Shown here: positions 1 through 64,000 of the stretch, piece by piece
Layout: the number at the start of each line of letters is the position of its first letter
How positions within the stretch are numbered: position 1 is the first letter of the stretch
NCBI GenBank assembly: GCA_014859965.1
Contig: JACZKQ010000186.1
Location: 1 to 64,000 of the forward strand
DNA from: Phycisphaerae bacterium
GTDB taxonomy: Bacteria; Planctomycetota; Phycisphaerae; Sedimentisphaerales; Anaerohalosphaeraceae
DNA: 64,000 bases
Reading direction: 5' to 3'
Notes under the pieces: model-generated
What the model was told of the DNA's origin: nothing
What the model saw: the letters and a program-made list of their open reading frames with translations, nothing else
Databases searched by the model: none
Translations under genes and position numbers: made by a program

Positions 1-2
1 GG

Positions 3-1280
3 CGGCGGCCTAATGTGATTCTTTATGTTGTGGACGACCAGGGGAGCACGGATGCGGGGTGTTACGGGAATCCGGTGATCAAGACGCCTGGGCTGGACGA
101 GTTAGCCGCCAACGGGACTCGGTTTACTCATGCGTTCTGCACGACGGCGTCTTGCAGTGCGAGCCGGTCGGTGATTTTGTCGGGATTGTATAATCACTTC
201 AACGGGCAGTATGGGCATCAGCACGACTATCATCATTTCAGCACCTTTGCCCGGGTGCGGTCGCTGCCGATTCTGTTGGCGGAGGCCGGGTACCGGACGG
301 CGCGGTGGGGCAAGTTCCATGTGGCGCCGGATGAGGTTTACCAGTTCGACGAGGTGATACGCGGCGGGGCGCCGGCGCAGGGGGCGGAGAATTGCAGGGC
401 GGTGATCGGGGCGGCGGATGAGCGGCCGTTCTTTTTGTATTTCTGCACGACGGAGCCGCATCGGCCCTTTAAGCGGGAGGGGTCGGATGAATTCGATCCG
501 AAGGACGTGGTTGTGCCGCCGTATCTGCCGGATTCGCCGGAGTGCCGGGGGGAACTGGCGAAGTATTATGGATCGGTGCAGCGGGCGGATGCGGGGTTGA
601 AGCGGCTGATCGAGATTCTGCGCGAGACGGGGCGGTGGGAGGATACCGTTGTTATTTACATCAGCGATAACGGGATTGCGTTTCCCGGGGCGAAGACGAC
701 CTTGTACGAGCCGGGGATGCGGCTGCCTTGTGTGGTGCGGAACCCGTTTGCCGCGAAGGCGGGCGTGGTGACGGACGCGATGGTGAACTATGCGGACATG
801 ACGCCGACGATTCTGGATTTGTGCGGGGCGACTCCGGAGGGGTATGCGTTTCACGGCCGGTCGTTTGCGTCGGTTTTGGACAAGAGCCACGCAGCGGGCT
901 GGGATGAGGTCTATGCGTCGCATACGTTTCATGAGATTACGATGTATTACCCGATGCGGGTGGTGCGGGGGCGGCGGTATAAGCTGATCTGGAATATTGC
1001 GCACGGGCTGGAGTATCCGTTTGCTTCGGATTTGTGGGCGTCGGAGACGTGGCAGGGTGTAATGAAGCGAGGGGAGAAGGTTTACGGGAAGCGTTCGGTG
1101 GAGGCGTACCTGCATCGGCCGCGGTTTGAGCTGTACGACTTGCTGGAGGACCCGCATGAGGTGAAGAACCTGGCGGACGATCCGGGGCACGCGAAGGTCT
1201 TGGCGGAACTGAAGGCGAAACTGAAGGCATTTCAGAAGCGGACGCAGGACCCGTGGATACTGAAATGGGAGTATGAGTGA
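3..1280 (+). CDS. Sulfatase, heparan N-sulfatase-like (5' end outside window)
   Basis: Sulfatases of this alkaline-phosphatase fold hydrolyse sulfate esters or sulfamates using a formylglycine made from Cys. The reading frame is open to the window edge and starts with RRPNVILYVVDDQ, the usual first strand and metal-binding Asp pair, so the start codon and any signal peptide lie upstream. The active-site motif is CSASR, with Ala in place of the usual Pro. Later landmarks are the WGKFH segment, ISDNG (metal site) and TTLYEPGMRLPCVV, which resembles N-sulfoglucosamine sulfohydrolases (SGSH-like, SulfAtlas S1_8-like). That substrate is inferred from resemblance only. It is the first of seven sulfatases in a row and is followed by a palindromic repeat. 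The GTG within NVIL is an internal codon, not the start. Confidence 0.9.
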   Translation, partial: RRPNVILYVVDDQGSTDAGCYGNPVIKTPGLDELAANGTRFTHAFCTTASCSASRSVILSGLYNHFNGQYGHQHDYHHFSTFARVRSLPILLAEAGYRTARWGKFHVAPDEVYQFDEVIRGGAPAQGAENCRAVIGAADERPFFLYFCTTEPHRPFKREGSDEFDPKDVVVPPYLPDSPECRGELAKYYGSVQRADAGLKRLIEILRETGRWEDTVVIYISDNGIAFPGAKTTLYEPGMRLPCVVRNPFAAKAGVVTDAMVNYADMTPTILDLCGATPEGYAFHGRSFASVLDKSHAAGWDEVYASHTFHEITMYYPMRVVRGRRYKLIWNIAHGLEYPFASDLWASETWQGVMKRGEKVYGKRSVEAYLHRPRFELYDLLEDPHEVKNLADDPGHAKVLAELKAKLKAFQKRTQDPWILKWEYE

Positions 1281-1292
1281 GCTGAGATTAGA

Positions 1293-1371
1293 TATGATCC
1301 GCAGATGACGCAGATGTCGCAGATAAAAGATAATTCCGTATCTGCGCAAATCAGCGTAATCTGCGGATATC
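1293..1371. repeat. Imperfect palindrome of CGCAGAT units, copy 1
   Basis: The left arm reads GATCCGCAGATGACGCAGAT and continues with GTCGCAGATA. The right arm ends AATCTGCGGATATC and is close to its reverse complement, so about 30 bases per arm can pair around an AT-rich loop. The element begins 12 bases after the sulfatase stop and ends about 30 bases before the next start. A related copy lies after the next gene. Confidence 0.85.
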
Positions 1372-1400
1372 TGTAAGACGGTATACAGGTTGGAGGCCAG

Positions 1401-2810
1401 ATGATGGACAGACGCGGATTTTTGAAGGGAGTTGGGGCGAGTGTGTTGGGGGCCGTTGTTTCGCCTTTGGCTGCGGCGGCGGCGGAGGAGCGGCGGCCTA
1501 ATTTTGTTGTGATTTTTGCGGATGATCTGGGGTATGGGGATCTGGGGTGCTTCGGGCATCCGACGCTTCGGACACCGCATCTGGATCGGATGGCGGCCGA
1601 GGGGGCGAAGCTGACGCAGTTCTATTCGGCGGCGAGCGTGTGTACGCCGAGTCGCGCGGGCTTGATGACGGGCAGGCTGCCGATCCGCAACGGTATGTGC
1701 AGCGACAAGCGGGCGGTGCTGTTTCCGGATTCGGGGGGCGGGCTGCCGGAGAGTGAGTTGACGATCGCCAGGTTGCTCAAGAGCAAGGGTTATGCGACCG
1801 CCTGCGTGGGGAAGTGGCATTTAGGGCATTTGCCGCAGTTTCTGCCGACGAGCCACGGGTTCGATTATTACTATGGGATCCCATACAGCAACGATATGGA
1901 CCGGACGGCGGGGGCGCATCGGGACGCGTGCATCGATCCGAAGGTTGAGTATTTCAATGTGCCGCTGATGCGGAACGAGGAGGTGATCGAGCGGCCGGCG
2001 GACCAGTCCACGATTACGAAGCGCTATGCGGAGGAGGCGGTGGCGTTTATCAAGCGGGCCAAGGACAAGCCGTTCTTTTTGTATCTGGCGCACAGTATGC
2101 CGCATGTGCCGCTGTTTGCTTCGGAGGATTTTGCGGATACGTCGCTTCGGGGGATTTATGGGGACGTGATCACCGAGATCGACTGGAGCGTGGGGCGGGT
2201 GCTGGATACGCTGCGGGCGGAGGGCTTGGCCGAGAACACGCTTGTGATCTTCACGTCGGACAACGGGCCATGGCTGGTGTTCAAGGAGCACGGCGGATCG
2301 AGCGGGCTCCTGCGCGACGGCAAGGGCAGCACGTGGGAAGGCGGCATGCGCGAACCGACGATTGCCTGGTGGCCGGGGACGATTAAGGGACAGACGGTCA
2401 TTACGGATATGGCGAGCACGTTAGATGTGCTGCCGACGTTTGCGGAGCTGGCGGGGGCGGACGTGCCGAAGGCCCGCGTTTATGACGGCTGGAGCATGGC
2501 GGACGTGCTGAAGGGCAAGGGGCGCGGGCGGCGGAACGTGATGTACTATTATCGCGGGACACAGCTTCGGGCTATTCGCAAGGGGCCGTGGAAGATGCAT
2601 CTGTATACTAAAACGGAGTATGTGGCGGGCAAGGTTGAGAAGCACGAACCGCCGCTGTTGTTCAACGTGGAGCGGGATCCGTCGGAGAAGTATGACGTTG
2701 CGGCCGCCCATGCGGATGTGATCGCGGATTTGAAGAAGGAGATCGCCGCGCACGAGGCGACGGTGGAGCGTGGGCCGTCGCAATTGGAGATACCTTTGAA
2801 GAAGGCGTGA
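1401..2810 (+). CDS. Tat-exported arylsulfatase A-like sulfatase
   Basis: Exported type I sulfatase of 469 residues. The N-terminus [10 protein letters not shown] is a twin-arginine leader followed by an Ala-rich h-region, with likely cleavage near residue 28. The metal-binding strand is FVVIFADDLGYGDLGCFG and the formylglycine motif is CTPSR at Cys81. GKWHLGH, TSDNG and a C-terminal ELAGADVP region are typical of the arylsulfatase A/GALNS type. The start is supported by GGAGG 4 to 8 bases upstream, and the second Met codon is equally plausible. The exact substrate cannot be read. It lies between two palindromic repeats, and its first nine residues match those of the next gene. Confidence 0.93.
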   Translation: MMDRRGFLKGVGASVLGAVVSPLAAAAAEERRPNFVVIFADDLGYGDLGCFGHPTLRTPHLDRMAAEGAKLTQFYSAASVCTPSRAGLMTGRLPIRNGMCSDKRAVLFPDSGGGLPESELTIARLLKSKGYATACVGKWHLGHLPQFLPTSHGFDYYYGIPYSNDMDRTAGAHRDACIDPKVEYFNVPLMRNEEVIERPADQSTITKRYAEEAVAFIKRAKDKPFFLYLAHSMPHVPLFASEDFADTSLRGIYGDVITEIDWSVGRVLDTLRAEGLAENTLVIFTSDNGPWLVFKEHGGSSGLLRDGKGSTWEGGMREPTIAWWPGTIKGQTVITDMASTLDVLPTFAELAGADVPKARVYDGWSMADVLKGKGRGRRNVMYYYRGTQLRAIRKGPWKMHLYTKTEYVAGKVEKHEPPLLFNVERDPSEKYDVAAAHADVIADLKKEIAAHEATVERGPSQLEIPLKKA

Positions 2811-2830
2811 GTGCAGGGTGACGGTTAACA

Positions 2831-2906
2831 TGATCCGCAGATTTACGCAGATGTCGCAGATAAAAAAAGGCTTTTAAATCTGCGAAAATCTGCGCAATCT
2901 GCGGAT
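2831..2906. repeat. Imperfect palindrome of CGCAGAT units, copy 2
   Basis: The left arm GATCCGCAGATTTACGCAGA plus TGTCGCAGATAAAAAAAG pairs almost throughout with the right arm, which ends AATCTGCGCAATCTGCGGAT. The loop is only a few bases. It begins 20 bases after the sulfatase stop. An ATG at 2905 falls at the end of the right arm and is not taken as the start of the next gene. Confidence 0.88.
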
Positions 2907-2943
2907 GAGAAGTGAGACAGCGTTCAGATTGGGAGCGAGTGAC

Positions 2944-4974
2944 ATGATGGACAGGCGCGGGTTTTTGAAGGCGGCGGGGGTTACGGCGGCGGGTCTGGCT
3001 TTGGGGGCGACGCCGCGGCTGGAGGCTGCCGCCAAGAAGCGGATAAATATTCTGTTCATCATGACGGACGACCATGCGTCGCATGCGATGAGCTGCTACG
3101 GGAGCAGGATCAACAAGACGCCGAACCTGGACCGGATCGCCCGGGAGGGGATGCGGTTTGATAACTGCTTCTGCACGAACGGGATCTGTGCGCCGTGCCG
3201 GGCGGTGGTTCTGACCGGCAAGCACAGCCACATCAACGGGCACATCGACAATACCAAACGGTTTGACGGCAGCCAGCAGACCTTCCCCAAGCTCTTGCAG
3301 GCGGCCGGGTATCAGACGGCAATGATCGGCAAGTGGCACCTCCAGAGCGATCCTACGGGTTTTGATTATTGGAACATCCTGCCGGGGCAGGGGGATTATT
3401 ATAACCCTGTCATGATCGAGATGGGCGAACGCAAAAAGTATACGGGCTACGTAACGGACATCATCACCGACACATGCATGGAGTGGTTGAAAGGGCGCGA
3501 TCCGGAGAAGCCATTCTGTCTGATGTATCATCACAAGGCGCCGCACCGCAACTGGCAGCCGGGGCCGAAGCACCTGACGCTCTACGATGATGTCACGATG
3601 CCGGAGCCGGAGACGCTGTTTGACGATCACGCGACCAAGAGCGCCGCGGCCCGCGAGCAGGAGATGACCATTGAGCGGCATTTGAACGCGGCGGATTTGA
3701 AGCTGACGGCGCCGCGCGGCCTGACGGAGGCGCAGCTTACGGCGTGGAATGCGGCGTACGAGCCGAAGAACGAGGCATTCCGCGAGGCGAAGCTCGAAGG
3801 TAAAGAGCTGGTGCGGTGGAAGTACCAGCGGTACATCAAGGATTACTTGCGGTGCATTGCGTCGGTCGATGAGAACGTGGGGCGGATGCTGGATTACCTC
3901 GACGAGTCGGGGCTGGCGGAGAATACGTTAGTGTTTTACACGTCGGACCAGGGATTCTATCTCGGCGATCGCGGGTGGTTTGACAAGCGGTTCATGTACG
4001 AGGAATCGCTGCGGATGCCGCTGCTGGCGCGACTGCCGGGTGCGGTGAAGGCGCGATCGGTGAGTGCGGACTTGGTGCAGAATCTGGATTTTGCAAGCAC
4101 TTTCCTCGACTACGCCGGAGTGGAAATTCCGACGGACATGCAGGGGCGGTCGTTCAGGAGAATTCTGGAGGGCCAGACGCCCGAGGCCTGGCGGAAGTCC
4201 ATTTACTATCACTACTACGAGTACCCGGCCGTGCATGCGGTCAAGCGTCACTACGGCGTGCGGACGCGGCGGCACAAGCTGATTCATTTCTATTACGATA
4301 TCGACGCGTGGGAGTTGTACGATCTGGAGAAGGACCCGGGTGAGACGCGGAACGTTTATGACGATCCCGCTTATGCGGGCGTGGTCAAGGAGCTGAAAAT
4401 CGAACTGGAGCGGCTGCGGGCACTCTACGGCGATTCGGATGAGCTTGCGCGGCAGCTTCGCGATGGGCTGGTGAAGGGGACGCATCCGGATTTTCAGGCC
4501 GTGTATGGCGCGGCAATCAGGAAGTCCGACTTTGGTTACGATATCACGGCCCAGGGCAGCGGGTTTGCATTGAAGAAGACGTTGCGGCCGCTGACGAGCA
4601 AGGCGGCGTTTCGGTGCAAGCTCAAGACGCTGCGGACCGACGGGACGCGTAACGGGCTGATCTGTTTCGGGGCGAGCGACCGGCCGGACGATCTGATCAA
4701 GTGCGGCGTGTACATCGGGGCGGGGGAATATGTCGTGCAGTATGGCGGGTTCGGCGGTGAAGAGATTTTGCGGACGCCGGCGAAGTTCGACAAGGACAAG
4801 ACGTTCGATGTGACGGTCGCTGTGGACTTGCATGCCCGCACGCTTGTACTGACGGTGGACGGTAAAGAAATCTCAGGGCCTTTGAAGAAAGCATGGAAGA
4901 CGATTGATCACTATGGTTACACGGCCACCTCGACAGAGACGGCGTTTAGTACGATTGCGGTTGAGGGTAACTGA
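2944..4974 (+). CDS. Tat-exported sulfatase with C-terminal jelly-roll domain
   Basis: Exported sulfatase of 676 residues, longer than usual. It has a twin-arginine leader ([12 protein letters not shown]), then [16 protein letters not shown] and an active-site motif CAPCR at Cys82, where the common Ser at position four is Cys. The catalytic domain runs to about residue 510 and resembles N-acetylglucosamine-6-sulfatase-like enzymes. It includes the planctomycete-type insertion near [14 protein letters not shown]. Residues 515 to 676 form an added beta-rich segment that looks like a concanavalin A/LamG-type jelly roll ([28 protein letters not shown]), possibly for carbohydrate binding. The start was chosen because GGAGCGAG lies just upstream and the Tat motif follows at once. 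An in-frame ATG at 2905 would put repeat sequence into the protein. Confidence 0.92.
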
Positions 4975-4975
4975 T

Positions 4976-5014
4976 CGATCCGCAAATTATGCGGATGTTC
5001 GCGGATATTTTTTG
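4976..5014. repeat. Degenerate half copy of the CGCAGAT palindrome
   Basis: GATCCGCAAATTATGCGGAT followed by GTTCGCGGATATTTTTT resembles the left arm of the two upstream palindromes, but no matching right arm follows. It starts directly after the stop of the third sulfatase. Confidence 0.65.
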
Positions 5015-5067
5015 GATTGACTATTAATGTGCGGCGAGCTGTTTTGCGAGCGTCTTGGGAGGAGTTT

Positions 5068-6639
5068 ATGCGGGAATTGACACGGCGGGAGTTTTTGAAG
5101 GTTGCGGGGGTCGGGGCGGCGTCGGTTGCGGTTGCGGGCTGCGCCCAGGCCTTGGAGAAGGCGGCGGTGACACCCATGTGGAAGCGGCCGAATATTCTTC
5201 TGGCTATTTCGGATGACCAGTCGTGGCGGCATGCGTCGGCGTATGGGTGCAAGGGCATCAAGACGCCGGCATTCGACCGCGTGGCAAAAGACGGCGTGCT
5301 GTTCAGCAATGCGTATGCGGGTTCGCCGGGGTGCAGTCCGTCGCGGGCGGCGCTTTTGACGGGGCGCAACTGCTGGCAGATCGAGCACGCCGGCACGCAT
5401 GCGAGCGAATTCCCGGCGAAGTACGCGTGCTATCCGGATCTTCTGGAGGCGGCGGGGTATTTCGTTGGGTATACCGGAAAGGGGTGGGGGCCGGGCAACT
5501 GGAAGGTTTCGGGGCGGACGCGGAACCCGGCGGGCGACGATTTCAGCAAGCTTAAGAACAAGGCGCCGGCAGGCATTTCGGATAACGATTATGCGGCGAA
5601 CTTCAGGGCATTTTTGGCGCAGCGGCCTGCGGGGCGGCCGTTCTGTTTCTGGTATGGGGCGCATGAGCCGCACCGGGGATACCTGAAGGGGATCGGGCTG
5701 AAGGAAGGGAAGCAGCTCTCGGATGCGGAGGTGCCGCCGTTCTTGCCGGATGCGCCCGAGGTGCGGTCGGACATTCTCGACTACTACGTGGAGATCGAGT
5801 GGTTCGATATGCACCTTGGACGGATGCTCGAAGCGCTTAATGAAGCGGGCGAGCTGGAAAACACGCTGATCGTTGCGACGGGGGACAACGGGATGTCGTT
5901 TCCTCGGGCGAAGGCGAATGTATATGAATACGGGGTGCACGTGCCGATGGCGGCAAGCTGGCCGGCGGCGGCGCCGGCGGGCCGCAAGGTCGATGACCTG
6001 GTAGGATTCGTCGATCTGGCACCGACCTTTCTGGAGGCGGCGGGGGTTGATCAGCCTGCGGGTGAGTATGCGATGGCGGGGCGGAGCATCGTGAACATTC
6101 TGACGAGCAAGAAGGAGGAGCGGGTGGATATTTCGCGACCGGCGGTGTTCAGTTCGCGCGAGCGGCATTCGAGTTCACGGTACGACAACCTGGGGTATCC
6201 GCAGCGGTGCATGCGGAGCGGCGAGTACCTTTACATTCGCAACTTTGCGCCGGAGAGATGGCCGGCGGGCGATCCGCAGAAGTACGACGGGCAGGGTCGC
6301 TTAGGGCCGATGCACGGCGGGTATCATGACGTCGACGGGTGCCCCACGATGGACTATCTGATCGCACATCGGGACGAGGCTGACGTCGCCAAATTCTTCC
6401 ATCTGGCGGTGGACAAGCGCCCTGCGGACGAACTGTACAACGTCGAGAAGGACCCGGGCTGCCTAACAAATCTTGCGGCTGACCCGGCGTTTGCCGCGGT
6501 CAAGAAGGATCTGGCGGCGGCCTTTGAGCGCTACCTGAGGCAGACCGGCGACCCGCGCATCCTCGGGACTGGCGATGTTTTTGAGACAGACAAGCGTTAC
6601 AGTCCGATCCGCGACTTTCCGGCGCCGGACGGCAATTGA
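5068..6639 (+). CDS. Tat lipoprotein sulfatase, heparan sulfatase-like
   Basis: Exported sulfatase of 523 residues. The N-terminus MRELTRREFLK carries a twin-arginine motif, and AVAGC at Cys25 is a lipobox, so the mature enzyme is probably lipid-anchored outside the inner membrane. The formylglycine motif is CSPSR at Cys89. The segment around GKGWGPGNWKV, GDNGMSFPRAKANVYEYGV and PAGRPFCFWYGAHEPHR resembles SGSH-like sulfatases (S1_8-like). The start is set by GGGAGGAG four bases upstream. A TTG at 5017 is in frame but lies next to the repeat and would bury the Tat motif. It shares its family type with the first gene of the array. Confidence 0.92.
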   Translation: MRELTRREFLKVAGVGAASVAVAGCAQALEKAAVTPMWKRPNILLAISDDQSWRHASAYGCKGIKTPAFDRVAKDGVLFSNAYAGSPGCSPSRAALLTGRNCWQIEHAGTHASEFPAKYACYPDLLEAAGYFVGYTGKGWGPGNWKVSGRTRNPAGDDFSKLKNKAPAGISDNDYAANFRAFLAQRPAGRPFCFWYGAHEPHRGYLKGIGLKEGKQLSDAEVPPFLPDAPEVRSDILDYYVEIEWFDMHLGRMLEALNEAGELENTLIVATGDNGMSFPRAKANVYEYGVHVPMAASWPAAAPAGRKVDDLVGFVDLAPTFLEAAGVDQPAGEYAMAGRSIVNILTSKKEERVDISRPAVFSSRERHSSSRYDNLGYPQRCMRSGEYLYIRNFAPERWPAGDPQKYDGQGRLGPMHGGYHDVDGCPTMDYLIAHRDEADVAKFFHLAVDKRPADELYNVEKDPGCLTNLAADPAFAAVKKDLAAAFERYLRQTGDPRILGTGDVFETDKRYSPIRDFPAPDGN

Positions 6640-6660
6640 ACACTTCCTGAGGTCATCTTT

Positions 6661-8166
6661 ATGAAGAGCATGCAGGGGACGCGTCGGGAGTTTCTTAAGG
6701 CGACTGGTGTCGGAGCGGTTTCGTTTACGCTGCCGGCGTGGGGGGCGGCGCAAGCGGCGAAGGATGCGGCAAAGAAGCCGAACGTCTTGTTTATTGCCGT
6801 GGATGACCTGAACGACTGGGTCGGGTGTCTCGGTGGTCATCCGGATGTGAAGACGCCGAACATTGATCGGTTGGCGGCGCGCGGTGTGCTGTTTACAAGT
6901 GCGCACTGTGCGGCGCCGGCATGCAATCCGTCGCGGGCGTCGCTTATGACGGGCGTGCGGCCGTGGACGAGCGGCGTGTATCATAACCCGAACCCGTGGC
7001 GGAAGTCGCCGGTGCTCAAGGATGCGGTGACGCTGCCGCAGCACTTCATGGCGCACGGATACAAGGCCATCGGCAGCGGCAAGATTTACCATGGCGGCTT
7101 TCCCGACCCGGCATCGTGGCAGGTGTACTGGCCTTCGCAGACGCAGAACAAGCCGCCGGACCCGCTGCCCGCGGGGCGGCCGCTCAGCGGGATACCGAAA
7201 ACGGCGCATTTTGACTGGGGGCCCGTCGACGCGGACAAACGCGAGATGGGCGACTGGCAGGTGGCCGACTGGGTGATCGGGCAGTTGAAGGCGAAGCACG
7301 AGAAGCCGTTCTTTCTGGCGTGCGGGATGTACCGGCCGCACCTGCCGTGGTACGTGCCGCAGCAGTATTTCGATATGTATCCGTTAGATAAGATCACGAT
7401 GCCTGTGGTCAAGGAGGACGATCTGGACGACGTGCCTCCTATCGGGCGGAAGATGTCGGGCGGGGGCGACCACGCCAACGTGCTCAAGTACGATCAGTGG
7501 CGAAAGGCCGTGCAGGCGTACCTGGCGTCGATCAGTTTCATGGACGAGTGTGTGGGGCGGGTGCTCGATGCGCTGGACGCCAGCGCGTATGCGGACAATA
7601 CGGTTGTGGTGTTCTGGTCGGATCATGGGTGGCATTTGGGCGAGAAGCTGCACTGGCGGAAGTTTGCGCTGTGGGAGGAGGCGACGCACAACTGTTTGAT
7701 GTTTCTTGTGCCGGGGCTGACGAAGGCTGGGGGGCAGTGCACACGGCCGGTGAACCTGATTGATATCTATCCGACGCTGGTTGACGTGTGCGGGCTTGCG
7801 CCGAAGAAGGGGCTTGAAGGCGTGAGTCTGCGCCCGCTGCTCGAAAACCCTAAGGCGGCATGGGAGCGGCCCAGCGTGACCACCCACGGACGGGGGAATC
7901 ATTCAGTGCGGTCCCAGCGGTGGCGGTATATTCGGTATTCGGACGGGACGGAGGAGTTGTACGATCACGAGAAGGATGAGCTGGAGTGGACGAACCTGGC
8001 GGGTGAGGCGAAGTATGCCGACGTGAAGCGGGATATGGCCAAATGGCTGCCGACGAGCGAGGCGGCGGAGGTTGAGAAGGACGCGGCCGGCGGCGCCGAA
8101 GACGGCGGCGTGGGCGAGGTAAACCAGGCGGCACGCGCCGCGAAACGCAAGCAGGCAAGCCGTTAG
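6661..8166 (+). CDS. Tat-exported iduronate-2-sulfatase-like sulfatase
   Basis: Exported sulfatase of 501 residues, 21 bases after its neighbour and probably co-transcribed. Its leader is MKSMQGTRREFLKATG (Tat). Key motifs are FIAVDDLNDWVGCLGGHPD, CNPSR at Cys88, GVRPWTSGVY, GSGKIYHG and WSDHGWHLGEK. This set is characteristic of iduronate-2-sulfatase-type enzymes (S1_7-like). A GAGG lies about eight bases before the ATG. The last 40 residues are rich in Ala, Glu and Lys and look like a dispensable tail. The true substrate could be another 2-O-sulfated sugar. Confidence 0.93.
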   Translation: MKSMQGTRREFLKATGVGAVSFTLPAWGAAQAAKDAAKKPNVLFIAVDDLNDWVGCLGGHPDVKTPNIDRLAARGVLFTSAHCAAPACNPSRASLMTGVRPWTSGVYHNPNPWRKSPVLKDAVTLPQHFMAHGYKAIGSGKIYHGGFPDPASWQVYWPSQTQNKPPDPLPAGRPLSGIPKTAHFDWGPVDADKREMGDWQVADWVIGQLKAKHEKPFFLACGMYRPHLPWYVPQQYFDMYPLDKITMPVVKEDDLDDVPPIGRKMSGGGDHANVLKYDQWRKAVQAYLASISFMDECVGRVLDALDASAYADNTVVVFWSDHGWHLGEKLHWRKFALWEEATHNCLMFLVPGLTKAGGQCTRPVNLIDIYPTLVDVCGLAPKKGLEGVSLRPLLENPKAAWERPSVTTHGRGNHSVRSQRWRYIRYSDGTEELYDHEKDELEWTNLAGEAKYADVKRDMAKWLPTSEAAEVEKDAAGGAEDGGVGEVNQAARAAKRKQASR

Positions 8167-8195
8167 CGGTGCAGCATGTAATTGAAAGGCGGACG

Positions 8196-9851
8196 ATGAA
8201 TCGACGGGATTTTTTGAAGGCCGTGGGAGTTGGTGCGATAGCGGCGGGTTTGCTTGATTGCGCGCGGGCACAAGAGGGGGTGGCGCAAGGGACGGCGAAG
8301 CGGCCGAACATCGTGATTATCATGGCGGACGATATGGGGTTTTCGGATATTGGGTGCTATGGGAGCGAGATTCAGACGCCGAACCTGGATGCGCTGGCGG
8401 CGGGCGGATTGCGGTTCAGGCAGTTTTACAATACGGCACGGTGCTGCCCGACGCGGGCTTCGCTGTTGACGGGGTTGTACTCGCACCGGGCTGGGATCGG
8501 GCACATGACGGCGGACTACGGCAAGCCGGGATATGTCGGGCGGCTGAATGAGAACTGCCTGACGATTGCGGAGGTGCTTGGTACGGCGGGGTATACGAGC
8601 TACGCGGTGGGCAAGTGGCACGTCGGCGATGCGCCGGAGGTGTGGCCGTGCAAACGCGGTTTTGCTCGCTATTACGGGGCCGTTTCGGCGACGGGGCATT
8701 ACTTTGGCCTGCAGAAGGCGCCCGGGCGCAAGTTTCTGATGGACGACACGGAGGTCCCGCCGGAAGGCGAGCCGCGAATGGTCGGGCAGGCGGCGTACTA
8801 TCCGTTTAAGAATGCCGACGGCAGTGCGTGGTACGGGACGGACGCGTACACCGACTATGCGATCAAGTACGTGGATGAGCACGTGAAGGAGAAGGACAAT
8901 CCGTTCTTTTTGTATGTGGCTTATACGGCGCCTCACTGGCCGCTGCATGCGCTGCCGGAGGATATTGCGAAATACAAGGGCAAGTATATGAAGGGGTGGG
9001 ATGCGCTGCGTGCGGCGCGACATGCGCGCATGAAGAAGATGGGGATCGTCGATGCGGATTGGCCGCTGACCCCGCGCGACGAGGCGGTCACGGCCTGGGA
9101 GGCGGTGGATGCGGAAAAGAAGGAGGAAATGGACCTGCGGATGGCGGTGTATGCGGCGATGATCGACCGCATGGATCAGAATATCGGGCGAATCGTGGAG
9201 TCGCTGAAAAAGAACGGCGTGCTGGAGGATACGCTAATCTTGTTCCTGGCGGACAACGGCGGCTGTGCGGAGGGCGGGCCGTGGGGCTTTTCGCGGAACG
9301 AGGAGCCGACGGGGACGCCGGACAGCTATGCAAGCTACGGCACGAGTTGGGCGAATGCGTCGAACACGCCGTTTCGGCTGTACAAGCATTGGGTGCACGA
9401 AGGCGGAATTGCGACGCCTTTGATTGTGCACTGGCCGCGGGTGATTAAGGAGCGCGGCGCGTTGACGGACCAGGTGGGGCATGTGATCGATCTTGCGGCC
9501 ACGTGTTATGACGTCGGCGGAGCGACGTATCCGGCGACATACCACGGCCGGGAGATCGCGACCCTGGACGGGCGGAGTTTGGCTCCGATCTTCCGACGCG
9601 GCAAGCGCGAGGGGCATGAGGCGGTGTTCTGGGAGCACGAGGGGAACCGCGCCGTTCGCCGGGGCGACTGGAAGCTCGTGTCGAAGCACCCCGGCCAATG
9701 GGAGCTTTATGACCTTAAGTCAGACCGTACGGAGGTGGTCGATTTGGCGGAGAAGCGTCCGGATATTGTCAAGGATCTCAAGGAACTGTATCGGCAGTGG
9801 GCGGCGCGCTCGCAAGTTGTGCCTTGGGCACAGGCCCGCAAGCGCATTTAG
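8196..9851 (+). CDS. Tat-exported arylsulfatase
   Basis: Exported sulfatase of 551 residues. The leader is MNRRDFLKAVGVGAIAAGLL. The DC at residues 21 and 22 is not a good lipobox because Asp occupies the position before Cys. Motifs include IIMADDMGFSDIGCYGSEIQ, CCPTR (formylglycine Cys83), GLYSHRAGIGHM, GKWHVG, LADNGGCAEGGPWGF and WVHEGGIATPLI, typical of the large bacterial arylsulfatase group (S1_4-like). AAAGGCGG precedes the ATG. An in-frame ATG nine codons upstream lacks this and would displace the Tat motif. It lies 29 bases after the previous gene, consistent with an operon. Confidence 0.93.
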   Translation: MNRRDFLKAVGVGAIAAGLLDCARAQEGVAQGTAKRPNIVIIMADDMGFSDIGCYGSEIQTPNLDALAAGGLRFRQFYNTARCCPTRASLLTGLYSHRAGIGHMTADYGKPGYVGRLNENCLTIAEVLGTAGYTSYAVGKWHVGDAPEVWPCKRGFARYYGAVSATGHYFGLQKAPGRKFLMDDTEVPPEGEPRMVGQAAYYPFKNADGSAWYGTDAYTDYAIKYVDEHVKEKDNPFFLYVAYTAPHWPLHALPEDIAKYKGKYMKGWDALRAARHARMKKMGIVDADWPLTPRDEAVTAWEAVDAEKKEEMDLRMAVYAAMIDRMDQNIGRIVESLKKNGVLEDTLILFLADNGGCAEGGPWGFSRNEEPTGTPDSYASYGTSWANASNTPFRLYKHWVHEGGIATPLIVHWPRVIKERGALTDQVGHVIDLAATCYDVGGATYPATYHGREIATLDGRSLAPIFRRGKREGHEAVFWEHEGNRAVRRGDWKLVSKHPGQWELYDLKSDRTEVVDLAEKRPDIVKDLKELYRQWAARSQVVPWAQARKRI

Positions 9852-9893
9852 TGAATGGAAGAGTCAATCAGGGGCGTACAAGGAGTACGGAAG

Positions 9894-11288
9894 ATGAAAA
9901 CCAGTCGGCGTGATTTTCTGAAGTTTGCGGGGGCGGCGGGGGCGGCAGCAGTGCTGCCCGTTGGCATGTTGAGAGGGCAATCCAAACCGGAGCCCGCCCG
10001 GCCGAATATCCTGTTCATCCTGGGCGACGACCTGGGATGGTCGGAGTTAGGCTGCTACGGCAATACGTTCAACGAGACGCCGAATCTGGACCGGCTTGCG
10101 GCTGAGGGGATGCGGTTTACGGATGCGTATGCGGCGGCGCCGGTGTGTTCGCCGTATCGGGCGGCGTTGATGACGGGGCAGTACCCGGCACGGGTCGGCA
10201 TTACGGATTTTCTGCGGCCGAAAACGGATCTGCATCTGTCGCTGGACTACATCACGCTGCCTGAGGCGCTGAAGAAGAACGGCTATGTTACCGGCATCGT
10301 GGGCAAGTGGCACCTCAGCGGCTACGTGAACGCGGGGAGTGCGGAGGAGACGCTGCCCGACAAGCACGGTTTCGACGAGGTGATGGTCTCGGAGAACCGG
10401 GGCATCGGCAATGGCAGCTACTGGCACCCGTACCATTTCAATCGCGAGATCGAAAAGCGGATCGACGGAAGGGAGTACCTGGTCGACCGGTGCAATCTGG
10501 AGGCCGTCGAATTCATCGAGCGGCACAAGGACAAGCCGTTCTTTCTGTATCTGAGCCATTATGCGGTGCATACGGCCCTGGCGGGCAGAGACGATCTCGT
10601 CGCCAAATATCAGGCCAAGGCCGGCGCCGGCGAAGGACCGCGTGCAAAAAAGAACAATCCGCATCTGGCGGCCCAGTTGGAGGCGATCGACGAAGGGGTG
10701 GGCCGGATTGTCAGGCGCCTGGACGAGCTGGGAATCGCCGACAACACGATCGTTATCTTTACCGGCGACAATGGGGGCGAAAGCAACGTCACCGACAATG
10801 GCCCGCTGCGGGAAGGTAAGAGCACGCTCTACGAAGGCGGCATCCGTGTGCCGCTGATCGTGCGCTGGCCGGGGCACATTCGGCCCGGGACGACGTGCAG
10901 TGAGCCGACCGCAAATTACGACTTTTACCCCACACTGCTTGACTGTGCACGGATCAGGTTCGCGGGCGGACAAAGCCCTGACGGCGTTTCGTTACGGCCG
11001 GTTTTCGCAGAGCCCGACACACACCTCGACCGTGTCGGTTTGTACTGGCATTACCCGTTGGAGAAGCCCCATTTTCTCGGTGGAAGGTCTTCATCCGCCG
11101 TGCGTATCGGCCGCCTGAAACTGATCGAGTTTTACAGCACCGGCGAGGTTGAGCTTTATGATCTTGCCGCGGACCCAGGCGAAGAGCGCAACGTCGCCCG
11201 GACGCTGCCGGAGGAAGCCGCCCGGCTTAAGCAATCGCTGGACACATGGAGGAAATCCGTCGGCGCCGCCATTGCTAAAACGGACTAG
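9894..11288 (+). CDS. Tat-exported sulfatase, seventh of the array
   Basis: Exported sulfatase of 464 residues with leader MKTSRRDFLKFAGAAG. The metal strand is ILFILGDDLGWSELGCYGNT. The formylglycine motif is CSPYR at Cys85, with Tyr where Ser or Thr is usual. GKWHLSG, FTGDNGG and YEGGIRVPLIVRWPGH follow in the expected order. AAGGAG eight bases before the ATG fixes the start. Its codon use differs from the earlier members, with more C-ending codons toward its 3' end. A general secreted arylsulfatase is secure; the substrate is not. Confidence 0.92.
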   Translation: MKTSRRDFLKFAGAAGAAAVLPVGMLRGQSKPEPARPNILFILGDDLGWSELGCYGNTFNETPNLDRLAAEGMRFTDAYAAAPVCSPYRAALMTGQYPARVGITDFLRPKTDLHLSLDYITLPEALKKNGYVTGIVGKWHLSGYVNAGSAEETLPDKHGFDEVMVSENRGIGNGSYWHPYHFNREIEKRIDGREYLVDRCNLEAVEFIERHKDKPFFLYLSHYAVHTALAGRDDLVAKYQAKAGAGEGPRAKKNNPHLAAQLEAIDEGVGRIVRRLDELGIADNTIVIFTGDNGGESNVTDNGPLREGKSTLYEGGIRVPLIVRWPGHIRPGTTCSEPTANYDFYPTLLDCARIRFAGGQSPDGVSLRPVFAEPDTHLDRVGLYWHYPLEKPHFLGGRSSSAVRIGRLKLIEFYSTGEVELYDLAADPGEERNVARTLPEEAARLKQSLDTWRKSVGAAIAKTD

Positions 11289-11447
11289 CGCGTTGCCTCT
11301 CTGCACAAGATATTTCTGAACCAAACAGTCTTGCGGAGTTTCTGCAGTCCGCCTGCGAAAGCCCGCGAGGTGAATTGCCGAACATCTTTTTATCGCATGC
11401 GTAAAACGAGTTCGGCTGCATTGGTTTAGCTTCAACCAGGGGGCAAC

Positions 11448-12713
11448 ATGGGCAGGATGACAACAGTAACGATTGTAGTGATTCTTCTGGCGGCTTACAC
11501 GCCGTGCCTGGCGGCGGATTGGCGTGGATTTCGCGGGCCTAATCGCGACGGCAAATCGCTCGAAGCGGGCCTGCTGCGCCAGTGGCCTGAAGGGGGCCCG
11601 CGGCGGCTTTGGTCGGTCGGAGGGCTGGGCAAAGGCCTTGCGAGCGTTTCGGCGGGACAGCAGATGCTCTTCACTACGGGACTCCACGGCAAGAAGGGGT
11701 TTGTCTTTGCTTTCGACCCATCGGGTCAACTGAAATGGAAAAGCTCGTACGGCCCCGAATGGAACAAATGTTTTCCCGGCGCGCGCACCACGCCGACATT
11801 CGACAGCGGGCGCGTGTACGTGATCAGCGGCATCGGCAACGTGGTCTGCCTGGACGCGGAGAACGGGCAAACGCTCTGGCGGGTCGATACGGTGAAACGC
11901 TTCGCAGCCGACTGCGGAGCGCTGGGCATGACGGAATCGGCGCTCGTCGTCGACGACGTTGTGATCTGCACCCCCGGCGGTCCGGATGTGACGATGGCGG
12001 CGCTGGACAAGATGACCGGCAAGACCGTCTGGAAATGCCGCGTTCCCGGAGAGAAGGCGGCCTGCTGTTCGCCGGTGCTGATCGAGCGGGGCGGTCGCAA
12101 AATCATAGTCACCATGCTTCAGCAGTCCATCATCGGAGTCGACGCACGAACAGGCCGGCTGCTCTGGCAGGACAAGTTCGCCGACTACCAGGACGACGCC
12201 GGTACGATCAATTTCGTCAGCCCCATCTACAGCGACGGCAAACTCTACGCCACGAGCGGCGATAACGACGGCGGCGCGATGTACGAACTGAGCGAGGACG
12301 GCACACGCATCACACGCCTGTGGACCGATGATATCCTGGACTGCCATCACGGGGGCGTTGTTCAGGTCGGCGACTACGTGTACGGGGCGAACTATCGCAA
12401 TCTCTGGTCGGGCGACTGGGTGTGCCTGGAATGGGAGACCGGCAAGGTGATGTACGAGCAGAGGTGGCACAGCAAGGGCTCGACCATCTACGCCGACGGC
12501 ATGCTGTACTGCTATGAGGAGAAGAGCGGCAACGTGGCGCTCGTCAATCCGACTCCCCGCGGCTTCGAGATCGTCAGTTCATTCCAGGTGAAAGAGGGCA
12601 ACGGGCGACACCTCGCGCATCCGGCCATCGCGGACGGCGTGCTGTATATCCGTCGCGGCAACACGCTGACGGCCTGGGACATCCGGGACACGAGCGTGTC
12701 GCTGGCGAAGTAG
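11448..12713 (+). CDS. Secreted PQQ-type beta-propeller protein
   Basis: A 421-residue exported protein with a Sec-type signal (TVTIVVILLAAYTPCLA, cleavage near residue 24). The mature start WRGFRGPNRDG is typical of planctomycete PQQ-binding-like beta-propeller proteins. Repeated blades show patterns such as VVCLDAENGQTLWRV, AALDKMTGKTVWKC and GVDARTGRLLWQDKF. Such proteins usually act as structural propellers or outer-surface binding proteins, and there is no sign of dehydrogenase catalytic residues. Two Met codons (first and fourth) could start translation; a G-rich stretch precedes the first. It follows the sulfatases after a 159-base gap and converges with the cytochrome c gene, so it may be a separate unit. 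Confidence 0.85.
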   Translation: MGRMTTVTIVVILLAAYTPCLAADWRGFRGPNRDGKSLEAGLLRQWPEGGPRRLWSVGGLGKGLASVSAGQQMLFTTGLHGKKGFVFAFDPSGQLKWKSSYGPEWNKCFPGARTTPTFDSGRVYVISGIGNVVCLDAENGQTLWRVDTVKRFAADCGALGMTESALVVDDVVICTPGGPDVTMAALDKMTGKTVWKCRVPGEKAACCSPVLIERGGRKIIVTMLQQSIIGVDARTGRLLWQDKFADYQDDAGTINFVSPIYSDGKLYATSGDNDGGAMYELSEDGTRITRLWTDDILDCHHGGVVQVGDYVYGANYRNLWSGDWVCLEWETGKVMYEQRWHSKGSTIYADGMLYCYEEKSGNVALVNPTPRGFEIVSSFQVKEGNGRHLAHPAIADGVLYIRRGNTLTAWDIRDTSVSLAK

Positions 12714-12738
12714 CCGGTCATCCGATCTTCGTCTTGCC

Positions 12739-13107
12739 TTACAACGATTCGAGATAGTCGAGAATATGCTCGAGTTCCTCTTTGCTCAGTCGTTCTTCGT
12801 AGGAGGGCATCGCCTGCCACGGATCGATGAGTTGCTTCCTGACGTTTTCCCTCGTGGCGGGCCGCCCGCTTGTGGGGAGTTGTTCGCCATGTAAGATGTT
12901 CTTCAGGCCGGGACCGATCTTCGTCTCGGTGCTGTCCGGATAGTGGCACTGTATGCAGCCCTTTTCCCGGAACAGGCGGTCGCCCTGGCCGTTGGCGGCC
13001 GCTTCGGCGGTGTTGGGGCGGGTCCGGAGGAAGGCGGCTGCTGCAACGAAGATGAGGTTGGCGGTTATTACGGCGGTGGTTGTGCGGGTGAGTTTTTTGT
13101 GTCGCAT
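12739..13107 (-). CDS. Small cytochrome c with N-terminal membrane anchor
   Basis: A 122-residue monohaem cytochrome c. An uncleaved or cleavable hydrophobic segment (AVITANLIFVAAAAFL) is followed by the haem-binding motif CIQCH and a likely axial Met in AMPSYEERLS, the layout of class I cytochromes. The C-terminal helix KEELEHILDYLESL is typical. It is the last gene of a minus-strand run with a flavoprotein and two P460 cytochromes and starts 11 bases after the flavoprotein stop. It is probably the electron carrier for that group (inference). Confidence 0.88.
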   Translation of the reverse strand: MRHKKLTRTTTAVITANLIFVAAAAFLRTRPNTAEAAANGQGDRLFREKGCIQCHYPDSTETKIGPGLKNILHGEQLPTSGRPATRENVRKQLIDPWQAMPSYEERLSKEELEHILDYLESL

Positions 13108-13118
13108 GATCGGGCCTT

Positions 13119-14441
13119 CTAATCAATAAGTCTGAATATTTCCGTGCGGATTTGACGGTCCTTGACGCCCATGGCGGCGAGGTCGGCGATGGCGGCGTCC
13201 ATGAGCGGGGCGGGGCCGCAGATGTAGAACGTTTTCTTTGACAGGTCGCCCTGGACGCGGCGCTGGAGCAGGTCGCGGTCGATGTGCCCTTTTTCGCCGG
13301 TCCAGTCGTCGCCTGGGCGGCTGATGACGTGGACGACGGTGAGATGGGGATCGTGCCCGGCGGCGATCGTGTCGAGTTCGTCACGGAAGACAATGGCGTC
13401 TTCGGTTCGGTTGGCGTAGAGCAGCAGGACGCGGCGGCCGTCTTTTCGGTCGCTCATGCAGCGGAGCATGCTCATGAGCGGGGTGATGCCGATGCCGCCG
13501 GCGATGAAGACGAGGTCGCTTTCGTCGGGATGGACGCGGTAGGAGAAGCGTCCGAAGGCGGTGTGGACGCTGGCGGTGTCGCCGACCCGGGTGTCAGGAA
13601 TGGTGGCTGTAAAGTCACCGATGTTCTTGATAGTGGAGGTGACCCGGCCGGGCCGCGTGGGGGACGAGGAGATCGTAAAGTGGTGCTCCTCGTGGGGCAG
13701 GCCGCGGTTGCGGTGCAGCGTGAGAAAGTGCCATTGGCCGGGCAGGTAGTCGGGGGTGGCTTGGCTGGCGGGCGGTTCGAGTTCGAGGGTGCAGACGGTG
13801 TCGGTTTCGGGCTGGACGGCCGTGACGCGCCAGGGATGCCGCCGCAGGAGCACGGGCCTTATCAGGCGGTGGTAAACAAAAATCGCGACGCCGCCCGCGA
13901 GGAGGGCCGCCGAGACGGTGCGGATCAGGGGATGCTGCAGATCGCCGCCGATAAACCAGGCATGCGTGAAGGCGACGACCAGCAGCAGCGGGCCGACGAC
14001 GTCATGGACGAATCGCCAACGCTCGAAGGCGATACGGAGCCGGTTGCGGCAGGCGCTCAGGACCAGGTTCAGGAGGAGCAGAACCAAAGCGATGCGGCCC
14101 AGCCAGATGTACCAGGGCGCGTCGAGGCGAAGGATAAGGCCAGGTCCTGCGCCGCCGGCGGCCAGCAGGATCGGATGCGCCACGAGCAGCACGCCGGCAA
14201 AGAGCGCGATGTTCCGGTGGAAGCGGAAGACGATGTCCAGGCCGAAGGGGCGGCTCGCATATTTCCACCGGGCGGCGAGCACCGTCTGGAGGACGAGGAT
14301 CGCAAAGCCCGTCAGCGCCGCGGCCCTGCCGGCCTCGTAGGCAAATCCGCCCGCCGGCGGGGCGAGCCATGCCGCCAGCGCCGCCGGCGTGCAGACCAGC
14401 ACGAAATAGAGCGCGACGATAAGGACGCCGGATACACTCAT
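13119..14441 (-). CDS. Ferric reductase-like membrane flavoprotein
   Basis: A 440-residue protein with an N-terminal membrane domain of about six helices. Its His residues (FRFHRNIALFAG, LLVAHPILL, RFVHDVVGP, AFTHAWF) suit two haem b. A cytoplasmic oxidoreductase domain follows, with an FAD-binding segment (EEHHFTISSSP) and NAD(P)-binding motifs GIGITPLMSML and FYICGPAPLMDA. This is the architecture of ferric-reductase/NADPH-oxidase-like proteins that pass electrons from NAD(P)H across the membrane. The start was placed at MSVSGVLIVAL, five bases after the upstream P460 stop. Longer in-frame versions would overlap that gene. Context suggests transfer to or from the neighbouring cytochromes. 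Confidence 0.85.
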   Translation of the reverse strand: MSVSGVLIVALYFVLVCTPAALAAWLAPPAGGFAYEAGRAAALTGFAILVLQTVLAARWKYASRPFGLDIVFRFHRNIALFAGVLLVAHPILLAAGGAGPGLILRLDAPWYIWLGRIALVLLLLNLVLSACRNRLRIAFERWRFVHDVVGPLLLVVAFTHAWFIGGDLQHPLIRTVSAALLAGGVAIFVYHRLIRPVLLRRHPWRVTAVQPETDTVCTLELEPPASQATPDYLPGQWHFLTLHRNRGLPHEEHHFTISSSPTRPGRVTSTIKNIGDFTATIPDTRVGDTASVHTAFGRFSYRVHPDESDLVFIAGGIGITPLMSMLRCMSDRKDGRRVLLLYANRTEDAIVFRDELDTIAAGHDPHLTVVHVISRPGDDWTGEKGHIDRDLLQRRVQGDLSKKTFYICGPAPLMDAAIADLAAMGVKDRQIRTEIFRLID

Positions 14442-14446
14442 CAGCT

Positions 14447-15112
14447 TTAATCGTTCATGAACAGGTAGTCGTTGCCGCGGGCCCTCTCGTGGCAGGAGAT
14501 ACATCCGCGGTCCGTTTCCTCGCCGACCGCTCCGGCTATTTTTCGGCCTCTGCGATCGCTCATGACCTCGCCGTCGGGGTCGTATTGGACGTAGAACCAG
14601 TCTTTGTTCTCGGGATCATAGCCCTTGCGTTTCTGCATGACCGTGACGGATCGCAGGGCGCCGCGGTCTCTTGCGGAGTAGTTTTCCTTGACGATGACGG
14701 CCAGGTTCTTGTTGAGGTTTTCTTTGGCGGCGTAGTTGTAGTAGTAGCGGAGATATCTGCCGTGGGGACTTTCGCCTCTTTGCCAGCCTTCGAGTCCCTT
14801 GGGGACGGGCCAGGTTGGGTAATCCTTAATGTCCCGCCAGAGCGTCTCGGCGTGTGCGACGTCGGCGCCTCTGGCCCTGCGGTCCTCGTCGCGGCGCCCG
14901 TCTTCATCTCTGCGCCTGTCTTGGCGTCCGTCATCGTCTCTGCGCCGGTCCTCGTCTCGTCGATCGCCGGGCCGTCGCCAGTCTTCGGGCAGCCAGTCAC
15001 CGGGTGTGCGGCCGCGCCGCTGGGCCTGGCTGCTTGCGACAAGAAAGATCACGGCCGTCAGCCCGAGGAGCAGCGCCAGTGCGGCAATGGTTTTACCGAG
15101 TTTCGTTTTCAT
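14447..15112 (-). CDS. Cytochrome P460 family protein with Arg/Asp-rich linker
   Basis: A 221-residue exported c-type cytochrome of the P460 family, some of whose members oxidise hydroxylamine. Residues 8 to 30 form a signal or anchor helix. Residues 32 to 82 are a low-complexity tract of Arg, Asp and Glu. The P460 domain follows, with SPHGRYLRYYYN, AVIVKENYS, VMQKRKGYDPENKDWFYVQY and the haem motif CISCHERARGNDYLFMND at the C-terminus. The ATG is preceded by GGGG at good spacing; upstream in-frame codons were rejected. It is a tandem paralogue of the next gene, and both end in the same residues. Hydroxylamine or nitric oxide chemistry is known for the family but not shown here. Confidence 0.87.
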   Translation of the reverse strand: MKTKLGKTIAALALLLGLTAVIFLVASSQAQRRGRTPGDWLPEDWRRPGDRRDEDRRRDDDGRQDRRRDEDGRRDEDRRARGADVAHAETLWRDIKDYPTWPVPKGLEGWQRGESPHGRYLRYYYNYAAKENLNKNLAVIVKENYSARDRGALRSVTVMQKRKGYDPENKDWFYVQYDPDGEVMSDRRGRKIAGAVGEETDRGCISCHERARGNDYLFMND

Positions 15113-15222
15113 GAGTTCCCCCCTTTTCTGCCGGGTGTTTCTGCCGGCCGATACATTCTCACCGCCGCTGGGCTGCTTAGGCCGACACAATCGCAGCGGC
15201 ACTCACGTTACATAAAGGACGC

Positions 15223-15789
15223 TTAATCGTTCATGAACAGGTAATCGCCGCCTCCGGCGGTCGTGTGGCAAGGGACACACCCTTCATCCATGCCCTTGCC
15301 GACGGCGCCGGCGATCTTTCGCCCCTGATCGTCGGTCATGACTTTGCCGTCCGGCGAGTACTTGACGTAGAACCAGTCGTTGTTTTCGGGGTCGTAGCCC
15401 TTGCGCTTTTGCATGATGGTGACGGCGGCAAGAGCGTCCGGGCTTTCTTCCATGTAGTTTTCTTTGACGATGACGGCGCCGTCTTTGTTGAAGTCTTCTT
15501 TGGCAATGTCATTGATGTAGTAGCGGAGATACTTGCCGTGGGGGCTGATGCCGTCCTGCCAGCCTTCGAACCCTTCGGGAACGGGCCAGTTGGTGTAGTC
15601 CTCGATTTTTTCCCAGAGCTGCTCGGCATAAGCGATATCGTCGGATGACCTGCTTGCGGTTTCCTGTTCGGCGCCGGCCTTTGGCCCGCCTTTTTGCCGC
15701 TCGGCATCGCCGCGCGCGGCGAAAAAGACCACGACCGCCAGCAGGATGAGAAGGGCCACGGCGACAGAGTACTTTTTCGACTTTTTCAT
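15223..15789 (-). CDS. Cytochrome P460 family protein (tandem paralogue)
   Basis: A 188-residue exported P460-type cytochrome. It has an N-terminal helix (YSVAVALLILLAVVVFFAA), a short polar linker, then WEKIEDYTNWPVPEGFEGW, SPHGKYLRYYIN, AVIVKENYMEE, MQKRKGYDPENNDWFYVKY and CVPCH near the C-terminus, ending GGDYLFMND. It matches its downstream paralogue over nearly the whole domain but lacks the Arg/Asp-rich tract. AAAGGGGAC precedes the ATG. It leads the run P460, P460, flavoprotein, cytochrome c with a 110-base gap after it. The gene pair looks like a local duplication. Confidence 0.88.
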   Translation of the reverse strand: MKKSKKYSVAVALLILLAVVVFFAARGDAERQKGGPKAGAEQETASRSSDDIAYAEQLWEKIEDYTNWPVPEGFEGWQDGISPHGKYLRYYINDIAKEDFNKDGAVIVKENYMEESPDALAAVTIMQKRKGYDPENNDWFYVKYSPDGKVMTDDQGRKIAGAVGKGMDEGCVPCHTTAGGGDYLFMND

Positions 15790-15931
15790 GCTTTGTCCCC
15801 TTTCGTGTTTTACCTGACTTTTTGACTTCTCCTTAAAGCATCGGGGTTTCGGCGCGGGTGCTTTCGGACATGCATCAGGACGTCGCATTTTACGGGGATC
15901 GCACGGTGAGATGTCCGATAGGCGCCCGTGT

Positions 15932-16636
15932 TCAGGGTTCGTGTGCAGCGCCGTCGGCGACGTCCTTTCCTATGAAGTAACTCGCCAGGGAGGCGGCTAC
16001 ATAGCCGAGAACCGTAATGGCGTAGGTGGCAAGGAGAAGGCAGAGTATCTTGCCCTCGACCGTGATCGGCCAGTGCTGTGACCCCAGGGTCGTGACGATC
16101 ATGGCGGTCCACCACACCGCATCCCAGTAGGAGGTGAAGCCCTGCTGCTGGGGCGCGTTGCGTTCGAAGGCGTACATGCCGGCGCCTCCCGCCAAAACGA
16201 CGATCAGCGTGATGCCGAACACATACGGGGCGCCGCGGCGGCTCATTGTCGCGGCGAGCGAGCGGACAGAACGCCTGAAAGAGGTGACGAGCCTGACGAA
16301 GCGGATCCCGCGGAATGTGGAAGCGGCTTTGAAGAAGCGGATGGATTGTGCAATGCGGAAGATTCTGAGCGCAGGTATCATCAGGGAAACGCCTGTCAGC
16401 CAGTTTGCCTTCAGGTACAGAAGTTTGTTGCCGGCCATGAAAAACCGAACTGTGAAATCGATGATGAATATCGCCCAGATGAGGTTTAAGACCCCCAGGA
16501 GCAATGGCGACAGGCCGTAGGCGAATTCGACGATGAGCAGGACCAGCCAGACAAATCCCAGGAGGGCCAGTGCCATCTCGGATACAGCTTGCACCTTCGC
16601 GGACTTTTCGTTTTCAGTCGTTGTTTCCTGAGCCAT
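15932..16636 (-). CDS. Ion channel, voltage-gated K+ channel superfamily
   Basis: A 234-residue six-helix channel-like protein. Helices S1 to S3 are clear. A positively charged S4-like stretch (LRIFRIAQSIRFFKAASTFR, then FVRLVTSFRR) is followed by S5, a pore loop and S6. The pore reads WWTAMIVTTLGSQHWP, so the canonical TVGYG filter is replaced by TLGSQ. The helix after it (LLLATYAITVLGYVAASLAS) fits S6. This is a recognised bacterial ion transporter type, but its ion selectivity cannot be assumed. The ATG at MAQETT was chosen over an upstream TTG. It lies upstream of the P460 genes on the same strand. Confidence 0.82.
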   Translation of the reverse strand: MAQETTTENEKSAKVQAVSEMALALLGFVWLVLLIVEFAYGLSPLLLGVLNLIWAIFIIDFTVRFFMAGNKLLYLKANWLTGVSLMIPALRIFRIAQSIRFFKAASTFRGIRFVRLVTSFRRSVRSLAATMSRRGAPYVFGITLIVVLAGGAGMYAFERNAPQQQGFTSYWDAVWWTAMIVTTLGSQHWPITVEGKILCLLLATYAITVLGYVAASLASYFIGKDVADGAAHEP

Positions 16637-16791
16637 TCTGGGCCGTCGGGTTTGACAGTGCGGCAATACCGGCGAGTGTCTTGCCTTTTATTATTTGCAG
16701 GCGACTGCGCGCAGGGCCTGGCATTGTTTATTCGGCCCAAGGGTCGTGCGCCATCAGAGAAGGTCGTGTACGAAGTGCGTGTGCGGGAGGC

Positions 16792-16839
16792 GGACGGCTC
16801 AAAAGGGGCCCGCCGCGGCATTACGGCGGGGAGCCGTCC
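16792..16839. repeat. Nested perfect hairpin in intergenic gap
   Basis: GGACGGCTC pairs perfectly with GAGCCGTCC. Inside it, CCCGCCG pairs with CGGCGGG around CGGCATTA. It lies 15 bases after the stop of the MBL-fold gene. There is no T-run on either side, so it may be a transcript-end structure or a palindromic repeat rather than a classical terminator. Confidence 0.75.
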
Positions 16840-16853
16840 GATAGATACGCGCA

Positions 16854-17486
16854 CTATACGAGGTACTGGTTGGCCTGTTTTTCGTCCGCGATGGTCGTGG
16901 ACGGGCCATGGCCGGTGTAGACCGTGGTGTCGTCGGGGAGGGTAAGCAGTTTTTCGCGGATGCTTTCGATGAGCTGATCGTAGTTGCCGCCGGGGAAATC
17001 GGTCCTGCCTACCGAACCGGCGAACAGCGCGTCGCCGGCGAACACAATGCGCTCCCGGGGGCAATACAGACAGATTCCTCCCGGCGTGTGGCCGGGGGTG
17101 TGCAGCACCTGGAACCGCAGGCCTGCGTATTCGATGGATTCTTCCTTGTCGAAAACGACCTCGGCGGCCTCGCTGGAAAACGGGATACCGGTCATAATGG
17201 AAAGGTTCCGCAGCGGATTGGTGAGCATCGTCGCATCGTCGGCGTGTATTGCAACGGTAATGCTGCCCCATCGCTGGCGAAGCATGTTGAGTCCGGCGAT
17301 ATGGTCGACATGGCCGTGCGTGAGGAGCACGGCCGCGGGAGTGAGGTCGTTTTCCTCCAGAAAGTCCTCCAGCGGTTCCGGCGACAGGCCGGCGTCTATG
17401 ATCACACACTCACTTGCTTGTGCATCGGTGCGCAGCACGTAGCAATTGGTCTGAAAGTCACCCAGGATAATCGTGTTAATCGTCAT
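16854..17486 (-). CDS. MBL-fold metallo-hydrolase (glyoxalase II-like)
   Basis: A 210-residue cytoplasmic metallo-beta-lactamase-fold hydrolase. The core motif THGHVDHIAG binds two metals. HTPGHTPGG gives the next His ligand, and FAGDALFAGSVGRTDFPGG and VYTGHGPSTT complete the set seen in hydroxyacylglutathione hydrolase-like proteins. It lacks the C-terminal substrate domain of true glyoxalase II and has the short length of the generic YcbL-like group, so the thioester substrate is uncertain. It starts with ATG after AGGAGCTTCGC and is the first gene of the minus-strand block. Confidence 0.9.
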   Translation of the reverse strand: MTINTIILGDFQTNCYVLRTDAQASECVIIDAGLSPEPLEDFLEENDLTPAAVLLTHGHVDHIAGLNMLRQRWGSITVAIHADDATMLTNPLRNLSIMTGIPFSSEAAEVVFDKEESIEYAGLRFQVLHTPGHTPGGICLYCPRERIVFAGDALFAGSVGRTDFPGGNYDQLIESIREKLLTLPDDTTVYTGHGPSTTIADEKQANQYLV

Positions 17487-17569
17487 GCGAAGCTCCTGTT
17501 CAAAGGCCGAAAGTGTACATCGGTTTGTTCGGCACGTCTATAAAAAAGCGAAACGAACCGCGATGCCGC

Positions 17570-17598
17570 TTGCCCGCCGCGCCGGTTTTGCGTATACT
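17570..17598 (+). promoter_or_regulatory. Predicted sigma-70-type promoter for MFS gene
   Basis: TTGCCC and TATACT are separated by 17 bases and stand about 48 bases before the MFS start codon. The match to the -10 consensus is five of six; the -35 match is weak. Confidence 0.5.
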
Positions 17599-17645
17599 GC
17601 CCTCTTTTTGCGGATGGACCGGCGGCGGGCGGTCCCAATTATCCT

Positions 17646-19013
17646 ATGACCACACGTACTTTTACGAATATCCCTTTTGCGCCGCGACGGTGCCCTGTCT
17701 TTTACGGCTGGGTCATTGTGGCGGTCAGCACGCTCGTAATCATATGCAGCATTCCCGGTCAGACGATGGGGGTCGGCGTATTCACGGATTACCTGATCGA
17801 GGCCCTCGGGCTGTCGCGCGAGCAGTTGAGCCGTGCGTACATGTTCGGCACGATCGCCAGCGGCACGCTGCTGCCCATCGCCGGGTGGCTGCTGGACAGA
17901 CTCGGGGTTCGCGTGATGGCGATCCTTGCCTCGGCGGGTCTGGCGGTGAGTCTGCTGGTGGTGAGTCGGTCGGACGCCGTCGCGCGGGCCGCCGCTTCGG
18001 TTATCGGAGCCTCGGCGGCGGTCTGGATCGGTATGACCACTATTACCGCGAGTTTTATGCTCATGCGTTTCTTCGGGCAGGGGACGCTGACGATGATCGG
18101 CCGCGTGGCGATGGGCAAATGGTTCAATCACCGCCGCGGACTGGCTACGGCGATCAGCGGGATCTTTGTGACCTTCGCCTTCAGCGCTGCGCCGCTGCTG
18201 CTCAACCTCCTGATCGACGGTTTCGGGTGGCGAAGGGCGTGTGTGGTCCTGGCGGCGGCGATCGGCGGCGGCATGAGCCTGATCGCCTGGGTGTTTTACC
18301 GCGACAATCCGGAACAGTGCGGCATGGTGATGGACGGGGTCACCGACCCGGAATGGCTGGACCGCAAGGCGAAAAGGGCGACGGAGATACGCCGCGAGTT
18401 CACGCGTCCCGAGGCGATGCGGACCCTGACATTCTGGGCGTTCAGCCTGGGACTTTCGACCTACGGGCTGGTCATCACGGGGGTTACCTTTCATCTGACG
18501 AGCCTCGGCGAGGAGATGGGACGCAGCCGCGCCGCCACCCTGGCTATTTTCTGGCCCATGTCGGTGATCGGCGTCGTCGCGCGGTTTATCAGCAGTTGGC
18601 TGAGCGATCGCAGCCCTATCGGACTGAAGTGGCACCTTTTTGTCATGATGGCGGCGGAGGTTGTCGGCACCGTCGGCGTGCTGTTTTTTCACACGCGCGC
18701 GGGGTGGGTGCTTGCGGCTTTGGGTTACGGCGTGACCGGCGGGCTGATGGGGGCGCTGCTGAATATTGCATGGCCGCGGTTTTTCGGCAGAAGACACCTC
18801 GGCGCCATCAGCGGATTGAACATGTCGGTCATGGTCTGGGCGAGTGCGGTGGGTCCGTGGCTGTTCAGCCTGGGTCACCGTTTTACCGGCGATTACCGGA
18901 CCGCCATCGCCGGCTGCCTCGTGCTGCCGGCCGTGGTAATGGCTGTCGCGCTCAAGGCGGATAATCCGCAGCAGCGATGCTGTGTGGACGATACAGCACC
19001 GGGTACAGAGTAA
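17646..19013 (+). CDS. MFS transporter, OFA-like
   Basis: A 455-residue inner-membrane transporter with about twelve helices. The opening FYGWVIVAVSTLVI is typical of the oxalate/formate antiporter (OFA) and monocarboxylate-like branch of the major facilitator superfamily. The loop after helix 2 (GWLLDRLGVRVMA) matches the MFS signature GxxxDRxGxR. A second-half counterpart is SWLSDRSPIGLKW. The transported compound cannot be read from sequence; organic anions are known for the family. The next gene, an oxidoreductase, begins 19 bases after the stop, so the two may form an operon. Confidence 0.88.
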   Translation: MTTRTFTNIPFAPRRCPVFYGWVIVAVSTLVIICSIPGQTMGVGVFTDYLIEALGLSREQLSRAYMFGTIASGTLLPIAGWLLDRLGVRVMAILASAGLAVSLLVVSRSDAVARAAASVIGASAAVWIGMTTITASFMLMRFFGQGTLTMIGRVAMGKWFNHRRGLATAISGIFVTFAFSAAPLLLNLLIDGFGWRRACVVLAAAIGGGMSLIAWVFYRDNPEQCGMVMDGVTDPEWLDRKAKRATEIRREFTRPEAMRTLTFWAFSLGLSTYGLVITGVTFHLTSLGEEMGRSRAATLAIFWPMSVIGVVARFISSWLSDRSPIGLKWHLFVMMAAEVVGTVGVLFFHTRAGWVLAALGYGVTGGLMGALLNIAWPRFFGRRHLGAISGLNMSVMVWASAVGPWLFSLGHRFTGDYRTAIAGCLVLPAVVMAVALKADNPQQRCCVDDTAPGTE

Positions 19014-19032
19014 CGCATTGGAGGGAGGTCGC

Positions 19033-20028
19033 ATGGGGCCCGATCGGTTCGAGGCGTTGGTGGTTCGGGAGGAGAACGGTGCGTTTGTCCGCCGGATCGA
19101 GACGCGGCGGATCGACGACCTGCCGGAAGGCGACCTGCTCATCAAGGTCAGATATGCCGCGCTGAATTACAAGGATGCGCTCAGTGCCGCCGGGCACAAG
19201 GGGGTGACCCGCCGCTATCCGCATACGCCCGGCATCGAGGCCGGCGGCGTGATCGTCGCCTCGCGAGGCGACGCCTTTAAAGTCGGCGAGGAAGTGATTG
19301 TCGCGGGTTTCGATCTGGGCATGAACGTGTCCGGCGCGTTCGCCGAGTACATTCGCGTGCCCGCGGGGTGGGCCCTTCGCCCGCCGGCGACGATGACGCT
19401 GCGCGAGGGCGTCATCTGCGGTGTGGCGGGGTTCACGGCGGCGCTGTCGCTGTACAAACTGGAATCGGCGGGGCTTGAGCCCGGGGGCGGCTGCGTACTG
19501 GTCACGGGCGCAACGGGCGGCGTGGGGTCGCTGGCGATTTCGATACTCGCAAGGGCCGGCTACGAGGTCGCCGCCGTTACCGGCAAGGCGGACAGGGGCG
19601 ACTATCTCCGGCAGCTCGGCGCGGCGCGCATCCTTGGACGCGCCGAAGCCGACGACGCCAGCGGCCGCGCGCTGCTGCAGCCGCAATGGGCGGGCGTCAT
19701 CGACAGCGTCGGCGGCAACATACTGGCCACGGCGCTGAAGTCGACGCAGTACGGCGGTTCGGTCGCGGCGTGCGGACTGGTGCAGTCGGCGGACCTGCAT
19801 ACCACCGTGTACCCGTTCATCCTGCGGGCGGTCACCCTGTTCGGGATCGATTCGGTGCACTGTCCCGAGGACCTGCGCCGCCTTCTTTGGACGCGTCTGG
19901 CGGATGCATGGAGGCCGGCGACTCTGGAGGCGATTGCCGTCGAGTGCCGTCTCGACGCACTCGACGAGAAGATCGATCTGATGCTCGAAGGGCGACTCAC
20001 CGGCCGGACGATCGTCGTGCTCGACTGA
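19033..20028 (+). CDS. YhdH/AcuI-type NADPH-dependent oxidoreductase
   Basis: A 331-residue cytoplasmic enzyme of the medium-chain dehydrogenase family. The N-terminal GroES-like part has RYAALNYKDALSAAGHKGVT and TPGIEAGG. The Rossmann part has VLVTGATGGVGSLAISILA. AALNYKDAL, VICGVAGFTAALSLY and the AACGLVQS segment are the hallmarks of the YhdH/AcuI branch, whose best-known member reduces acryloyl-CoA to propionyl-CoA. No structural zinc Cys cluster is seen, as expected for this branch. The ATG follows GGAGGGAGG at ideal spacing; a further in-frame ATG upstream overlaps the MFS gene and was rejected. Confidence 0.88.
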   Translation: MGPDRFEALVVREENGAFVRRIETRRIDDLPEGDLLIKVRYAALNYKDALSAAGHKGVTRRYPHTPGIEAGGVIVASRGDAFKVGEEVIVAGFDLGMNVSGAFAEYIRVPAGWALRPPATMTLREGVICGVAGFTAALSLYKLESAGLEPGGGCVLVTGATGGVGSLAISILARAGYEVAAVTGKADRGDYLRQLGAARILGRAEADDASGRALLQPQWAGVIDSVGGNILATALKSTQYGGSVAACGLVQSADLHTTVYPFILRAVTLFGIDSVHCPEDLRRLLWTRLADAWRPATLEAIAVECRLDALDEKIDLMLEGRLTGRTIVVLD

Positions 20029-20046
20029 TCGCGCCGTGTTTTGGGC

Positions 20047-20073
20047 AGGACCGAGCAAAAGCGTTCGGGGCCC
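20047..20073 (-). repeat. Dispersed 28-base repeat, copy A
   Basis: The reverse complement reads GGGCCCCGAACGCTTTTGCT then CGGTCCT. It matches copies near 23.5 kb and 41.1 kb with one or two changes. It lies in the gap between the oxidoreductase and the MATE gene. Confidence 0.8.
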
Positions 20074-20109
20074 AAGGGGCTCTCGCCTCTGCAATATGCG
20101 ACCGCGGCC

Positions 20110-20138
20110 TTGCTCTTTTCGAACGCTCGCTTTAGAAT
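20110..20138 (+). promoter_or_regulatory. Predicted promoter for MATE gene
   Basis: TTGCTC and TAGAAT stand 17 bases apart, ending 36 bases before the chosen TTG start. The spacing and -10 box fit a sigma-70-type promoter. Confidence 0.5.
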
Positions 20139-20174
20139 CGTCGTATCAGCGAGCAATTGTCGGAAAGGTGTGTT

Positions 20175-21584
20175 TTGGAAAATATCGAGACGTTGACAAC
20201 CCGGGCCCGGCTGACCGAAGGTCCGGTGGGGCGGACCCTGGCGGCGCTGACGCTGCCGATGATCTGGGGGATGTTTTCCATTATCGCCTTCAACCTGACC
20301 GACGCGTATTTTGTGGGCAAGCTGGGCACCGCGCATCTTGCGGCGCTGAGTTTTACTTTTCCCGTCGTGATGACTTTCGGCAGTCTGGCCGTCGGGCTGG
20401 GCGTGGGCACGTGCTCGGTTCTGTCTCGCGCCATCGGCGAAGGCGACCACCGCAAGGTGCAGACGCTGGCGACCGACAGTCTGACGCTGTCGCTGCTCTT
20501 CGTGGGCGTCTTCATCCTGATCGGCGTCTTCACGATCGATCCGTTGTTCGGTGCGCTCGGCGCCGACGCCGAGACGCTGCCGCTGGTGCGTCAGTACATG
20601 CGCATCTGGTATCTGGGCATGATGTTCCTCGTGGTCCCGATGGTGGGCAACAACGCGATTCGGGCCTCGGGCGACACGATCAACCCGAGCCTGATCATGA
20701 CGGTTTCGGCGGTGATCAACATCGTACTCGACCCGATACTCATCTTCGGGTGGGGTCCGATTCCGCGGCTGGAGATCCAAGGCGCGGCCATCGCGACTGT
20801 TTTCGCCCGTGCGATCTCGATGGCGGCGTCGCTGGCGATTCTGCACTATCGCAAGAAGATGCTTGTGTTTCGCGTGCCTGCAGTGCGCAGCGTGCTGGAC
20901 TCGTGGCGGCAGATACTGCGCGTGGGTCTCCCGGCGGCGGGGACGTATGCTATCGGGCCCGTCGCCATTGGGCTGGTGACGGCGATGCTGGCGTCCTTTG
21001 GCGCCGCGGCGGTGGCGGCGTTCGGCGTCGCCAGCCGCATCGAAGGGTTTGCGCTGATTGCGATGTTCGGGCTGTCCACCAGCGTGGCGCCGTTTGTCGG
21101 GCAGAACTACGGTGCGGCCCTGCACCATCGGGTGCGGCGCGGGCTGGATCTGGCGTTTCTGTTTTCGGTCGTGTGGGGCGTCGCTCTGGCGGTCGTTCTG
21201 GCGGCGGTCCGCACGCCGCTGGTGGGCCTGTTCGACACCAATCCCGAGGTGATCCGCATCGCGTCTCTGTATCTGCTTATCGTACCCGTCAGCTTCGGGG
21301 CTCAGGGCATTATGCTGATCACGAGTTCCTCGTTCAACGCGCTGGGCAGGCCGCTGCCGTCTGCGGCGCTGACTCTGGTCCGCATGTTCGTCCTGTATGT
21401 GCCGCTGGCTTTGGTGGGCAAGCTGGTGTTGGGGCCGGTGGGCATCTTTGCCGCCGCGAGCATCGCCAATTTTATCGCTGCCTTCTGGAGCATCAAATGG
21501 ATCGCCCGGGTATGCGTCGCCAACGGCGCTCAGGCGTCGGGCTGCAGGGGTCCTGTTCCGGAGTCGTCGCAGTCGCCCGGTTGA
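20175..21584 (+). CDS. MATE family efflux transporter
   Basis: A membrane protein of 469 residues with twelve predicted helices in two homologous halves. The motif PMIWGMFSIIAFNLTDAYFVGKLGT is the MATE/DinF signature around helix 1. GNNAIRASGDTINP and a second-half repeat at NALGRPLPSAALT follow. Such proteins export drugs or metabolites by Na+ or H+ antiport. There is no suitable ATG. TTG with AAAGGTG six bases upstream is the best start, and another TTG six codons upstream is possible. It seems to be a single-gene unit with its own promoter. Confidence 0.87.
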   Translation: MENIETLTTRARLTEGPVGRTLAALTLPMIWGMFSIIAFNLTDAYFVGKLGTAHLAALSFTFPVVMTFGSLAVGLGVGTCSVLSRAIGEGDHRKVQTLATDSLTLSLLFVGVFILIGVFTIDPLFGALGADAETLPLVRQYMRIWYLGMMFLVVPMVGNNAIRASGDTINPSLIMTVSAVINIVLDPILIFGWGPIPRLEIQGAAIATVFARAISMAASLAILHYRKKMLVFRVPAVRSVLDSWRQILRVGLPAAGTYAIGPVAIGLVTAMLASFGAAAVAAFGVASRIEGFALIAMFGLSTSVAPFVGQNYGAALHHRVRRGLDLAFLFSVVWGVALAVVLAAVRTPLVGLFDTNPEVIRIASLYLLIVPVSFGAQGIMLITSSSFNALGRPLPSAALTLVRMFVLYVPLALVGKLVLGPVGIFAAASIANFIAAFWSIKWIARVCVANGAQASGCRGPVPESSQSPG

Positions 21585-21753
21585 CTTTGTTTCCTGGCAT
21601 ATCCGTAGAATATATGGAACGACCGGCACCTGATTGCAAAGGTCGTCGTGACCTGACAAACAGGTGCACGCGACAAAGGCGGTACGTGGCCGCCTGGAAT
21701 CGCGGATTACTGTCTTTCGGCAGCAGAGCCGCATACAATGAAAGGAGCCGGTC

Positions 21754-22034
21754 GTGAACACAAGTATAACTTATGTTGTGCAAATGAAAGTCCGCAATAC
21801 GGCTACCGAGATCGCCCGGCTGTTCAAGAAACTTCGCAAGCACGCGGCGACATCCGCGTCTGCTACGAAGCCGGGCCCTGCGGCTTTGTGCTCAAGCAGC
21901 GTATCGAGGTCCAGGACGGCTGCAAATGCAGCGTCATCGCGCCATCGCTCACCCCCGTCAAGCCGGGCGACCGCGTCAAGACGGACCGCCCCGGTCGGTG
22001 CCACCCTTCGGCGTGCTTGCTGATTGTTCAATAA
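21754..22034 (+). pseudogene. Decayed IS110-type transposase fragment
   Basis: This is a remnant of a DEDD transposase of the IS110/IS1111 group. A good ribosome site (AAAGGAG) precedes a GTG. The first frame encodes NTSITYVV and VRNTATEIARLFKKLRK. After a frame change near 21840 the next frame encodes GDIRVCYEAGPCGFVLKQRI and VIAPSLTPVKPGDRVKTDR, the family's conserved N-terminal block. The usual segment between TYV and VRNTA, which carries the first catalytic Asp (DVH), is missing, and similarity stops after KTDR. Internal deletion, frameshift and C-terminal truncation together mean it is dead. No terminal repeats were identified. Confidence 0.8.
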
Positions 22035-22372
22035 CACATCGCATCATTAACTTCTTCCATTTCCACCAACCAGGCTACCATCCTCTTGAATCCTCTCTCG
22101 TCGAAGCCGTCGAGCCCGCTGGCTTTCTGTTCAAGAAGGGTCCGGCCAACGGCGGCGCCAAGCGAGTGGGGCATAAGGAACCATTCTGTTTCGCCACCCA
22201 TGCAATTACTGGTCGTCCCCAAAACCTGCCCCTCGCTTCCCGTGACCAGAGGCGGACGAAGCCAACGTATGGCAAGGTGCAACAAATCCCTTTTGTCTGC
22301 CTCGGCATCGTCAGCGAATAAACCAACAGCTATAACCTCGTCGTCGTACACCAGGTAATTCGGCTCGGCCAT
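22028..22372 (-). CDS. Hypothetical protein
   Basis: A 114-residue protein of unknown function. It is an acidic, soluble-looking protein with no signal or membrane segment. Notable stretches are NYLVYDDEVIAVGLFADDAE, HLAIRWLRPP and RTLLEQKASGLDGFDERGFK. GAGGAG five bases before the ATG strongly supports translation, and the longer open frame upstream was rejected on that basis. Its 3' end overlaps the end of the transposase remnant on the other strand by a few bases. It lies 77 bases downstream of the NIPSNAP gene on the same strand and may be co-transcribed. No family was recognised. Confidence 0.7.
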   Translation of the reverse strand: MAEPNYLVYDDEVIAVGLFADDAEADKRDLLHLAIRWLRPPLVTGSEGQVLGTTSNCMGGETEWFLMPHSLGAAVGRTLLEQKASGLDGFDERGFKRMVAWLVEMEEVNDAMCY

Positions 22373-22449
22373 TCTGCTCCTCTGATTGGCGTGGCGCCCG
22401 GCGCGCCTATACGTTGGAAGAGGCGCGCCGGGGGCACATTTCGCCGGTG

Positions 22450-23304
22450 TTATATCTGCGAATAGGACGCGGGCTTCAGGAGGATGTTCGTAATCCCGCA
22501 GAGGATTTTCTTGTCGGCGTATTCGGGCTTGGCTCGCAGCGCCAGCCATTCGGGATGCTTGACGAATGTCTGCCAGGCCTTGTCCTGCGCGGCGGCGTCG
22601 TCGAAGCCCAACATGTAGGTGAGGTTGGGGATCTTCGTGCCGGTGATCGCCTCGCCGAAGAAGACGGGGTTGAGCCCGGTCTTGCGGAAGATGTCAATCT
22701 CGCCGACGTTGAACATCTCGATCTTTTTCTGGCCGGTCTTGACGGTGGGGCTTTCGTAGATGCGAAGCTGGAAGACGCGGGTGTCTTTCTTCGACGGGGC
22801 CTCAAGCTGCCGCATGCCCTCGAAGGCCAGCAGCAGCGAGCTTTCGATCCGCTGGTAGGGGCGATTCTCGTTGCCGGCGTCCAGGAAGGCGGCGCCGTCG
22901 GCCAGGTAGGTTTCGTCCTGCAGCAGGCTCGCCGTGGTGGTCGTGACCGTCCGTGCGGAGCGGTGGCGCAGGAGCACGTAGATCGTCGGCTCGGCGACGG
23001 CCTGGCGCTCGTGGAACACGCCGACCTGCTCGATGCCGAGGCGGTTGAGCGCGGGGATCATGGCCTTTTCGAGGAACGCATCGACGCCCCTGGCCTGCTC
23101 GGCCGAGGCGCACTTGTACTGCTTGAGCTCGTAGATGTCGCGGGCCTGTCCCTGGGGACGGGCCGCGGCCTGTCCCTGGGGGCGCGTACCGGTTTGTCCG
23201 CGGGCGCCGCGCTGCCTTGGCTGGGCGTCCTGGGCCATCGCGCCGGCCGTAACCGCTCCGAGCCCTGCTGCACAGGAGGCCGCCAGAAAATCACGTCTTT
23301 TCAT
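22450..23304 (-). CDS. Tat-exported NIPSNAP family protein
   Basis: A 284-residue exported protein. The leader MKRRDFLAASCAAGLGAVTA is twin-arginine type. A Gln/Arg/Gly-rich linker with repeated RPQGQA follows. Two NIPSNAP-like ferredoxin-fold domains come next: the first starts DIYELKQYKCASAEQARG, the second VFQLRIYESPTVKTGQKK and contains IPNLTYMLGFDDAAAQDKAW. NIPSNAP domains are dimeric alpha-beta barrels of unclear biochemical role, and exported planctomycete versions are common. AAAGGA upstream of the second Met codon supports the chosen start over one six codons earlier. Confidence 0.86.
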   Translation of the reverse strand: MKRRDFLAASCAAGLGAVTAGAMAQDAQPRQRGARGQTGTRPQGQAAARPQGQARDIYELKQYKCASAEQARGVDAFLEKAMIPALNRLGIEQVGVFHERQAVAEPTIYVLLRHRSARTVTTTTASLLQDETYLADGAAFLDAGNENRPYQRIESSLLLAFEGMRQLEAPSKKDTRVFQLRIYESPTVKTGQKKIEMFNVGEIDIFRKTGLNPVFFGEAITGTKIPNLTYMLGFDDAAAQDKAWQTFVKHPEWLALRAKPEYADKKILCGITNILLKPASYSQI

Positions 23305-23471
23305 CGTACAATTTCCTTTCATTGGGTCGTCAACTGCCGATTACGGTTCAGATGCCCGCCGAGTGGGTCGGCTCCTCCGACGGCGGCAGGTGCATTATAG
23401 CAAACGCCAAACAGCACGTCAAAGAATTGGACACCCGTAAATCCGCATACGCAGCACGGGCATCCTGCCTC

Positions 23472-23501
23472 AGGGGCCCCGAACGGTTTTGATCGGGCCT
23501 C
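23472..23501 (+). repeat. Dispersed 28-base repeat, copy C
   Basis: Reads GGGGCCCCGAACGGTTTTGA followed by TCGGGCCT. It matches the copies near 20.05 and 41.07 kb, with a few substitutions in the last third. Confidence 0.78.
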
Positions 23502-23608
23502 CCCGGACCCCGGCGGTCGGCATGCCCACGTCGACAACCCGGGTTCACCCCCGCCTGGGCCCGTGTGTGCGGGTTCGTCGGCATGCCCGATGGCATTCGG
23601 TGCGCGCT

Positions 23609-23700
23609 GTAGGGGCGGGGTTCACCCCCGCCCGGGTTTGCCGACGGGCGACGACATGCGCCCACCCACCCACGCGCCGGGCGGCGGCGCGAGCGGCGCG
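23609..23700 (+). repeat. Long dispersed repeat R, copy 1
   Basis: Starts GTAGGGGCGGGGTTCACCCC, a self-complementary GGCGGGG/CCCCGCC core, then CGGGTTTGCCGA and ACATGCGCCCACCCA. The same order of blocks occurs in two other intergenic gaps. It ends at the stop codon of the NUDIX gene. Confidence 0.8.
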
Positions 23701-24357
23701 TCATCGTGTGCTGAAGAGCGCGTCGGCGGTTACTCCCGTGCGGGCCTTCTCGGCCATGCGGTCCAGGCCGTCCAGGCAAAGCTGCGACCAGGTCTCCATC
23801 GTGTCGCGCACGCCGCGGAGTTCGTCGGGCGTCATGAAGGTCATCTGCGTGATCATCTGTTCGCGCCGCCGCACGTTCACCGCGTCGAGCGTCCAGTAGT
23901 GAACCACGCCCAGGTGCACCTTGCCGACGTCGTTGGAGTCGTCGTTGAGCAGCGCCACGATATGATCGGTGTGCCCCGCGTCGAGCGTGGTCTCCTCGGC
24001 GACCTCGCGCCGCACCGCCTCCAGGTACGTCTGCCCGAAATCGCCCAGCAGCGGCATGGCGTCGACGGGGTTGATGTGCCCGCCGATGCCGATCGACCGA
24101 TTGCCCACGAGCCGGGTTTCGCCGGCCCGCTTGCCGCGGACATACGTGAGGTACTTGCCCTCGTGCGTCATGATGACGTAGGGGATAAGCTGCTTGTAGT
24201 CGGGGTTGTTTTCGGCGGCGGCGCGCGGCATGAACCGCCCCGCCCCCGGCGCAAACAGCGCCGACAGATAGGCGTCGACGTCGAAGTTGAGCCCGTGAAA
24301 GGCCCCGATCTCCTCGACGATTCTTCGTTCCACAACCAGTACGCGTTCTTCGGCCAT
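23701..24357 (-). CDS. NUDIX hydrolase-like protein
   Basis: A 218-residue cytoplasmic protein with a NUDIX fold. The Nudix box is recognisable at YLEAVRREVAEETTLD, where the REVAEE catalytic core is intact but the upstream Glu of the consensus is Gln. The preceding strand and loop read IGIGGHINPVDAM. NUDIX enzymes cleave a nucleoside diphosphate linked to another group, and the substrate here is unknown. The variant box suggests a specialised or reduced activity. It starts with ATG; the ribosome site is weak. It has no clear operon partner. Confidence 0.82.
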   Translation of the reverse strand: MAEERVLVVERRIVEEIGAFHGLNFDVDAYLSALFAPGAGRFMPRAAAENNPDYKQLIPYVIMTHEGKYLTYVRGKRAGETRLVGNRSIGIGGHINPVDAMPLLGDFGQTYLEAVRREVAEETTLDAGHTDHIVALLNDDSNDVGKVHLGVVHYWTLDAVNVRRREQMITQMTFMTPDELRGVRDTMETWSQLCLDGLDRMAEKARTGVTADALFSTR

Positions 24358-24507
24358 GCGGTGATCCCTGTTCCAGTAGGTTTAACGAGTATGCCGCCGC
24401 AGGGTAGGCGAAACGCCCCCGTTTGTCAAGGCGAAACTGAGGCGATTGCGGCGGCGGCGGAGAAGGCAACGGAGGCGTCGGCGCCGTTCGCGCTCCCGCC
24501 CCGCGTG

Positions 24508-25242
24508 CTATTCGATGTGAACCACCTTCTGCTTGCGGTCGGCTGCCAGCGACTCCCGCTTGATGATCTCATAGAGATATTTCGGCGCCCGTACCTTGAG
24601 GAACTCGAATTGCGGGTCCGTCTTGTCCTTCGTCTCCAGGTGGATGGTTCCGATACCCAGAATACAGTCGAGCAGCGTGCGGTGCAGTTTGTAGTCGACT
24701 ATTCGGAACATGTCGAGATTATCGATCTTACGGTTAAAGATGCCGCGGGCCCATTCGATGTTGTCGGCGGTGACTTCATAGCTGATCTGCTTGATCGCGG
24801 CGATCTGGAAGGCGAGATACACCAGCGTCGCCAGGGCCAGTATGACGCCGCCGAGGTGAAGATACCCGATCAGGGCCTCGGCGTGCTCGGCGGTGAAGCT
24901 GTCGCCGGTCGGCTTGATGATGCGGTGCAGCGGATAGAAAAGAAGAAAGAGCGCCCACGCAAAGAGGATCAGCGAACCGGCGATCGGCTTGATGATCGCA
25001 AACAGCGACGGCCGGCCCCAGTACAGAATGCCGTCATCCTCTTCGTCGGGCTTCTTGACGCCCGCCTCCTCGGCGGCCGGGGCACACCCGCTGCCCGGCG
25101 GCGCAGGCGGCACCGACGTGTAGTTGTACCGAGGATCCAGAAACTCGCAGCAGAAGCGGCACTTGACCGCCTGTGCCTGGATCACCTCCGCACAAAACGG
25201 GCACTTCTTCATCTTCGGTTTTGCTTCTGTCGTTTCGGGCAT
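24508..25242 (-). CDS. Zinc-ribbon and PH-domain membrane protein
   Basis: A 244-residue protein. Residues 11 to 31 form a zinc ribbon (KKCPFCAEVIQAQAVKCRFC) of the kind found at the cytoplasmic end of many bacterial membrane proteins. Two transmembrane helices follow near residues 85 to 105 and 125 to 148. The C-terminal part, ISYEVTADNIEWARGIFNRK through IGTIHLETKDK, resembles a bacterial PH (bPH2, YdbS-like) domain. Its job is unknown; such proteins are membrane-associated scaffolds. It starts nine bases after the GH5 gene ends on the same strand and may be co-transcribed with it. Confidence 0.78.
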   Translation of the reverse strand: MPETTEAKPKMKKCPFCAEVIQAQAVKCRFCCEFLDPRYNYTSVPPAPPGSGCAPAAEEAGVKKPDEEDDGILYWGRPSLFAIIKPIAGSLILFAWALFLLFYPLHRIIKPTGDSFTAEHAEALIGYLHLGGVILALATLVYLAFQIAAIKQISYEVTADNIEWARGIFNRKIDNLDMFRIVDYKLHRTLLDCILGIGTIHLETKDKTDPQFEFLKVRAPKYLYEIIKRESLAADRKQKVVHIE

Positions 25243-25251
25243 CGTCCTCGC

Positions 25252-26337
25252 CTAAGACTTCTGCAAGAGGCGCAGCATTTGTCGGTCCAGCTTGTGACCG
25301 TGAAAATCCTCGTACGCGACGTCGCTCCGCCCGGAGTCCAGTATCCCGAAGCTGCCGCGGAAATTCCACAGGGCATAGCCGAAGTCGTTCGCCTTGAGGA
25401 TATCCATGACGTCCTCCAGCCAGGCCAGCACGATCGCGTGCGGCGTCTTGTTGTACGCGCCCCCTTCGCCGAAATGCACGGGCACGCCGCTCTTCTTGAG
25501 GGCGATCCACGGCGCGTACATGGCGTCGAGCTTGGCGCGGTCATAGCCGTTGCCGGGCCACGCCGGCTCGGGACGGTCGCTGTTGGAAACCCAGCTCGCC
25601 TTGTAGTGCGTCAGGCTGTGCGGGTCGTACGCGTGGCAGCTCTGCACGCAGCCCAGGTCCGCCAGCTCCGGACAGGTCAGCCTCCCCCAGCGAATGCCGT
25701 CGATGAAGATGATGCGGTCGGGTGATATCTCGCGGATCGCCTTGACCGTCGTCCGCACGACGCGCTCGTGGTCGGCGCGGGTCATGTGGGCCGGGTTGTC
25801 GTCGCCCTTCGGCTCGTTGATGAGGTTGATGCTGAGCTTGTCCTTGGAGACGCCCTTGTACCGCCTGGCTAACATCGTCCAGTGGAAGACGAAGGCGTCG
25901 AGCGCCGACTGGTCCTTCCAGAGGTTGTGCGGCTCCGTGAACTCTGCGTTGACCGAGTAGCCCGGCCCGCGGTGAAAGTTCAGGTTGATGTGGATGCCGT
26001 ACTTCTGACCCAGATCCACGGCCCGGTCGAGCTTTTCGAGCACGCCCTCGTTGATCTTGTAGTCGTCGCCGTCGACGATCCACAGCCGGTAGCACATCGG
26101 CAGCCGGGCGAAGTCGAAGCCCCAGTCCCGCATCCAGCGAAAATCGTCCTCGACGAAGTCCGCGCGGCTGCGCATCGTGAACATGTCCAGCAGGTTGAAG
26201 CCCCGCCACCGCGGAATGCTCAGCGGCGGTACGGGCTTTTCGGCGGGCGCAGCGTTCAGCGGAAGCTGCACGCCGCCCAAAGCGGCGCACGCCCCCGCCG
26301 CGGCCGTCATCTTCAAGAAGTCGCGTCGATTACTCAT
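25252..26337 (-). CDS. Tat-exported GH5-like glycoside hydrolase
   Basis: A 361-residue exported glycosidase. The leader MSNRRDFLKMTAAAGACAAL is twin-arginine type. The catalytic domain is a TIM barrel with GFNLLDMF, WGFDFARLPMCYRLW, INLNFHRGPGY, the acid/base motif LINEPKG and the nucleophile region VHFGEGGAY. These match family GH5-type endo-beta-glycanases; the subfamily and substrate are not determined. GAGGGAG nine bases before the chosen ATG supports it over the upstream ATGs. With the sulfatases and GH97 gene it points to polysaccharide breakdown. Confidence 0.88.
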   Translation of the reverse strand: MSNRRDFLKMTAAAGACAALGGVQLPLNAAPAEKPVPPLSIPRWRGFNLLDMFTMRSRADFVEDDFRWMRDWGFDFARLPMCYRLWIVDGDDYKINEGVLEKLDRAVDLGQKYGIHINLNFHRGPGYSVNAEFTEPHNLWKDQSALDAFVFHWTMLARRYKGVSKDKLSINLINEPKGDDNPAHMTRADHERVVRTTVKAIREISPDRIIFIDGIRWGRLTCPELADLGCVQSCHAYDPHSLTHYKASWVSNSDRPEPAWPGNGYDRAKLDAMYAPWIALKKSGVPVHFGEGGAYNKTPHAIVLAWLEDVMDILKANDFGYALWNFRGSFGILDSGRSDVAYEDFHGHKLDRQMLRLLQKS

Positions 26338-26427
26338 AATCATCTCCCTCAAATGCATCGTCATTTCGGGTACGTTTACATTGACATTTTACCCGCTTAC
26401 CGGACAAAAGCAAGCGCAGCAGGGCAG

Positions 26428-26575
26428 GTGTGCGAGTACAAATTCTGGCGGCATCGTGGCACGGGCATCCTGCCCGTGGTGTAGGGGCGGGGTTCACCCC
26501 CGCCCGGGTTTGCCGAGGGATGGTGACATGCGTTCACTTAACGCACGAGACGGACGACGCGCATCGTCGCCACCG
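26428..26575 (+). repeat. Long dispersed repeat R, copy 2 (most complete)
   Basis: Block order: GTGTGCGAGTA, GGCGGCATCGTGGCACGGGC, GTAGGGGCGGGGTTCACCCC, CGGGTTTGCCGAGGGA, ACATGCGTTCAC, ACGCGCATCG. It is about 140 bases long and ends at the stop codon of the DUF502 gene. It matches copy 3, which lies inverted near 28.3 kb, along its whole length. Confidence 0.85.
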
Positions 26576-27232
26576 TCACATCACGGCGGCCAGGCGGTCG
26601 CCGGCGAGCAGGCCCCCGGAGAGGATGCTCTTGAAGGTCTCTTCGATGGTGAGGTCCGTTTCGACGACCTCGTCGGCGGGGATGAGCGCCAAGAAGCCGC
26701 TGGTGGGGTTGGGCGCCGTCGGAACAAAGACCCGGCAGAAGCGCCTGCCGTCGGGCGTAGTGAATCGGCCGGTCAGAAATCCGAGCGACTTGTACCCGGG
26801 CCGGGGAAACTCCACCAGCACCACCGACTGGTACGCCGTCTTCGGTTTGAGCGCGACGGCGTCGATGACCTGCTTGGCGGCGGTGTAGATATTGCGGACC
26901 AGCGGAATGCCCAATACAAGCCGCTCCACCAGCGCAATCAGCTTTCGCCCGATCACGGCCTGACCGACCGCACCGACGACATAGATGATCGTCAGCAGAA
27001 ACAGAAGTGACAATACGAACAGGATCGCCTTAATCGCTGTTGGAGGCACCACATCCACGATGGCGACGTTCCTTAAAGTAAGCAGAAGGTATTGCACGAT
27101 GGGGCGAAGCAGGTTCCGCAGCCAGCCGAGAACCCACCACAGGACCATCAGCGTAAAGGCGAACGGCACAAGCAGCAACACGCCCGCCAATAGCCGGTTT
27201 CGTACGGCGTGATCGGTTTTCTTCTCGATCAT
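26576..27232 (-). CDS. DUF502 family membrane protein
   Basis: A 218-residue inner-membrane protein with two transmembrane helices (LLAGVLLLVPFAFTLMVLWW and ILFVLSLLFLLTIIYVVGAV) and a conserved soluble tail. The tail shows GIPLVRNIYTAAKQVIDAV, VVLVEFPRPGYKSLGFLTG and FVPTAPNPTSGFLALIP, the signature blocks of DUF502. No biochemical role is known. The start is at MIEKK with GGGG eight bases upstream. The gene stands alone, and its 3' end abuts a dispersed repeat. Confidence 0.88.
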   Translation of the reverse strand: MIEKKTDHAVRNRLLAGVLLLVPFAFTLMVLWWVLGWLRNLLRPIVQYLLLTLRNVAIVDVVPPTAIKAILFVLSLLFLLTIIYVVGAVGQAVIGRKLIALVERLVLGIPLVRNIYTAAKQVIDAVALKPKTAYQSVVLVEFPRPGYKSLGFLTGRFTTPDGRRFCRVFVPTAPNPTSGFLALIPADEVVETDLTIEETFKSILSGGLLAGDRLAAVM

Positions 27233-27407
27233 GAACAATCCCCTGAATTCAGTCGCTACAGGATACGAACAAAATCCGCCCGCCGCTGAAAAAAAAAGCG
27301 AATAATACCGGGCAAATGAAAAATCGGCGGCGTTTCAAGGTCCGGTATGATTCCCCAGGGCCGCGGTTCGCCTCGATCTGCGGGTAAGCCACACCCTCAA
27401 CCTCCCC

Positions 27408-27971
27408 TCAGCCGCATTGCGTATAGCGGAAGCAGCTCACCAGGTGGTCGTTAACAAGCCCCGTCGCCTGCATGAAGGCATAGCAGATGGTGGAGCCGAC
27501 AAACTTGAACCCGCGTCGTTTCAGGTCCTTGCTCAGGGCGTCCGATTCGGGCGAGGTCGCGGGTATGTCTTGAAGGGTTTCCCATGCGTTGCGGATCGTC
27601 CGCCCGCCGACAAACCCCCAGACATACGCGTCGAACGAGCCGAACTCCGACCGGACAGCCAGAAAAGCACGGGCGTTGCTCACCGCCGAGGCGACCTTCA
27701 GCCGGTTCCGTACGATCCCCGGATCGCTCAGCAGCGCCGCGATCTTGCCCTCGTCGTAGCGGGCGATCTTTTCGGCATCGAAGTGGTCGAACGCCCGGCG
27801 GTAATTCTCGCGTTTATTGAGAATCGTCGACCAGCTCAGACCCGCCTGGGCGTTGTCCAGCAGCAGAAACTCCAACAGCGTGCGGTCGTCATGAGCGGGC
27901 ACGCCCCATTCCGTATCGTGATAGGCGAGCATCAGTGCGTTGGAACCGGGCCAGTCGCAGCGCGTCTTCAT
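27408..27971 (-). CDS. tag: DNA-3-methyladenine glycosylase I
   Basis: Excises 3-methyladenine from alkylated DNA as the first step of base excision repair. The 187-residue length is normal. The N-terminal RCDWPGS and YHDTEWGVP and the C-terminal NDHLVSCFRY supply the Cys and His ligands of the Tag zinc snap. AGLSWSTILNKRENYRRAF and FVGSTICYAFMQATG are family hallmarks. Its ATG overlaps the stop of a small upstream membrane-protein frame (ATGA), so the two are probably translated together. Confidence 0.95.
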   Translation of the reverse strand: MKTRCDWPGSNALMLAYHDTEWGVPAHDDRTLLEFLLLDNAQAGLSWSTILNKRENYRRAFDHFDAEKIARYDEGKIAALLSDPGIVRNRLKVASAVSNARAFLAVRSEFGSFDAYVWGFVGGRTIRNAWETLQDIPATSPESDALSKDLKRRGFKFVGSTICYAFMQATGLVNDHLVSCFRYTQCG

Positions 27972-28126
27972 CGGTCCGGACCCTCATCGAGGTTACGGCT
28001 GCCTTCCAGCAACCCCAGTGAGACCAGAAACCGGTTGGTCCCGAGCACCCCGCTGCCGAACGAAAACGAACAGACGGCAAGCAGCATGAGTATCCACGTG
28101 TGATTCAATACGTTGTATTTGTACAC
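27968..28126 (-). CDS. Small membrane protein, coupled to tag
   Basis: A 52-residue frame beginning with GTG, preceded by GGAGGTG at about six bases. The protein has a single hydrophobic stretch (TWILMLLAVCSFSFGSGVLG) and a short acidic tail. Its stop codon shares four bases with the start of tag. No family was recognised. The ribosome site, the overlap and the membrane segment make it likely to be real, although short frames carry more risk of error. Confidence 0.6.
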   Translation of the reverse strand: MYKYNVLNHTWILMLLAVCSFSFGSGVLGTNRFLVSLGLLEGSRNLDEGPDR

Positions 28127-28256
28127 TGTGCACCTCCAGTAAGTGACCCGGCGAACCCGCTGCATTATAGACAGGCGGCCCGCCGGTATCAAGCGCGATG
28201 TGCCGGTGTGCAGGGCTGTCGCATGCTCTTTGCCCCTATGAGATGTCAGCATATCC

Positions 28257-28282
28257 GTAGGGGCGACCTTTACGGTCGCCCG
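28257..28282. repeat. Short palindrome
   Basis: GGGGCGACC and GGTCGCCC form a near-perfect inverted repeat around TTTAC. The element directly adjoins the end of repeat R copy 3. Confidence 0.7.
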
Positions 28283-28298
28283 GCATGCCAACCGCCGG

Positions 28299-28436
28299 CG
28301 CCGACGCGCATCGCCCGTCGCGTGCGTGGGTGGGCGCATGTAACCGTCCCTCGGCAAACCCGGGCGGGGGGAAAACCCCGCTGCACCACGGGCCGGGTGC
28401 CCGTGCCACGATGCCGCCGGGATTTACTCGCACACG
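28299..28436 (-). repeat. Long dispersed repeat R, copy 3 (inverted)
   Basis: Read on the minus strand it shows GTGTGCGAGTAAAT, GGCGGCATCGTGGCACGGGC, the CGGGG/CCCCG core, CGGGTTTGCCGAGGGACGGT and ACATGCGCCCACCCACGCAC in the same order as copy 2. Confidence 0.85.
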
Positions 28437-28463
28437 TGGGCAACGTTGGTCGAATATGGTGCT

Positions 28464-28491
28464 TTGCTGTGCGGCGCCGTTCTGGTATAAT
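28464..28491 (+). promoter_or_regulatory. Predicted extended -10 promoter for der
   Basis: TGGTATAAT is a perfect extended -10 element. A TTGCTG box lies 16 bases upstream of TATAAT. The der start codon follows 53 bases after the -10 box. Confidence 0.65.
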
Positions 28492-28544
28492 CGTCGCCTT
28501 CGTAGACGAATGAGTTTTGGGTTTCTCTTTTTCAAAGGATCGTT

Positions 28545-29858
28545 GTGGCGTTACCGGTAGTTGCCATCTTGGGTCGCCCGAATGTGGGCAAGAGCAGTCT
28601 CTTAAATGCATTGTCGGGTCAGATGATCAGCATCGTCGAGCCGACGGCGGGGGTGACGCGCGACCGTGTCTCGGCCATCGTGAACATGAATGATCGGTAC
28701 GTCGAGCTTGTCGATATGGGCGGCTACGGAATCGTCGACAGCGACGCCCTCAGCGAGCACATCGAGTACCAGATCCACCGCGGCATCGCGACGGCAAACC
28801 TTGCCCTCTTCGTGGTCGATGCGCGAGACGGCGTGATGCCGCTGGACGTCACCATCGCCGAGCTCCTTCGAAAGAGCGGGCTCAAGGCGCTCCTGGTCGC
28901 CAACAAGTGCGATTCGCCCAAGCAGGCCCACCAGGCCGGTGAGTTTGCCCGACTGGGATTCGGGGAGCCCGTCTGCGTCTCGGCGACCAACAACGTCAAC
29001 AAGGCGGGCCTTATGGAGCGGATCGCCGAGTCGCTGGAGCACCTGCCCGCCGCCGCACCGGAGCAGGAGGTGATGAAGATCGCCCTCGTGGGCAAACGCA
29101 ACGCCGGCAAGAGCACGCTGATCAATGCGATCTGCGGACAGGAACGCGTCATCGTCAGCGAGATCCCCGGCACCACGCGCGACGCGGTGGACGTACGCTT
29201 CGAAAAGGACGGCCGCGTGTTCATGGCGATCGATACCGCCGGTGTCCGCAAGAAGAGCAGTCTTGCAAGCGACATCGAGTTCTACAGCTACACGCGCGTG
29301 CTGCGAAGCGTGCAGCGGGCCGACGTCATTCTGTTCCTCATCGACGCCACGCTAAAGATATCCCAGGTGGACAAAAAGCTGGGCCACCTGATCGGCGAGG
29401 AATACAAACCCTGTATTCTGGTCGTCAACAAGTGGGACCTCGCCAAGGACGTCGCCGCAACCGACGACTACGCCGAATACCTCGGCAAGATGCTGCCGGG
29501 TCTGCGTCATGCACCCATCGCGTTCACGACCGCCAAGGACGCCCGCAACGTGCAGAGCGTGCTGGACCTGGCGACGGAGCTGTTCAAGCAGGCGTCCACG
29601 CAGATTTCCACCGGCAAGCTCAACAAAGCGATCAAGATGCTCGCCGAGGAGCGCATGGGCGGAGGACGCAAGAAGGGCGGCCATCCGAAGATTTTCTACG
29701 CCACGCAGGTGGCCACGAATCCGATCTCGCTGCTTCTGTTCGTCAACCGGCCCGAACTGTTCGACGAGGCGTACCAGCGGTTCGCCATCGGCCGCCTTCG
29801 GGAATGGCTCGACATCGAAGAAGTGCCGCTGCGTCTGCTCCTGCGAGCGCGGCGGTAA
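28545..29858 (+). CDS. der: Ribosome assembly GTPase Der (EngA)
   Basis: Essential double GTPase that helps mature the 50S ribosomal subunit. The 437 residues hold two G domains in tandem and a C-terminal KH-like domain. The first P-loop is GRPNVGKSS with NKCD as G4. The second is GKRNAGKST, with DTAGVRKKS as G3 and NKWDLA as G4. KIFYATQVATNPISLLLFVNRPELF is the conserved KH-like region. The start is GTG with AAAGGA upstream. The stop is 50 bases before cstA on the same strand. Confidence 0.97.
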   Translation: MALPVVAILGRPNVGKSSLLNALSGQMISIVEPTAGVTRDRVSAIVNMNDRYVELVDMGGYGIVDSDALSEHIEYQIHRGIATANLALFVVDARDGVMPLDVTIAELLRKSGLKALLVANKCDSPKQAHQAGEFARLGFGEPVCVSATNNVNKAGLMERIAESLEHLPAAAPEQEVMKIALVGKRNAGKSTLINAICGQERVIVSEIPGTTRDAVDVRFEKDGRVFMAIDTAGVRKKSSLASDIEFYSYTRVLRSVQRADVILFLIDATLKISQVDKKLGHLIGEEYKPCILVVNKWDLAKDVAATDDYAEYLGKMLPGLRHAPIAFTTAKDARNVQSVLDLATELFKQASTQISTGKLNKAIKMLAEERMGGGRKKGGHPKIFYATQVATNPISLLLFVNRPELFDEAYQRFAIGRLREWLDIEEVPLRLLLRARR

Positions 29859-29908
29859 CGGCGCATCGCGCCGGTGAGGGGAAGGAATGCAGTTGAAGGA
29901 GACGGTCA

Positions 29909-31651
29909 ATGGAAACGTTGCTGTTGATGGTAGTCAGCGGTGCGGGCTTTCTTGTGGCGTATCACACCTACGGGCGGTTCCTGGCCCGTAAGATATTCAA
30001 GCTGAACCCCGATGCGACGGTGCCCAGCAAGGAACTCCACGACGGCGTCGATTACGTCGCCTCGCCCAAGGAAATCATCTTCGGCCATCACTTCACCTCG
30101 ATCGCGGGCACCGGCCCCATCGTGGGGCCCGCCATCGGCATCATCTGGGGTTGGCTGCCCGCTATGCTGTGGATCGTCTTCGGCAGCATCTTCATGGGGG
30201 CGGTGCATGACTTCGGCACGCTGGTGGTCTCGCTTCGCAACCAGGGCAAGAGCATCTCCGAAATCGCCGCCCGATACATCAACGGACGCGTGCGGTTCAT
30301 CTTCTTCATTGTCGTCTTCCTCGTCCTCCTGATCGTGATCGCCATCTTCGGCATGGTGATCGCCATCGTCTTCGATAAGTTCCCCAGTTCGGTGATTCCG
30401 GTCTGGTTCCAGATCCCCATCGCCATCGGCCTGGGCCACGCGGTCTACAAGCGCAATCGCCGCGTGGTGCCCTCCACGGTCATCGCCGTGGCGCTGATGT
30501 ACGGGGCAATCACCCTCGGCGCGGTGATCGAAGCCAGATCGCCCGGCGCCCTGACGATCACGTCGATCGGCCCGGTGCCCGCCACGGGCGTCTGGACGAT
30601 CATCCTGCTCGCCTATGCGTGGATCGCCTCGACGCTGCCGGTCACTACGCTCCTGCAGCCGCGCGACTACATCAATGCGTGGCAGTTGTTCGTCATGATG
30701 GGCCTGCTGTGCATCGGCGTGGCGGCCTCCTCTCTGACGGGCGAACTGCACATGGCCGCACCCATGGTCAATCCGTCGGGCCCCGGCACGGGCATCCCCT
30801 CGTGGTGGCCCCTCATGTTCGTCACCATTGCCTGCGGCGCCATCAGCGGCTTTCATGCGCTCGTCGCCAGCGGCACCAGTCCCAAGCAGATCGGCAACGA
30901 ACAGCACGCCACGTTCATCGGATACGGCTCCATGCTCGTCGAGGGCTTCCTCGCCGTCCTGGTCATCATTTGCGTCGGCGCAGGCATCGGCATGGCCTAC
31001 CGGGTTCAGGCGACCGGCGAGATACTGACCGGTCACGCCGCATGGTCGCAGCATTACGCGTCGTGGCAATCGGCCGACGGCCTGGCGGCGCAGCTTTCGG
31101 CCGTCGTCACCGGCGCGGCGAACATGATGCGAACGCTCGGCCTCGCCGAGGTGGTCGGGGTGACGCTGATGGGAGTCTTCATCGCGTCCTTCGCCGGAAC
31201 CACGCTCGACACCGCCGTGCGGATCCAGCGCTACGTGGTGGGCGAACTGGCCGGTGATCTGAAGATGCCGCTCCTGTCCAACCGCTGGACGGCGACGACC
31301 TTCGCCGTGCTGACGGCCGCGGCATTAGCCTTCGCAAGCGGCGCCGACGGCAAGGGGGCGCTCCGCCTGTGGCCCATGTTCGGCGCGGCCAATCAACTGT
31401 TAGCGGCGCTCGCCCTGCTCGTCGTCACGATGTACCTCCGCCGCCGCGGCGGATGGGCCTGCATCGTCGCCGCCGTCCCGTGCCTGCTCATGCTCGTGAT
31501 CACCGGCTGGGCGATGACCCTCAAGGAGATCGAATTCTACCAGGCACAAAACTGGCTGCTCGTCGCCATCGGAGCAATCATCATCGCACTGGCCGCCTGG
31601 ATGACCGTCGAAACAGCCATCCTCTTCGTCACCCCCCGCCACACCGAATAA
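29909..31651 (+). CDS. cstA: CstA family transporter
   Basis: A 580-residue multi-spanning inner-membrane transporter of the carbon starvation (CstA) family, whose studied members import peptides or pyruvate. Conserved blocks are YGRFLARKIFKLNPDATVPS, HHFTSIAGTGPIVGPAIGII, AVHDFGTLVVSLRNQGKSI and GTSPKQIGNE. ATFIGYGSMLVEGFLAVLVI and TTLDTAVRIQRYV follow. It is shorter than E. coli CstA, as in many bacteria with the compact form. It begins shortly after der and may be read from the same promoter. No LytTR-type regulator or small YbdD-like partner is visible downstream. Confidence 0.93.
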   Translation: METLLLMVVSGAGFLVAYHTYGRFLARKIFKLNPDATVPSKELHDGVDYVASPKEIIFGHHFTSIAGTGPIVGPAIGIIWGWLPAMLWIVFGSIFMGAVHDFGTLVVSLRNQGKSISEIAARYINGRVRFIFFIVVFLVLLIVIAIFGMVIAIVFDKFPSSVIPVWFQIPIAIGLGHAVYKRNRRVVPSTVIAVALMYGAITLGAVIEARSPGALTITSIGPVPATGVWTIILLAYAWIASTLPVTTLLQPRDYINAWQLFVMMGLLCIGVAASSLTGELHMAAPMVNPSGPGTGIPSWWPLMFVTIACGAISGFHALVASGTSPKQIGNEQHATFIGYGSMLVEGFLAVLVIICVGAGIGMAYRVQATGEILTGHAAWSQHYASWQSADGLAAQLSAVVTGAANMMRTLGLAEVVGVTLMGVFIASFAGTTLDTAVRIQRYVVGELAGDLKMPLLSNRWTATTFAVLTAAALAFASGADGKGALRLWPMFGAANQLLAALALLVVTMYLRRRGGWACIVAAVPCLLMLVITGWAMTLKEIEFYQAQNWLLVAIGAIIIALAAWMTVETAILFVTPRHTE

Positions 31652-31825
31652 CCGCACGCGGCTCGCATCGCCGAAGCCCTGGGGCACGCTGCGCCCTGCG
31701 ATCTGATGTAGATGCCCCCAGGAGCCGCCGTCTGCCCCTTTTCAGAAAATCCTTTCTTTCAAGTCGGCTGTGTGCAACAATGCCGACGGCACCGCATCAA
31801 CACGATCATTGTGCACGGGTCGAAC

Positions 31826-32359
31826 ATGGAGACGGACGAAAAGCTCATTGCGGCGGCAAACGCCGGTGACAGCGAGGCGTTTGAGGCGCTGTACCTGCGT
31901 TACCGCGACTGGGTGTACGCTCTGGCGATGCGTTTTACGGGCAACGGGGCGCAGGCCGCCGACGCGGTGCAGGAAACATTTCTCTATCTGCTCAAGAAGT
32001 TCCCCGGGTTCGAGCTGCGCTGCGGCATGAAGAGCTTTCTCTACCCGGCCGTGCGGCACATCTCGATCACGATTACGCGGCAGGGGCGCAGGACGTCCTC
32101 TGACGAGGCCCTGCTGGCCGAATTGCCGGCACCGGACGCCGCCGAGATGGGCGGCTCGCAGGCCGAGCTTGCCGCCGTTCTGGAGACCTTAGCCGCCGAG
32201 CAGCGGCAGGTCGTGCTGATGCGGTTCGTGGACGACATGCCCCTGGCGGACATCGCCGAGGCGCTGGACCTTTCGCTCAATACGGTGAAGTCACGGCTCT
32301 ACCGGGCACTGGAGGCCCTCCGCAGCGACTCACGGACGCGGCGGTACTTCCTTGATTAA
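31826..32359 (+). CDS. ECF-type RNA polymerase sigma factor
   Basis: A 177-residue sigma-70 family factor with regions 2 and 4 only. Region 2 is at FEALYLRYRDWVYALAMRFT and DAVQETFLYLLKKF. Region 4 is at LAAEQRQVVLMRFVDDMPLA and DIAEALDLSLNTVKSRLYRA, a clear helix-turn-helix. It would direct RNA polymerase to a specific promoter set when released from a partner. The next gene encodes a single-pass membrane protein in the position of an anti-sigma factor. The start METDEK was chosen because the coding signal begins there; its ribosome site is weak. Confidence 0.9.
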   Translation: METDEKLIAAANAGDSEAFEALYLRYRDWVYALAMRFTGNGAQAADAVQETFLYLLKKFPGFELRCGMKSFLYPAVRHISITITRQGRRTSSDEALLAELPAPDAAEMGGSQAELAAVLETLAAEQRQVVLMRFVDDMPLADIAEALDLSLNTVKSRLYRALEALRSDSRTRRYFLD

Positions 32360-32417
32360 CACGCGCCACGGCGATCCTGGCCGCGGGGCAGAGGGCATTG
32401 TGAGGTGCTTGGACCAT

Positions 32418-32432
32418 GCAGGATGCCCGTGC
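32418..32432 (-). repeat. Copy of the GCACGGGCATCCTGC element
   Basis: The reverse complement is identical over 15 bases to parts of the gap near 23.46 kb and of repeat R copy 2. A run of nine T follows directly on the plus strand, so it may also help form a transcript end. Confidence 0.65.
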
Positions 32433-32496
32433 CATTTTTTTTTGGATTGCTGAAACTTTTTGCCGCCCATGCGCGCTTAATCCAGCGGAGTACGAC

Positions 32497-32961
32497 ATGA
32501 ACAAAGACAATGAACAACTTGATGCATTAGAAAACAAGGTCGCCAAAGCCCTCGGCGAGGACCTCAAGGCACTGTTTTCGCCTGCCGGTCGGACGCCGGA
32601 CGAGGTGGACCGGGCGGTACTGGACGCAACGCGGAAGCGGCTGGTGCGGCCGCGGCGGCATCGCTGGCGACTGGTCCGCGCCGGTGCGGCGGCGATGGCG
32701 GCGGTGGTGCTGCTGGCGGTGGTCCTCAATGTAACGCGGGACCATGTTGGCCGCATGCATCCGGCGGCGACGGCAACGGCGCCGGCCGACATCGATCATA
32801 ACGGGCGCATCGACATCCTGGATGCCTACAAACTGGCCCGGCGGCTGGAAGGGCCCGGCGCACTTGAGGCGCGCTGGGACCTGAACGCCGACGGACAAGT
32901 GGACCGGGCGGACGTCGACCTGGTGGCGTTTGCGGCCGTTCGGCTGGACGGGGGGGCCTGA
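32497..32961 (+). CDS. Membrane protein with extracytoplasmic dockerin (possible anti-sigma)
   Basis: A 154-residue single-pass protein. Residues 1 to 58 are cytoplasmic and charged (VAKALGEDLKALFSPAGR, VDRAVLDATRKRLVRPRR). Residues 60 to 79 span the membrane (VRAGAAAMAAVVLLAVVLNV). Outside the membrane is a dockerin with two complete calcium loops, DIDHNGRIDILD at 98 to 109 and DLNADGQVDRAD at 128 to 139. GGAG six bases before the ATG fixes the start. Its place after an ECF sigma gene and its topology suggest an anti-sigma factor, but no zinc-binding anti-sigma motif is present, so that is inference. The next gene encodes a cohesin-like protein, the natural partner of a dockerin. Confidence 0.85.
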   Translation: MNKDNEQLDALENKVAKALGEDLKALFSPAGRTPDEVDRAVLDATRKRLVRPRRHRWRLVRAGAAAMAAVVLLAVVLNVTRDHVGRMHPAATATAPADIDHNGRIDILDAYKLARRLEGPGALEARWDLNADGQVDRADVDLVAFAAVRLDGGA

Positions 32962-32963
32962 CG

Positions 32964-33455
32964 ATGAGGTACGCGATTCTGGCGGCAGTATTAAGCTTGG
33001 CGACATTTACCGCGGTGCGCGGCTACGAGACGCGGCCCGAGGCGGACCCAGCCTGCAAAACAAGCTTCGAAACAGCGGACAGCGATGACGCGGCCGTGCG
33101 CTTCGTGCCCCTGCACGTGTTCATCGATTCGGGCGAGGCGCCGCTTGCCGCCTGGCAGTTCGAATTGAATGCCACATCCGACGTGAAGATCGTCGGCGTC
33201 GAAAACGGCGAGCACGAGGCATTCGCCGAGCCTGCCTACTACGATCCCGCCGCCTTGATGAACAACCGCATCATCATCGCCGCCTTCAGCACGGCCGACG
33301 CGTTGCCGACAGGCAGGACCCGCGTCGCGACGATCCACCTGCAAATCACCGGCGACGCCGATCCGGACTATGAACTCATCCTGACCGTCGCCGGCGCTCG
33401 CGACGGCAGCGAAATTCCCGCAACCATCACAAGTCTTGTTGGAGAGGAGCAATGA
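32964..33455 (+). CDS. Secreted cohesin-like domain protein
   Basis: A 163-residue exported protein. Residues 1 to 20 form a signal peptide (ILAAVLSLATFTAVRGY). Residues 43 to 155 look like a cohesin-type beta sandwich: VPLHVFIDSGEAPLAAWQFE, then IVGVENGEHEAF, AYYDPAALMNNRIIIAAFST, and LPTGRTRVATIHLQITGD. In planctomycetes this layout (strand, GG/PLAAWQF, FAEPAYYDPA, TRVATI) is the cohesin-like fold. It begins two bases after the dockerin gene ends, so binding between the two products outside the membrane is a reasonable hypothesis. The fold assignment is by eye and needs structure prediction. Confidence 0.72.
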   Translation: MRYAILAAVLSLATFTAVRGYETRPEADPACKTSFETADSDDAAVRFVPLHVFIDSGEAPLAAWQFELNATSDVKIVGVENGEHEAFAEPAYYDPAALMNNRIIIAAFSTADALPTGRTRVATIHLQITGDADPDYELILTVAGARDGSEIPATITSLVGEEQ

Positions 33456-33958
33456 TGAAGGCGACTGCCTCCCTGATGATCGCAACGGTGTGTCTTTCGG
33501 TATGGCTGACGGGCTGCTCATCGATGGACGCCTATTACAAGGCGTCCGAAAGCCGCAACGCCCGAACGCAGAAGCAATTGAGCAGGACCGTCGACCTATC
33601 GAAACTGGAGGAAGATACCACCTTCGAGGAGGCGATGGAACTTTTCAGGAACTCGGTAGACCCACCGCTCAAAATGGTCGTTCTTTGGAAAGAAATTTCC
33701 GAGAACGCCTTCATCGAAAAAAACACGGCAGTCGGTTTTTCCGGTGAAGGACTCTCGTCTGTACCGCTTCGCACCGGCTTGAAGATTGTCATTGAGGCGA
33801 TCGGGGGCGGGGGAGGCCTTGCGCAACTCGGTTACGTTGTCTATGACGGCGTGGTCCTGGTTGCTTCCAAGGACCATTTATTCTCTTATATGGAGCCTTC
33901 AGAAGAAGAAGGTGATGCTTTCAACGTGCTGGGCAGTTCCGACGAGCCCTGGAAATAA
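33452..33958 (+). CDS. STN-like lipoprotein
   Basis: A 168-residue lipoprotein with lipobox LTGCSS (Cys22). The mature part carries a small alpha-beta domain: LEEDTTFEEAMELFRNSVDP, then LKMVVLWKEISENAFI, VPLRTGLKIVIEAIGG, and LGYVVYDGVVLVASKDHL. This resembles the STN or secretin N-type domains that planctomycetes place in many exported proteins. The start codon overlaps the stop of the cohesin-like gene (ATGA), or uses the next ATG. The role is unknown; it may be an assembly or docking subunit in the same envelope structure as its neighbours. Confidence 0.75.
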   Translation: MMKATASLMIATVCLSVWLTGCSSMDAYYKASESRNARTQKQLSRTVDLSKLEEDTTFEEAMELFRNSVDPPLKMVVLWKEISENAFIEKNTAVGFSGEGLSSVPLRTGLKIVIEAIGGGGGLAQLGYVVYDGVVLVASKDHLFSYMEPSEEEGDAFNVLGSSDEPWK

Positions 33959-33984
33959 TTACCGTTGCATAAGGGAGACCCAAG

Positions 33985-36228
33985 TTGAAGACCGGGAGAT
34001 ATTCGATCACTGTTTCAGTCGGCGTTGTTTGTGTTGTATTTGCTGCGGTTCTGGTTGGTTGCTCGTCGCGCCAAACCGTCAAGCGGAGTGACCCTGCCGT
34101 GGCGAGCGACTGGACCGCCGCGACTGCGGCTGAACCGCACCAGCGCATCGATCCGCGGACCACAGGCGACTACGGCGGCGGTATGATGGGGGGCTATGGC
34201 GGCAGCTACAGCGGTTTCGGCACGTTACAGCGTGAGGATCGACGCATTCCCCTGCTTGGCGACGTTCCCGTAGTGGGCGGACTTTTTAGAACGGAACGAG
34301 TCGATTCGAGCGCGGGGGAGGACGTTTACATTTCGGCCGATGAGGTGTGGGTGATTGTGCGGCCGCAGGGGCCGATTATTCGCGATGACAATACGCCGGG
34401 GTGCGGGGCGATGCGGGTGCGGCCGCCGCGCCAGACGAGGGAGATTGAGCTGCCGCTCAAGCACACGGATGTCAAGGCGGACGTCTGCGGCTATATCGCT
34501 ACAGTGAACGTAACACAGCAGTTTCATAATCCGTACGACGAGAAGATCGAGGCGGTGTACGTCTTTCCGCTGCCGGAGAATGCGGCGGTCAACGATTTTG
34601 TCATGACGATCGGCAAGCGGACAATCCGCGGCATCATCCGCGAGCGCGAGGAGGCCGAACGGGTCTATAAGGCCGCCCGCAGCCAGGGCTACACGGCGTC
34701 GCTGCTGACGCAGGAGCGGCCGAACATCTTCACGCAGAAGGTCGCCAATATCGAGCCGTGCAAGGACATCGACGTGACAATCCGCTATTTCAACACGCTG
34801 GCCTACGTGGACGGCTGGTACGAGTTCGTCTTCCCGATGGTCGTCGGGCCGCGGTTCAACCCTGCCGGATCCAAAGACGGTATCGGCGCCGTCACCCGCG
34901 GCGGCAGGGGCATATCCAGGCAGGACACCGAGGTCCAGTACCTCCGCCCCGGCGAACGGAGCGGCCATGATATTTCGCTCAGCGTGGAGCTTGACGCCGG
35001 AGTCGAGATCGAGGAACTGCTCAGCCCGAGCCACGTCATCAGCAAGAAAATGCTCTCGCACGGGCGGGCCGAGGCGGCGCTCAGCGACCGCGACGACCTG
35101 CCCAACAAAGACTTCGTCCTGCGATATCGCGTCGCGGGCGACAAGCTCAAATCGGCGATGGTGACCCACACCGATAAACGCGGCGGCTTCTTCTCGCTGA
35201 TGCTCTACCCGCCGGCGCGGCTGGAGCATCTGAAGCGGTCGCCGATGGAAATGATCTTCGTGCTGGACTGTTCCGGCAGCATGTCAGGCAAGCCGCTCGC
35301 CCAGGCCAAAGACGCCATTCGCCGCGCCTTGAAGAAGTTGGGGCCGGATGACACATTTCAGGTGATCCGCTTCTCCAGCAACGCCTCGCAGCTCGGCCGC
35401 GACCCTCTGCCCGCCACCGAGAAGAACATCCGCAAAGGACTCGATTACGTCGATTCGCTGCGCAGCGGCGGCGGTACGATGATGATTGAGGGGATCAAAG
35501 CGGCGCTGGATTTCAAACACGACCCGCGACGGTTTCGCCTGGTGTCGTTCATGACCGACGGCTACATCGGAAACGAGGCGGACATATTGGCCGCGATACA
35601 TGAGAAACTGGGCGACAGCCGCATCTTCAGCTTCGGCGTGGGCTCGTCAGTGAACCGCTACCTCCTGGACCGCATGGCGGCGATGGGCAAAGGGGCGGTG
35701 GCCTATATCGGCCCGGACGACTCCGCGGGCGAGGTCGTGGATTTGTTCTATGAGCGCATTAGTCACCCGGCCCTCACCGATGTCGAGATTGACTGGGGCC
35801 GGATGGAGGTTGAAGACGTCTACCCACGGCAAATTCCGGACCTGTTCGTGGGTCGGCCGGTGATCGTCACAGGGCGTTTCACGGGGCGAGCCGACGGTGA
35901 CGTGCGCATTCGCGGCCGCATCGACGGCCGGCGCTGCACCATCGACGTACCCGCCCGCACCGACCGCACCGGCCGAAACGACGGTATCGCCTGCGTCTGG
36001 GCCCGCAAGAAGATCGAGGAACTGTCCAACTGGGCGACGTGGAGCAGCAACCCTTCGCTTGATCGGCAGATCACCGCCACCGCGCTGGAGTACGGCCTCA
36101 TGTCGGCCTACACGGCATTCGTCGCGGTGGATTCCTCAAGAGTCACAAAAGGAGACCACGGCGTGACAGTAACAGTCCCCGTGCCCGTCCCGGACGGCGT
36201 ACGCTACGAAACAACCGTTCAAAACTAA
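33985..36228 (+). CDS. VIT and vWA domain lipoprotein with secretin-like motif
   Basis: A 747-residue exported lipoprotein (lipobox LVGC, Cys26). After a Gly/Tyr-rich linker (residues 61 to 78) comes RRIPLLGDVPVVGGLFRTE, a motif normally found near the end of secretin channel domains. Residues about 150 to 275 form a VIT domain (DVCGYIATVNVTQQFHNPYD, YVFPLPENAAVNDF). Residues 421 to 600 form a von Willebrand A domain whose metal site is DCSGSMSG, with Asp428, Ser430 and Ser432. VIT-vWA proteins usually mediate protein binding at the cell surface. TTG is the start, with GGGAG seven bases upstream. It ends the cluster led by the ECF sigma factor. Confidence 0.87.
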   Translation: MKTGRYSITVSVGVVCVVFAAVLVGCSSRQTVKRSDPAVASDWTAATAAEPHQRIDPRTTGDYGGGMMGGYGGSYSGFGTLQREDRRIPLLGDVPVVGGLFRTERVDSSAGEDVYISADEVWVIVRPQGPIIRDDNTPGCGAMRVRPPRQTREIELPLKHTDVKADVCGYIATVNVTQQFHNPYDEKIEAVYVFPLPENAAVNDFVMTIGKRTIRGIIREREEAERVYKAARSQGYTASLLTQERPNIFTQKVANIEPCKDIDVTIRYFNTLAYVDGWYEFVFPMVVGPRFNPAGSKDGIGAVTRGGRGISRQDTEVQYLRPGERSGHDISLSVELDAGVEIEELLSPSHVISKKMLSHGRAEAALSDRDDLPNKDFVLRYRVAGDKLKSAMVTHTDKRGGFFSLMLYPPARLEHLKRSPMEMIFVLDCSGSMSGKPLAQAKDAIRRALKKLGPDDTFQVIRFSSNASQLGRDPLPATEKNIRKGLDYVDSLRSGGGTMMIEGIKAALDFKHDPRRFRLVSFMTDGYIGNEADILAAIHEKLGDSRIFSFGVGSSVNRYLLDRMAAMGKGAVAYIGPDDSAGEVVDLFYERISHPALTDVEIDWGRMEVEDVYPRQIPDLFVGRPVIVTGRFTGRADGDVRIRGRIDGRRCTIDVPARTDRTGRNDGIACVWARKKIEELSNWATWSSNPSLDRQITATALEYGLMSAYTAFVAVDSSRVTKGDHGVTVTVPVPVPDGVRYETTVQN

Positions 36229-36259
36229 TCCGCAGCGACACGCTGATTCGTCGCGCGGG

Positions 36260-37282
36260 CTACCCCGGCGTTTCGTCGATGGGCACGAGTTTGAAGACGG
36301 CCTCGCGGGGGGCGCCGGTGAGTTCGATTTCACCCTTCCGCACGAAATCCGTGGGAAAGTTGTAGATAATGGGCCGGTGGACGTTCTCCCGGTTTTCGTC
36401 GCCGTCGCGGACCTCAATCATGATGAGATACGGCATCTTTTCGTAGGCGTTATACGCGGCGTCCGAGGCCTTGTACTGCACGGTGCGAAGGTCGTTTTCA
36501 TTCGTCAGTTCCAGGTTGTACTTGCCCTGGAGGTTCTTGCTGTAGATGATCCCCAGCTTCAGCAGGGGGCTTGTCACGCGGTCCTTGAGCGGACTCTCCG
36601 TGCTGGGCAGCTTGATGGCGACCGGTGTAGTAAACCACCTTCTGCGGCCCGGCTGAAGCTCGATGAAGGGCCGTTCGGACACGGGCTCCCGCCGGGCCTT
36701 GTCGATCATCGCCGCCGTGAGAATCACGTTGGCCTTGAGGCTGTCGCCCGACCAGTGCTCATACCCGTGCATCTGTATCGTGGACGGCTCGATCAGTTCT
36801 GCCCGCAGCGGCTCCTTGTTTTCATCCAGCACCTGCACGTTGAACCACTTCTGTGTGAGCTGGTCGACTTTCACATTAATGGTCGCCGGCTCGCAGTGCT
36901 CGACGGAGACCGCCAGGTTCTTGAGCTTGTCGCTTTCATTGAGAAACGTCAGCAGGTCCAGCGGATACCGACCCGGCGCGGAATGGTTTTCCAATTCAAC
37001 GTCATAGAAGAACTCCAGGCGCTCCTTCTGCGGATCGGTGTCGTCGGCCCGCAGCCGCTTCTTCAGTTCGTTCATCTGCCCCGGCGAACCCTTGAGCGTC
37101 AACTGGATGTTAAGGGATGCGGGCTGCTCCTCGAAGCTGACGAACAGATCAGATCGCGTCGCCGGCGAAATGCTCAGCGTGCCCGTGGCGGGCATCGTTT
37201 CTTCCAGGGCCAGATACGCCCACGCCCAGATCAACCCCGTCAGGGCGACAACGGCACTGAGTTTCTTCAACATGTCAACCAT
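36260..37282 (-). CDS. YbbR-like domain protein (CdaR-like)
   Basis: A 340-residue protein with one N-terminal transmembrane helix (LSAVVALTGLIWAWAYLAL) and a long extracytoplasmic beta-rich part. Segments such as FVSFEEQPASLNIQLTLKG, INVKVDQLTQKWFNVQV and FPTDFVRKGEIELTGAP fit YbbR-type repeats, though divergent. It starts 12 bases after the cdaA stop. In Firmicutes the cdaA neighbour CdaR is a YbbR protein that controls the cyclase, so the same role is likely here. ATG codons one and four are both possible starts. Confidence 0.82.
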   Translation of the reverse strand: MVDMLKKLSAVVALTGLIWAWAYLALEETMPATGTLSISPATRSDLFVSFEEQPASLNIQLTLKGSPGQMNELKKRLRADDTDPQKERLEFFYDVELENHSAPGRYPLDLLTFLNESDKLKNLAVSVEHCEPATINVKVDQLTQKWFNVQVLDENKEPLRAELIEPSTIQMHGYEHWSGDSLKANVILTAAMIDKARREPVSERPFIELQPGRRRWFTTPVAIKLPSTESPLKDRVTSPLLKLGIIYSKNLQGKYNLELTNENDLRTVQYKASDAAYNAYEKMPYLIMIEVRDGDENRENVHRPIIYNFPTDFVRKGEIELTGAPREAVFKLVPIDETPG

Positions 37283-37294
37283 GAGGTGAGGGTC

Positions 37295-38140
37295 CTATTC
37301 TTTGCCTTCGCGCGACTGCACGGCTTCCTTCATACGTTCGATCAGGGGGGTCGTTTCCACGACGGCGGTGGTCAACTGTCTCCGCAACTGGGCTTCCGAA
37401 ACATTCCGGATGAGATTGCCGTTGACCGCGAGCGAGACGATGCCGGTTTCCTCGCTGACGATGATCACGGTGGCGTCGGAGCTGCCGGTGACGCCGATGG
37501 CCGCACGGTGCCGGGAGCCGAGCTGTCGGCCCTGAAAGCTGTCGCCTTCGGCCAGCGGCAGTTGAACGCGCCCGGCGACAATCCGGTCGCCCTGGATGAC
37601 GACCGCCATATCGTGCAGCGCCGAGCCCGGATAAAAAATAGTCTTCAAAAGTTCGGCGGTCACTTTGGCGTCGATCCGCACACCGGTCTCGATGAATTCG
37701 GCAAGCCCGACCTGCTGCTCGATAACAATAATGGCGCCCGTCCGCGTGGCGGCCAGTTGGGTCACCGCGTTGATGATTTCCTCGACGCTCCGCGTGAGCT
37801 GCTGAGGCGAGCTCGACAGAAAGCCGGCCTGCCCGATACGGATCAGAGCACGGCGCACCTCGGGCTGGAACGCGGCGACAGCGACAATGAGAATGGCCAG
37901 CAAAAAGCCCTTGTAAAGGTAGGCGATACGGATGAGCCCGAACTGCTCGACGACGAGATTGAGGATGAGCGAACCGACGATCAGGATAAAAATCACGCCC
38001 CGGAACAGACGTTCGCCGCGGGTGCCTTCGAGAAAGCTGATGATGGTGTAAACAAATATCCCGATGAGAACCAGTTCAAGACCGACAATGAGACGCTCGT
38101 GCAGGCTTATTCGGTATAGATACTCAACGATTGCGTCCAA
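37295..38140 (-). CDS. cdaA: Diadenylate cyclase CdaA
   Basis: Makes the second messenger c-di-AMP from two ATP. The protein has 281 residues with three N-terminal membrane helices and a cytoplasmic DAC domain. The metal and nucleotide motif reads FYPGSALHDMAVVIQ, where the usual DGA is DMA. The second motif LGSRHRAAIG (RHR) is intact, as is EETGIVSLAVNG. TTG serves as start, with GGGAGG upstream. A YbbR-like gene follows closely and a small lipoprotein gene precedes it, an arrangement consistent with a c-di-AMP operon governing envelope or osmotic balance. Confidence 0.92.
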   Translation of the reverse strand: MDAIVEYLYRISLHERLIVGLELVLIGIFVYTIISFLEGTRGERLFRGVIFILIVGSLILNLVVEQFGLIRIAYLYKGFLLAILIVAVAAFQPEVRRALIRIGQAGFLSSSPQQLTRSVEEIINAVTQLAATRTGAIIVIEQQVGLAEFIETGVRIDAKVTAELLKTIFYPGSALHDMAVVIQGDRIVAGRVQLPLAEGDSFQGRQLGSRHRAAIGVTGSSDATVIIVSEETGIVSLAVNGNLIRNVSEAQLRRQLTTAVVETTPLIERMKEAVQSREGKE

Positions 38141-38218
38141 ACAAGCAACCTCCCATCAGCTTGACGGTTCGAGTTTTTCACACTGCGACGATCCGCACCC
38201 GATGGGTACCGCGGCTGC

Positions 38219-38455
38219 TCAGCGAACATACCTGCTGCTGAGCCGGCTGGGCCTGTCGAGCAGGAAAAGGGCGTCCAGATCGTCCTGCATCTGCAGATTA
38301 TTGGTCCTGACAACATCAATATGCCTTCTGTGCACTTCGGCAGCGGTTTCCCCCGAGGCTCCCCCGCCGCAACCGAGCAGCGAGACCGCGATCGAAACCA
38401 GCAGGCAGGCGCAAATCAGGACCCTGCAACATCTTGAAAACAGCGTGTTTTTCAT
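38219..38455 (-). CDS. Small lipoprotein upstream of cdaA
   Basis: A 78-residue lipoprotein. The signal is MKNTLFSRCCRVLICACL followed by lipobox LLGC. The mature part is short and acidic with RTNNLQMQDDLDALFLLDRPSR. GAGGA five bases before the ATG supports the start. The gene lies 78 bases before cdaA on the same strand and may be co-transcribed. No characterised family was recognised; small lipoproteins of this shape occur in other Phycisphaerae. Confidence 0.7.
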   Translation of the reverse strand: MKNTLFSRCCRVLICACLLVSIAVSLLGCGGGASGETAAEVHRRHIDVVRTNNLQMQDDLDALFLLDRPSRLSSRYVR

Positions 38456-38725
38456 TATTGTCCTCATTTATTATGAGACATCACTTCCCATCGGTCCTCC
38501 GTGGACACCCGGCCGCCCCTGCCTGGGGCTACGTTATTCTCATTTTAACAAAAAATCCACTATTGTCAATGAAAAAACGCTGTTCTTCAGTGGCTGTGTA
38601 CGTTTGGCGGGCAGTACGGTTTGGATTTTTCCTGCAATCAGCCCCGATAAAAATTGTTTTGCCGCACTTCTTGACGCACCGCGCGAGCGGGGCACGGCGG
38701 CAAGCACCATTTTGCACGCTGGTTC

Positions 38726-39430
38726 TTACCAGAGGCCCGGCAAGAGACGGTATTTCGTCTTCCGCGTGTACTCCGTATAGCCGCGCAGCTCCCGCTGGAG
38801 GGTCCTGTCCTCCAGCGACGTCCGGATAACCAGCACGGCCACGCCCGCGATCGCCGGTATAAACGCCGCCGCCGAGCGGGTCATCATGGGAGTCGTCAGA
38901 TTCCAGATTATGGCCCCCACATAGCCCGGATGACGCACAAATCGGTACGGGCCGGTGGTAACGACCGAATGGCCGCGGTCTGTCTGTATCCGAACGGTGG
39001 TTTCGAAGTGCGTGTTCCTGAGCATGGACCACGTCAGCAGGGCCGAGCCGGCCAGAAAACCTGCGATGCCGGCCACCGCCGCGCCGGGCCCCATTTCCGA
39101 CCAGTGATATCGCCCGACATCCAGGCCCGCCACGGCGGGCATGAGATAGCAACTGAAGATGCCGTAGACCATTATGAGCCACCTGTCCCAGGGCTTGGTA
39201 TCTTTTGCCCGCCTGAAGTCTCCGCGACGGTTAACGAGTTCCGGGTTGCGTGCACAGACCGGCAGTATGCCGCCGACCAACCCGATGAAATTGACTACAA
39301 GGTAAATCCAAATCCAGGGCAGGTCGGTCCGGCCCGCACAACTGAAGATGATCAGGCCGTGAATCACGGGCGCGGCGGCATAGCCGATGAGGAGCTTGTA
39401 TCCGCTTTTTCTCAATTTGGCCCGGGTCAC
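38726..39430 (-). CDS. ICMT-like membrane methyltransferase
   Basis: A 234-residue membrane protein with about six helices and the conserved C-terminal block VTTGPYRFVRHPGYVGAIIW followed by an EDRTLQRELRGYTEYTRKT segment. These are the hallmarks of isoprenylcysteine carboxyl methyltransferase-type enzymes (also phospholipid methyltransferase-like), which use S-adenosylmethionine. The bacterial substrate is not known. The GTG start follows GGAGACGAGA; a longer frame upstream has no signal for translation. It diverges from the lyase-like gene on the other strand. Confidence 0.83.
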   Translation of the reverse strand: MTRAKLRKSGYKLLIGYAAAPVIHGLIIFSCAGRTDLPWIWIYLVVNFIGLVGGILPVCARNPELVNRRGDFRRAKDTKPWDRWLIMVYGIFSCYLMPAVAGLDVGRYHWSEMGPGAAVAGIAGFLAGSALLTWSMLRNTHFETTVRIQTDRGHSVVTTGPYRFVRHPGYVGAIIWNLTTPMMTRSAAAFIPAIAGVAVLVIRTSLEDRTLQRELRGYTEYTRKTKYRLLPGLW

Positions 39431-39536
39431 GTTCTCGTCTCCGCACGCTGCACACGTCAGCAATATAACTGATCGGCCGCATCGAGGCAAAAGTAAATGG
39501 GACGTGCCAAGGCGCCAATCTCGCGTTCTGCCGTGT

Positions 39537-39565
39537 TTGCCTGACACGGCGAACTGAGGTATGAT
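39537..39565 (+). promoter_or_regulatory. Predicted promoter for lyase-like gene
   Basis: TTGCCT and TATGAT stand 17 bases apart, ending 24 bases before the start codon. The -10 box matches five of six consensus bases. Confidence 0.55.
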
Positions 39566-39589
39566 GACGTTTTTGGAAAGGAGCTTTCG

Positions 39590-40477
39590 ATGTACAGCAA
39601 CGCGAAATCAGCAGTCCGGATGTTGTTCGCAGGGTGCGCCATGTTGGGGCTTTCTTTATGCGCCTGCGCCGCCGGCAACCTGAAGACCACCGAACCGGCC
39701 CTGCGGGAGCGCGCGGACGTGGTCTTTTTTTGTGACTTCGAGTCGGAAAACTGGTACGAGCAGTTCGGGATGCGAACCGCTCCGGAACGCGTCGCGTGCG
39801 TGGATTCGGACGCGGACCGCGGCTTCGACCCTCTGGCGGGCAGGGCATTGAGGATCAAGGTCGACGCCGGCGGCCATTACGGCACAAGCATCGTCTACGC
39901 CTTCAAAAAGCACACGGGCCGCGAGCCGGAAGAGATCTACTTTCGGTACTACCTGCGGTTTGGCGACGACTGGGATCCGGCGGGCGGCGGCAAACTGCCG
40001 GGCATCTCGGGCACATACAATCGCGGCGGCTGGGGCGGCCGACCTTCGGACGGGCAAAATGGCTGGTCCGCCCGCGGCCTCTTCCGCAAGCAGGTCGACG
40101 GCCGCACGCCGGTCGGCTTCTACTGCTACCACGCGGACATGAAGGGCAAGTACGGCTCGGAGTGGCTGTGGGAGCGAGAAAAGCGCGGCTGGCTCGAAAA
40201 CAACCGCTGGTACTGCATCGAACAGTACGCCAAGATGAACACGCCCGGCCAGAACGACGGCATCCTCCGCGCCTGGGTCGACGGACAGCCCGCCTTCGAA
40301 ACGACCGACCTCCGCATGCGCGACGTCGAGACGCTGAAGATCGAGGCCGTCTGGCTCAACCTCTACCTCGGCGGAACCTGGACCGCCAAGAGCGACCACC
40401 ACCTCTACATCGACAACGTGGTCATCGCCGGCGCATACATCGGGCCCATGAAAGACTTTGCCCAAACCGCCCAATGA
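39590..40477 (+). CDS. Secreted polysaccharide lyase-like jelly-roll protein
   Basis: A 295-residue exported protein with an N-terminal signal (MLFAGCAMLGLSLCACAAG; type I or lipoprotein processing is unclear). The mature part is a beta-rich jelly roll: VVFFCDFESENWYEQFG, IYFRYYLRFGDDWDPAGGGK, LPGISGTYNRGGWGGRP and WYCIEQYAKMNTPGQNDG. The GGKLPGI block with an upstream Tyr is seen in PL14 and PL20 alginate or glucuronan lyase-type proteins, so binding or cleavage of a uronic-acid polymer is plausible but unproven. AAAGGAG fixes the start. Confidence 0.75.
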   Translation: MYSNAKSAVRMLFAGCAMLGLSLCACAAGNLKTTEPALRERADVVFFCDFESENWYEQFGMRTAPERVACVDSDADRGFDPLAGRALRIKVDAGGHYGTSIVYAFKKHTGREPEEIYFRYYLRFGDDWDPAGGGKLPGISGTYNRGGWGGRPSDGQNGWSARGLFRKQVDGRTPVGFYCYHADMKGKYGSEWLWEREKRGWLENNRWYCIEQYAKMNTPGQNDGILRAWVDGQPAFETTDLRMRDVETLKIEAVWLNLYLGGTWTAKSDHHLYIDNVVIAGAYIGPMKDFAQTAQ

Positions 40478-40559
40478 AGCTGCGGCCGATCCGATTTCTT
40501 CCTCCGCAAAATCTTCAAACACACAAGGCGAGCCGCATTGGACCGCCGTGCGGCTGAGC

Positions 40560-40841
40560 CTAACTAAAATTGTAGTGCTTGCGGACCGCCTCTTCGACGT
40601 TCCAGATGCACCTGAACCCGACCGGAAAGATCACCAGATCGCCCGGCCCGAAGGTGACCGAATCCGCCCCGGCCGGACGATCCGTGACCGTCACCTTCCC
40701 TTCGAGGATCAGGCACGTCTCCGTCTCGGTGTAGTCCCAGTCGAACGTACTCGGCTCGCACGTCCAGATCGGCCAGGCGCTGCACACGGACGCTTCCTCG
40801 TCGGTCGGCTTTTTCACAATCACATCCTTCACTCTCGGCAC
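40560..40841 (-). CDS. Small cupin protein
   Basis: A 93-residue single-domain cupin. Motifs WDYTETETCLILEGKVTVTD and VTFGPGDLVIFPVGFRCIWN give the two cupin sequence blocks. The first lacks the metal-binding HxH pattern, as in the DUF861/cupin_3 group. The function is unknown; such proteins often bind small sugars or act on allantoin derivatives. The GTG start follows GGAGGTG at about six bases. It lies between the lyase-like and HD genes as its own unit. Confidence 0.87.
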   Translation of the reverse strand: MPRVKDVIVKKPTDEEASVCSAWPIWTCEPSTFDWDYTETETCLILEGKVTVTDRPAGADSVTFGPGDLVIFPVGFRCIWNVEEAVRKHYNFS

Positions 40842-41068
40842 AGGTCACCTCCATAAACCATTCCACGGAACACAAACTCACAACGGCCGCCATTATACCG
40901 CAAACCCCACTCACCGCCAACCAGGTCCGCCAGCTTCCTTCACGTCTGCCGCATTCTCCGGACGTCCGCATCCCAAACCCGCACCTGTTGCGACCCTGGA
41001 GAGCAAAACCGTGCGGGCAGAGGCCAAAAGTGGGAGCATCTTCTCGCCGGGGGGGAATTTTGGCTTCT

Positions 41069-41096
41069 GGGGCCCCGAACGGTTTTGCTCGGTCCT
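41069..41096 (+). repeat. Dispersed 28-base repeat, copy B
   Basis: Reads GGGGCCCCGAACGGTTTTGC then TCGGTCCT. It is the best representative of the family found also near 20.05 kb (inverted) and 23.47 kb. Confidence 0.82.
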
Positions 41097-41099
41097 CGC

Positions 41100-41128
41100 T
41101 GGAAAAATCGCGGCGATTGCGGTATGAT
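41100..41128 (+). promoter_or_regulatory. Predicted promoter for HD/GH97 operon
   Basis: TGGAAA and TATGAT stand 17 bases apart, four and five matches to consensus. It begins four bases after the repeat copy and ends 48 bases before the HD start codon. Confidence 0.42.
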
Positions 41129-41176
41129 CTGTTTTTCCCGAGAATGCCCCTGAAAATCCAACTGGAATATAAGTAG

Positions 41177-41986
41177 ATGCAAACAAAGCAGTTGCAGCAA
41201 TTCAAGCAATGGTATGCCGATTACGTTGCCGGCTTCTACGGCGACGACGCCTTTGTCAACGCCAACCTGAAGCTCAAAGAGGATCACACGGCACGGGTCT
41301 GTGCGGAGATGAATGACCTGACGCAGCCGCTTCGAATGACAGAGTCCGAACGGCTGCTCGCCGAGACGATCGCCCTGTTTCACGACGTCGGCCGGTACGA
41401 GCAGTTCACGAAGTACCGCACCTTTTCCGACATCAAGAGCGTGCCGCACGGCCCGTTAGGGGTCCAAGTCCTAATAAAACACAAGGTGCTCGAAGGTCTC
41501 GACCCCGACGAGCAGCAGGTCATCAAGCGGGCGATAGAACTGCACGCAATCAAGCAACTGCCGAACGGTCTACTTGAGTACCTCGCCCCCTTTGCCAAAC
41601 TGATTCGCGATGCGGACAAGCTCGACATTTACTATCTGATGACCGAGGTTGATAATTGGCCGCTCGAAGATCCCAAGGCAGCGCCGATGGTCAACTGGTT
41701 TGCGCCCGGCGACGGTTACTCGCCGGAGATTATTAAAGCGATCCTGGAGAAGCGGCACATCGATTACACACTCATGAAAACCAGCCACGACATGAAACTG
41801 CTCGAACTGGCGTGGGTGTACGACCTGAACTATCAGGCGACGTTTCGAAAGGTTCGCGACCGCAGGTACCTCGAAAAGATCATCGCCATGCTGCCCGACA
41901 CGCCCGACATTCGAAAGGTCGCCGGCGTGGTGCTGCGCTATCGCGATGAAATGCTGGGTGAAGAAACAGGTGAGGAGCAATTATGA
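41177..41986 (+). CDS. HD-domain phosphohydrolase
   Basis: A 269-residue cytoplasmic protein with an HD metal-dependent phosphohydrolase fold. Ligands are visible at KEDHTARV, ALFHDVGRYEQFTKYRTFSD (the HD pair), AIELHAIK and LIRDADKLDIYYLM. HD enzymes of this type cleave phosphate esters or nucleotides; the substrate is unknown. The stop overlaps the start of the GH97 gene by four bases (ATGA), so the two are translationally coupled. Confidence 0.88.
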   Translation: MQTKQLQQFKQWYADYVAGFYGDDAFVNANLKLKEDHTARVCAEMNDLTQPLRMTESERLLAETIALFHDVGRYEQFTKYRTFSDIKSVPHGPLGVQVLIKHKVLEGLDPDEQQVIKRAIELHAIKQLPNGLLEYLAPFAKLIRDADKLDIYYLMTEVDNWPLEDPKAAPMVNWFAPGDGYSPEIIKAILEKRHIDYTLMKTSHDMKLLELAWVYDLNYQATFRKVRDRRYLEKIIAMLPDTPDIRKVAGVVLRYRDEMLGEETGEEQL

Positions 41987-43839
41987 AGCTTGCAGGTATT
42001 CTGATCGGCCTGGCTGCGGTTTTCAACGCAGGCGCCAAAGGCGGGACGCTTTCATCGCCGGACGGCAATGTGACAGCGACCGTGACTGTCGCCGACAGCG
42101 ACGGCCTGACGCAATGTCTGCTTTGGCGCGTGGCGTACAAGGGCAAAGCGGTCATTGCCGATTCGCCGCTGATGTTCGAACTGAAGGAGATGCCCGCACT
42201 GGGAATCGGCTGCCGGATCACGGATGTCGGCCGCCGTACACATGATGAAACGTGGCGGCCGGTATATGGCGAGCGCAGCGCAATACGCGACCATTACAAC
42301 CAGATGGACGTGGATATCCGCGACGAGCAGAACAGGCGGCTTCGCCTCACGGTCCGCGCCTACGATGCCGGCGTCGCCCTGCAATACACATTTCCAGAGC
42401 AGTCGACGATGCAGACCTTCACCATAAAGGCCGAGCGCACGCAGTTTCGCTTCACTGCAAATCACACGGCATGGGCGGTGTACTCGGCGCAGGGCGTCTA
42501 CAGCAGGGTGACTCTCAGCGAGATCAAACCCAACTGCGAGCGGCCCTTGACCATCGAATTGGCCGGCGGCCCAGCCGTCGCCGTCGCCGAGGCCGCGCTG
42601 GTCGATTACGCAAGGATGCGATTGCAGCCGGTCGCCGGCGTGCCTTTCGCCGTCGAGAGCATGCTGGCAGGCGACGTGCAGGCTAAAACGCCGTACAGCA
42701 CGCCGTGGCGCGTCCTGATGATCGCCGACGACGCCTGCGGACTTCTGGAGCAAAACGACTTCATCCGCAATCTCAACGCCCCCTGCGCCATCCAGGACAC
42801 GTCATGGATCAAGCCCGGCAAGGTCATACGCGAAGTAACGCTGACAACCGAAGGCGGCAAGGCCTGCGTCGATTTCGCCGTCCAACGCGGCTTGCAGTAC
42901 GTCGAATACGACGCCGGCTGGTACGGCCACGAATACGACAACGCCTCCGACGCCACGACGATCACCGTCGATCCGAAACGCTCGCCGGGTCCGCTGGACC
43001 TGCACGAGGTGATCCGATACGCCGATGAACGGAACATCGGGATTATCGTCTATGTCAACCAGCGGGCACTGGAGCGCCAGTTGGATGAGATCCTGCCCTT
43101 ATACCGCAGTTGGGGCATCAAGGGCGTCAAGTACGGTTTCGTGCGGGTCGGCGATCAGAAGTGGACGACGTGGCTGCACGAGGCGATCCGCAAAGCGGCC
43201 GACAACCACCTGATGCTCGACATCCACGACGAGTACCGGCCCACCGGCTACAGCCGCACGTACCCCAACCTCATGACGATGGAGGGCATTCGCGGCAACG
43301 AGGAGATGCCCACCGCCGAGGAGAACTTAATCTTGCCGTTTACCCGCTACCTGTGCGGCGCCGGCGACTATACAATCTGCTGGTACAGCGGCCGTGTGAA
43401 GAACAGCAACGCCCATCAGTTGGCGGCAGCGGTAGTCTGTTACAGCCCGTGGCAGTTCCTCTACTGGTACGACCGCCCGGCCATGTACAAGGGCGAGCCG
43501 GAACTGGAGTTCTTCAAGCACGTCCCCACGGTCTGGGACGACACACGCGTACTGCACGGCAGAATCGGAGAGTACGTCACGCTGGCCCGCCGCAGCGGCG
43601 ACGCATGGTTTGTCGGCACGATGAATGCCGTCAAACGGCGGCAGATCGACATCCCGCTCGCGTTTCTTGAGCCGGGCCGGGAATATACGGCACATGTCTA
43701 CGGCGACGCAAAACCCGACGGCAGCGACCGTTTGGGCGTAACCACCCGGCATTGCACAGTCGATTCAACAACAACGCTGACGGGGGACATGGCCTCCAAC
43801 GGCGGTCAGGCGATCCACCTGATCCCGGTCGGCCGATAG
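41983..43839 (+). CDS. GH97 family glycoside hydrolase
   Basis: An exported 618-residue enzyme. A short signal (GILIGLAAVFNAGAKG) is followed by the N-terminal beta-sandwich (LSSPDGNVTATVTVADSDGL) and the TIM barrel with FAVQRGLQYVEYDAGWYGHE, GIKGVKYGFVRVGDQKW and NLMTMEGIRGNEE. In retaining GH97 alpha-galactosidases an Asp follows the KxDF strand; here the sequence is KYGF with Gly, as in the inverting SusB-type alpha-glucosidases. The Glu residues of MTMEGIRGNEE fit that mechanism. It probably releases glucose from alpha-glucans (inference). Translation is coupled to the HD gene. Confidence 0.9.
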   Translation: MKLAGILIGLAAVFNAGAKGGTLSSPDGNVTATVTVADSDGLTQCLLWRVAYKGKAVIADSPLMFELKEMPALGIGCRITDVGRRTHDETWRPVYGERSAIRDHYNQMDVDIRDEQNRRLRLTVRAYDAGVALQYTFPEQSTMQTFTIKAERTQFRFTANHTAWAVYSAQGVYSRVTLSEIKPNCERPLTIELAGGPAVAVAEAALVDYARMRLQPVAGVPFAVESMLAGDVQAKTPYSTPWRVLMIADDACGLLEQNDFIRNLNAPCAIQDTSWIKPGKVIREVTLTTEGGKACVDFAVQRGLQYVEYDAGWYGHEYDNASDATTITVDPKRSPGPLDLHEVIRYADERNIGIIVYVNQRALERQLDEILPLYRSWGIKGVKYGFVRVGDQKWTTWLHEAIRKAADNHLMLDIHDEYRPTGYSRTYPNLMTMEGIRGNEEMPTAEENLILPFTRYLCGAGDYTICWYSGRVKNSNAHQLAAAVVCYSPWQFLYWYDRPAMYKGEPELEFFKHVPTVWDDTRVLHGRIGEYVTLARRSGDAWFVGTMNAVKRRQIDIPLAFLEPGREYTAHVYGDAKPDGSDRLGVTTRHCTVDSTTTLTGDMASNGGQAIHLIPVGR

Positions 43840-43916
43840 AACCATCAAGGGAACCAGGACTGCGAGACGCTTCATGTCGGAGAGAGTATGCACCCTCCAC
43901 AGCGGCGCCTTGCGGC

Positions 43917-44423
43917 TCAGGGGGTTGGCAGGATGGTTTGTGGCCTGCGTCTGGGGGTGGTCCCAAAAAAGATGAATGTCGTCAGGAGCAGGGCGGCCCC
44001 CGCGGTAAAAATCACTCTGCGATTCTGGGGTTCGGCGCACCGGTGCACCCATTCGGGGATGAGGGGCTGTTGGGTTTGTTTGTCGAGTTCTTCCAGGAGC
44101 GCCTCCTTGGCGGCCGTGAGGTGTTCGTCCGACGCCTTGGGCAGGGCGACCCCGTCGCCGGCGGGCTGGCGGCCAAAGGTGATGGTCTGGAGTTTGACCA
44201 GCAGGTCGGGGTTCTGTCGGAGCTGCACGATCTGCGCTTCGTATGCCGCCGTCAGCCGGCGGATGCGCTCGTTGCCTTCTTCGATAAGCCCCAGGTGGAC
44301 GCGGTTCTGATAATAATTGCTGATTTCCGGCTCGACGAGGATAGACAGGGCGATAGCGCCGGCGCCGATGGTGAAGAAGACGCAGAACAGTACATAACGC
44401 AAGAAAAGGACTCCTTTGTTCAT
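43917..44423 (-). CDS. Two-helix membrane protein with coiled coil
   Basis: A 168-residue hypothetical protein. Helix one is at residues 5 to 28 (VLFLRYVLFCVFFTIGAGAI), helix two near residues 138 to 155 (VIFTAGAALLLTTFIFFG). Between them lies a charged alpha-helical stretch (EEGNERIRRLTAAYEAQIVQ) likely to form a coiled coil, and LLVKLQTITFGRQPAGD. The layout recalls septum-associated FtsB/DivIC-like proteins, but the similarity is weak and the function is unknown. The start at MNKGVLF is the most plausible. No neighbour clarifies its role. Confidence 0.65.
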   Translation of the reverse strand: MNKGVLFLRYVLFCVFFTIGAGAIALSILVEPEISNYYQNRVHLGLIEEGNERIRRLTAAYEAQIVQLRQNPDLLVKLQTITFGRQPAGDGVALPKASDEHLTAAKEALLEELDKQTQQPLIPEWVHRCAEPQNRRVIFTAGAALLLTTFIFFGTTPRRRPQTILPTP

Positions 44424-44610
44424 TTGCCCGTCCGGTTCAACGTGGCGGCGAGGCAAGCCCGCCAGCCGTCAAAAATGCCGCTTTGCCGGCATAATTAGGT
44501 TTATCGACCAGAGAGCCGTTCGGACATGAGCGCCTGAACACATGGCGTGCACCCCTGCCGCCGGCCGCGTGCGCCGCCGAGGGAAGAACGCACGCGGCCG
44601 GGATCGGTTT

Positions 44611-47600
44611 TTAGTCCATTCTGACAATGACCGTGGCTTCCCCGGCACTGCCGGCCATGAGGTCTTTGCCGTCGAGATGAATCGTCACCTGGACCATGCT
44701 CCGACCCGGGCAGGAGACCACGAGCACATACCGACCCGGTTCCGCGGCAAAGAACCAGCCGTCGCTGTCGACCTTGTACGGTTCGATTCGGCCGGCGGGC
44801 CCCTGGAGCCACACGTCGGCAGCGACAGTCAGATAGTGCTCGTCGACAACCTGCATGTGGAGATGACCTTTGTTGAGGCTGGTGAAGTCGGAGACGACGT
44901 CCAGCGCGGCGCTCTGGCCGTCAGCCAGGGCAAAATGCGATGCTTTGGAGGTGGCGACCGTGTAATAGCCGCCGATGCGGTAGTCGCCCGCGGGCAGATT
45001 CTCAACCGCGTAGGTGCCGTCGTCCTTTTGCGGAACGTACGCCCGGACGCTGTGGTCGTTGCTCAGGAGGAAAACCGCCTCGTCGCGGTCGGCTGTCAAT
45101 CTGCCGGAGACGGAGGCGGTGCATGCCGGGATGTGCATCGCAACCTCAATGTCCGCTTCGGTGGACTCCACGAGCACGGTCTTTGTGAACTGCACGAAGT
45201 CAGGACGCATGACGACGATGCGGTATATCCCGCAGGGCACGCCGGTGATCAGGTACGGTTTGCCTTCGCCCTCCGGCGCCTTTGCGCGGCCGATCTTGGC
45301 GCCCCACAAACCCGTTCCCGCCTGCACGTACACGTCCATGTCTTTAAACGCGGCGTCGGAATTGAGGTGCACTGCGATTCGCCCGGTGGACATGTGCAAT
45401 TCGCCGAGGTCGCAATCGTCGTCGCCGACTACAAGTGTGGTGAGCTTGAGCCAGTTGGGCGCCGTGTAGCGTTCGTCCTGCGGGAGCTTGTAATAAAGGC
45501 CGTAGAATCCTGCGGGCGTGCCGTGGAATCGAAAGCATCCCTGGCCGTCGCCGGTTACCCGACTCACGAACGCCAGTGCGCTGCTGTTGTACGGGTCACC
45601 CAGCATAAGCTCGGTCGCGGCAAGCGGATGGCCGTCGACGAGAAAGCGGCCGCTGAGGACGGTGGGGCCGCCAAAGTCGAGCGTCGTTTCCTCCCCGTCA
45701 ACAGGATCCACGGTTCGGCAGACCACGCCGGCGCCCCGGTAATACTCGGACCGCTGGACGTAGCATATCTGCTCGGGCAGGTGCTCGATCCTGTAGTAGC
45801 CGTTCTTGTCGGTAACCGCCGAAGCAATGCGTCCCGTGTCGCTGCTGCCCCGATAGCCGGCGGCATCCTGAACGACGATCAGGACGTTGGCCTGCGGCTT
45901 GCCCTGTTCGTCGTGGACGTGCCCATGCACTGTGCCGCCGGGGGTGAGGACGAGTTCCACGTCCTCTGCGGTTTCGGCGGAGTCGACCCGGATATTCTCG
46001 TACACCGCCGGGCTGTAGTTCGGATGCGTTACTTTGACGGTCTCCGATCGGGTGGCGAGATCGCCGAGCACAAACCGGCCGCCCGTGCTTTCGACCGCCC
46101 CGGCGGCCGAGGTGAAACGGTCGTAGTCGAACCAGAGATTGCCGCCCGCCTTTGAAAGCGGGATGATTTTGGCGCCGTTGACGGGCGTGCCGGAACCATC
46201 CACGACGCGGCCTTTGATGACGCCGCCGGGGGCCAGCGCGACGATGATCGGCTGCGGATTGGCGCCGTCGACCGGGTCGCTCCATGTCCAGGCCAGACCC
46301 TCGGCGGCGATTTGGACCTGCGCCGTACCGGGTCCGGGCGACTCGATGTCGAACTTGCCTTCCGGGTCGGTGAGTTCGTGCCAAGACATCGCTGCGGGCG
46401 TGTATGACCCGGTGAGCGATTTGAGGATTCGGACGCGGGCCTTGAAGTGCGGAACGGCCCGGCCCGTGGCGGCATTGACGACGACACCCTGCAAGCGGGG
46501 CTTGCCGCCGGGTCGAAGGCATTTCAATTCGACCTTCATGCCCTGTGTCGAGCCGGCGATGTCGGTGAGCGTCTTGCTTTCGATGTTCTCGCCGGAGAAC
46601 GTGAGGCGATACGTGCCGGGCTTGAGCCGGTCGACTACGAATGCGTCGCCGGTGACGCGGCCCTGTTTGGGGCCGGTCTTTGTCGAGTAGGCGGAGACGG
46701 TGACGTTGCCGGACGGCGGGCCGTTTATGAAATCTATTGTGCCGCTGATTAGAGTCAGACCTGCCGGTGAGTCACCGGGGATCGTCAGCATGAGAAGCCC
46801 TTCCTGCAGGGGAAGCACGGTTTCCAAGACGCTGCTGGAGAGCGATCCGCCGCCGGGATTGGGAATGTGCACCATGATAATGTAGTCGTCAGGCGCGATG
46901 TGAGTCAGCGTAAACGCGCCCGCCGCGTCGACTGTACACAAAGGGGTGCAGGTCGTGATGTTCCACCATTTGGGTTGTGCGGTTATCTTCAGGTCGGCGG
47001 CGGGTTGGCCGTCGGCGTAAGCGGCATAGCCCTCTACCGTTGTGCCTTTCTGCATCACGACGCGGGCCGGGGCGACCACGTTCGGGTCGGTCAGTTGGAC
47101 GACGCATTTGGCGGGTGCGTAGTCTCGGTGCATGGCGGTAACCAGATACGCGGTTGCCGACGGGCGGAATGCTCCCATAATGCGGCGACCGTCGGCGCCA
47201 GTGGTGATCGCGCGTCCGCTCTGTCGCTCCGTCTGGCGGCCGTAGCGTTCGCCCATCCATGTGACGTACAGATACGTGTCCTTCACTGGCCGGCCGTTGG
47301 GGTCTGCAACTTCGACCTGAACCTGGCAGCCGCGTTCGAGCCCAAAGTGCTTGACCGCCTTGGCGTCTTTTTTCAGCACAATGGACGGCTCCTCGTTCCA
47401 GTTGTCCACCCAAAGGTACTCGCGCGAGTGCAGCCGGATCTTGTAGCTGCCTTCATCGTCGATTTCGTCGATATGATAGAAGCCGTTGGCGTCGGTGACG
47501 GCCTCGAAGCGCCGAGACTTGGTGATTTCCACTCTGGCATCGACGACCGGTTTACCGGTCTGTGCATCGGTGATCAGGCCGCTGAGCACGCCCTGTGGCG

Positions 47601-48663
47601 CAAATTCAGATTGCGGCTGGTTAAGAACATGAACCTCAGGCGCCTCATTGCCTGCCGCAACGGGCTCCGGCCCCTGCGGCTGCGGTGAGGGCCCAGCCGC
47701 TGGCGCCCCAGAGTCGGTCTCTACGGCCTTGATCGGCGCCGAAGGACGGATTGTTGCACGCGGCGTAGTCGCCTCCTCCGGAATAAAGATCGCGGGAGTC
47801 ACCGACGCCTGCGGCGCTGCCGGCGCGGGCTCCTGCCGGTTGACAGACCTGTAAAGCATGACAGCCGAAACGCCGGCCGCGGCGATGAGTGCGGCGGCAA
47901 TGATCTTGACGGCCGCGGCGCCGAAAACAGTGGTGGTGCCTGCTGCCGCCGCGGGCGCCGCGGACGTCAAAGATTCAGACGGCACGAAGTCTTGCACAGC
48001 CGACGCCGAGGCGCCCCTGCCGCTCGTTACTGCTAATGTGCCGATCGCCGCCACGACGCCCGCGGTAAAGGCCTTGCCGGGCGCGGTGCGGCTGATCGTC
48101 GTCTCGACCATCGCGGCGACCCTCTCCTTTAACAGCTTGCGTCCTCGCGAGAGGCGCTGCCTCACGGCATTCTCGGAAAGGTCCAGTTGCGCCGCAAGCT
48201 CTCGGACCGATTTGTCCTGCCGGTAGAAGAGCACTAACGGCTCGCGGTACTTGAGCGGAATCTGCTGGAGGGCCTGCCGCACCACCGCCTGGCGCTCCGC
48301 GGCAGCAGCCGAGTCGTCGGCTTCGGACGCCGCCGCGTCCGCCGGTTCCACGCCATCGATGGGAACGGCCTTGCGGATCGGGTCGCGCTTCCTGTCGCGC
48401 AGGGTGTTTCGGACGGCGTTGCGGGCGATGCTGCAGAGCCAGTGCTTGAACTTGTCCAGATCCCTGAGCTGGGCCAGGTCCTTCCAGGCGTTGATGAAGG
48501 TCTGCTGGGCAAGGTCTTCGCTTTCGGCGACATCACCCAGTGCGCTGAACGTGATGCCGCAGACCAGCGACTGATAGGCCCTGACAATCGTCTCGAAAGC
48601 CGTCGTATCGCCCCGCAGGCTGGCCTCAAGCAGGCGGATTTCCTCGTGCGTTTCTCGGGTCAT
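44611..48663 (-). CDS. Membrane-tethered ECF sigma factor with long exported region
   Basis: A continuous 1350-residue protein. Residues 10 to 85 are sigma region 2 (YQSLVCGITFSALGDVAESE, EDLAQQTFINAWKDL) and 125 to 183 are region 4 (LQQIPLKYREPLVLFYRQDK, LSENAVRQRLSRGRKLL). A membrane helix spans about 247 to 270 (VFGAAAVKIIAAALIAAAGV), followed by a Pro/Ala-rich linker to residue 355. The remaining thousand residues are repeated carboxypeptidase-regulatory-like or Ig-like beta domains (LSGLITDAQTGKPVVDARVE, GGVIKGRVVDGSGTPVNGAK, GGTVHGHVHDEQGKPQANVL). The sigma domain would stay at the membrane unless released by proteolysis. AAAGGA eight bases before the ATG fixes the start. Confidence 0.88.
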   Translation of the reverse strand: MTRETHEEIRLLEASLRGDTTAFETIVRAYQSLVCGITFSALGDVAESEDLAQQTFINAWKDLAQLRDLDKFKHWLCSIARNAVRNTLRDRKRDPIRKAVPIDGVEPADAAASEADDSAAAAERQAVVRQALQQIPLKYREPLVLFYRQDKSVRELAAQLDLSENAVRQRLSRGRKLLKERVAAMVETTISRTAPGKAFTAGVVAAIGTLAVTSGRGASASAVQDFVPSESLTSAAPAAAAGTTTVFGAAAVKIIAAALIAAAGVSAVMLYRSVNRQEPAPAAPQASVTPAIFIPEEATTPRATIRPSAPIKAVETDSGAPAAGPSPQPQGPEPVAAGNEAPEVHVLNQPQSEFAPQGVLSGLITDAQTGKPVVDARVEITKSRRFEAVTDANGFYHIDEIDDEGSYKIRLHSREYLWVDNWNEEPSIVLKKDAKAVKHFGLERGCQVQVEVADPNGRPVKDTYLYVTWMGERYGRQTERQSGRAITTGADGRRIMGAFRPSATAYLVTAMHRDYAPAKCVVQLTDPNVVAPARVVMQKGTTVEGYAAYADGQPAADLKITAQPKWWNITTCTPLCTVDAAGAFTLTHIAPDDYIIMVHIPNPGGGSLSSSVLETVLPLQEGLLMLTIPGDSPAGLTLISGTIDFINGPPSGNVTVSAYSTKTGPKQGRVTGDAFVVDRLKPGTYRLTFSGENIESKTLTDIAGSTQGMKVELKCLRPGGKPRLQGVVVNAATGRAVPHFKARVRILKSLTGSYTPAAMSWHELTDPEGKFDIESPGPGTAQVQIAAEGLAWTWSDPVDGANPQPIIVALAPGGVIKGRVVDGSGTPVNGAKIIPLSKAGGNLWFDYDRFTSAAGAVESTGGRFVLGDLATRSETVKVTHPNYSPAVYENIRVDSAETAEDVELVLTPGGTVHGHVHDEQGKPQANVLIVVQDAAGYRGSSDTGRIASAVTDKNGYYRIEHLPEQICYVQRSEYYRGAGVVCRTVDPVDGEETTLDFGGPTVLSGRFLVDGHPLAATELMLGDPYNSSALAFVSRVTGDGQGCFRFHGTPAGFYGLYYKLPQDERYTAPNWLKLTTLVVGDDDCDLGELHMSTGRIAVHLNSDAAFKDMDVYVQAGTGLWGAKIGRAKAPEGEGKPYLITGVPCGIYRIVVMRPDFVQFTKTVLVESTEADIEVAMHIPACTASVSGRLTADRDEAVFLLSNDHSVRAYVPQKDDGTYAVENLPAGDYRIGGYYTVATSKASHFALADGQSAALDVVSDFTSLNKGHLHMQVVDEHYLTVAADVWLQGPAGRIEPYKVDSDGWFFAAEPGRYVLVVSCPGRSMVQVTIHLDGKDLMAGSAGEATVIVRMD

Positions 48664-48746
48664 GGTCGGATTCCTTTGCAACTGAATAATAATCGCTTCT
48701 CACCACTTCAGGAACCCGAAATCCGGAAATGTGACAGAGTGAGCGC

Positions 48747-48788
48747 AAAAAAAGACGACAGGAACACAAAGTGCATTCCTGCCGTCGG
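48747..48788 (-). terminator. Rho-independent terminator after eno
   Basis: On the minus strand GACGGCAGGAA pairs with TTCCTGTCGTC around a ten-base loop and is followed by seven T. It lies 18 bases after the enolase stop. Confidence 0.85.
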
Positions 48789-48805
48789 AAATGGCTTCCA
48801 GTCGC

Positions 48806-50177
<1,372 letters not shown>

Positions 50178-50280
50178 GGCTTATTAGGGAAAAGCGCCAA
50201 AGGTGAGCCGGCGACAGGCCCGGAGGAGGGGCCGTGCCGCCGGCGCTGCTGGATTACTGCGCGTCAGTTGGTCCGCGATT

Positions 50281-53200
50281 TTAGTGCCACACCGGGATGC
50301 CGATGACAATGGGGGGCCGGACCGCCGGAGCCTCTGTATCGGTCGCAGGTTCGGGGATTCGTGCCAGCGGCGTCCTGAGCCCTTGCGGGCCGGCCTTGAT
50401 GTTCACGACTTCGAACCGCTTCAGGGAATCATTGTACGTCAGACGGTGTTCTTTTTTAGCGTCCAAGCCTGTGAAGAAGCCCAGGCCGTCAGTCAGAGGC
50501 GTCAGTTCTCGTGTCGCGCCCCCGGTTTTCCATCCACTCGCCTGATCCATTTCTTGTTCGTCCCAGAAATACTTGTCGCCGTCTTTCCGCAACTGGAACC
50601 TGTAGTAGGGAAACCACTTGGGCTGATACCATCCGATGAAATCGTCCGGATTCTTTGGAGCGGGCGCCGTCGCATCGAGCAGCCCGACCGGTTCGTCAAT
50701 GCGTGTGACGGGCTGCTCTTTTCCGAAGCCCAGCGGGTTGGCGCCCGATTCCTCGAGGTGGTGGATGGATTGCTGGTCCATGTTCTTGAGATAGTACTGG
50801 TTTGTCCCGGCGAATCGCCCGATCGTCGTGCCGGCCATGCTCGAGGGCTCCAGCGCCCACTCGAGCCCGTCGGCGGTCTCTTTGAACGGGACCTCTATGC
50901 CGCGGCAGGCTGCGTAGAACGTGCCGTCACGCTTTAGAACGGGAAAGACAATCTCCTTGTTCAGCCTGTACCAGCCGATGAAATGGTCGTGCATGCCTTC
51001 GGCCTTGCTCTTGTCTTGCACAGCGGCACTCTCTGAACTTGCCCGCAGTAATTCGCAAAGGCGGCCGTATTGTTCCTTGAGCAATTGCCAGTGTTGGTCG
51101 AGCAGTTCCTTGTGTCCGCCGCGCGACAGCTCGCGGCAGCCTTCGGCGGTTTGCTCTATGTCGCTCAACAGCTTCACTACGGCTTCAATCCGGGCGTCGT
51201 CGAGGCCGCCCCATTCGTCCCGGCCGGGCGCGGGGCCGTTCTTGCCCTGCAGATCGTCGCAGAATTCGTTGATCTGGTCGAAATAGCCGCTCAAGGCCGC
51301 TATCTCGCCGTCATTCTGCAAATCGATGTACCTCATAAGCAAAGCGATCTTGTCCAGGCCATAGGTCACACGGCGGCCTGCGTCCTTGGGTAATGTCATA
51401 CGGCCGATTCCCGCGACGGCTGTGCCTTCGGGCATAGGAGGGAGCATTGGTGTTGCGTCTGGATGTGCCAGCCGGAATTTGCTTATGAAGGAGGCTTCCT
51501 TCCCTTCGGGCAGGTAATCGATATCTCGTATTTGCCAGCCGCCCGAGACGGGCTCCATGGATAGTCCAAACCTTGCGGTCCTGTTGCCCGGCCCTTTCGC
51601 GGGGCCGATGAGCGCTGCAGCCTGTTTATCCGACAGCAGCACCTGTTCGACCGTTGCCTCGGCGAAACTGAAGCTTCCGAGCAGTTGCTTGGATGCGCCC
51701 GCTTCGGCTGAGCCGGATTTGCACAAGTGCACGGCTGCGTGGTCGGCCCGCTGCAGGGCGCTCAGCCAGGCCCGGGCGTGGCTGAGAGGATTGGCCGGAC
51801 GGGCAATTCGCGTTTCGTATTCTCCCGCCGTGTACACGCGGATGAAGTCGCCGTCGACAACGTGTCGGTGTGTGCCCAGGATGGCGCGGAGCGTTTCTTC
51901 AAGCGTTACGTTCCAGAGGTCCCTGACCGGGATGTTTCCCTGCACCTGGTCGGAGGGGATGATGTTCTTCTTGAACGCCTTGGCCAGGATTTGCAGGGCT
52001 TCTCGGATGGACAGATCTCTTGCGAATGATATCCGCTCAATGCGTCGTTCAGTACTCGCGGAGGACGGGGGGCGGAGCGCAACGTCATTCCGTACGTCGA
52101 GGCCCAACTGTGCGGCCTCTTTGGCGGTGAAAGGCACGACTGCCCTGAGAACGCCGGAGGCGGCATCGTATTGCCAGTCAGCGGAGTCGTCCGGGGCGAT
52201 CTTTGAGCCGCCGGTGAACGGATTGACGGGGGCGGCCTTGATATACGGGCCTTTGCCGGTGCGGTCGAGCAGCGCCTGCCAGCCGCCGCTCAGATCGGGC
52301 CGCTTGCCCTCATCGAGTTCGCAATGATCCATGGCCATCCGCACGAGGTTAAGCTGTCCGATCAACTCCGCGGCACGCGTGCGGTCGGCTGCATTTATTA
52401 CCGCCGCCGAATCAGCGGCAGGTGTTGTTACCTTCGCGCCCACGGGCCGATATTCGATCTTCAGTGCGCCGTCGGCCGTCTTTTCGAGGACGCTGACATC
52501 GAACTGTCTGCCGTCGCCGGTGGTGACGAGAAGGCGGCAAGGAATGTTGGCGAGGTCGTATGCCCGGATGTTGAATTGCTCGTGGACAACGGGCGGCATC
52601 GCGGTGGGCTGAATTCCGTTCCAAAAGCTGGCGCTTCCGTTGCGCAGGATAATCAATTGCTTGTCAAAGCCCAGGTCGCCCTTCGACAACTGTCTCAGAT
52701 GCGTCCGCAGGGCGTCATTGTCTTTCTCAATGCCCACAGGCATGACGATCATCTCGCCGGTCGCCAGATCGACAAACGCCGGCGTCTCGTCGAGGTCGGG
52801 CAGGGTCGCGCGGCGGGGTTCGGCAAGCGAGACCTTGGGGGCGAGCGAGGCAAGGCCGATGGCCTCGATGCGCGGCGGGCCGTCGGCGGTTTCGGTGATG
52901 CTTGCCAGCGACCAGGCGACGGGCGTCTGGTCGCTGCCCGTGCGGGTCATTTCGATGACGGCGAGATTGCCTTGGTCGGTGAGTACGGCGGCCATGAGCC
53001 CTTCCTTGTAGTCGTACTGGGTGAGCTTGCTTTGGTGAAGCGAGCCAAGGTATTTGACCGCGGAGGCCCCGGCTTTGCCGAAATTCATACCGGCGTCGTG
53101 AAGGGGCAGTATGCGTCCGGGCGTGGAATGAAGAAGGAGCAGGCAGTTGCCGATGATCGTCAGTTCATAGGCGCTCGTATCGGCGGTGGCATACTCATCG

Positions 53201-55992
53201 CGGCCAATGATCCTGCCTGTGTCGAGGTCGAGCCACGTCTGGCCGCTCGGCCATTCGGGGGAGGTCAACTCGGCACGAAACATGGGATGTTCGGGGCCCG
53301 CGAACGGATTGGCCGTTACGCGTTCGAGCACAGCGGCGCCGGCCCCGATGGCCAGGCGAATTCTGCCCCCGTCATAGCGGGCGGACTTGACAAAATCCAT
53401 GGCGGTGCGGTCGCGTTCGGTTTGGGGGCTGAGGGTCAGGATGTCGCCATCCGTCCGCCACATGCCGCGAATCGGTTCGCCGGTATCGGCGCCCTCGCCG
53501 ATGAGCACAAAGGTCATGTCCAAGTTGAGCGTCAGGAACAAGGCCGTGATTTCCTTCCTGATGTCGCCAACAAACTCGCCCGACTTCCAAGAGCCTGCGA
53601 ACCGCCGGTCAATCGCCCCCGGACCATACTTTCTGAGCACAATCTTGGTGTTCTCGTCGATGATGGTCAGCGTGTTGCCTTCGAAGATCCCCACGGCCGA
53701 TGGACTGACGTGCTTGCCTTCGAATGTAACGTTGTTTCCAGTTACAGTATAACGGCCGGCGCCGCTCTGGTGTCCCCACTCGCCGGAAACAATGGTCATG
53801 GAAAACGTACCGTCGCTCTTCAGTTCAAGTCGTGTCGTGAAGTCTTTCTCGACTCCGTCATTCCAGCCCTTCTCGGCACGCCATGTGCCGAGGAAGCCGG
53901 CGGGACCGGCGGCCGAGACCGGTTTCCTCTGATAGACAACCGTCGCGTCGTTGTCGACGATCGTCAGGCGGTCCCCTGCGACGGTGATCATGGTCTTGGA
54001 CCCTGCGTCTTTGGGGTACACACGCCCATCACTTAATACATAGGCGCCGTTTTTCGTCTGTTCTGTGCCGTCGTGCCCTTCTATGCAGGCCAGGTACGTG
54101 CCGTCCGCATTGAACGTCAGAGTAATGGAAGCATAATCTTTCGCTTCCTCTCCGGAAAAACTGACGGCCTCCCACGTGCCGACAACCGATTCGGTGGCGG
54201 ATGTCGTAGCCGACTCGGATGGCTCGGGGTCATCGGTCCGCGTGAACTGATAGACCTTATCATCATTGGTGAGATACAGTGCGCCGCCTTCGATACGCCA
54301 TGCGATGGGTTCCCATTGATCGTCGGCATCTGGGCCCTTGCCAATAATCGTATCGCCTTCTATCCTGTACACGCCCCGCTCGGCATGCACTACGTTTCCA
54401 TCGGCGCCGATTTCAGTGCTGCGGCCTGTCCCATCGGCGTTAAACTCCAAGACAATCGTCTCCGGTTCATCAGTGGATTTCCATTTGCCGACGATCGGAT
54501 GGGCTGCTGATTTTGTGGCCGGCGTTCGGGTCACACGTTCAAAGACAAACCGGGTGTCGGCTTCGATCCAGGTCATGGTGTCGCCTTCGAGGGCCAGGGC
54601 GAAGGTCTGCTTGCCCCAGTAGCCGCTGACGACTAGGCCGTTGTCTTTTAGGCGGATGTGGTCGTAGAAGGTTTTGGGGTTGGGATCGTTTTCAGCCGAT
54701 TCGTGGCGGACGCAGGTGGCGTCGGGCTTGATCTCGATACGTCTGACACTGCCGGCGTTGGTGGACTTCTTGGCGTTGACGCGCCACGTGCCGATCATCT
54801 TCTGGAACATCAAATAGGTGCCGTCATCTGCGTCAGCGCCATACTTGTAAGGGGCCGCCCAAAGCGCGTCGCTGCTCATCCCGACCCCGACGGCGAAGGC
54901 CGCCGCGATGAAGACAAGTGCGATAATCGCCCAGCCCGCCGAGCGGTTGCGCAACAACGACGATTCTCGCTCCAGCCCCAGAATCCGCCGAATGCGTCCC
55001 ACGAGCGACCCGCCGTCTGCGGCGACAGCCACGTGCGGGAGGGCGTCTTTCCTTTCGGCGATCTCGGCCAGGGCTCGGGCATAGTTAACCTGGTCGGCAG
55101 TGAGTTTAACGACGGCATTGTCGCAGCAGTATTCTCGCTCGAGCCGCACGCGGTGCGAAATCCACCACACGGCCGGGTGATGAAAAAACAGCGTCTCCAC
55201 GACGGTTTGCATGAGGTTCACGAGGTAGTCGCAGCGGCGGACGTGAGCCAATTCGTGGGCGATAATCGCTTCGATGTGCTGCGGCGACAACTCGCTCAGG
55301 ATGCTCGCCGGGATAAGGATCACGGGCTTGAGCCAGCCGATCGTCATGGGGACCTTCACAACCGTCGATTGCAGCAGTTTCACGGCACGGCTTATCGACA
55401 GCCGACCGCGCAATTCACGAACCGCCGCAACAAGCTGATCCGGCGGTGGCCATGTACCGATCATTCTCAGTCGCCGCACGGCGATCCACCCGCCGAGGTT
55501 CCAGATCGACATGGCGAACACGCCGACAAACCAGATGCCGCAGATGTAATCGGTCCAAGGCGAAACTGCACGAGCCAAATGCTGCCTCCAGGGCCTGGCC
55601 TGCGGCGGGGTCCGCGGAGTCTCAGGCGTCACCGCCGGTTCTGCCGCGGGCGTGCTGTCCTTTGCGGGAGTAAGGACCGGTGCGGTCCTCGCTTCTTCGC
55701 CCGTCGCCGGCGTAGTGCTCGACACCGGCGGCGTCATGCGCCACGGATTGACGACCGCAGATTCGCCCGGCCTCGGGCCCGCCACCCACGCCGTTGCACA
55801 AAACGCCGCCAGCATCGCCAGCAGTGCCAGACATCCGCATCCATAGCGCAGATTGCTCATGCGTCTCGGAACCAAAATCAGTGCCGTCCCGAAAACCACC
55901 GCCACAGCCAACCCCTGCCAGGCCGAATGTATGATCGCCCAGCCCACGCGGTACACGACATCCGACGACATGATCTGATCGAACCAGTTCAT
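50281..55992 (-). CDS. Giant MecR1/BlaR1-like M56 peptidase sensor
   Basis: A 1903-residue membrane protein. Residues 1 to 378 form an M56 peptidase domain with four helices, zinc motif HELAH at 246 to 250 and third ligand region LEREYCCDNAVV near 286. The exported part then holds five lipocalin-like repeats about 100 residues apart, beginning near 400 (IGTWRVNAKK), 500 (VGKWKSTDEP), 604 (VGTWEAV), 700 (LGTWRAEKGW) and 799 (AGSWKSGEF). Residues 1198 to 1286 resemble a GspG-type pseudopilin C-terminal domain. Residues 1316 to 1388 resemble an STN/secretin domain (ARDLSIREALQILAKAFKKN). The last 400 residues are unassigned. The start overlaps the MecI-like stop (ATGA). Typical BlaR1 proteins are about 600 residues. 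Confidence 0.87.
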   Translation of the reverse strand: MNWFDQIMSSDVVYRVGWAIIHSAWQGLAVAVVFGTALILVPRRMSNLRYGCGCLALLAMLAAFCATAWVAGPRPGESAVVNPWRMTPPVSSTTPATGEEARTAPVLTPAKDSTPAAEPAVTPETPRTPPQARPWRQHLARAVSPWTDYICGIWFVGVFAMSIWNLGGWIAVRRLRMIGTWPPPDQLVAAVRELRGRLSISRAVKLLQSTVVKVPMTIGWLKPVILIPASILSELSPQHIEAIIAHELAHVRRCDYLVNLMQTVVETLFFHHPAVWWISHRVRLEREYCCDNAVVKLTADQVNYARALAEIAERKDALPHVAVAADGGSLVGRIRRILGLERESSLLRNRSAGWAIIALVFIAAAFAVGVGMSSDALWAAPYKYGADADDGTYLMFQKMIGTWRVNAKKSTNAGSVRRIEIKPDATCVRHESAENDPNPKTFYDHIRLKDNGLVVSGYWGKQTFALALEGDTMTWIEADTRFVFERVTRTPATKSAAHPIVGKWKSTDEPETIVLEFNADGTGRSTEIGADGNVVHAERGVYRIEGDTIIGKGPDADDQWEPIAWRIEGGALYLTNDDKVYQFTRTDDPEPSESATTSATESVVGTWEAVSFSGEEAKDYASITLTFNADGTYLACIEGHDGTEQTKNGAYVLSDGRVYPKDAGSKTMITVAGDRLTIVDNDATVVYQRKPVSAAGPAGFLGTWRAEKGWNDGVEKDFTTRLELKSDGTFSMTIVSGEWGHQSGAGRYTVTGNNVTFEGKHVSPSAVGIFEGNTLTIIDENTKIVLRKYGPGAIDRRFAGSWKSGEFVGDIRKEITALFLTLNLDMTFVLIGEGADTGEPIRGMWRTDGDILTLSPQTERDRTAMDFVKSARYDGGRIRLAIGAGAAVLERVTANPFAGPEHPMFRAELTSPEWPSGQTWLDLDTGRIIGRDEYATADTSAYELTIIGNCLLLLHSTPGRILPLHDAGMNFGKAGASAVKYLGSLHQSKLTQYDYKEGLMAAVLTDQGNLAVIEMTRTGSDQTPVAWSLASITETADGPPRIEAIGLASLAPKVSLAEPRRATLPDLDETPAFVDLATGEMIVMPVGIEKDNDALRTHLRQLSKGDLGFDKQLIILRNGSASFWNGIQPTAMPPVVHEQFNIRAYDLANIPCRLLVTTGDGRQFDVSVLEKTADGALKIEYRPVGAKVTTPAADSAAVINAADRTRAAELIGQLNLVRMAMDHCELDEGKRPDLSGGWQALLDRTGKGPYIKAAPVNPFTGGSKIAPDDSADWQYDAASGVLRAVVPFTAKEAAQLGLDVRNDVALRPPSSASTERRIERISFARDLSIREALQILAKAFKKNIIPSDQVQGNIPVRDLWNVTLEETLRAILGTHRHVVDGDFIRVYTAGEYETRIARPANPLSHARAWLSALQRADHAAVHLCKSGSAEAGASKQLLGSFSFAEATVEQVLLSDKQAAALIGPAKGPGNRTARFGLSMEPVSGGWQIRDIDYLPEGKEASFISKFRLAHPDATPMLPPMPEGTAVAGIGRMTLPKDAGRRVTYGLDKIALLMRYIDLQNDGEIAALSGYFDQINEFCDDLQGKNGPAPGRDEWGGLDDARIEAVVKLLSDIEQTAEGCRELSRGGHKELLDQHWQLLKEQYGRLCELLRASSESAAVQDKSKAEGMHDHFIGWYRLNKEIVFPVLKRDGTFYAACRGIEVPFKETADGLEWALEPSSMAGTTIGRFAGTNQYYLKNMDQQSIHHLEESGANPLGFGKEQPVTRIDEPVGLLDATAPAPKNPDDFIGWYQPKWFPYYRFQLRKDGDKYFWDEQEMDQASGWKTGGATRELTPLTDGLGFFTGLDAKKEHRLTYNDSLKRFEVVNIKAGPQGLRTPLARIPEPATDTEAPAVRPPIVIGIPVWH

Positions 55993-56378
55993 TTTCTCTC
56001 CCCTTCAAAATCGGCGATTAGTTTTTTGATCTGCTGGAGGTCCTTACTTGAGACCTTTTTTGATTCGAGCGCCGCCATGACCAGACGGTCCACAGCCCCG
56101 CCGAACGCCCGCTGCATCAGGTCGTCGACCAGCCCCGCCTGCGCCCGCGTCTGCGACATGGCCGGGCGAAAGATCTGCGGCCGCTGCTGATCGTCCTTAA
56201 TAAGCAGGCCCTTCTCCGTCATCACCTGGACCATCTTCAGCGTCGTCGACAGGCCCGGTTCGCGATGCTTCTTGAGCACCTCGTGGATCTGGTTGACGGT
56301 CGATGGGCCCAATTCCCAAAGCACATTGAGGATTTCAAGTTCGACTTCCGTGGGTTGACTCGATGCCTTGCGTGCCAT
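55989..56378 (-). CDS. MecI/BlaI-type transcriptional repressor
   Basis: A 129-residue DNA-binding repressor with an N-terminal winged helix (TEVELEILNVLWELGPSTVN, EVLKKHREPGLSTTLKMVQV) and a C-terminal dimer helix. The family is inactivated by cleavage after a signal from its M56 partner. Here that partner is the giant sensor encoded directly downstream with a four-base overlap. AAAGGAG before MARKASS fixes the start; the longer open frame upstream covers the promoter. A 16-base perfect palindrome overlaps the predicted promoter, which suggests autoregulation. Confidence 0.92.
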   Translation of the reverse strand: MARKASSQPTEVELEILNVLWELGPSTVNQIHEVLKKHREPGLSTTLKMVQVMTEKGLLIKDDQQRPQIFRPAMSQTRAQAGLVDDLMQRAFGGAVDRLVMAALESKKVSSKDLQQIKKLIADFEGERK

Positions 56379-56423
56379 CCGTATGCTCCTTTCTTTGCCT
56401 GCGACGGTTCTTCTGTGTGTGTC

Positions 56424-56439
56424 TACGAATAGTTTCGTA
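56424..56439. promoter_or_regulatory. Palindromic operator, probably for the MecI-like repressor
   Basis: TACGAATAGTTTCGTA is a perfect six-base inverted repeat with a four-base centre. It overlaps the predicted -10 region of the repressor gene, the normal position for autoregulation by MecI/BlaI proteins. Confidence 0.6.
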
Positions 56440-56459
56440 CAGGAAGCCGCATCTGTCAA
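56431..56459 (-). promoter_or_regulatory. Predicted promoter of the mecI/mecR1-like operon
   Basis: On the minus strand a perfect TTGACA box is followed after 17 bases by GAAACT, a weak -10 box. The repressor start lies 53 bases further on. Confidence 0.55.
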
Positions 56460-56600
56460 CGAAAAAATTCGTAAAACTTACAAATCTGCGTGAAGCTTCT
56501 ATGCAGGTCGGCAAGGGGCCCTCTTATTCGGGCGTGATGGCATTGGTAGGATTGTGGCTGGTGGACAACTGCTTTGGACCTTCTTTAAATTGTTTTGTGC

Positions 56601-56629
56601 TTGCAGTGCAGGTCCGATATTTGTATACT
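56601..56629 (+). promoter_or_regulatory. Predicted promoter for dockerin protein gene
   Basis: TTGCAG and TATACT stand exactly 17 bases apart. Transcription would begin near 56636, leaving an untranslated leader of about 160 bases. Confidence 0.6.
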
Positions 56630-56798
56630 GGTGCGTTGTCGAGATCGACGGAAGCGTTCTGGCGGGGAGAGGAGCGTAACAGGAGGTTTGGAACGGATGT
56701 AAATTCAGATTTCGGGCCCGGAACTTCGAGCCCACTACAGCACTTCGCAAGCAACATCGCATTGTAGTATGCAATTTTACGTTTTTTGAGGAGGCGTT

Positions 56799-59213
56799 AT
56801 GATGGCCGCAGATTCGCACAAAGGTGTTTTCAGTTTGATTATTCTTGTTATGGTGTTGTTCGTCGCCGCGCCGTCCTGGTGCCACGATGGAAATGTGGTT
56901 GCCAGTTGCGACGTGGTCGGCATTGGGGGCGACCACGCAGCGTCGCGCGGTCTGCAATTCAAGGTTGCAGCGGATTTTGCTTCCGTCGAGGTCAGGTTGA
57001 ATCCGTCAATCGGCGGCGTTTATGAGTTTACTGCGGAGTTGAGGCGGTCGGCGGGTTTCGGCGGACCGGTTCTGGCGGCGGTGCGGGTGACTGCACCTCT
57101 AACAGCCGTGCCTCAGACGCCGTATGCGGTGGTGCACATCGATTATCCTCTTATTGGGGTCAGTGGAGTTGAAACGTTCACCCTTCGGTTCGTTGATATT
57201 GTCGGCCCCGGTATATTGTACGTCGAGACGGCGGGAATTGGCAATTTTCCCTGCCCGGACATTATTGTTACCGAGGATTCTGTAAGCGGCGCTCCGGTTC
57301 CGAGGTCATCGGCGACGGGATTGAGGATACTGGCGGCCCAGGACGCTGTTTGTGCTGGCAGCGGCTGTGATGGCGACATCAACGGCGATCTTGTGGTGGA
57401 TCTTGAAGACCTGGTTATTTTGGCGGCCAACTGGCTGCGGACCTGTCTTCCGGCGGAGGCGCCTGTTCTCCTGCTGAACGGCAGCGCCATCGATGAAGGG
57501 ATTGCCGGGCGAATGGCGGAGTTATTTGGCCTTCCGGGCGGGATAATCGGTGAGGACGGAGCGGCTCGGTATACTAATGAAGAGCTGTTCCAGTTCGTGC
57601 CCACGGCTCTCCTGGGCCAGGGCGAGTCGGAGGAAGACAGGCTGCCCGTGCACATAGAGGCTTTTGATTTTGGCGCGATCAGGGGAGAGGTGCTTGACGG
57701 AAAAACGGCCAGGAACATCGTCGGAGAGGCGCTGACGGCATCGGGATTCAAACTGCCGGATGCATTGAAGTCGACAATTTCCGTGGATCACAGCATGTTC
57801 GATGCGGTCAGGAGCGATGGAGAGCCGATCACGTCGGTGCCGTTGGACACGCATGTCGACTTTGCGTTTATGCAGGGCAATATTCCGGTCCTGGGACCGG
57901 GGGCCAAGATGAAGTTTGTACTGAATGCCGATGGCAAGATGACGCATTTGACGATGGCGCTTCCGGCGGTTCAGGGAGTCGGGCAGGTGTATCCGCTGCT
58001 TTCGCAGCAGAAGGCGGACGCTCTGGCGCGCCAGGCGTATGGACTGCCGCGGGGTATTCCGGTTCAACTGACTTCACAGTTGGTTTACTGGATTCCGGCG
58101 GGCGGCAGCAAGGTGACGCAACTGGTCCCGCAGTTACTCTACGGGGGCACGATGACGCTGCCGGACGCCGGCGGGGTCGTCGAACTTAGACGGATACTTA
58201 TACCGGCAATTGCCAGAGAGAATGCGCCGGAACTGGTGCCGCAGGTTTATTTGTATGCCGACACATCGCGCGATGCGGTATTTGCGGCAACCGAGGTGGG
58301 TGGCGGAACACCGCCTTACACATGGACCTGGAGCTCCAGTACGACGGATCTTTCGGGGCGGACGGATTCGTCTATCCAGTACGCCATCGTTCCGCGTCCG
58401 GACATGCCGGCGCCGAAAGAGGAAATTCTTACGGTTGTGGTGACGGATGCGGCGGGGCTTTCAACGTCGGCCAGCGAAACGATGGTTCTTGCGGGCGCAG
58501 CATTGCAGGCGCTGCCTCCGACAAAGGTCGGCGGCGTGGTTGATGTCGGAACGGAGTGGGTCGGAACAAGCCAGGGTCTGGGCGGTTCGGCAGGTAACGC
58601 CGCCGGATTTGTGTTGAAATTTATTTTGGCCGGTGTGCATGTTCGTTTCAATTGGGGTGACTTCAACGCGTGGGAGCGCGACTTCAAGGATCCTTCGCTC
58701 GGAGGCAACGATACCAACTGGATTGACAACGTGGACGCAGCATTCTATACAGGCCACGCCAACGGCAAAGGTTTCACGTTTTCCAGCACGAAAGACGACG
58801 GGTTCTTGCATTACACTGATGCGCGATGGGGCAATAACGACCTCGAGTGGCTGGTAATAGCGGCGTGCGGACCGCTGCAATTAGAAAGCGACGGCAAACA
58901 TTGGTGGCAGCGGTGGGGGCCGGCTTTCCAGGGCCTGCATATGATTCTTGCGTATCAGAATGTGAGCAACGATAATACCGTCGAAGGCGGCAAATACGCG
59001 GCCTATCTGCTCGGCGGCAAGACTGTTCGTCAGGCATGGATCGATACGGCCATTGAGGTGCAGCCCAGCTCAGTGCGATTCGGTGTGATGGGCGTTATCG
59101 GAAAAGACGGCATGAGCAACTGGAATGACCGTTTCTGGAACAGAGGACCCACCGGCCCGGACATCAAAGGTTCCAACATTGTCGGCTATTGGCTCGTGCA
59201 TGGGCCGTGCTGA
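56799..59213 (+). CDS. Secreted dockerin protein with caspase-like C-terminal domain
   Basis: An exported 804-residue protein. A signal helix (FSLIILVMVLFVAAPSW) is followed by a beta-rich N-domain of about 150 residues. One dockerin-type calcium loop follows, DINGDLVVDLED at 193 to 204, then LVILAANWL. Residues 230 to 480 are unassigned. The C-terminal part, DNVDAAFYTGHANGKGFTF and DLEWLVIAACGPLQ, resembles DUF6345. It has a His (653) and a Cys (690) placed as in clan CD (caspase-like) cysteine peptidases. GAGGAGG before two adjacent ATG codons fixes the start. A strong terminator follows. Peptidase activity is inference. Confidence 0.82.
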   Translation: MMAADSHKGVFSLIILVMVLFVAAPSWCHDGNVVASCDVVGIGGDHAASRGLQFKVAADFASVEVRLNPSIGGVYEFTAELRRSAGFGGPVLAAVRVTAPLTAVPQTPYAVVHIDYPLIGVSGVETFTLRFVDIVGPGILYVETAGIGNFPCPDIIVTEDSVSGAPVPRSSATGLRILAAQDAVCAGSGCDGDINGDLVVDLEDLVILAANWLRTCLPAEAPVLLLNGSAIDEGIAGRMAELFGLPGGIIGEDGAARYTNEELFQFVPTALLGQGESEEDRLPVHIEAFDFGAIRGEVLDGKTARNIVGEALTASGFKLPDALKSTISVDHSMFDAVRSDGEPITSVPLDTHVDFAFMQGNIPVLGPGAKMKFVLNADGKMTHLTMALPAVQGVGQVYPLLSQQKADALARQAYGLPRGIPVQLTSQLVYWIPAGGSKVTQLVPQLLYGGTMTLPDAGGVVELRRILIPAIARENAPELVPQVYLYADTSRDAVFAATEVGGGTPPYTWTWSSSTTDLSGRTDSSIQYAIVPRPDMPAPKEEILTVVVTDAAGLSTSASETMVLAGAALQALPPTKVGGVVDVGTEWVGTSQGLGGSAGNAAGFVLKFILAGVHVRFNWGDFNAWERDFKDPSLGGNDTNWIDNVDAAFYTGHANGKGFTFSSTKDDGFLHYTDARWGNNDLEWLVIAACGPLQLESDGKHWWQRWGPAFQGLHMILAYQNVSNDNTVEGGKYAAYLLGGKTVRQAWIDTAIEVQPSSVRFGVMGVIGKDGMSNWNDRFWNRGPTGPDIKGSNIVGYWLVHGPC

Positions 59214-59253
59214 CGCAGGTTCGATCGCGATCAATTCGAATCAGAGCTAAGAA

Positions 59254-59280
59254 GGGGCGCTTAAGCGCCCTTTCTCTTTG
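59254..59280 (+). terminator. Rho-independent terminator after dockerin protein
   Basis: GGGGCGC pairs with GCGCCC around TTAA and is followed by TTTCTCTTT. It lies 41 bases after the stop codon. Confidence 0.85.
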
Positions 59281-59435
59281 GTGTTTGTCTCCCCGAAAGG
59301 CTCGGCGACGGCGGTCTGATCTGCCGTGCAGGGCCTTTGAGGCAGTTTGAGCAATCTTTGGCAGCGATCTTACCAATCCGGCATGGTAGGCGTCAAGGGC
59401 TGCGGGTCTGCCGCGGCGCATCGGTCCGGTTGAGA

Positions 59436-59834
59436 TCAACCGTGGCGTTTGCACCAAGCCAGGCCTTGGAGGACGGCGACGGTTTGGCCGCCTTCGTCCG
59501 TGACGGTGACGTGCCAGGTGGAGACTTTTCCGCCGGCGGCGACTTGTGTTGCACGGGCGGTCAGCGTGCCGCCGGTCACGGGCCGCACCCACGAGATGGT
59601 GGCGCTGAGCCCCAGCGTGAGCGGCTGAATGGAATTGGCCGCAACCGCCATGGTCCAGGCGGCCAACGTGAAGATCGCGCCGCCGTGTACAACCCCCGCG
59701 CCGTTGAGATGGTGAGCTCGAATCACCAATTGCGCAGCGGCGCCCGCATCGCCGGCCTCGATCAGCTCAACGCCGACGTACCTTGCGAAGCTGTCATCGA
59801 CAAAAGCATTGCCTGTTTCGGTCATTGCCGCCAT
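59436..59834 (-). CDS. PaaI-type hotdog-fold thioesterase
   Basis: A 132-residue cytoplasmic thioesterase with a hotdog fold. The catalytic helix region is HHLNGAGVVHGGAIFTLAAW, the PaaI/YbgC-like pattern with NGAGxxHGG. Later strands include LGLSATISWVRPVTGGTL and KVSTWHVTVTDEGG. Such enzymes hydrolyse acyl-CoA thioesters, often of aromatic or dead-end metabolites; the substrate is not known here. The first or fourth Met may be the true start. It is flanked by a terminator on one side and stands alone. Confidence 0.9.
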   Translation of the reverse strand: MAAMTETGNAFVDDSFARYVGVELIEAGDAGAAAQLVIRAHHLNGAGVVHGGAIFTLAAWTMAVAANSIQPLTLGLSATISWVRPVTGGTLTARATQVAAGGKVSTWHVTVTDEGGQTVAVLQGLAWCKRHG

Positions 59835-60104
59835 CCATACGGGTTCACCCTCCCATACCTATTTTACTCCAATACGAAGTGAATATAAACGTGCAGGAAG
59901 CGCAAAATCGCAGCAAATAAGGCAAAATATCAGCCCTCCCGGCAAAAAACACGCCGATGGCAAGATCAATTCGCCACTGCACGCGCGCCGGGTAAAGCGC
60001 CGCCGCCGAAAACCCGATGCCACAAGCGTGGGGTGTGCCATGCGGCGCAACCAAGAGTGAGAAGTGCGATTTGGCAGGCGGGGCAAACAGAGAGGGGTTT
60101 CATC

Positions 60105-61313
60105 ATGCTGCGACTGGACGATTTTCGGGGGCTTGTGGATGATACAAATCTGGCGGAAATTCATCGACGGGCCCGAAAACTGCATCGTGTTCATATCGTT
60201 CACCTCAATGCCACCTATCAGGGCGGCGGGGTCGCCGAAATACTCTATCCGCTGGTGATGCTCATGGACGACGTAGGCGTCGATGCGGGCTGGCGTATTC
60301 TGCACGGAAGCCAGGAGTTCTTCGAGATCACCAAGAGCTTCCACAATGCGCTGCAGGGGGGCGACCTGAAACTGACCGAAGAGAAGAGGCAAACGTACTG
60401 CCGTGTGAACGAAAATTTCTCGCGATTCACCCATTTGAACCACGATTGCGTGATCGTCCACGATCCACAGCCGCTTTCGCTGATCCAGTACTACCGCAAA
60501 ACGCAGCCGTGGATCTGGCGGTGCCATATCGACCTGACCGCACCGCACAAGGCCCTGTGGAGCTTTTTGAAAGGATTTATTCTGAAATATGACCAGGTGG
60601 CGGTTTCCAGCGAAGACTATCTTAAGGAAGACCTGCCGGTGGATCAGCGCATCGTGGTCCCGGCCATCAATCCGCTCAGCGCAAAAAATCGTGATATATC
60701 AGACAAAATGGTCGCCAAAATGTTCGAGAAGGCGGGCATTCCGACGGAGAAGCCGATCATCACGCAGGTCTCGCGCCTGGACCCGTGGAAGGACCCGGAG
60801 GGGGTGGTCGACGTCTTCCAGAGAGTCAAACAGAAAGTCGACTGCCGCCTTGTGCTGTGCTACAACATCGCCAGCGACGACCCGGAAGGCTACCGCATGT
60901 ACAACAAGGTGTACCGCAAGGCCGAGGCGATGAGCAAGAAGGGCGACGTAGTGTTTGTTGTCGGCAACAACGAGACGCTGGTCAATGCGGTGCAGCGAAG
61001 GTCGGACGTCATCATCCAGAAATCGATACGTGAGGGGTTCTGCCTGGCGGTCACCGAGGCCCTGTGGAAGGGCACGCCGGTGGTGGCTTCCGCTATCGGG
61101 GGCATTCCGCTGCAGATCGACGACGGCAACAGCGGTTTTCTGCTGAAGCCCGACGACAATCAAGGGTTCGCCGACCGCATCGTACACCTGCTCCAGGACA
61201 AGAAACTCTGCGAGCACATAGGCCAGCAGGCCAAAGAAAAGGTCCGAAAGCACTTCCTTATCACACGGCTGCTTTCGGATTACCTCGACATGCTCAATTC
61301 GCTTTTAAGCTGA
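60105..61313 (+). CDS. treT: TreT-type trehalose glycosyltransferring synthase
   Basis: A 402-residue cytoplasmic GT4 glycosyltransferase. The order HIVHLNATYQGGGVAEILYP, ILHGSQEFFEITKSFHNALQ, VIVHDPQPLSLIQYYRK, QPWIWRCHIDLTAP, ITQVSRLDPWKDPEGVVDVF and SIREGFCLAVTEALWKGTPV closely follows archaeal and bacterial TreT. That enzyme forms trehalose reversibly from NDP-glucose and glucose. GAGAGGGG upstream of the chosen ATG supports it over an earlier in-frame codon. No other trehalose gene is nearby, so the assignment rests on sequence alone. Confidence 0.88.
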   Translation: MLRLDDFRGLVDDTNLAEIHRRARKLHRVHIVHLNATYQGGGVAEILYPLVMLMDDVGVDAGWRILHGSQEFFEITKSFHNALQGGDLKLTEEKRQTYCRVNENFSRFTHLNHDCVIVHDPQPLSLIQYYRKTQPWIWRCHIDLTAPHKALWSFLKGFILKYDQVAVSSEDYLKEDLPVDQRIVVPAINPLSAKNRDISDKMVAKMFEKAGIPTEKPIITQVSRLDPWKDPEGVVDVFQRVKQKVDCRLVLCYNIASDDPEGYRMYNKVYRKAEAMSKKGDVVFVVGNNETLVNAVQRRSDVIIQKSIREGFCLAVTEALWKGTPVVASAIGGIPLQIDDGNSGFLLKPDDNQGFADRIVHLLQDKKLCEHIGQQAKEKVRKHFLITRLLSDYLDMLNSLLS

Positions 61314-61377
61314 CATTATCTGCCGGCGTTGCATACGGTTGACCTGCGGGTGGGCGTGACAAACAAGGCGTTCCGTT

Positions 61378-62529
61378 TCAGAGCCTGTTTTTCCTAAGCT
61401 CGCTGAGCCTGTAGAAATGGTCGCGCCAACGGATGCCGCCGGTGATTAGGGTTTTTGCGACGGCCCGGACGATCGTGTAGACCAGCAGCAGGATGCCGAA
61501 GGGAAAGAAGAACGCATGCCACGCCGGCACCTTCCAGAGCCGCGCCTGATCCGCGTAGGAGACCGTCCACGCGGCAAACGCCGCTAAATTGAGAACCCGG
61601 GCCCAGCCGCCGGTGAAAAAAACCGTAATCGGCGGCAAAACCAGTACGGAAAGCAGGAAAACACACACCAGCAGCGCAAAGGCGACGCTGTAACGCAGAC
61701 CGGCAAAGGCGTTCTTCTCCAGGCCGCGGATCATTTCGCCACACGAGGCGTACCATTCCAACCCGATGAGGTCCCGGCCGACAAGCATCTCCTGCCGCAG
61801 ACCCGCGCCCTTGACCAGCTTGCCTAACATCATATCGTCATCCGGACGCAGCGCGATGCGTTCATGGCCGCCGACGCTGCGGTAGGCGTCCGCGGTGATC
61901 AGGTTGAACGCGCCGATGCCCATGTGAAAAGGGCTTTTGCGGCGACGGGCAAACCAGGGTTTCGTGGCAAGGGTAAAGACGTACAAAAACGCCCCTATAA
62001 GCAGGTTGAGCCAGAAATCGCCTCCGCGGACGCTTGGCGCGATGGGCAAATGGTCCAGTTTGTTTTCGCACAGATAGCTTATCGCCCGGCCGACGGCGGT
62101 GCCATCCATAACGACGTCGGCATCGGTGAAGAGCAGGTACCGGCCCGACGCAAAACCCGCCCCCACCTGGAGGGCATGGTTCTTGCCCAGCCAGCCGTCC
62201 GGCAGGTCGGTGACGTGGACGACCTTCAGCCGCTGGCTCGTTTTCGCAAGGTCGTCGAGAATTGCACCCGTGCCGTCGGTGGACCGGTCATCGACGAGAA
62301 TGATCTCCAGATCGGGATAGGTCTGGGCGATGAGCGATTGGACGCCGCCTGCGATATGACGCTCCTCGTTGCGGGCGGCGACAATAATGGAAACCTTGCC
62401 GCACGATTCGCCAGGGGGCGCGACGTTCTTGAGCCACCGGAGCCTGCGGTTGCCGGCGGCCATCTCCAGTGCGGAGCCGACGGCGACAACGCAGGCGAAC
62501 GCGGCCAGTGTCAGCATAACAGTCTGCAT
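61378..62529 (-). CDS. Membrane family 2 glycosyltransferase
   Basis: A 383-residue membrane-bound GT2 enzyme. One N-terminal helix precedes the GT-A domain: KVSIIVAARNEERHIAGGVQ, LEIILVDDRSTDGTGAIL, LPDGWLGKNHALQVGAG and the metal site LLFTDADVV. An acceptor region at ALRPDDDMMLGKLVKGAGLR follows, then three or four C-terminal helices. The GWLGKNHAL block is shared with HpnB-like hopanoid-associated transferases, but no hopanoid gene is present. Its start shares a base with the CYTH gene stop (TGATG), so the pair is coupled. Confidence 0.85.
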   Translation of the reverse strand: MQTVMLTLAAFACVVAVGSALEMAAGNRRLRWLKNVAPPGESCGKVSIIVAARNEERHIAGGVQSLIAQTYPDLEIILVDDRSTDGTGAILDDLAKTSQRLKVVHVTDLPDGWLGKNHALQVGAGFASGRYLLFTDADVVMDGTAVGRAISYLCENKLDHLPIAPSVRGGDFWLNLLIGAFLYVFTLATKPWFARRRKSPFHMGIGAFNLITADAYRSVGGHERIALRPDDDMMLGKLVKGAGLRQEMLVGRDLIGLEWYASCGEMIRGLEKNAFAGLRYSVAFALLVCVFLLSVLVLPPITVFFTGGWARVLNLAAFAAWTVSYADQARLWKVPAWHAFFFPFGILLLVYTIVRAVAKTLITGGIRWRDHFYRLSELRKNRL

Positions 62530-63050
62530 CAGCCGCCTTCCATGAGCATATCGCTGTAGGAGCGGTCGATCAGGTCGCCGTCATCAATGCCAAGCAGCGC
62601 CATGTACCGGCGGCACTGCCCCAGCAGGCGCTCGCGCCCGATGCTCCCCTCAGCATCGATGGCCTCGATTTCCACAAAGCTTCCCAATCGCTCGACCGTG
62701 TCGATGTGGAACTTGACGTTGTCGACAAAGTAGATTTCCCGCTCCTTGACAACGCGGACGCGCACGCCCAGCATTTCCGTGAACAAAGCCTCCATGCCGC
62801 TCTCCGGCGAACAGGGGCAAAGACACACGTCGGACTGCTTCGGCCCCGGCTCGTTCGGGCGCTCATAATAGATCAGGGCGTTCTCTATGCCGCCGCGGCG
62901 AAGCTTCAGCCGCCCGCGGGGCACATTGAAATAGACATCCGTCTGCCGATCCATCCCCCTGAATGCGGCGCCATGATCGCGCAAAATCGTGCGAACCTTC
63001 TCCGCGTCACCGCAGCGGGCCTTGATCTCAATATTCATATGCGCCATCAT
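62529..63050 (-). CDS. CYTH domain protein (class IV adenylate cyclase-like)
   Basis: A 173-residue cytoplasmic protein of the CYTH superfamily, which binds triphosphates in a beta tunnel. The N-terminal motif reads MNIEIKARC, where the classical ExExK has Asn at its first place. DRQTDVYFNVPRGRLKLRRG, ALIYYERPNEPGPKQSD, VKEREIYFVDNVKFHIDTVE and LGSFVEIEAID complete the tunnel. Class IV cyclase or triphosphatase activity is possible, and neither is established. The MMAHMNIEIK start was chosen over an upstream TTG. It overlaps the GT2 gene by one base. Confidence 0.85.
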   Translation of the reverse strand: MMAHMNIEIKARCGDAEKVRTILRDHGAAFRGMDRQTDVYFNVPRGRLKLRRGGIENALIYYERPNEPGPKQSDVCLCPCSPESGMEALFTEMLGVRVRVVKEREIYFVDNVKFHIDTVERLGSFVEIEAIDAEGSIGRERLLGQCRRYMALLGIDDGDLIDRSYSDMLMEGG

Positions 63051-63136
63051 CGTCTCACTAAGTGGCAATCCGGGGTCGGCACCGCGATGTGCTGGAATAG
63101 GCCGCTATATGCGATTACGATACTGAAACCTGCGTG

Positions 63137-63403
63137 TCAGCCGCGCCCGGTAGTTTCCTGGGCCTTCCGGATAAGCTCTATGATGCTGGTTACCCTCGGT
63201 TCCGGCGGGGCAAGGATGGCTCCTATCTGTTCGGCGGTGAAATGCTCGCGAGCGAACGCCTCGACATCGAAGATCTCGAACCAGCAGTCCAGTACTTTGC
63301 GGCACGGCTGTGCGGCGGCGGTCTGCCGGCAATAGGCAAACGTGATTTCATGGCCTAACATGCGGCAGTGTATTTTCCGACTGTCGTTCTGGTCTATTTC
63401 CAT
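63137..63403 (-). CDS. Small Cys-rich conserved protein
   Basis: An 88-residue protein of unknown function. The pattern HCRMLGHEITFAYCRQTAAA, QPCRKVLDCWFEIF places four Cys and two His in a region that could bind a metal. The C-terminal half is helical (EHFTAEQIGAILAPPEPRVT, SIIELIRKAQE). Similar short proteins occur in other anaerobic bacteria. The ATG at MEIDQND was chosen where coding character begins; an earlier in-frame ATG is possible and no strong ribosome site was seen. Confidence 0.68.
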   Translation of the reverse strand: MEIDQNDSRKIHCRMLGHEITFAYCRQTAAAQPCRKVLDCWFEIFDVEAFAREHFTAEQIGAILAPPEPRVTSIIELIRKAQETTGRG

Positions 63404-63649
63404 TGTATGTTGCCGATCAACTCTCCGTTTATGCCCCATTCGCTCGCGGCGCGATGACACGCCGCAACCCTCCATAATAATACCAGCAAGACCCGCGGAA
63501 GGCAACATCAATTGCGGCGGGGCTCGGCGCCGCCTGGCTTCAAAAAGTACGTTCACACCTCAAAATGGCAGAAAGCCGCCGATTGACTCATCCCGGAAGG
63601 TTCACTAAGATGATCGAGCTTCATTTTTGCATTTCTGAGAGGAAAACGA

Positions 63650-63985
63650 ATGGGCAAGGGGCCTTACGAACGCTTCGAACCAAAAGAATTGATTCTGCGA
63701 GACGAACTGGCCATAGACCGCACCTTACTGGCGAACGAACGCACCCTGCTCGCCTACCTGCGATCGGCTGTGGCAATGCTGATTACCGGCGGAACGATCA
63801 TCCATTTCTCTGTGCAGACATGGTTTATGGTCTTGGGGATGGCATTTATACCGGGGGCCCTCGTGGTTGCGATGGTAGGGGTGCATCGTTACCGGAGGAT
63901 GAACAGGGCAATATCTACTGTCCGCAGAAAATTCACGGTGACAGCGGCGCCTGCTGCAGCGGCAAACGACGCCGCGGCAAAGTAG
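63650..63985 (+). CDS. DUF202 (YidH-like) membrane protein
   Basis: A 111-residue inner-membrane protein. The signature DRTLLANERTLLAYLRSAVA begins the first membrane helix and defines DUF202. A second helix is at WFMVLGMAFIPGALVVAMVG. The tail is basic then Ala-rich. No function is established for the family. AGAGGA before the ATG supports the start. Confidence 0.9.
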   Translation: MGKGPYERFEPKELILRDELAIDRTLLANERTLLAYLRSAVAMLITGGTIIHFSVQTWFMVLGMAFIPGALVVAMVGVHRYRRMNRAISTVRRKFTVTAAPAAAANDAAAK

Positions 63986-64000
63986 TTCGGCCATGGCGGC

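Follow-up and report, generated by a model that had tools for sequence, protein, structure and literature searches.

Organization of the locus

The window, i.e. the whole 64,000-nucleotide stretch of Phycisphaerae DNA that was analysed, carries a row of genes on the forward strand that begins with an ECF sigma factor gene, which lies outside the range 32497–36228 of the initial annotation, and ends with the gene for a VIT/vWA lipoprotein. The features of the row are as follows.

31826–32359, + strand: gene for an ECF sigma factor of 177 aa with regions 2 and 4
32451–32480, + strand: predicted ECF-type promoter box, TGAAACTTTT-N13-CGCTTAA (weight matrix; genome pattern search)
32497–32961, + strand: membrane dockerin protein, inferred anti-sigma factor (154 aa; Dockerin_1 match and homologue alignment)
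32785–32925, + strand: dockerin domain (Pfam match position) with two calcium loops, DIDHNGRIDILD and DLNADGQVDRAD (read from the sequence)
32964–33455, + strand: secreted protein with a single cohesin fold and a signal peptide (163 aa; predicted fold)
33452–33958, + strand: small STN-like lipoprotein, accessory (lipobox LTGC)
33985–36228, + strand: VIT and vWA lipoprotein with a TTG start, its VIT domain preceded by a secretin-like motif (lipobox LVGC; Pfam)

The 31826–32359 product is an ECF sigma factor, with matches above the Pfam cut-offs to both Sigma70_r2 (5.1e-12, 45.8 bits) and Sigma70_r4_2 (3.7e-17, 62.2 bits). The gene row and spacing claimed initially were borne out: with the sigma gene ahead, the stop codon of the dockerin gene is followed after 2 bases by the cohesin-like gene, which in turn overlaps the small lipoprotein gene by 4 bases. 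The proposed export of the downstream products also agreed with inspection, which revealed the signal peptide of the cohesin-like protein and the lipoboxes of the small lipoprotein and the VIT/vWA protein.

The VIT/vWA product matched VIT (1.4e-36) and VWA_3 (4.8e-17), with a Secretin match (0.0018) that was below the cut-off, and its vWA metal site reads DCSGS. It shares its VIT and vWA architecture with the marine proteobacterial sortase target protein TIGR03788, but scored 504 bits against that model, below the cut-off of 551.65, and neither a sortase motif nor a C-terminal transmembrane helix was found; the protein was not assigned to this family. It ends instead in the tail VPVPVPDGVRYETTVQN, which is conserved as P-[DE]-G-V-[RK]-Y-[DE]-T-T-V.

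The small lipoprotein had been presented as an STN-like member of the core row, which could not be upheld. Its sequence gave no Pfam hit and aligned weakly to the N-terminal domains of the VIT proteins in two other loci (L017 and L078), and the L078 domain itself matches STN at an E value of 0.017 only. A separate ORF of this type was seen in the window alone, most relatives being without it, and two divergent VIT proteins have an N-terminal domain comparable to the small lipoprotein. The gene is regarded as an accessory one.

The membrane dockerin protein and the cohesin-fold protein

The dockerin protein consists of cytoplasmic helices (residues ~1–58), a transmembrane helix (~60–79) and a dockerin (~97–150); the helices and a long transmembrane helix are also present in the predicted model of a homologue (L116). 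Dockerin_1 was matched at 2.5e-7 (31.2 bits against a cut-off of 22.9) and both 12-residue calcium loops are complete, as in a type I dockerin. Since the loops are degraded in some homologues, canonical dockerin binding should not be assumed for every member of the family. A longer ORF starting at 32416 was rejected, as this start lies upstream of the promoter box; for this reason, and because homologues align from 32497, the latter was taken as the correct start.

The protein has the layout of a membrane anti-sigma factor: its gene adjoins that of the sigma factor, and a basic helix on the N-terminal side is followed by one transmembrane helix and an extracytoplasmic C-terminal domain. In divergent homologues a zinc anti-sigma domain is followed by a C-terminal dockerin within the same polypeptide, with matches to zf-HC2 and Dockerin_1 that are both above the cut-offs in L186 (1.7e-9 and 7.2e-9) and in L190 (6.8e-5 and 2.9e-9), and the H-x3-C-x2-C motif also occurs in the dockerin proteins of L083, L154, L157, L162 and L163. 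This motif was not found in the window protein, whose cytoplasmic part is short; it was therefore not filed as a ZAS member, and the case for its binding to the sigma factor rests on homology and position. On these sequence grounds, the 32497–32961 product is probably a membrane inhibitor of the neighbouring sigma factor.

The initial annotation had named the absence of a cohesin fold as a result that would count against it. An AlphaFold2 model of the 32964–33455 product (pLDDT 90.4) was compared with structures in the PDB, and the best 47 matches were all cohesins (Z 10.6–8.4), the first non-cohesin scoring 7.4. A second, separate model, in which dockerin and cohesin were tethered, agrees on the cohesin fold. 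Pfam cohesin PF00963 did not match the window protein; it was the most-matched family among the homologues, below the cut-off, in six of 76 (best E value 0.0043). When a profile of the cohesin-like family was run against the sequences of the PDB, nothing matched up to an E value of 5, and the cohesin identity thus came to light only through fold comparison.

The tethered model was built from alignment A9 with one L116 stop codon read as glycine, as a contact test that implies no claim of read-through. Its pTM was 0.68, compared with a rough estimate of 0.42 if the cohesin alone had been placed, a value that would be hard to reach unless dockerin and cohesin were placed together; the argument is an indirect one, and the Foldseek and VIA comparisons made with this model concern the cohesin part only and are silent on the interface. 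The two domains are also joined in nature. In L180 anti-sigma factor, transmembrane helix, dockerin and cohesin form a single ORF, and the fusions in L193 and L088, in which the dockerin is degenerate, were also kept as real. Apparent fusions in L053, L068, L079, L084 and L087 were discarded as out-of-frame ORF extensions in G+C-rich DNA.

Conservation of the gene order and of the promoter box

Genomes were scanned with a 14-row alignment (A4), the 38-row A3 being too diverse. The full order of sigma factor, dockerin, cohesin and VIT genes was present in 55 of 78 loci in the named-genome scan, so that the initial expectation of conservation in relatives was satisfied, and in 36 of 45 loci of the class sample, two sets that share some genomes. 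Such wide recurrence argues against a chance arrangement. Most of the remaining named-genome loci were cut by contig ends or had the sigma gene elsewhere, and two-component genes take the place of the sigma gene upstream of the dockerin gene in L100, L105 and L110. The hosts are mainly Planctomycetota, together with Verrucomicrobiota and a few metagenome-assembled genomes labelled Myxococcota or Proteobacteria. VIT/vWA is absent beside the triad in L186, L188, L189 and L190; the core is formed by sigma factor, dockerin anti-sigma factor and cohesin, with VIT/vWA as a usual but dispensable fourth gene.

The promoter box ends 16 bases before the ATG of the dockerin gene. With a weight matrix derived from Verrucomicrobiota loci only, in which the box occurs twice, it was recovered in the gap between sigma and dockerin genes in 49 of 68 unique other loci (0.7 expected), compared with two of 68 upstream of the sigma gene; about a quarter of the loci had no clear box. 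The pattern TGAAMYTTTYN{14,15}CTTMA has a sole match in the bacterium's own 5.28-Mb genome, namely the box at 32451–32480. These data support a predicted promoter that connects the sigma factor with the dockerin, cohesin and VIT genes.

A cohesin–dockerin bond as a candidate signalling switch

We propose, with a probability of about 0.6 for the module as a whole, that the locus encodes an ECF sigma/anti-sigma module that is complete in itself and is switched in the periplasm by a private cohesin–dockerin bond. The sigma factor would be held in the cytoplasm by the N-terminal helices of the single-pass anti-sigma factor, the C-terminal dockerin of which would face outward from the inner membrane and be bound by the secreted cohesin as its dedicated partner. 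Depending on whether this bond is made, the anti-sigma factor might hold or free the sigma factor, by analogy with the modulation of RseA by periplasmic RseB. Free sigma factor would transcribe its one strong predicted target, from the box ahead of the dockerin–cohesin–(STN)–VIT genes, replenishing inhibitor, cohesin and VIT/vWA and so closing a feedback loop. The VIT/vWA lipoprotein, a putative ligand binder through its metal site, would be the usual output and perhaps also a sensor that removes or presents the cohesin. Both binding events, the signal and its direction and any proteolytic step are what we infer from this arrangement. The initial suggestion that the cell monitors the assembly of a surface complex in this way gained no support from the analysis.

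Each known system that comes close shares part of this design. RpoE–RseA–RseB (rpoE-rseA-rseB-rseC; PMC4336711) has the same order of sigma factor, single-pass anti-sigma factor and periplasmic anti-sigma modulator, a -35-like GAAC element and a target promoter inside its own locus, but here the periplasmic contact would be a dockerin–cohesin pair and the fourth gene is VIT/vWA; Pfam scans of the window proteins gave no match to RseA or RseB. SigI/RsgI, which senses biomass in cellulosome-forming clostridia (PMC3413522, PMC11557425), likewise relies on a membrane-spanning anti-sigma factor that exposes a recognition module outside the cytoplasm, close to cohesin and dockerin biology. The head of RsgI is formed by carbohydrate-binding or other modules, whereas that of the window protein is a dockerin, with a secreted protein as presumed partner and an ECF sigma factor; the RsgI N-terminal domain had no Pfam match at E ≤ 1 in the window, which was not placed in this group. 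In the lysozyme receptor RsiV–SigV (PMC4183432, PMC5014341) the outer domain of the anti-sigma factor binds a protein ligand, as is predicted here, but that ligand is foreign lysozyme whilst the presumed partner in the window is encoded in the same operon. The FecI–FecR–FecA type was not recognized, as the window proteins had no FecR, TonB-receptor or STN match. The 'planctosome' of freshwater Phycisphaerae also uses non-cellulosomal cohesin and dockerin modules, but it is described as a scaffold for peptidases, built of large multidomain proteins, and no sigma link is mentioned (PMC6461901); in the window the cohesin is single and small and the dockerin is membrane-bound.

In every well-known case dockerins and cohesins serve assembly, and VIT/vWA is the most frequent neighbour, so that the membrane dockerin could be a mere structural tether that anchors the cohesin, and VIT/vWA by way of the cohesin, at the inner membrane; the sigma factor would then be a co-located regulator of expression. 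This is unlikely in view of the N-terminal zinc anti-sigma domain of homologues and the occurrence of the triad without VIT. Partial correlations of distances over 60 loci also speak against it, as the cytoplasmic, N-terminal half of the dockerin protein correlates with the sigma factor (0.23) and not with VIT (-0.01). In the same analysis dockerin and cohesin were correlated at 0.26 and dockerin and sigma factor at 0.01; the dockerin–VIT and cohesin–VIT correlations are as high as that of dockerin with cohesin, and all these values are raised by common descent of the loci.

The bacterium's own genome holds 31 Dockerin_1 matches and a single cohesin-like gene, with no PF00963 match, which sets it apart from the multi-cohesin scaffolds of cellulosome and planctosome. 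Exported dockerin proteins might therefore compete for the only cohesin, with sigma activity reporting dockerin traffic or planctosome-like assembly, and dockerins are indeed found in 357 of the 397 class genomes, in a survey that scored up to about 15 candidates per genome. The module, however, is present in only 50 of the 397, most dockerin-rich genomes being without it, and it persists in two genomes with essentially no other dockerin (none at E ≤ 0.1 in G134, none detected in G122), which makes such a load sensor still less probable and is what would be expected of a private pair.

Least probable for the window is a spacing sensor, in which an inner-membrane dockerin anti-sigma factor grips an outer-membrane cohesin and breaking or stretching of the bond frees the sigma factor: lipobox cohesins in a divergent clade and a long coiled-coil-like stretch between transmembrane helix and dockerin in the L186 and L190 anti-sigma factors would suit it, but the window and most relatives have a plain signal peptide on the cohesin and a short dockerin linker. 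As a tentative extension of the private cohesin–dockerin switch to a class of anti-sigma factors, the cohesin of the divergent branch may be anchored at the outer membrane, with a coiled-coil arm of the anti-sigma factor extending to it, so that envelope spacing or integrity is read.

The conserved cluster suggests that cells use the plug-and-socket joint of the cellulosome for transmembrane signalling. The proposed module gives one of the many dockerins of Phycisphaerae a testable job, in signal transduction instead of scaffold assembly, and as it is small, self-contained, found in many lineages and equipped with its own predicted promoter, the whole circuit could be rebuilt and examined in a harmless laboratory strain. 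If the reading is true, a high-affinity and possibly calcium-dependent joint would be added to the known routes of membrane-to-sigma signalling and would provide an orthogonal part for synthetic circuits.

Gene content and conservation of the module

The module in the window comprises the following features.

31826-32359, + strand: ECF sigma factor, with regions 2 and 4 above the Pfam cut-offs
32451-32480: predicted ECF-type promoter box TGAAACTTTTTGCCGCCCATGCGCGCTTAA, with 16 bases from box end to dockerin ATG
32497-32961, + strand: membrane protein of 154 residues with a C-terminal dockerin (31.2 bits; Pfam cut-off 22.9)
32964-33455, + strand: secreted protein of 163 residues without a Pfam match
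33452-33958, + strand: lipoprotein of 168 residues
33985-36228, + strand: VIT/vWA lipoprotein of 747 residues, both domains above the Pfam cut-offs

The gene order on which the initial annotation had based an envelope system is conserved in relatives: sigma factor, dockerin, cohesin-like and VIT/vWA genes were complete and in this order in 55 of 78 loci from named genomes and in 36 of 45 from the class sample (genomes overlap between the sets), usually with only a few bases between genes. Most of the remaining loci ended at a contig edge or had a divergent or missing sigma gene upstream. The module was found in 50 of 397 sampled Phycisphaerae genomes (about 13 %) and 31 of 392 sampled Planctomycetota (8 %), nearly always as one copy per genome, with two partial matches listed for a few. 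A quick VIT tree, in which MAG labels may be wrong, placed the window among Sedimentisphaerales-type sequences and the Verrucomicrobiota rows separately; locus L139, Acidobacteria by label, lies near L151, a locus from Verrucomicrobiota, and is perhaps a contaminant. At L086/L166 a truncated cohesin-like stretch overlaps a sigma frame and has no VIT gene alongside, which looks like a decayed copy.

Ahead of the VIT domain stands a secretin-like motif, IPLLGDVPVVGGLF (34225-34300), which Pfam Secretin matches at E 0.0018, under the cut-off; its counterpart in the VIT protein of L049 (2894-5449) is VPLLGDTPLVGNLF. The extreme C-terminus of the VIT/vWA protein (36165-36228) is, in most loci, a conserved P-[DE]-G-V-[RK]-Y-[DE]-T-T-V with no sorting signal. 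Beyond it, on the - strand (36260-38140), lies an ordinary-looking DAC-domain gene (diadenylate cyclase, E 2.3e-38), adjoined by an exported protein without a match, probably a YbbR-like partner.

A predicted cohesin fold and its probable dockerin partner

Homologues of the secreted protein were gathered from relatives, the whole class and a collection of named genomes. The AlphaFold2 model of the window protein (76-row alignment A5) had a mean pLDDT of 90.4, and its best 30 Foldseek matches in the PDB were cohesins, with modest E-values (best 7.8e-4). VIA-align ranked only cohesins in its best 47 rows, with Z from 10.6 down to 8.4 and rmsd 2.5–3.5 across 108–117 residues (first non-cohesin Z 7.4), and a second model, from the L116 sequence, agreed (cohesins at Z 10.2 to 7.6, above the first non-cohesin). 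By sequence, none of the 76 homologues reached the Pfam Cohesin cut-off, Cohesin being the most frequently matched family (6/76, best E 0.0043). The protein, annotated initially as cohesin-like, is therefore predicted by modelling to have a cohesin fold, yet falls outside PF00963 when the curated cut-off is applied.

When the L116 dockerin and cohesin-like proteins were modelled as a read-through chain with seven paired rows, pLDDT was 84 (mostly >90 in both blocks) and pTM 0.68; rough estimates were 0.42 with the cohesin alone placed and 0.56–0.65 with the dockerin placed too, which would be an indirect sign that the two touch. The pair looks private, because G134 contains no dockerin other than that of the module at E ≤ 0.1, none was detected in G122 at E ≤ 1, and the window's genome has a single cohesin-like gene. 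No Pfam cohesin was found in that genome, which also carries a 14,875-codon open frame with several dockerin matches (G000:C142:140187-140540). A rival reading takes the module as a sensor for the load of dockerin-tagged proteins.

Partial correlations of distance matrices (60 loci, standard deviation about 0.07) linked the N-terminal half of the membrane protein to sigma (0.23; VIT protein −0.01), and its dockerin to the cohesin (0.26) and the VIT protein (0.27; sigma 0.01). The two halves thus track different partners, and the correlations do not separate cohesin from VIT as that of the dockerin. Both calcium loops are complete in the window; under a strict pattern 77 of 116 homologues had two loops, 33 one and six none, with the helices ILDAF-x-LAR and VDAVA-x-AAV usually retained. 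Such loss of loops with kept helices would fit a binding surface retained with or without calcium.

The membrane dockerin protein as an anti-sigma homologue

A strongly basic stretch, RKRLVRPRRHRWRLVR, immediately precedes the only hydrophobic segment of the membrane protein, so that by the positive-inside rule its N-terminus would be cytoplasmic and its dockerin outside. Divergent loci have, between the sigma and cohesin genes, a gene whose product combines a zinc anti-sigma domain, a transmembrane segment and a C-terminal dockerin in a single chain; zf-HC2 and Dockerin_1 were both over cut-off in L186 (1.7e-9 and 7.2e-9) and L190 (6.8e-5 and 2.9e-9), where a coiled-coil-like stretch separates membrane segment and dockerin. 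Cohesins of the divergent clade carry lipoboxes. Five further loci (L083, L154, L157, L162 and L163) have an H-x3-C-x2-C motif, followed in most by a window-like VP-x-E-x-D helix, transmembrane segment and dockerin; the motif is absent from the window protein itself. A single ORF in L180 spans anti-sigma, transmembrane segment, intact dockerin and cohesin, and L193 and L088 are similar but have a degenerate dockerin; in these fusions the cohesin sits on the outward-facing side of the anti-sigma factor, and the two modules are tied together. Judged from these sequences, the window protein is an anti-sigma homologue. A rival reading of the mechanism makes this protein a passive tether.

Predicted promoter boxes and circuit

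A 29-base box, TGAACCTTTT-N12-CACTWAA, precedes the sigma gene in the Verrucomicrobiota loci, and most of these have a second copy upstream of the dockerin gene at the sigma stop codon. Both positions were occupied in L121, L139, L145, L148, L149 (second copy with four mismatches) and L151, which predicts autoregulation there. A weight matrix built from Verrucomicrobiota loci alone and applied to 68 unique other loci found the box between sigma and dockerin genes in 49 (shuffled mean 0.7, maximum 3), nearly always with identical spacing, and upstream of sigma in two. A pattern search of 15 genomes gave nine sites belonging to the operon itself and three elsewhere (reversed control, seven matches); in the window's genome the 32451-32480 box was the only site. 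From box placement and these genome-wide results, the main target of sigma is predicted to be its own inhibitor–cohesin–VIT unit.

In L100 (2473-5157), L105 (3-593) and L110 (1080-3743), two-component genes replace sigma upstream of the dockerin gene (response regulator seen in two, histidine kinase in two) and the box before the latter is kept. A gene encoding a DUF4349 protein recurs beside the module (L018 242-1420, L106 4161-5423, L119 4513-5337, L124 1415-2122, L188 5971-7188). It may be a second output, because the box lies directly in front of it in L018, L119 and L124, where it precedes the dockerin gene, and in L188, where it follows the cohesin gene.

Among the nearest known systems are RsgI (PMC3413522, PMC11557425), the planctosome (PMC6461901), RsiV (PMC4183432, PMC5014341) and RpoE-RseA-RseB (PMC4336711). 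In a collection of non-subscription papers, none combined ECF sigma factor, dockerin and planctomycetes, and none combined the VIT domain, by its full name, with a sigma factor; subscription journals may contain an earlier description. A further rival makes the module an envelope-spacing sensor. The best reading of the analysis as a whole is that the anti-sigma factor is modulated through dockerin–cohesin binding, which would act on it as RseB does on RseA, with an effect that may go one way or the other.
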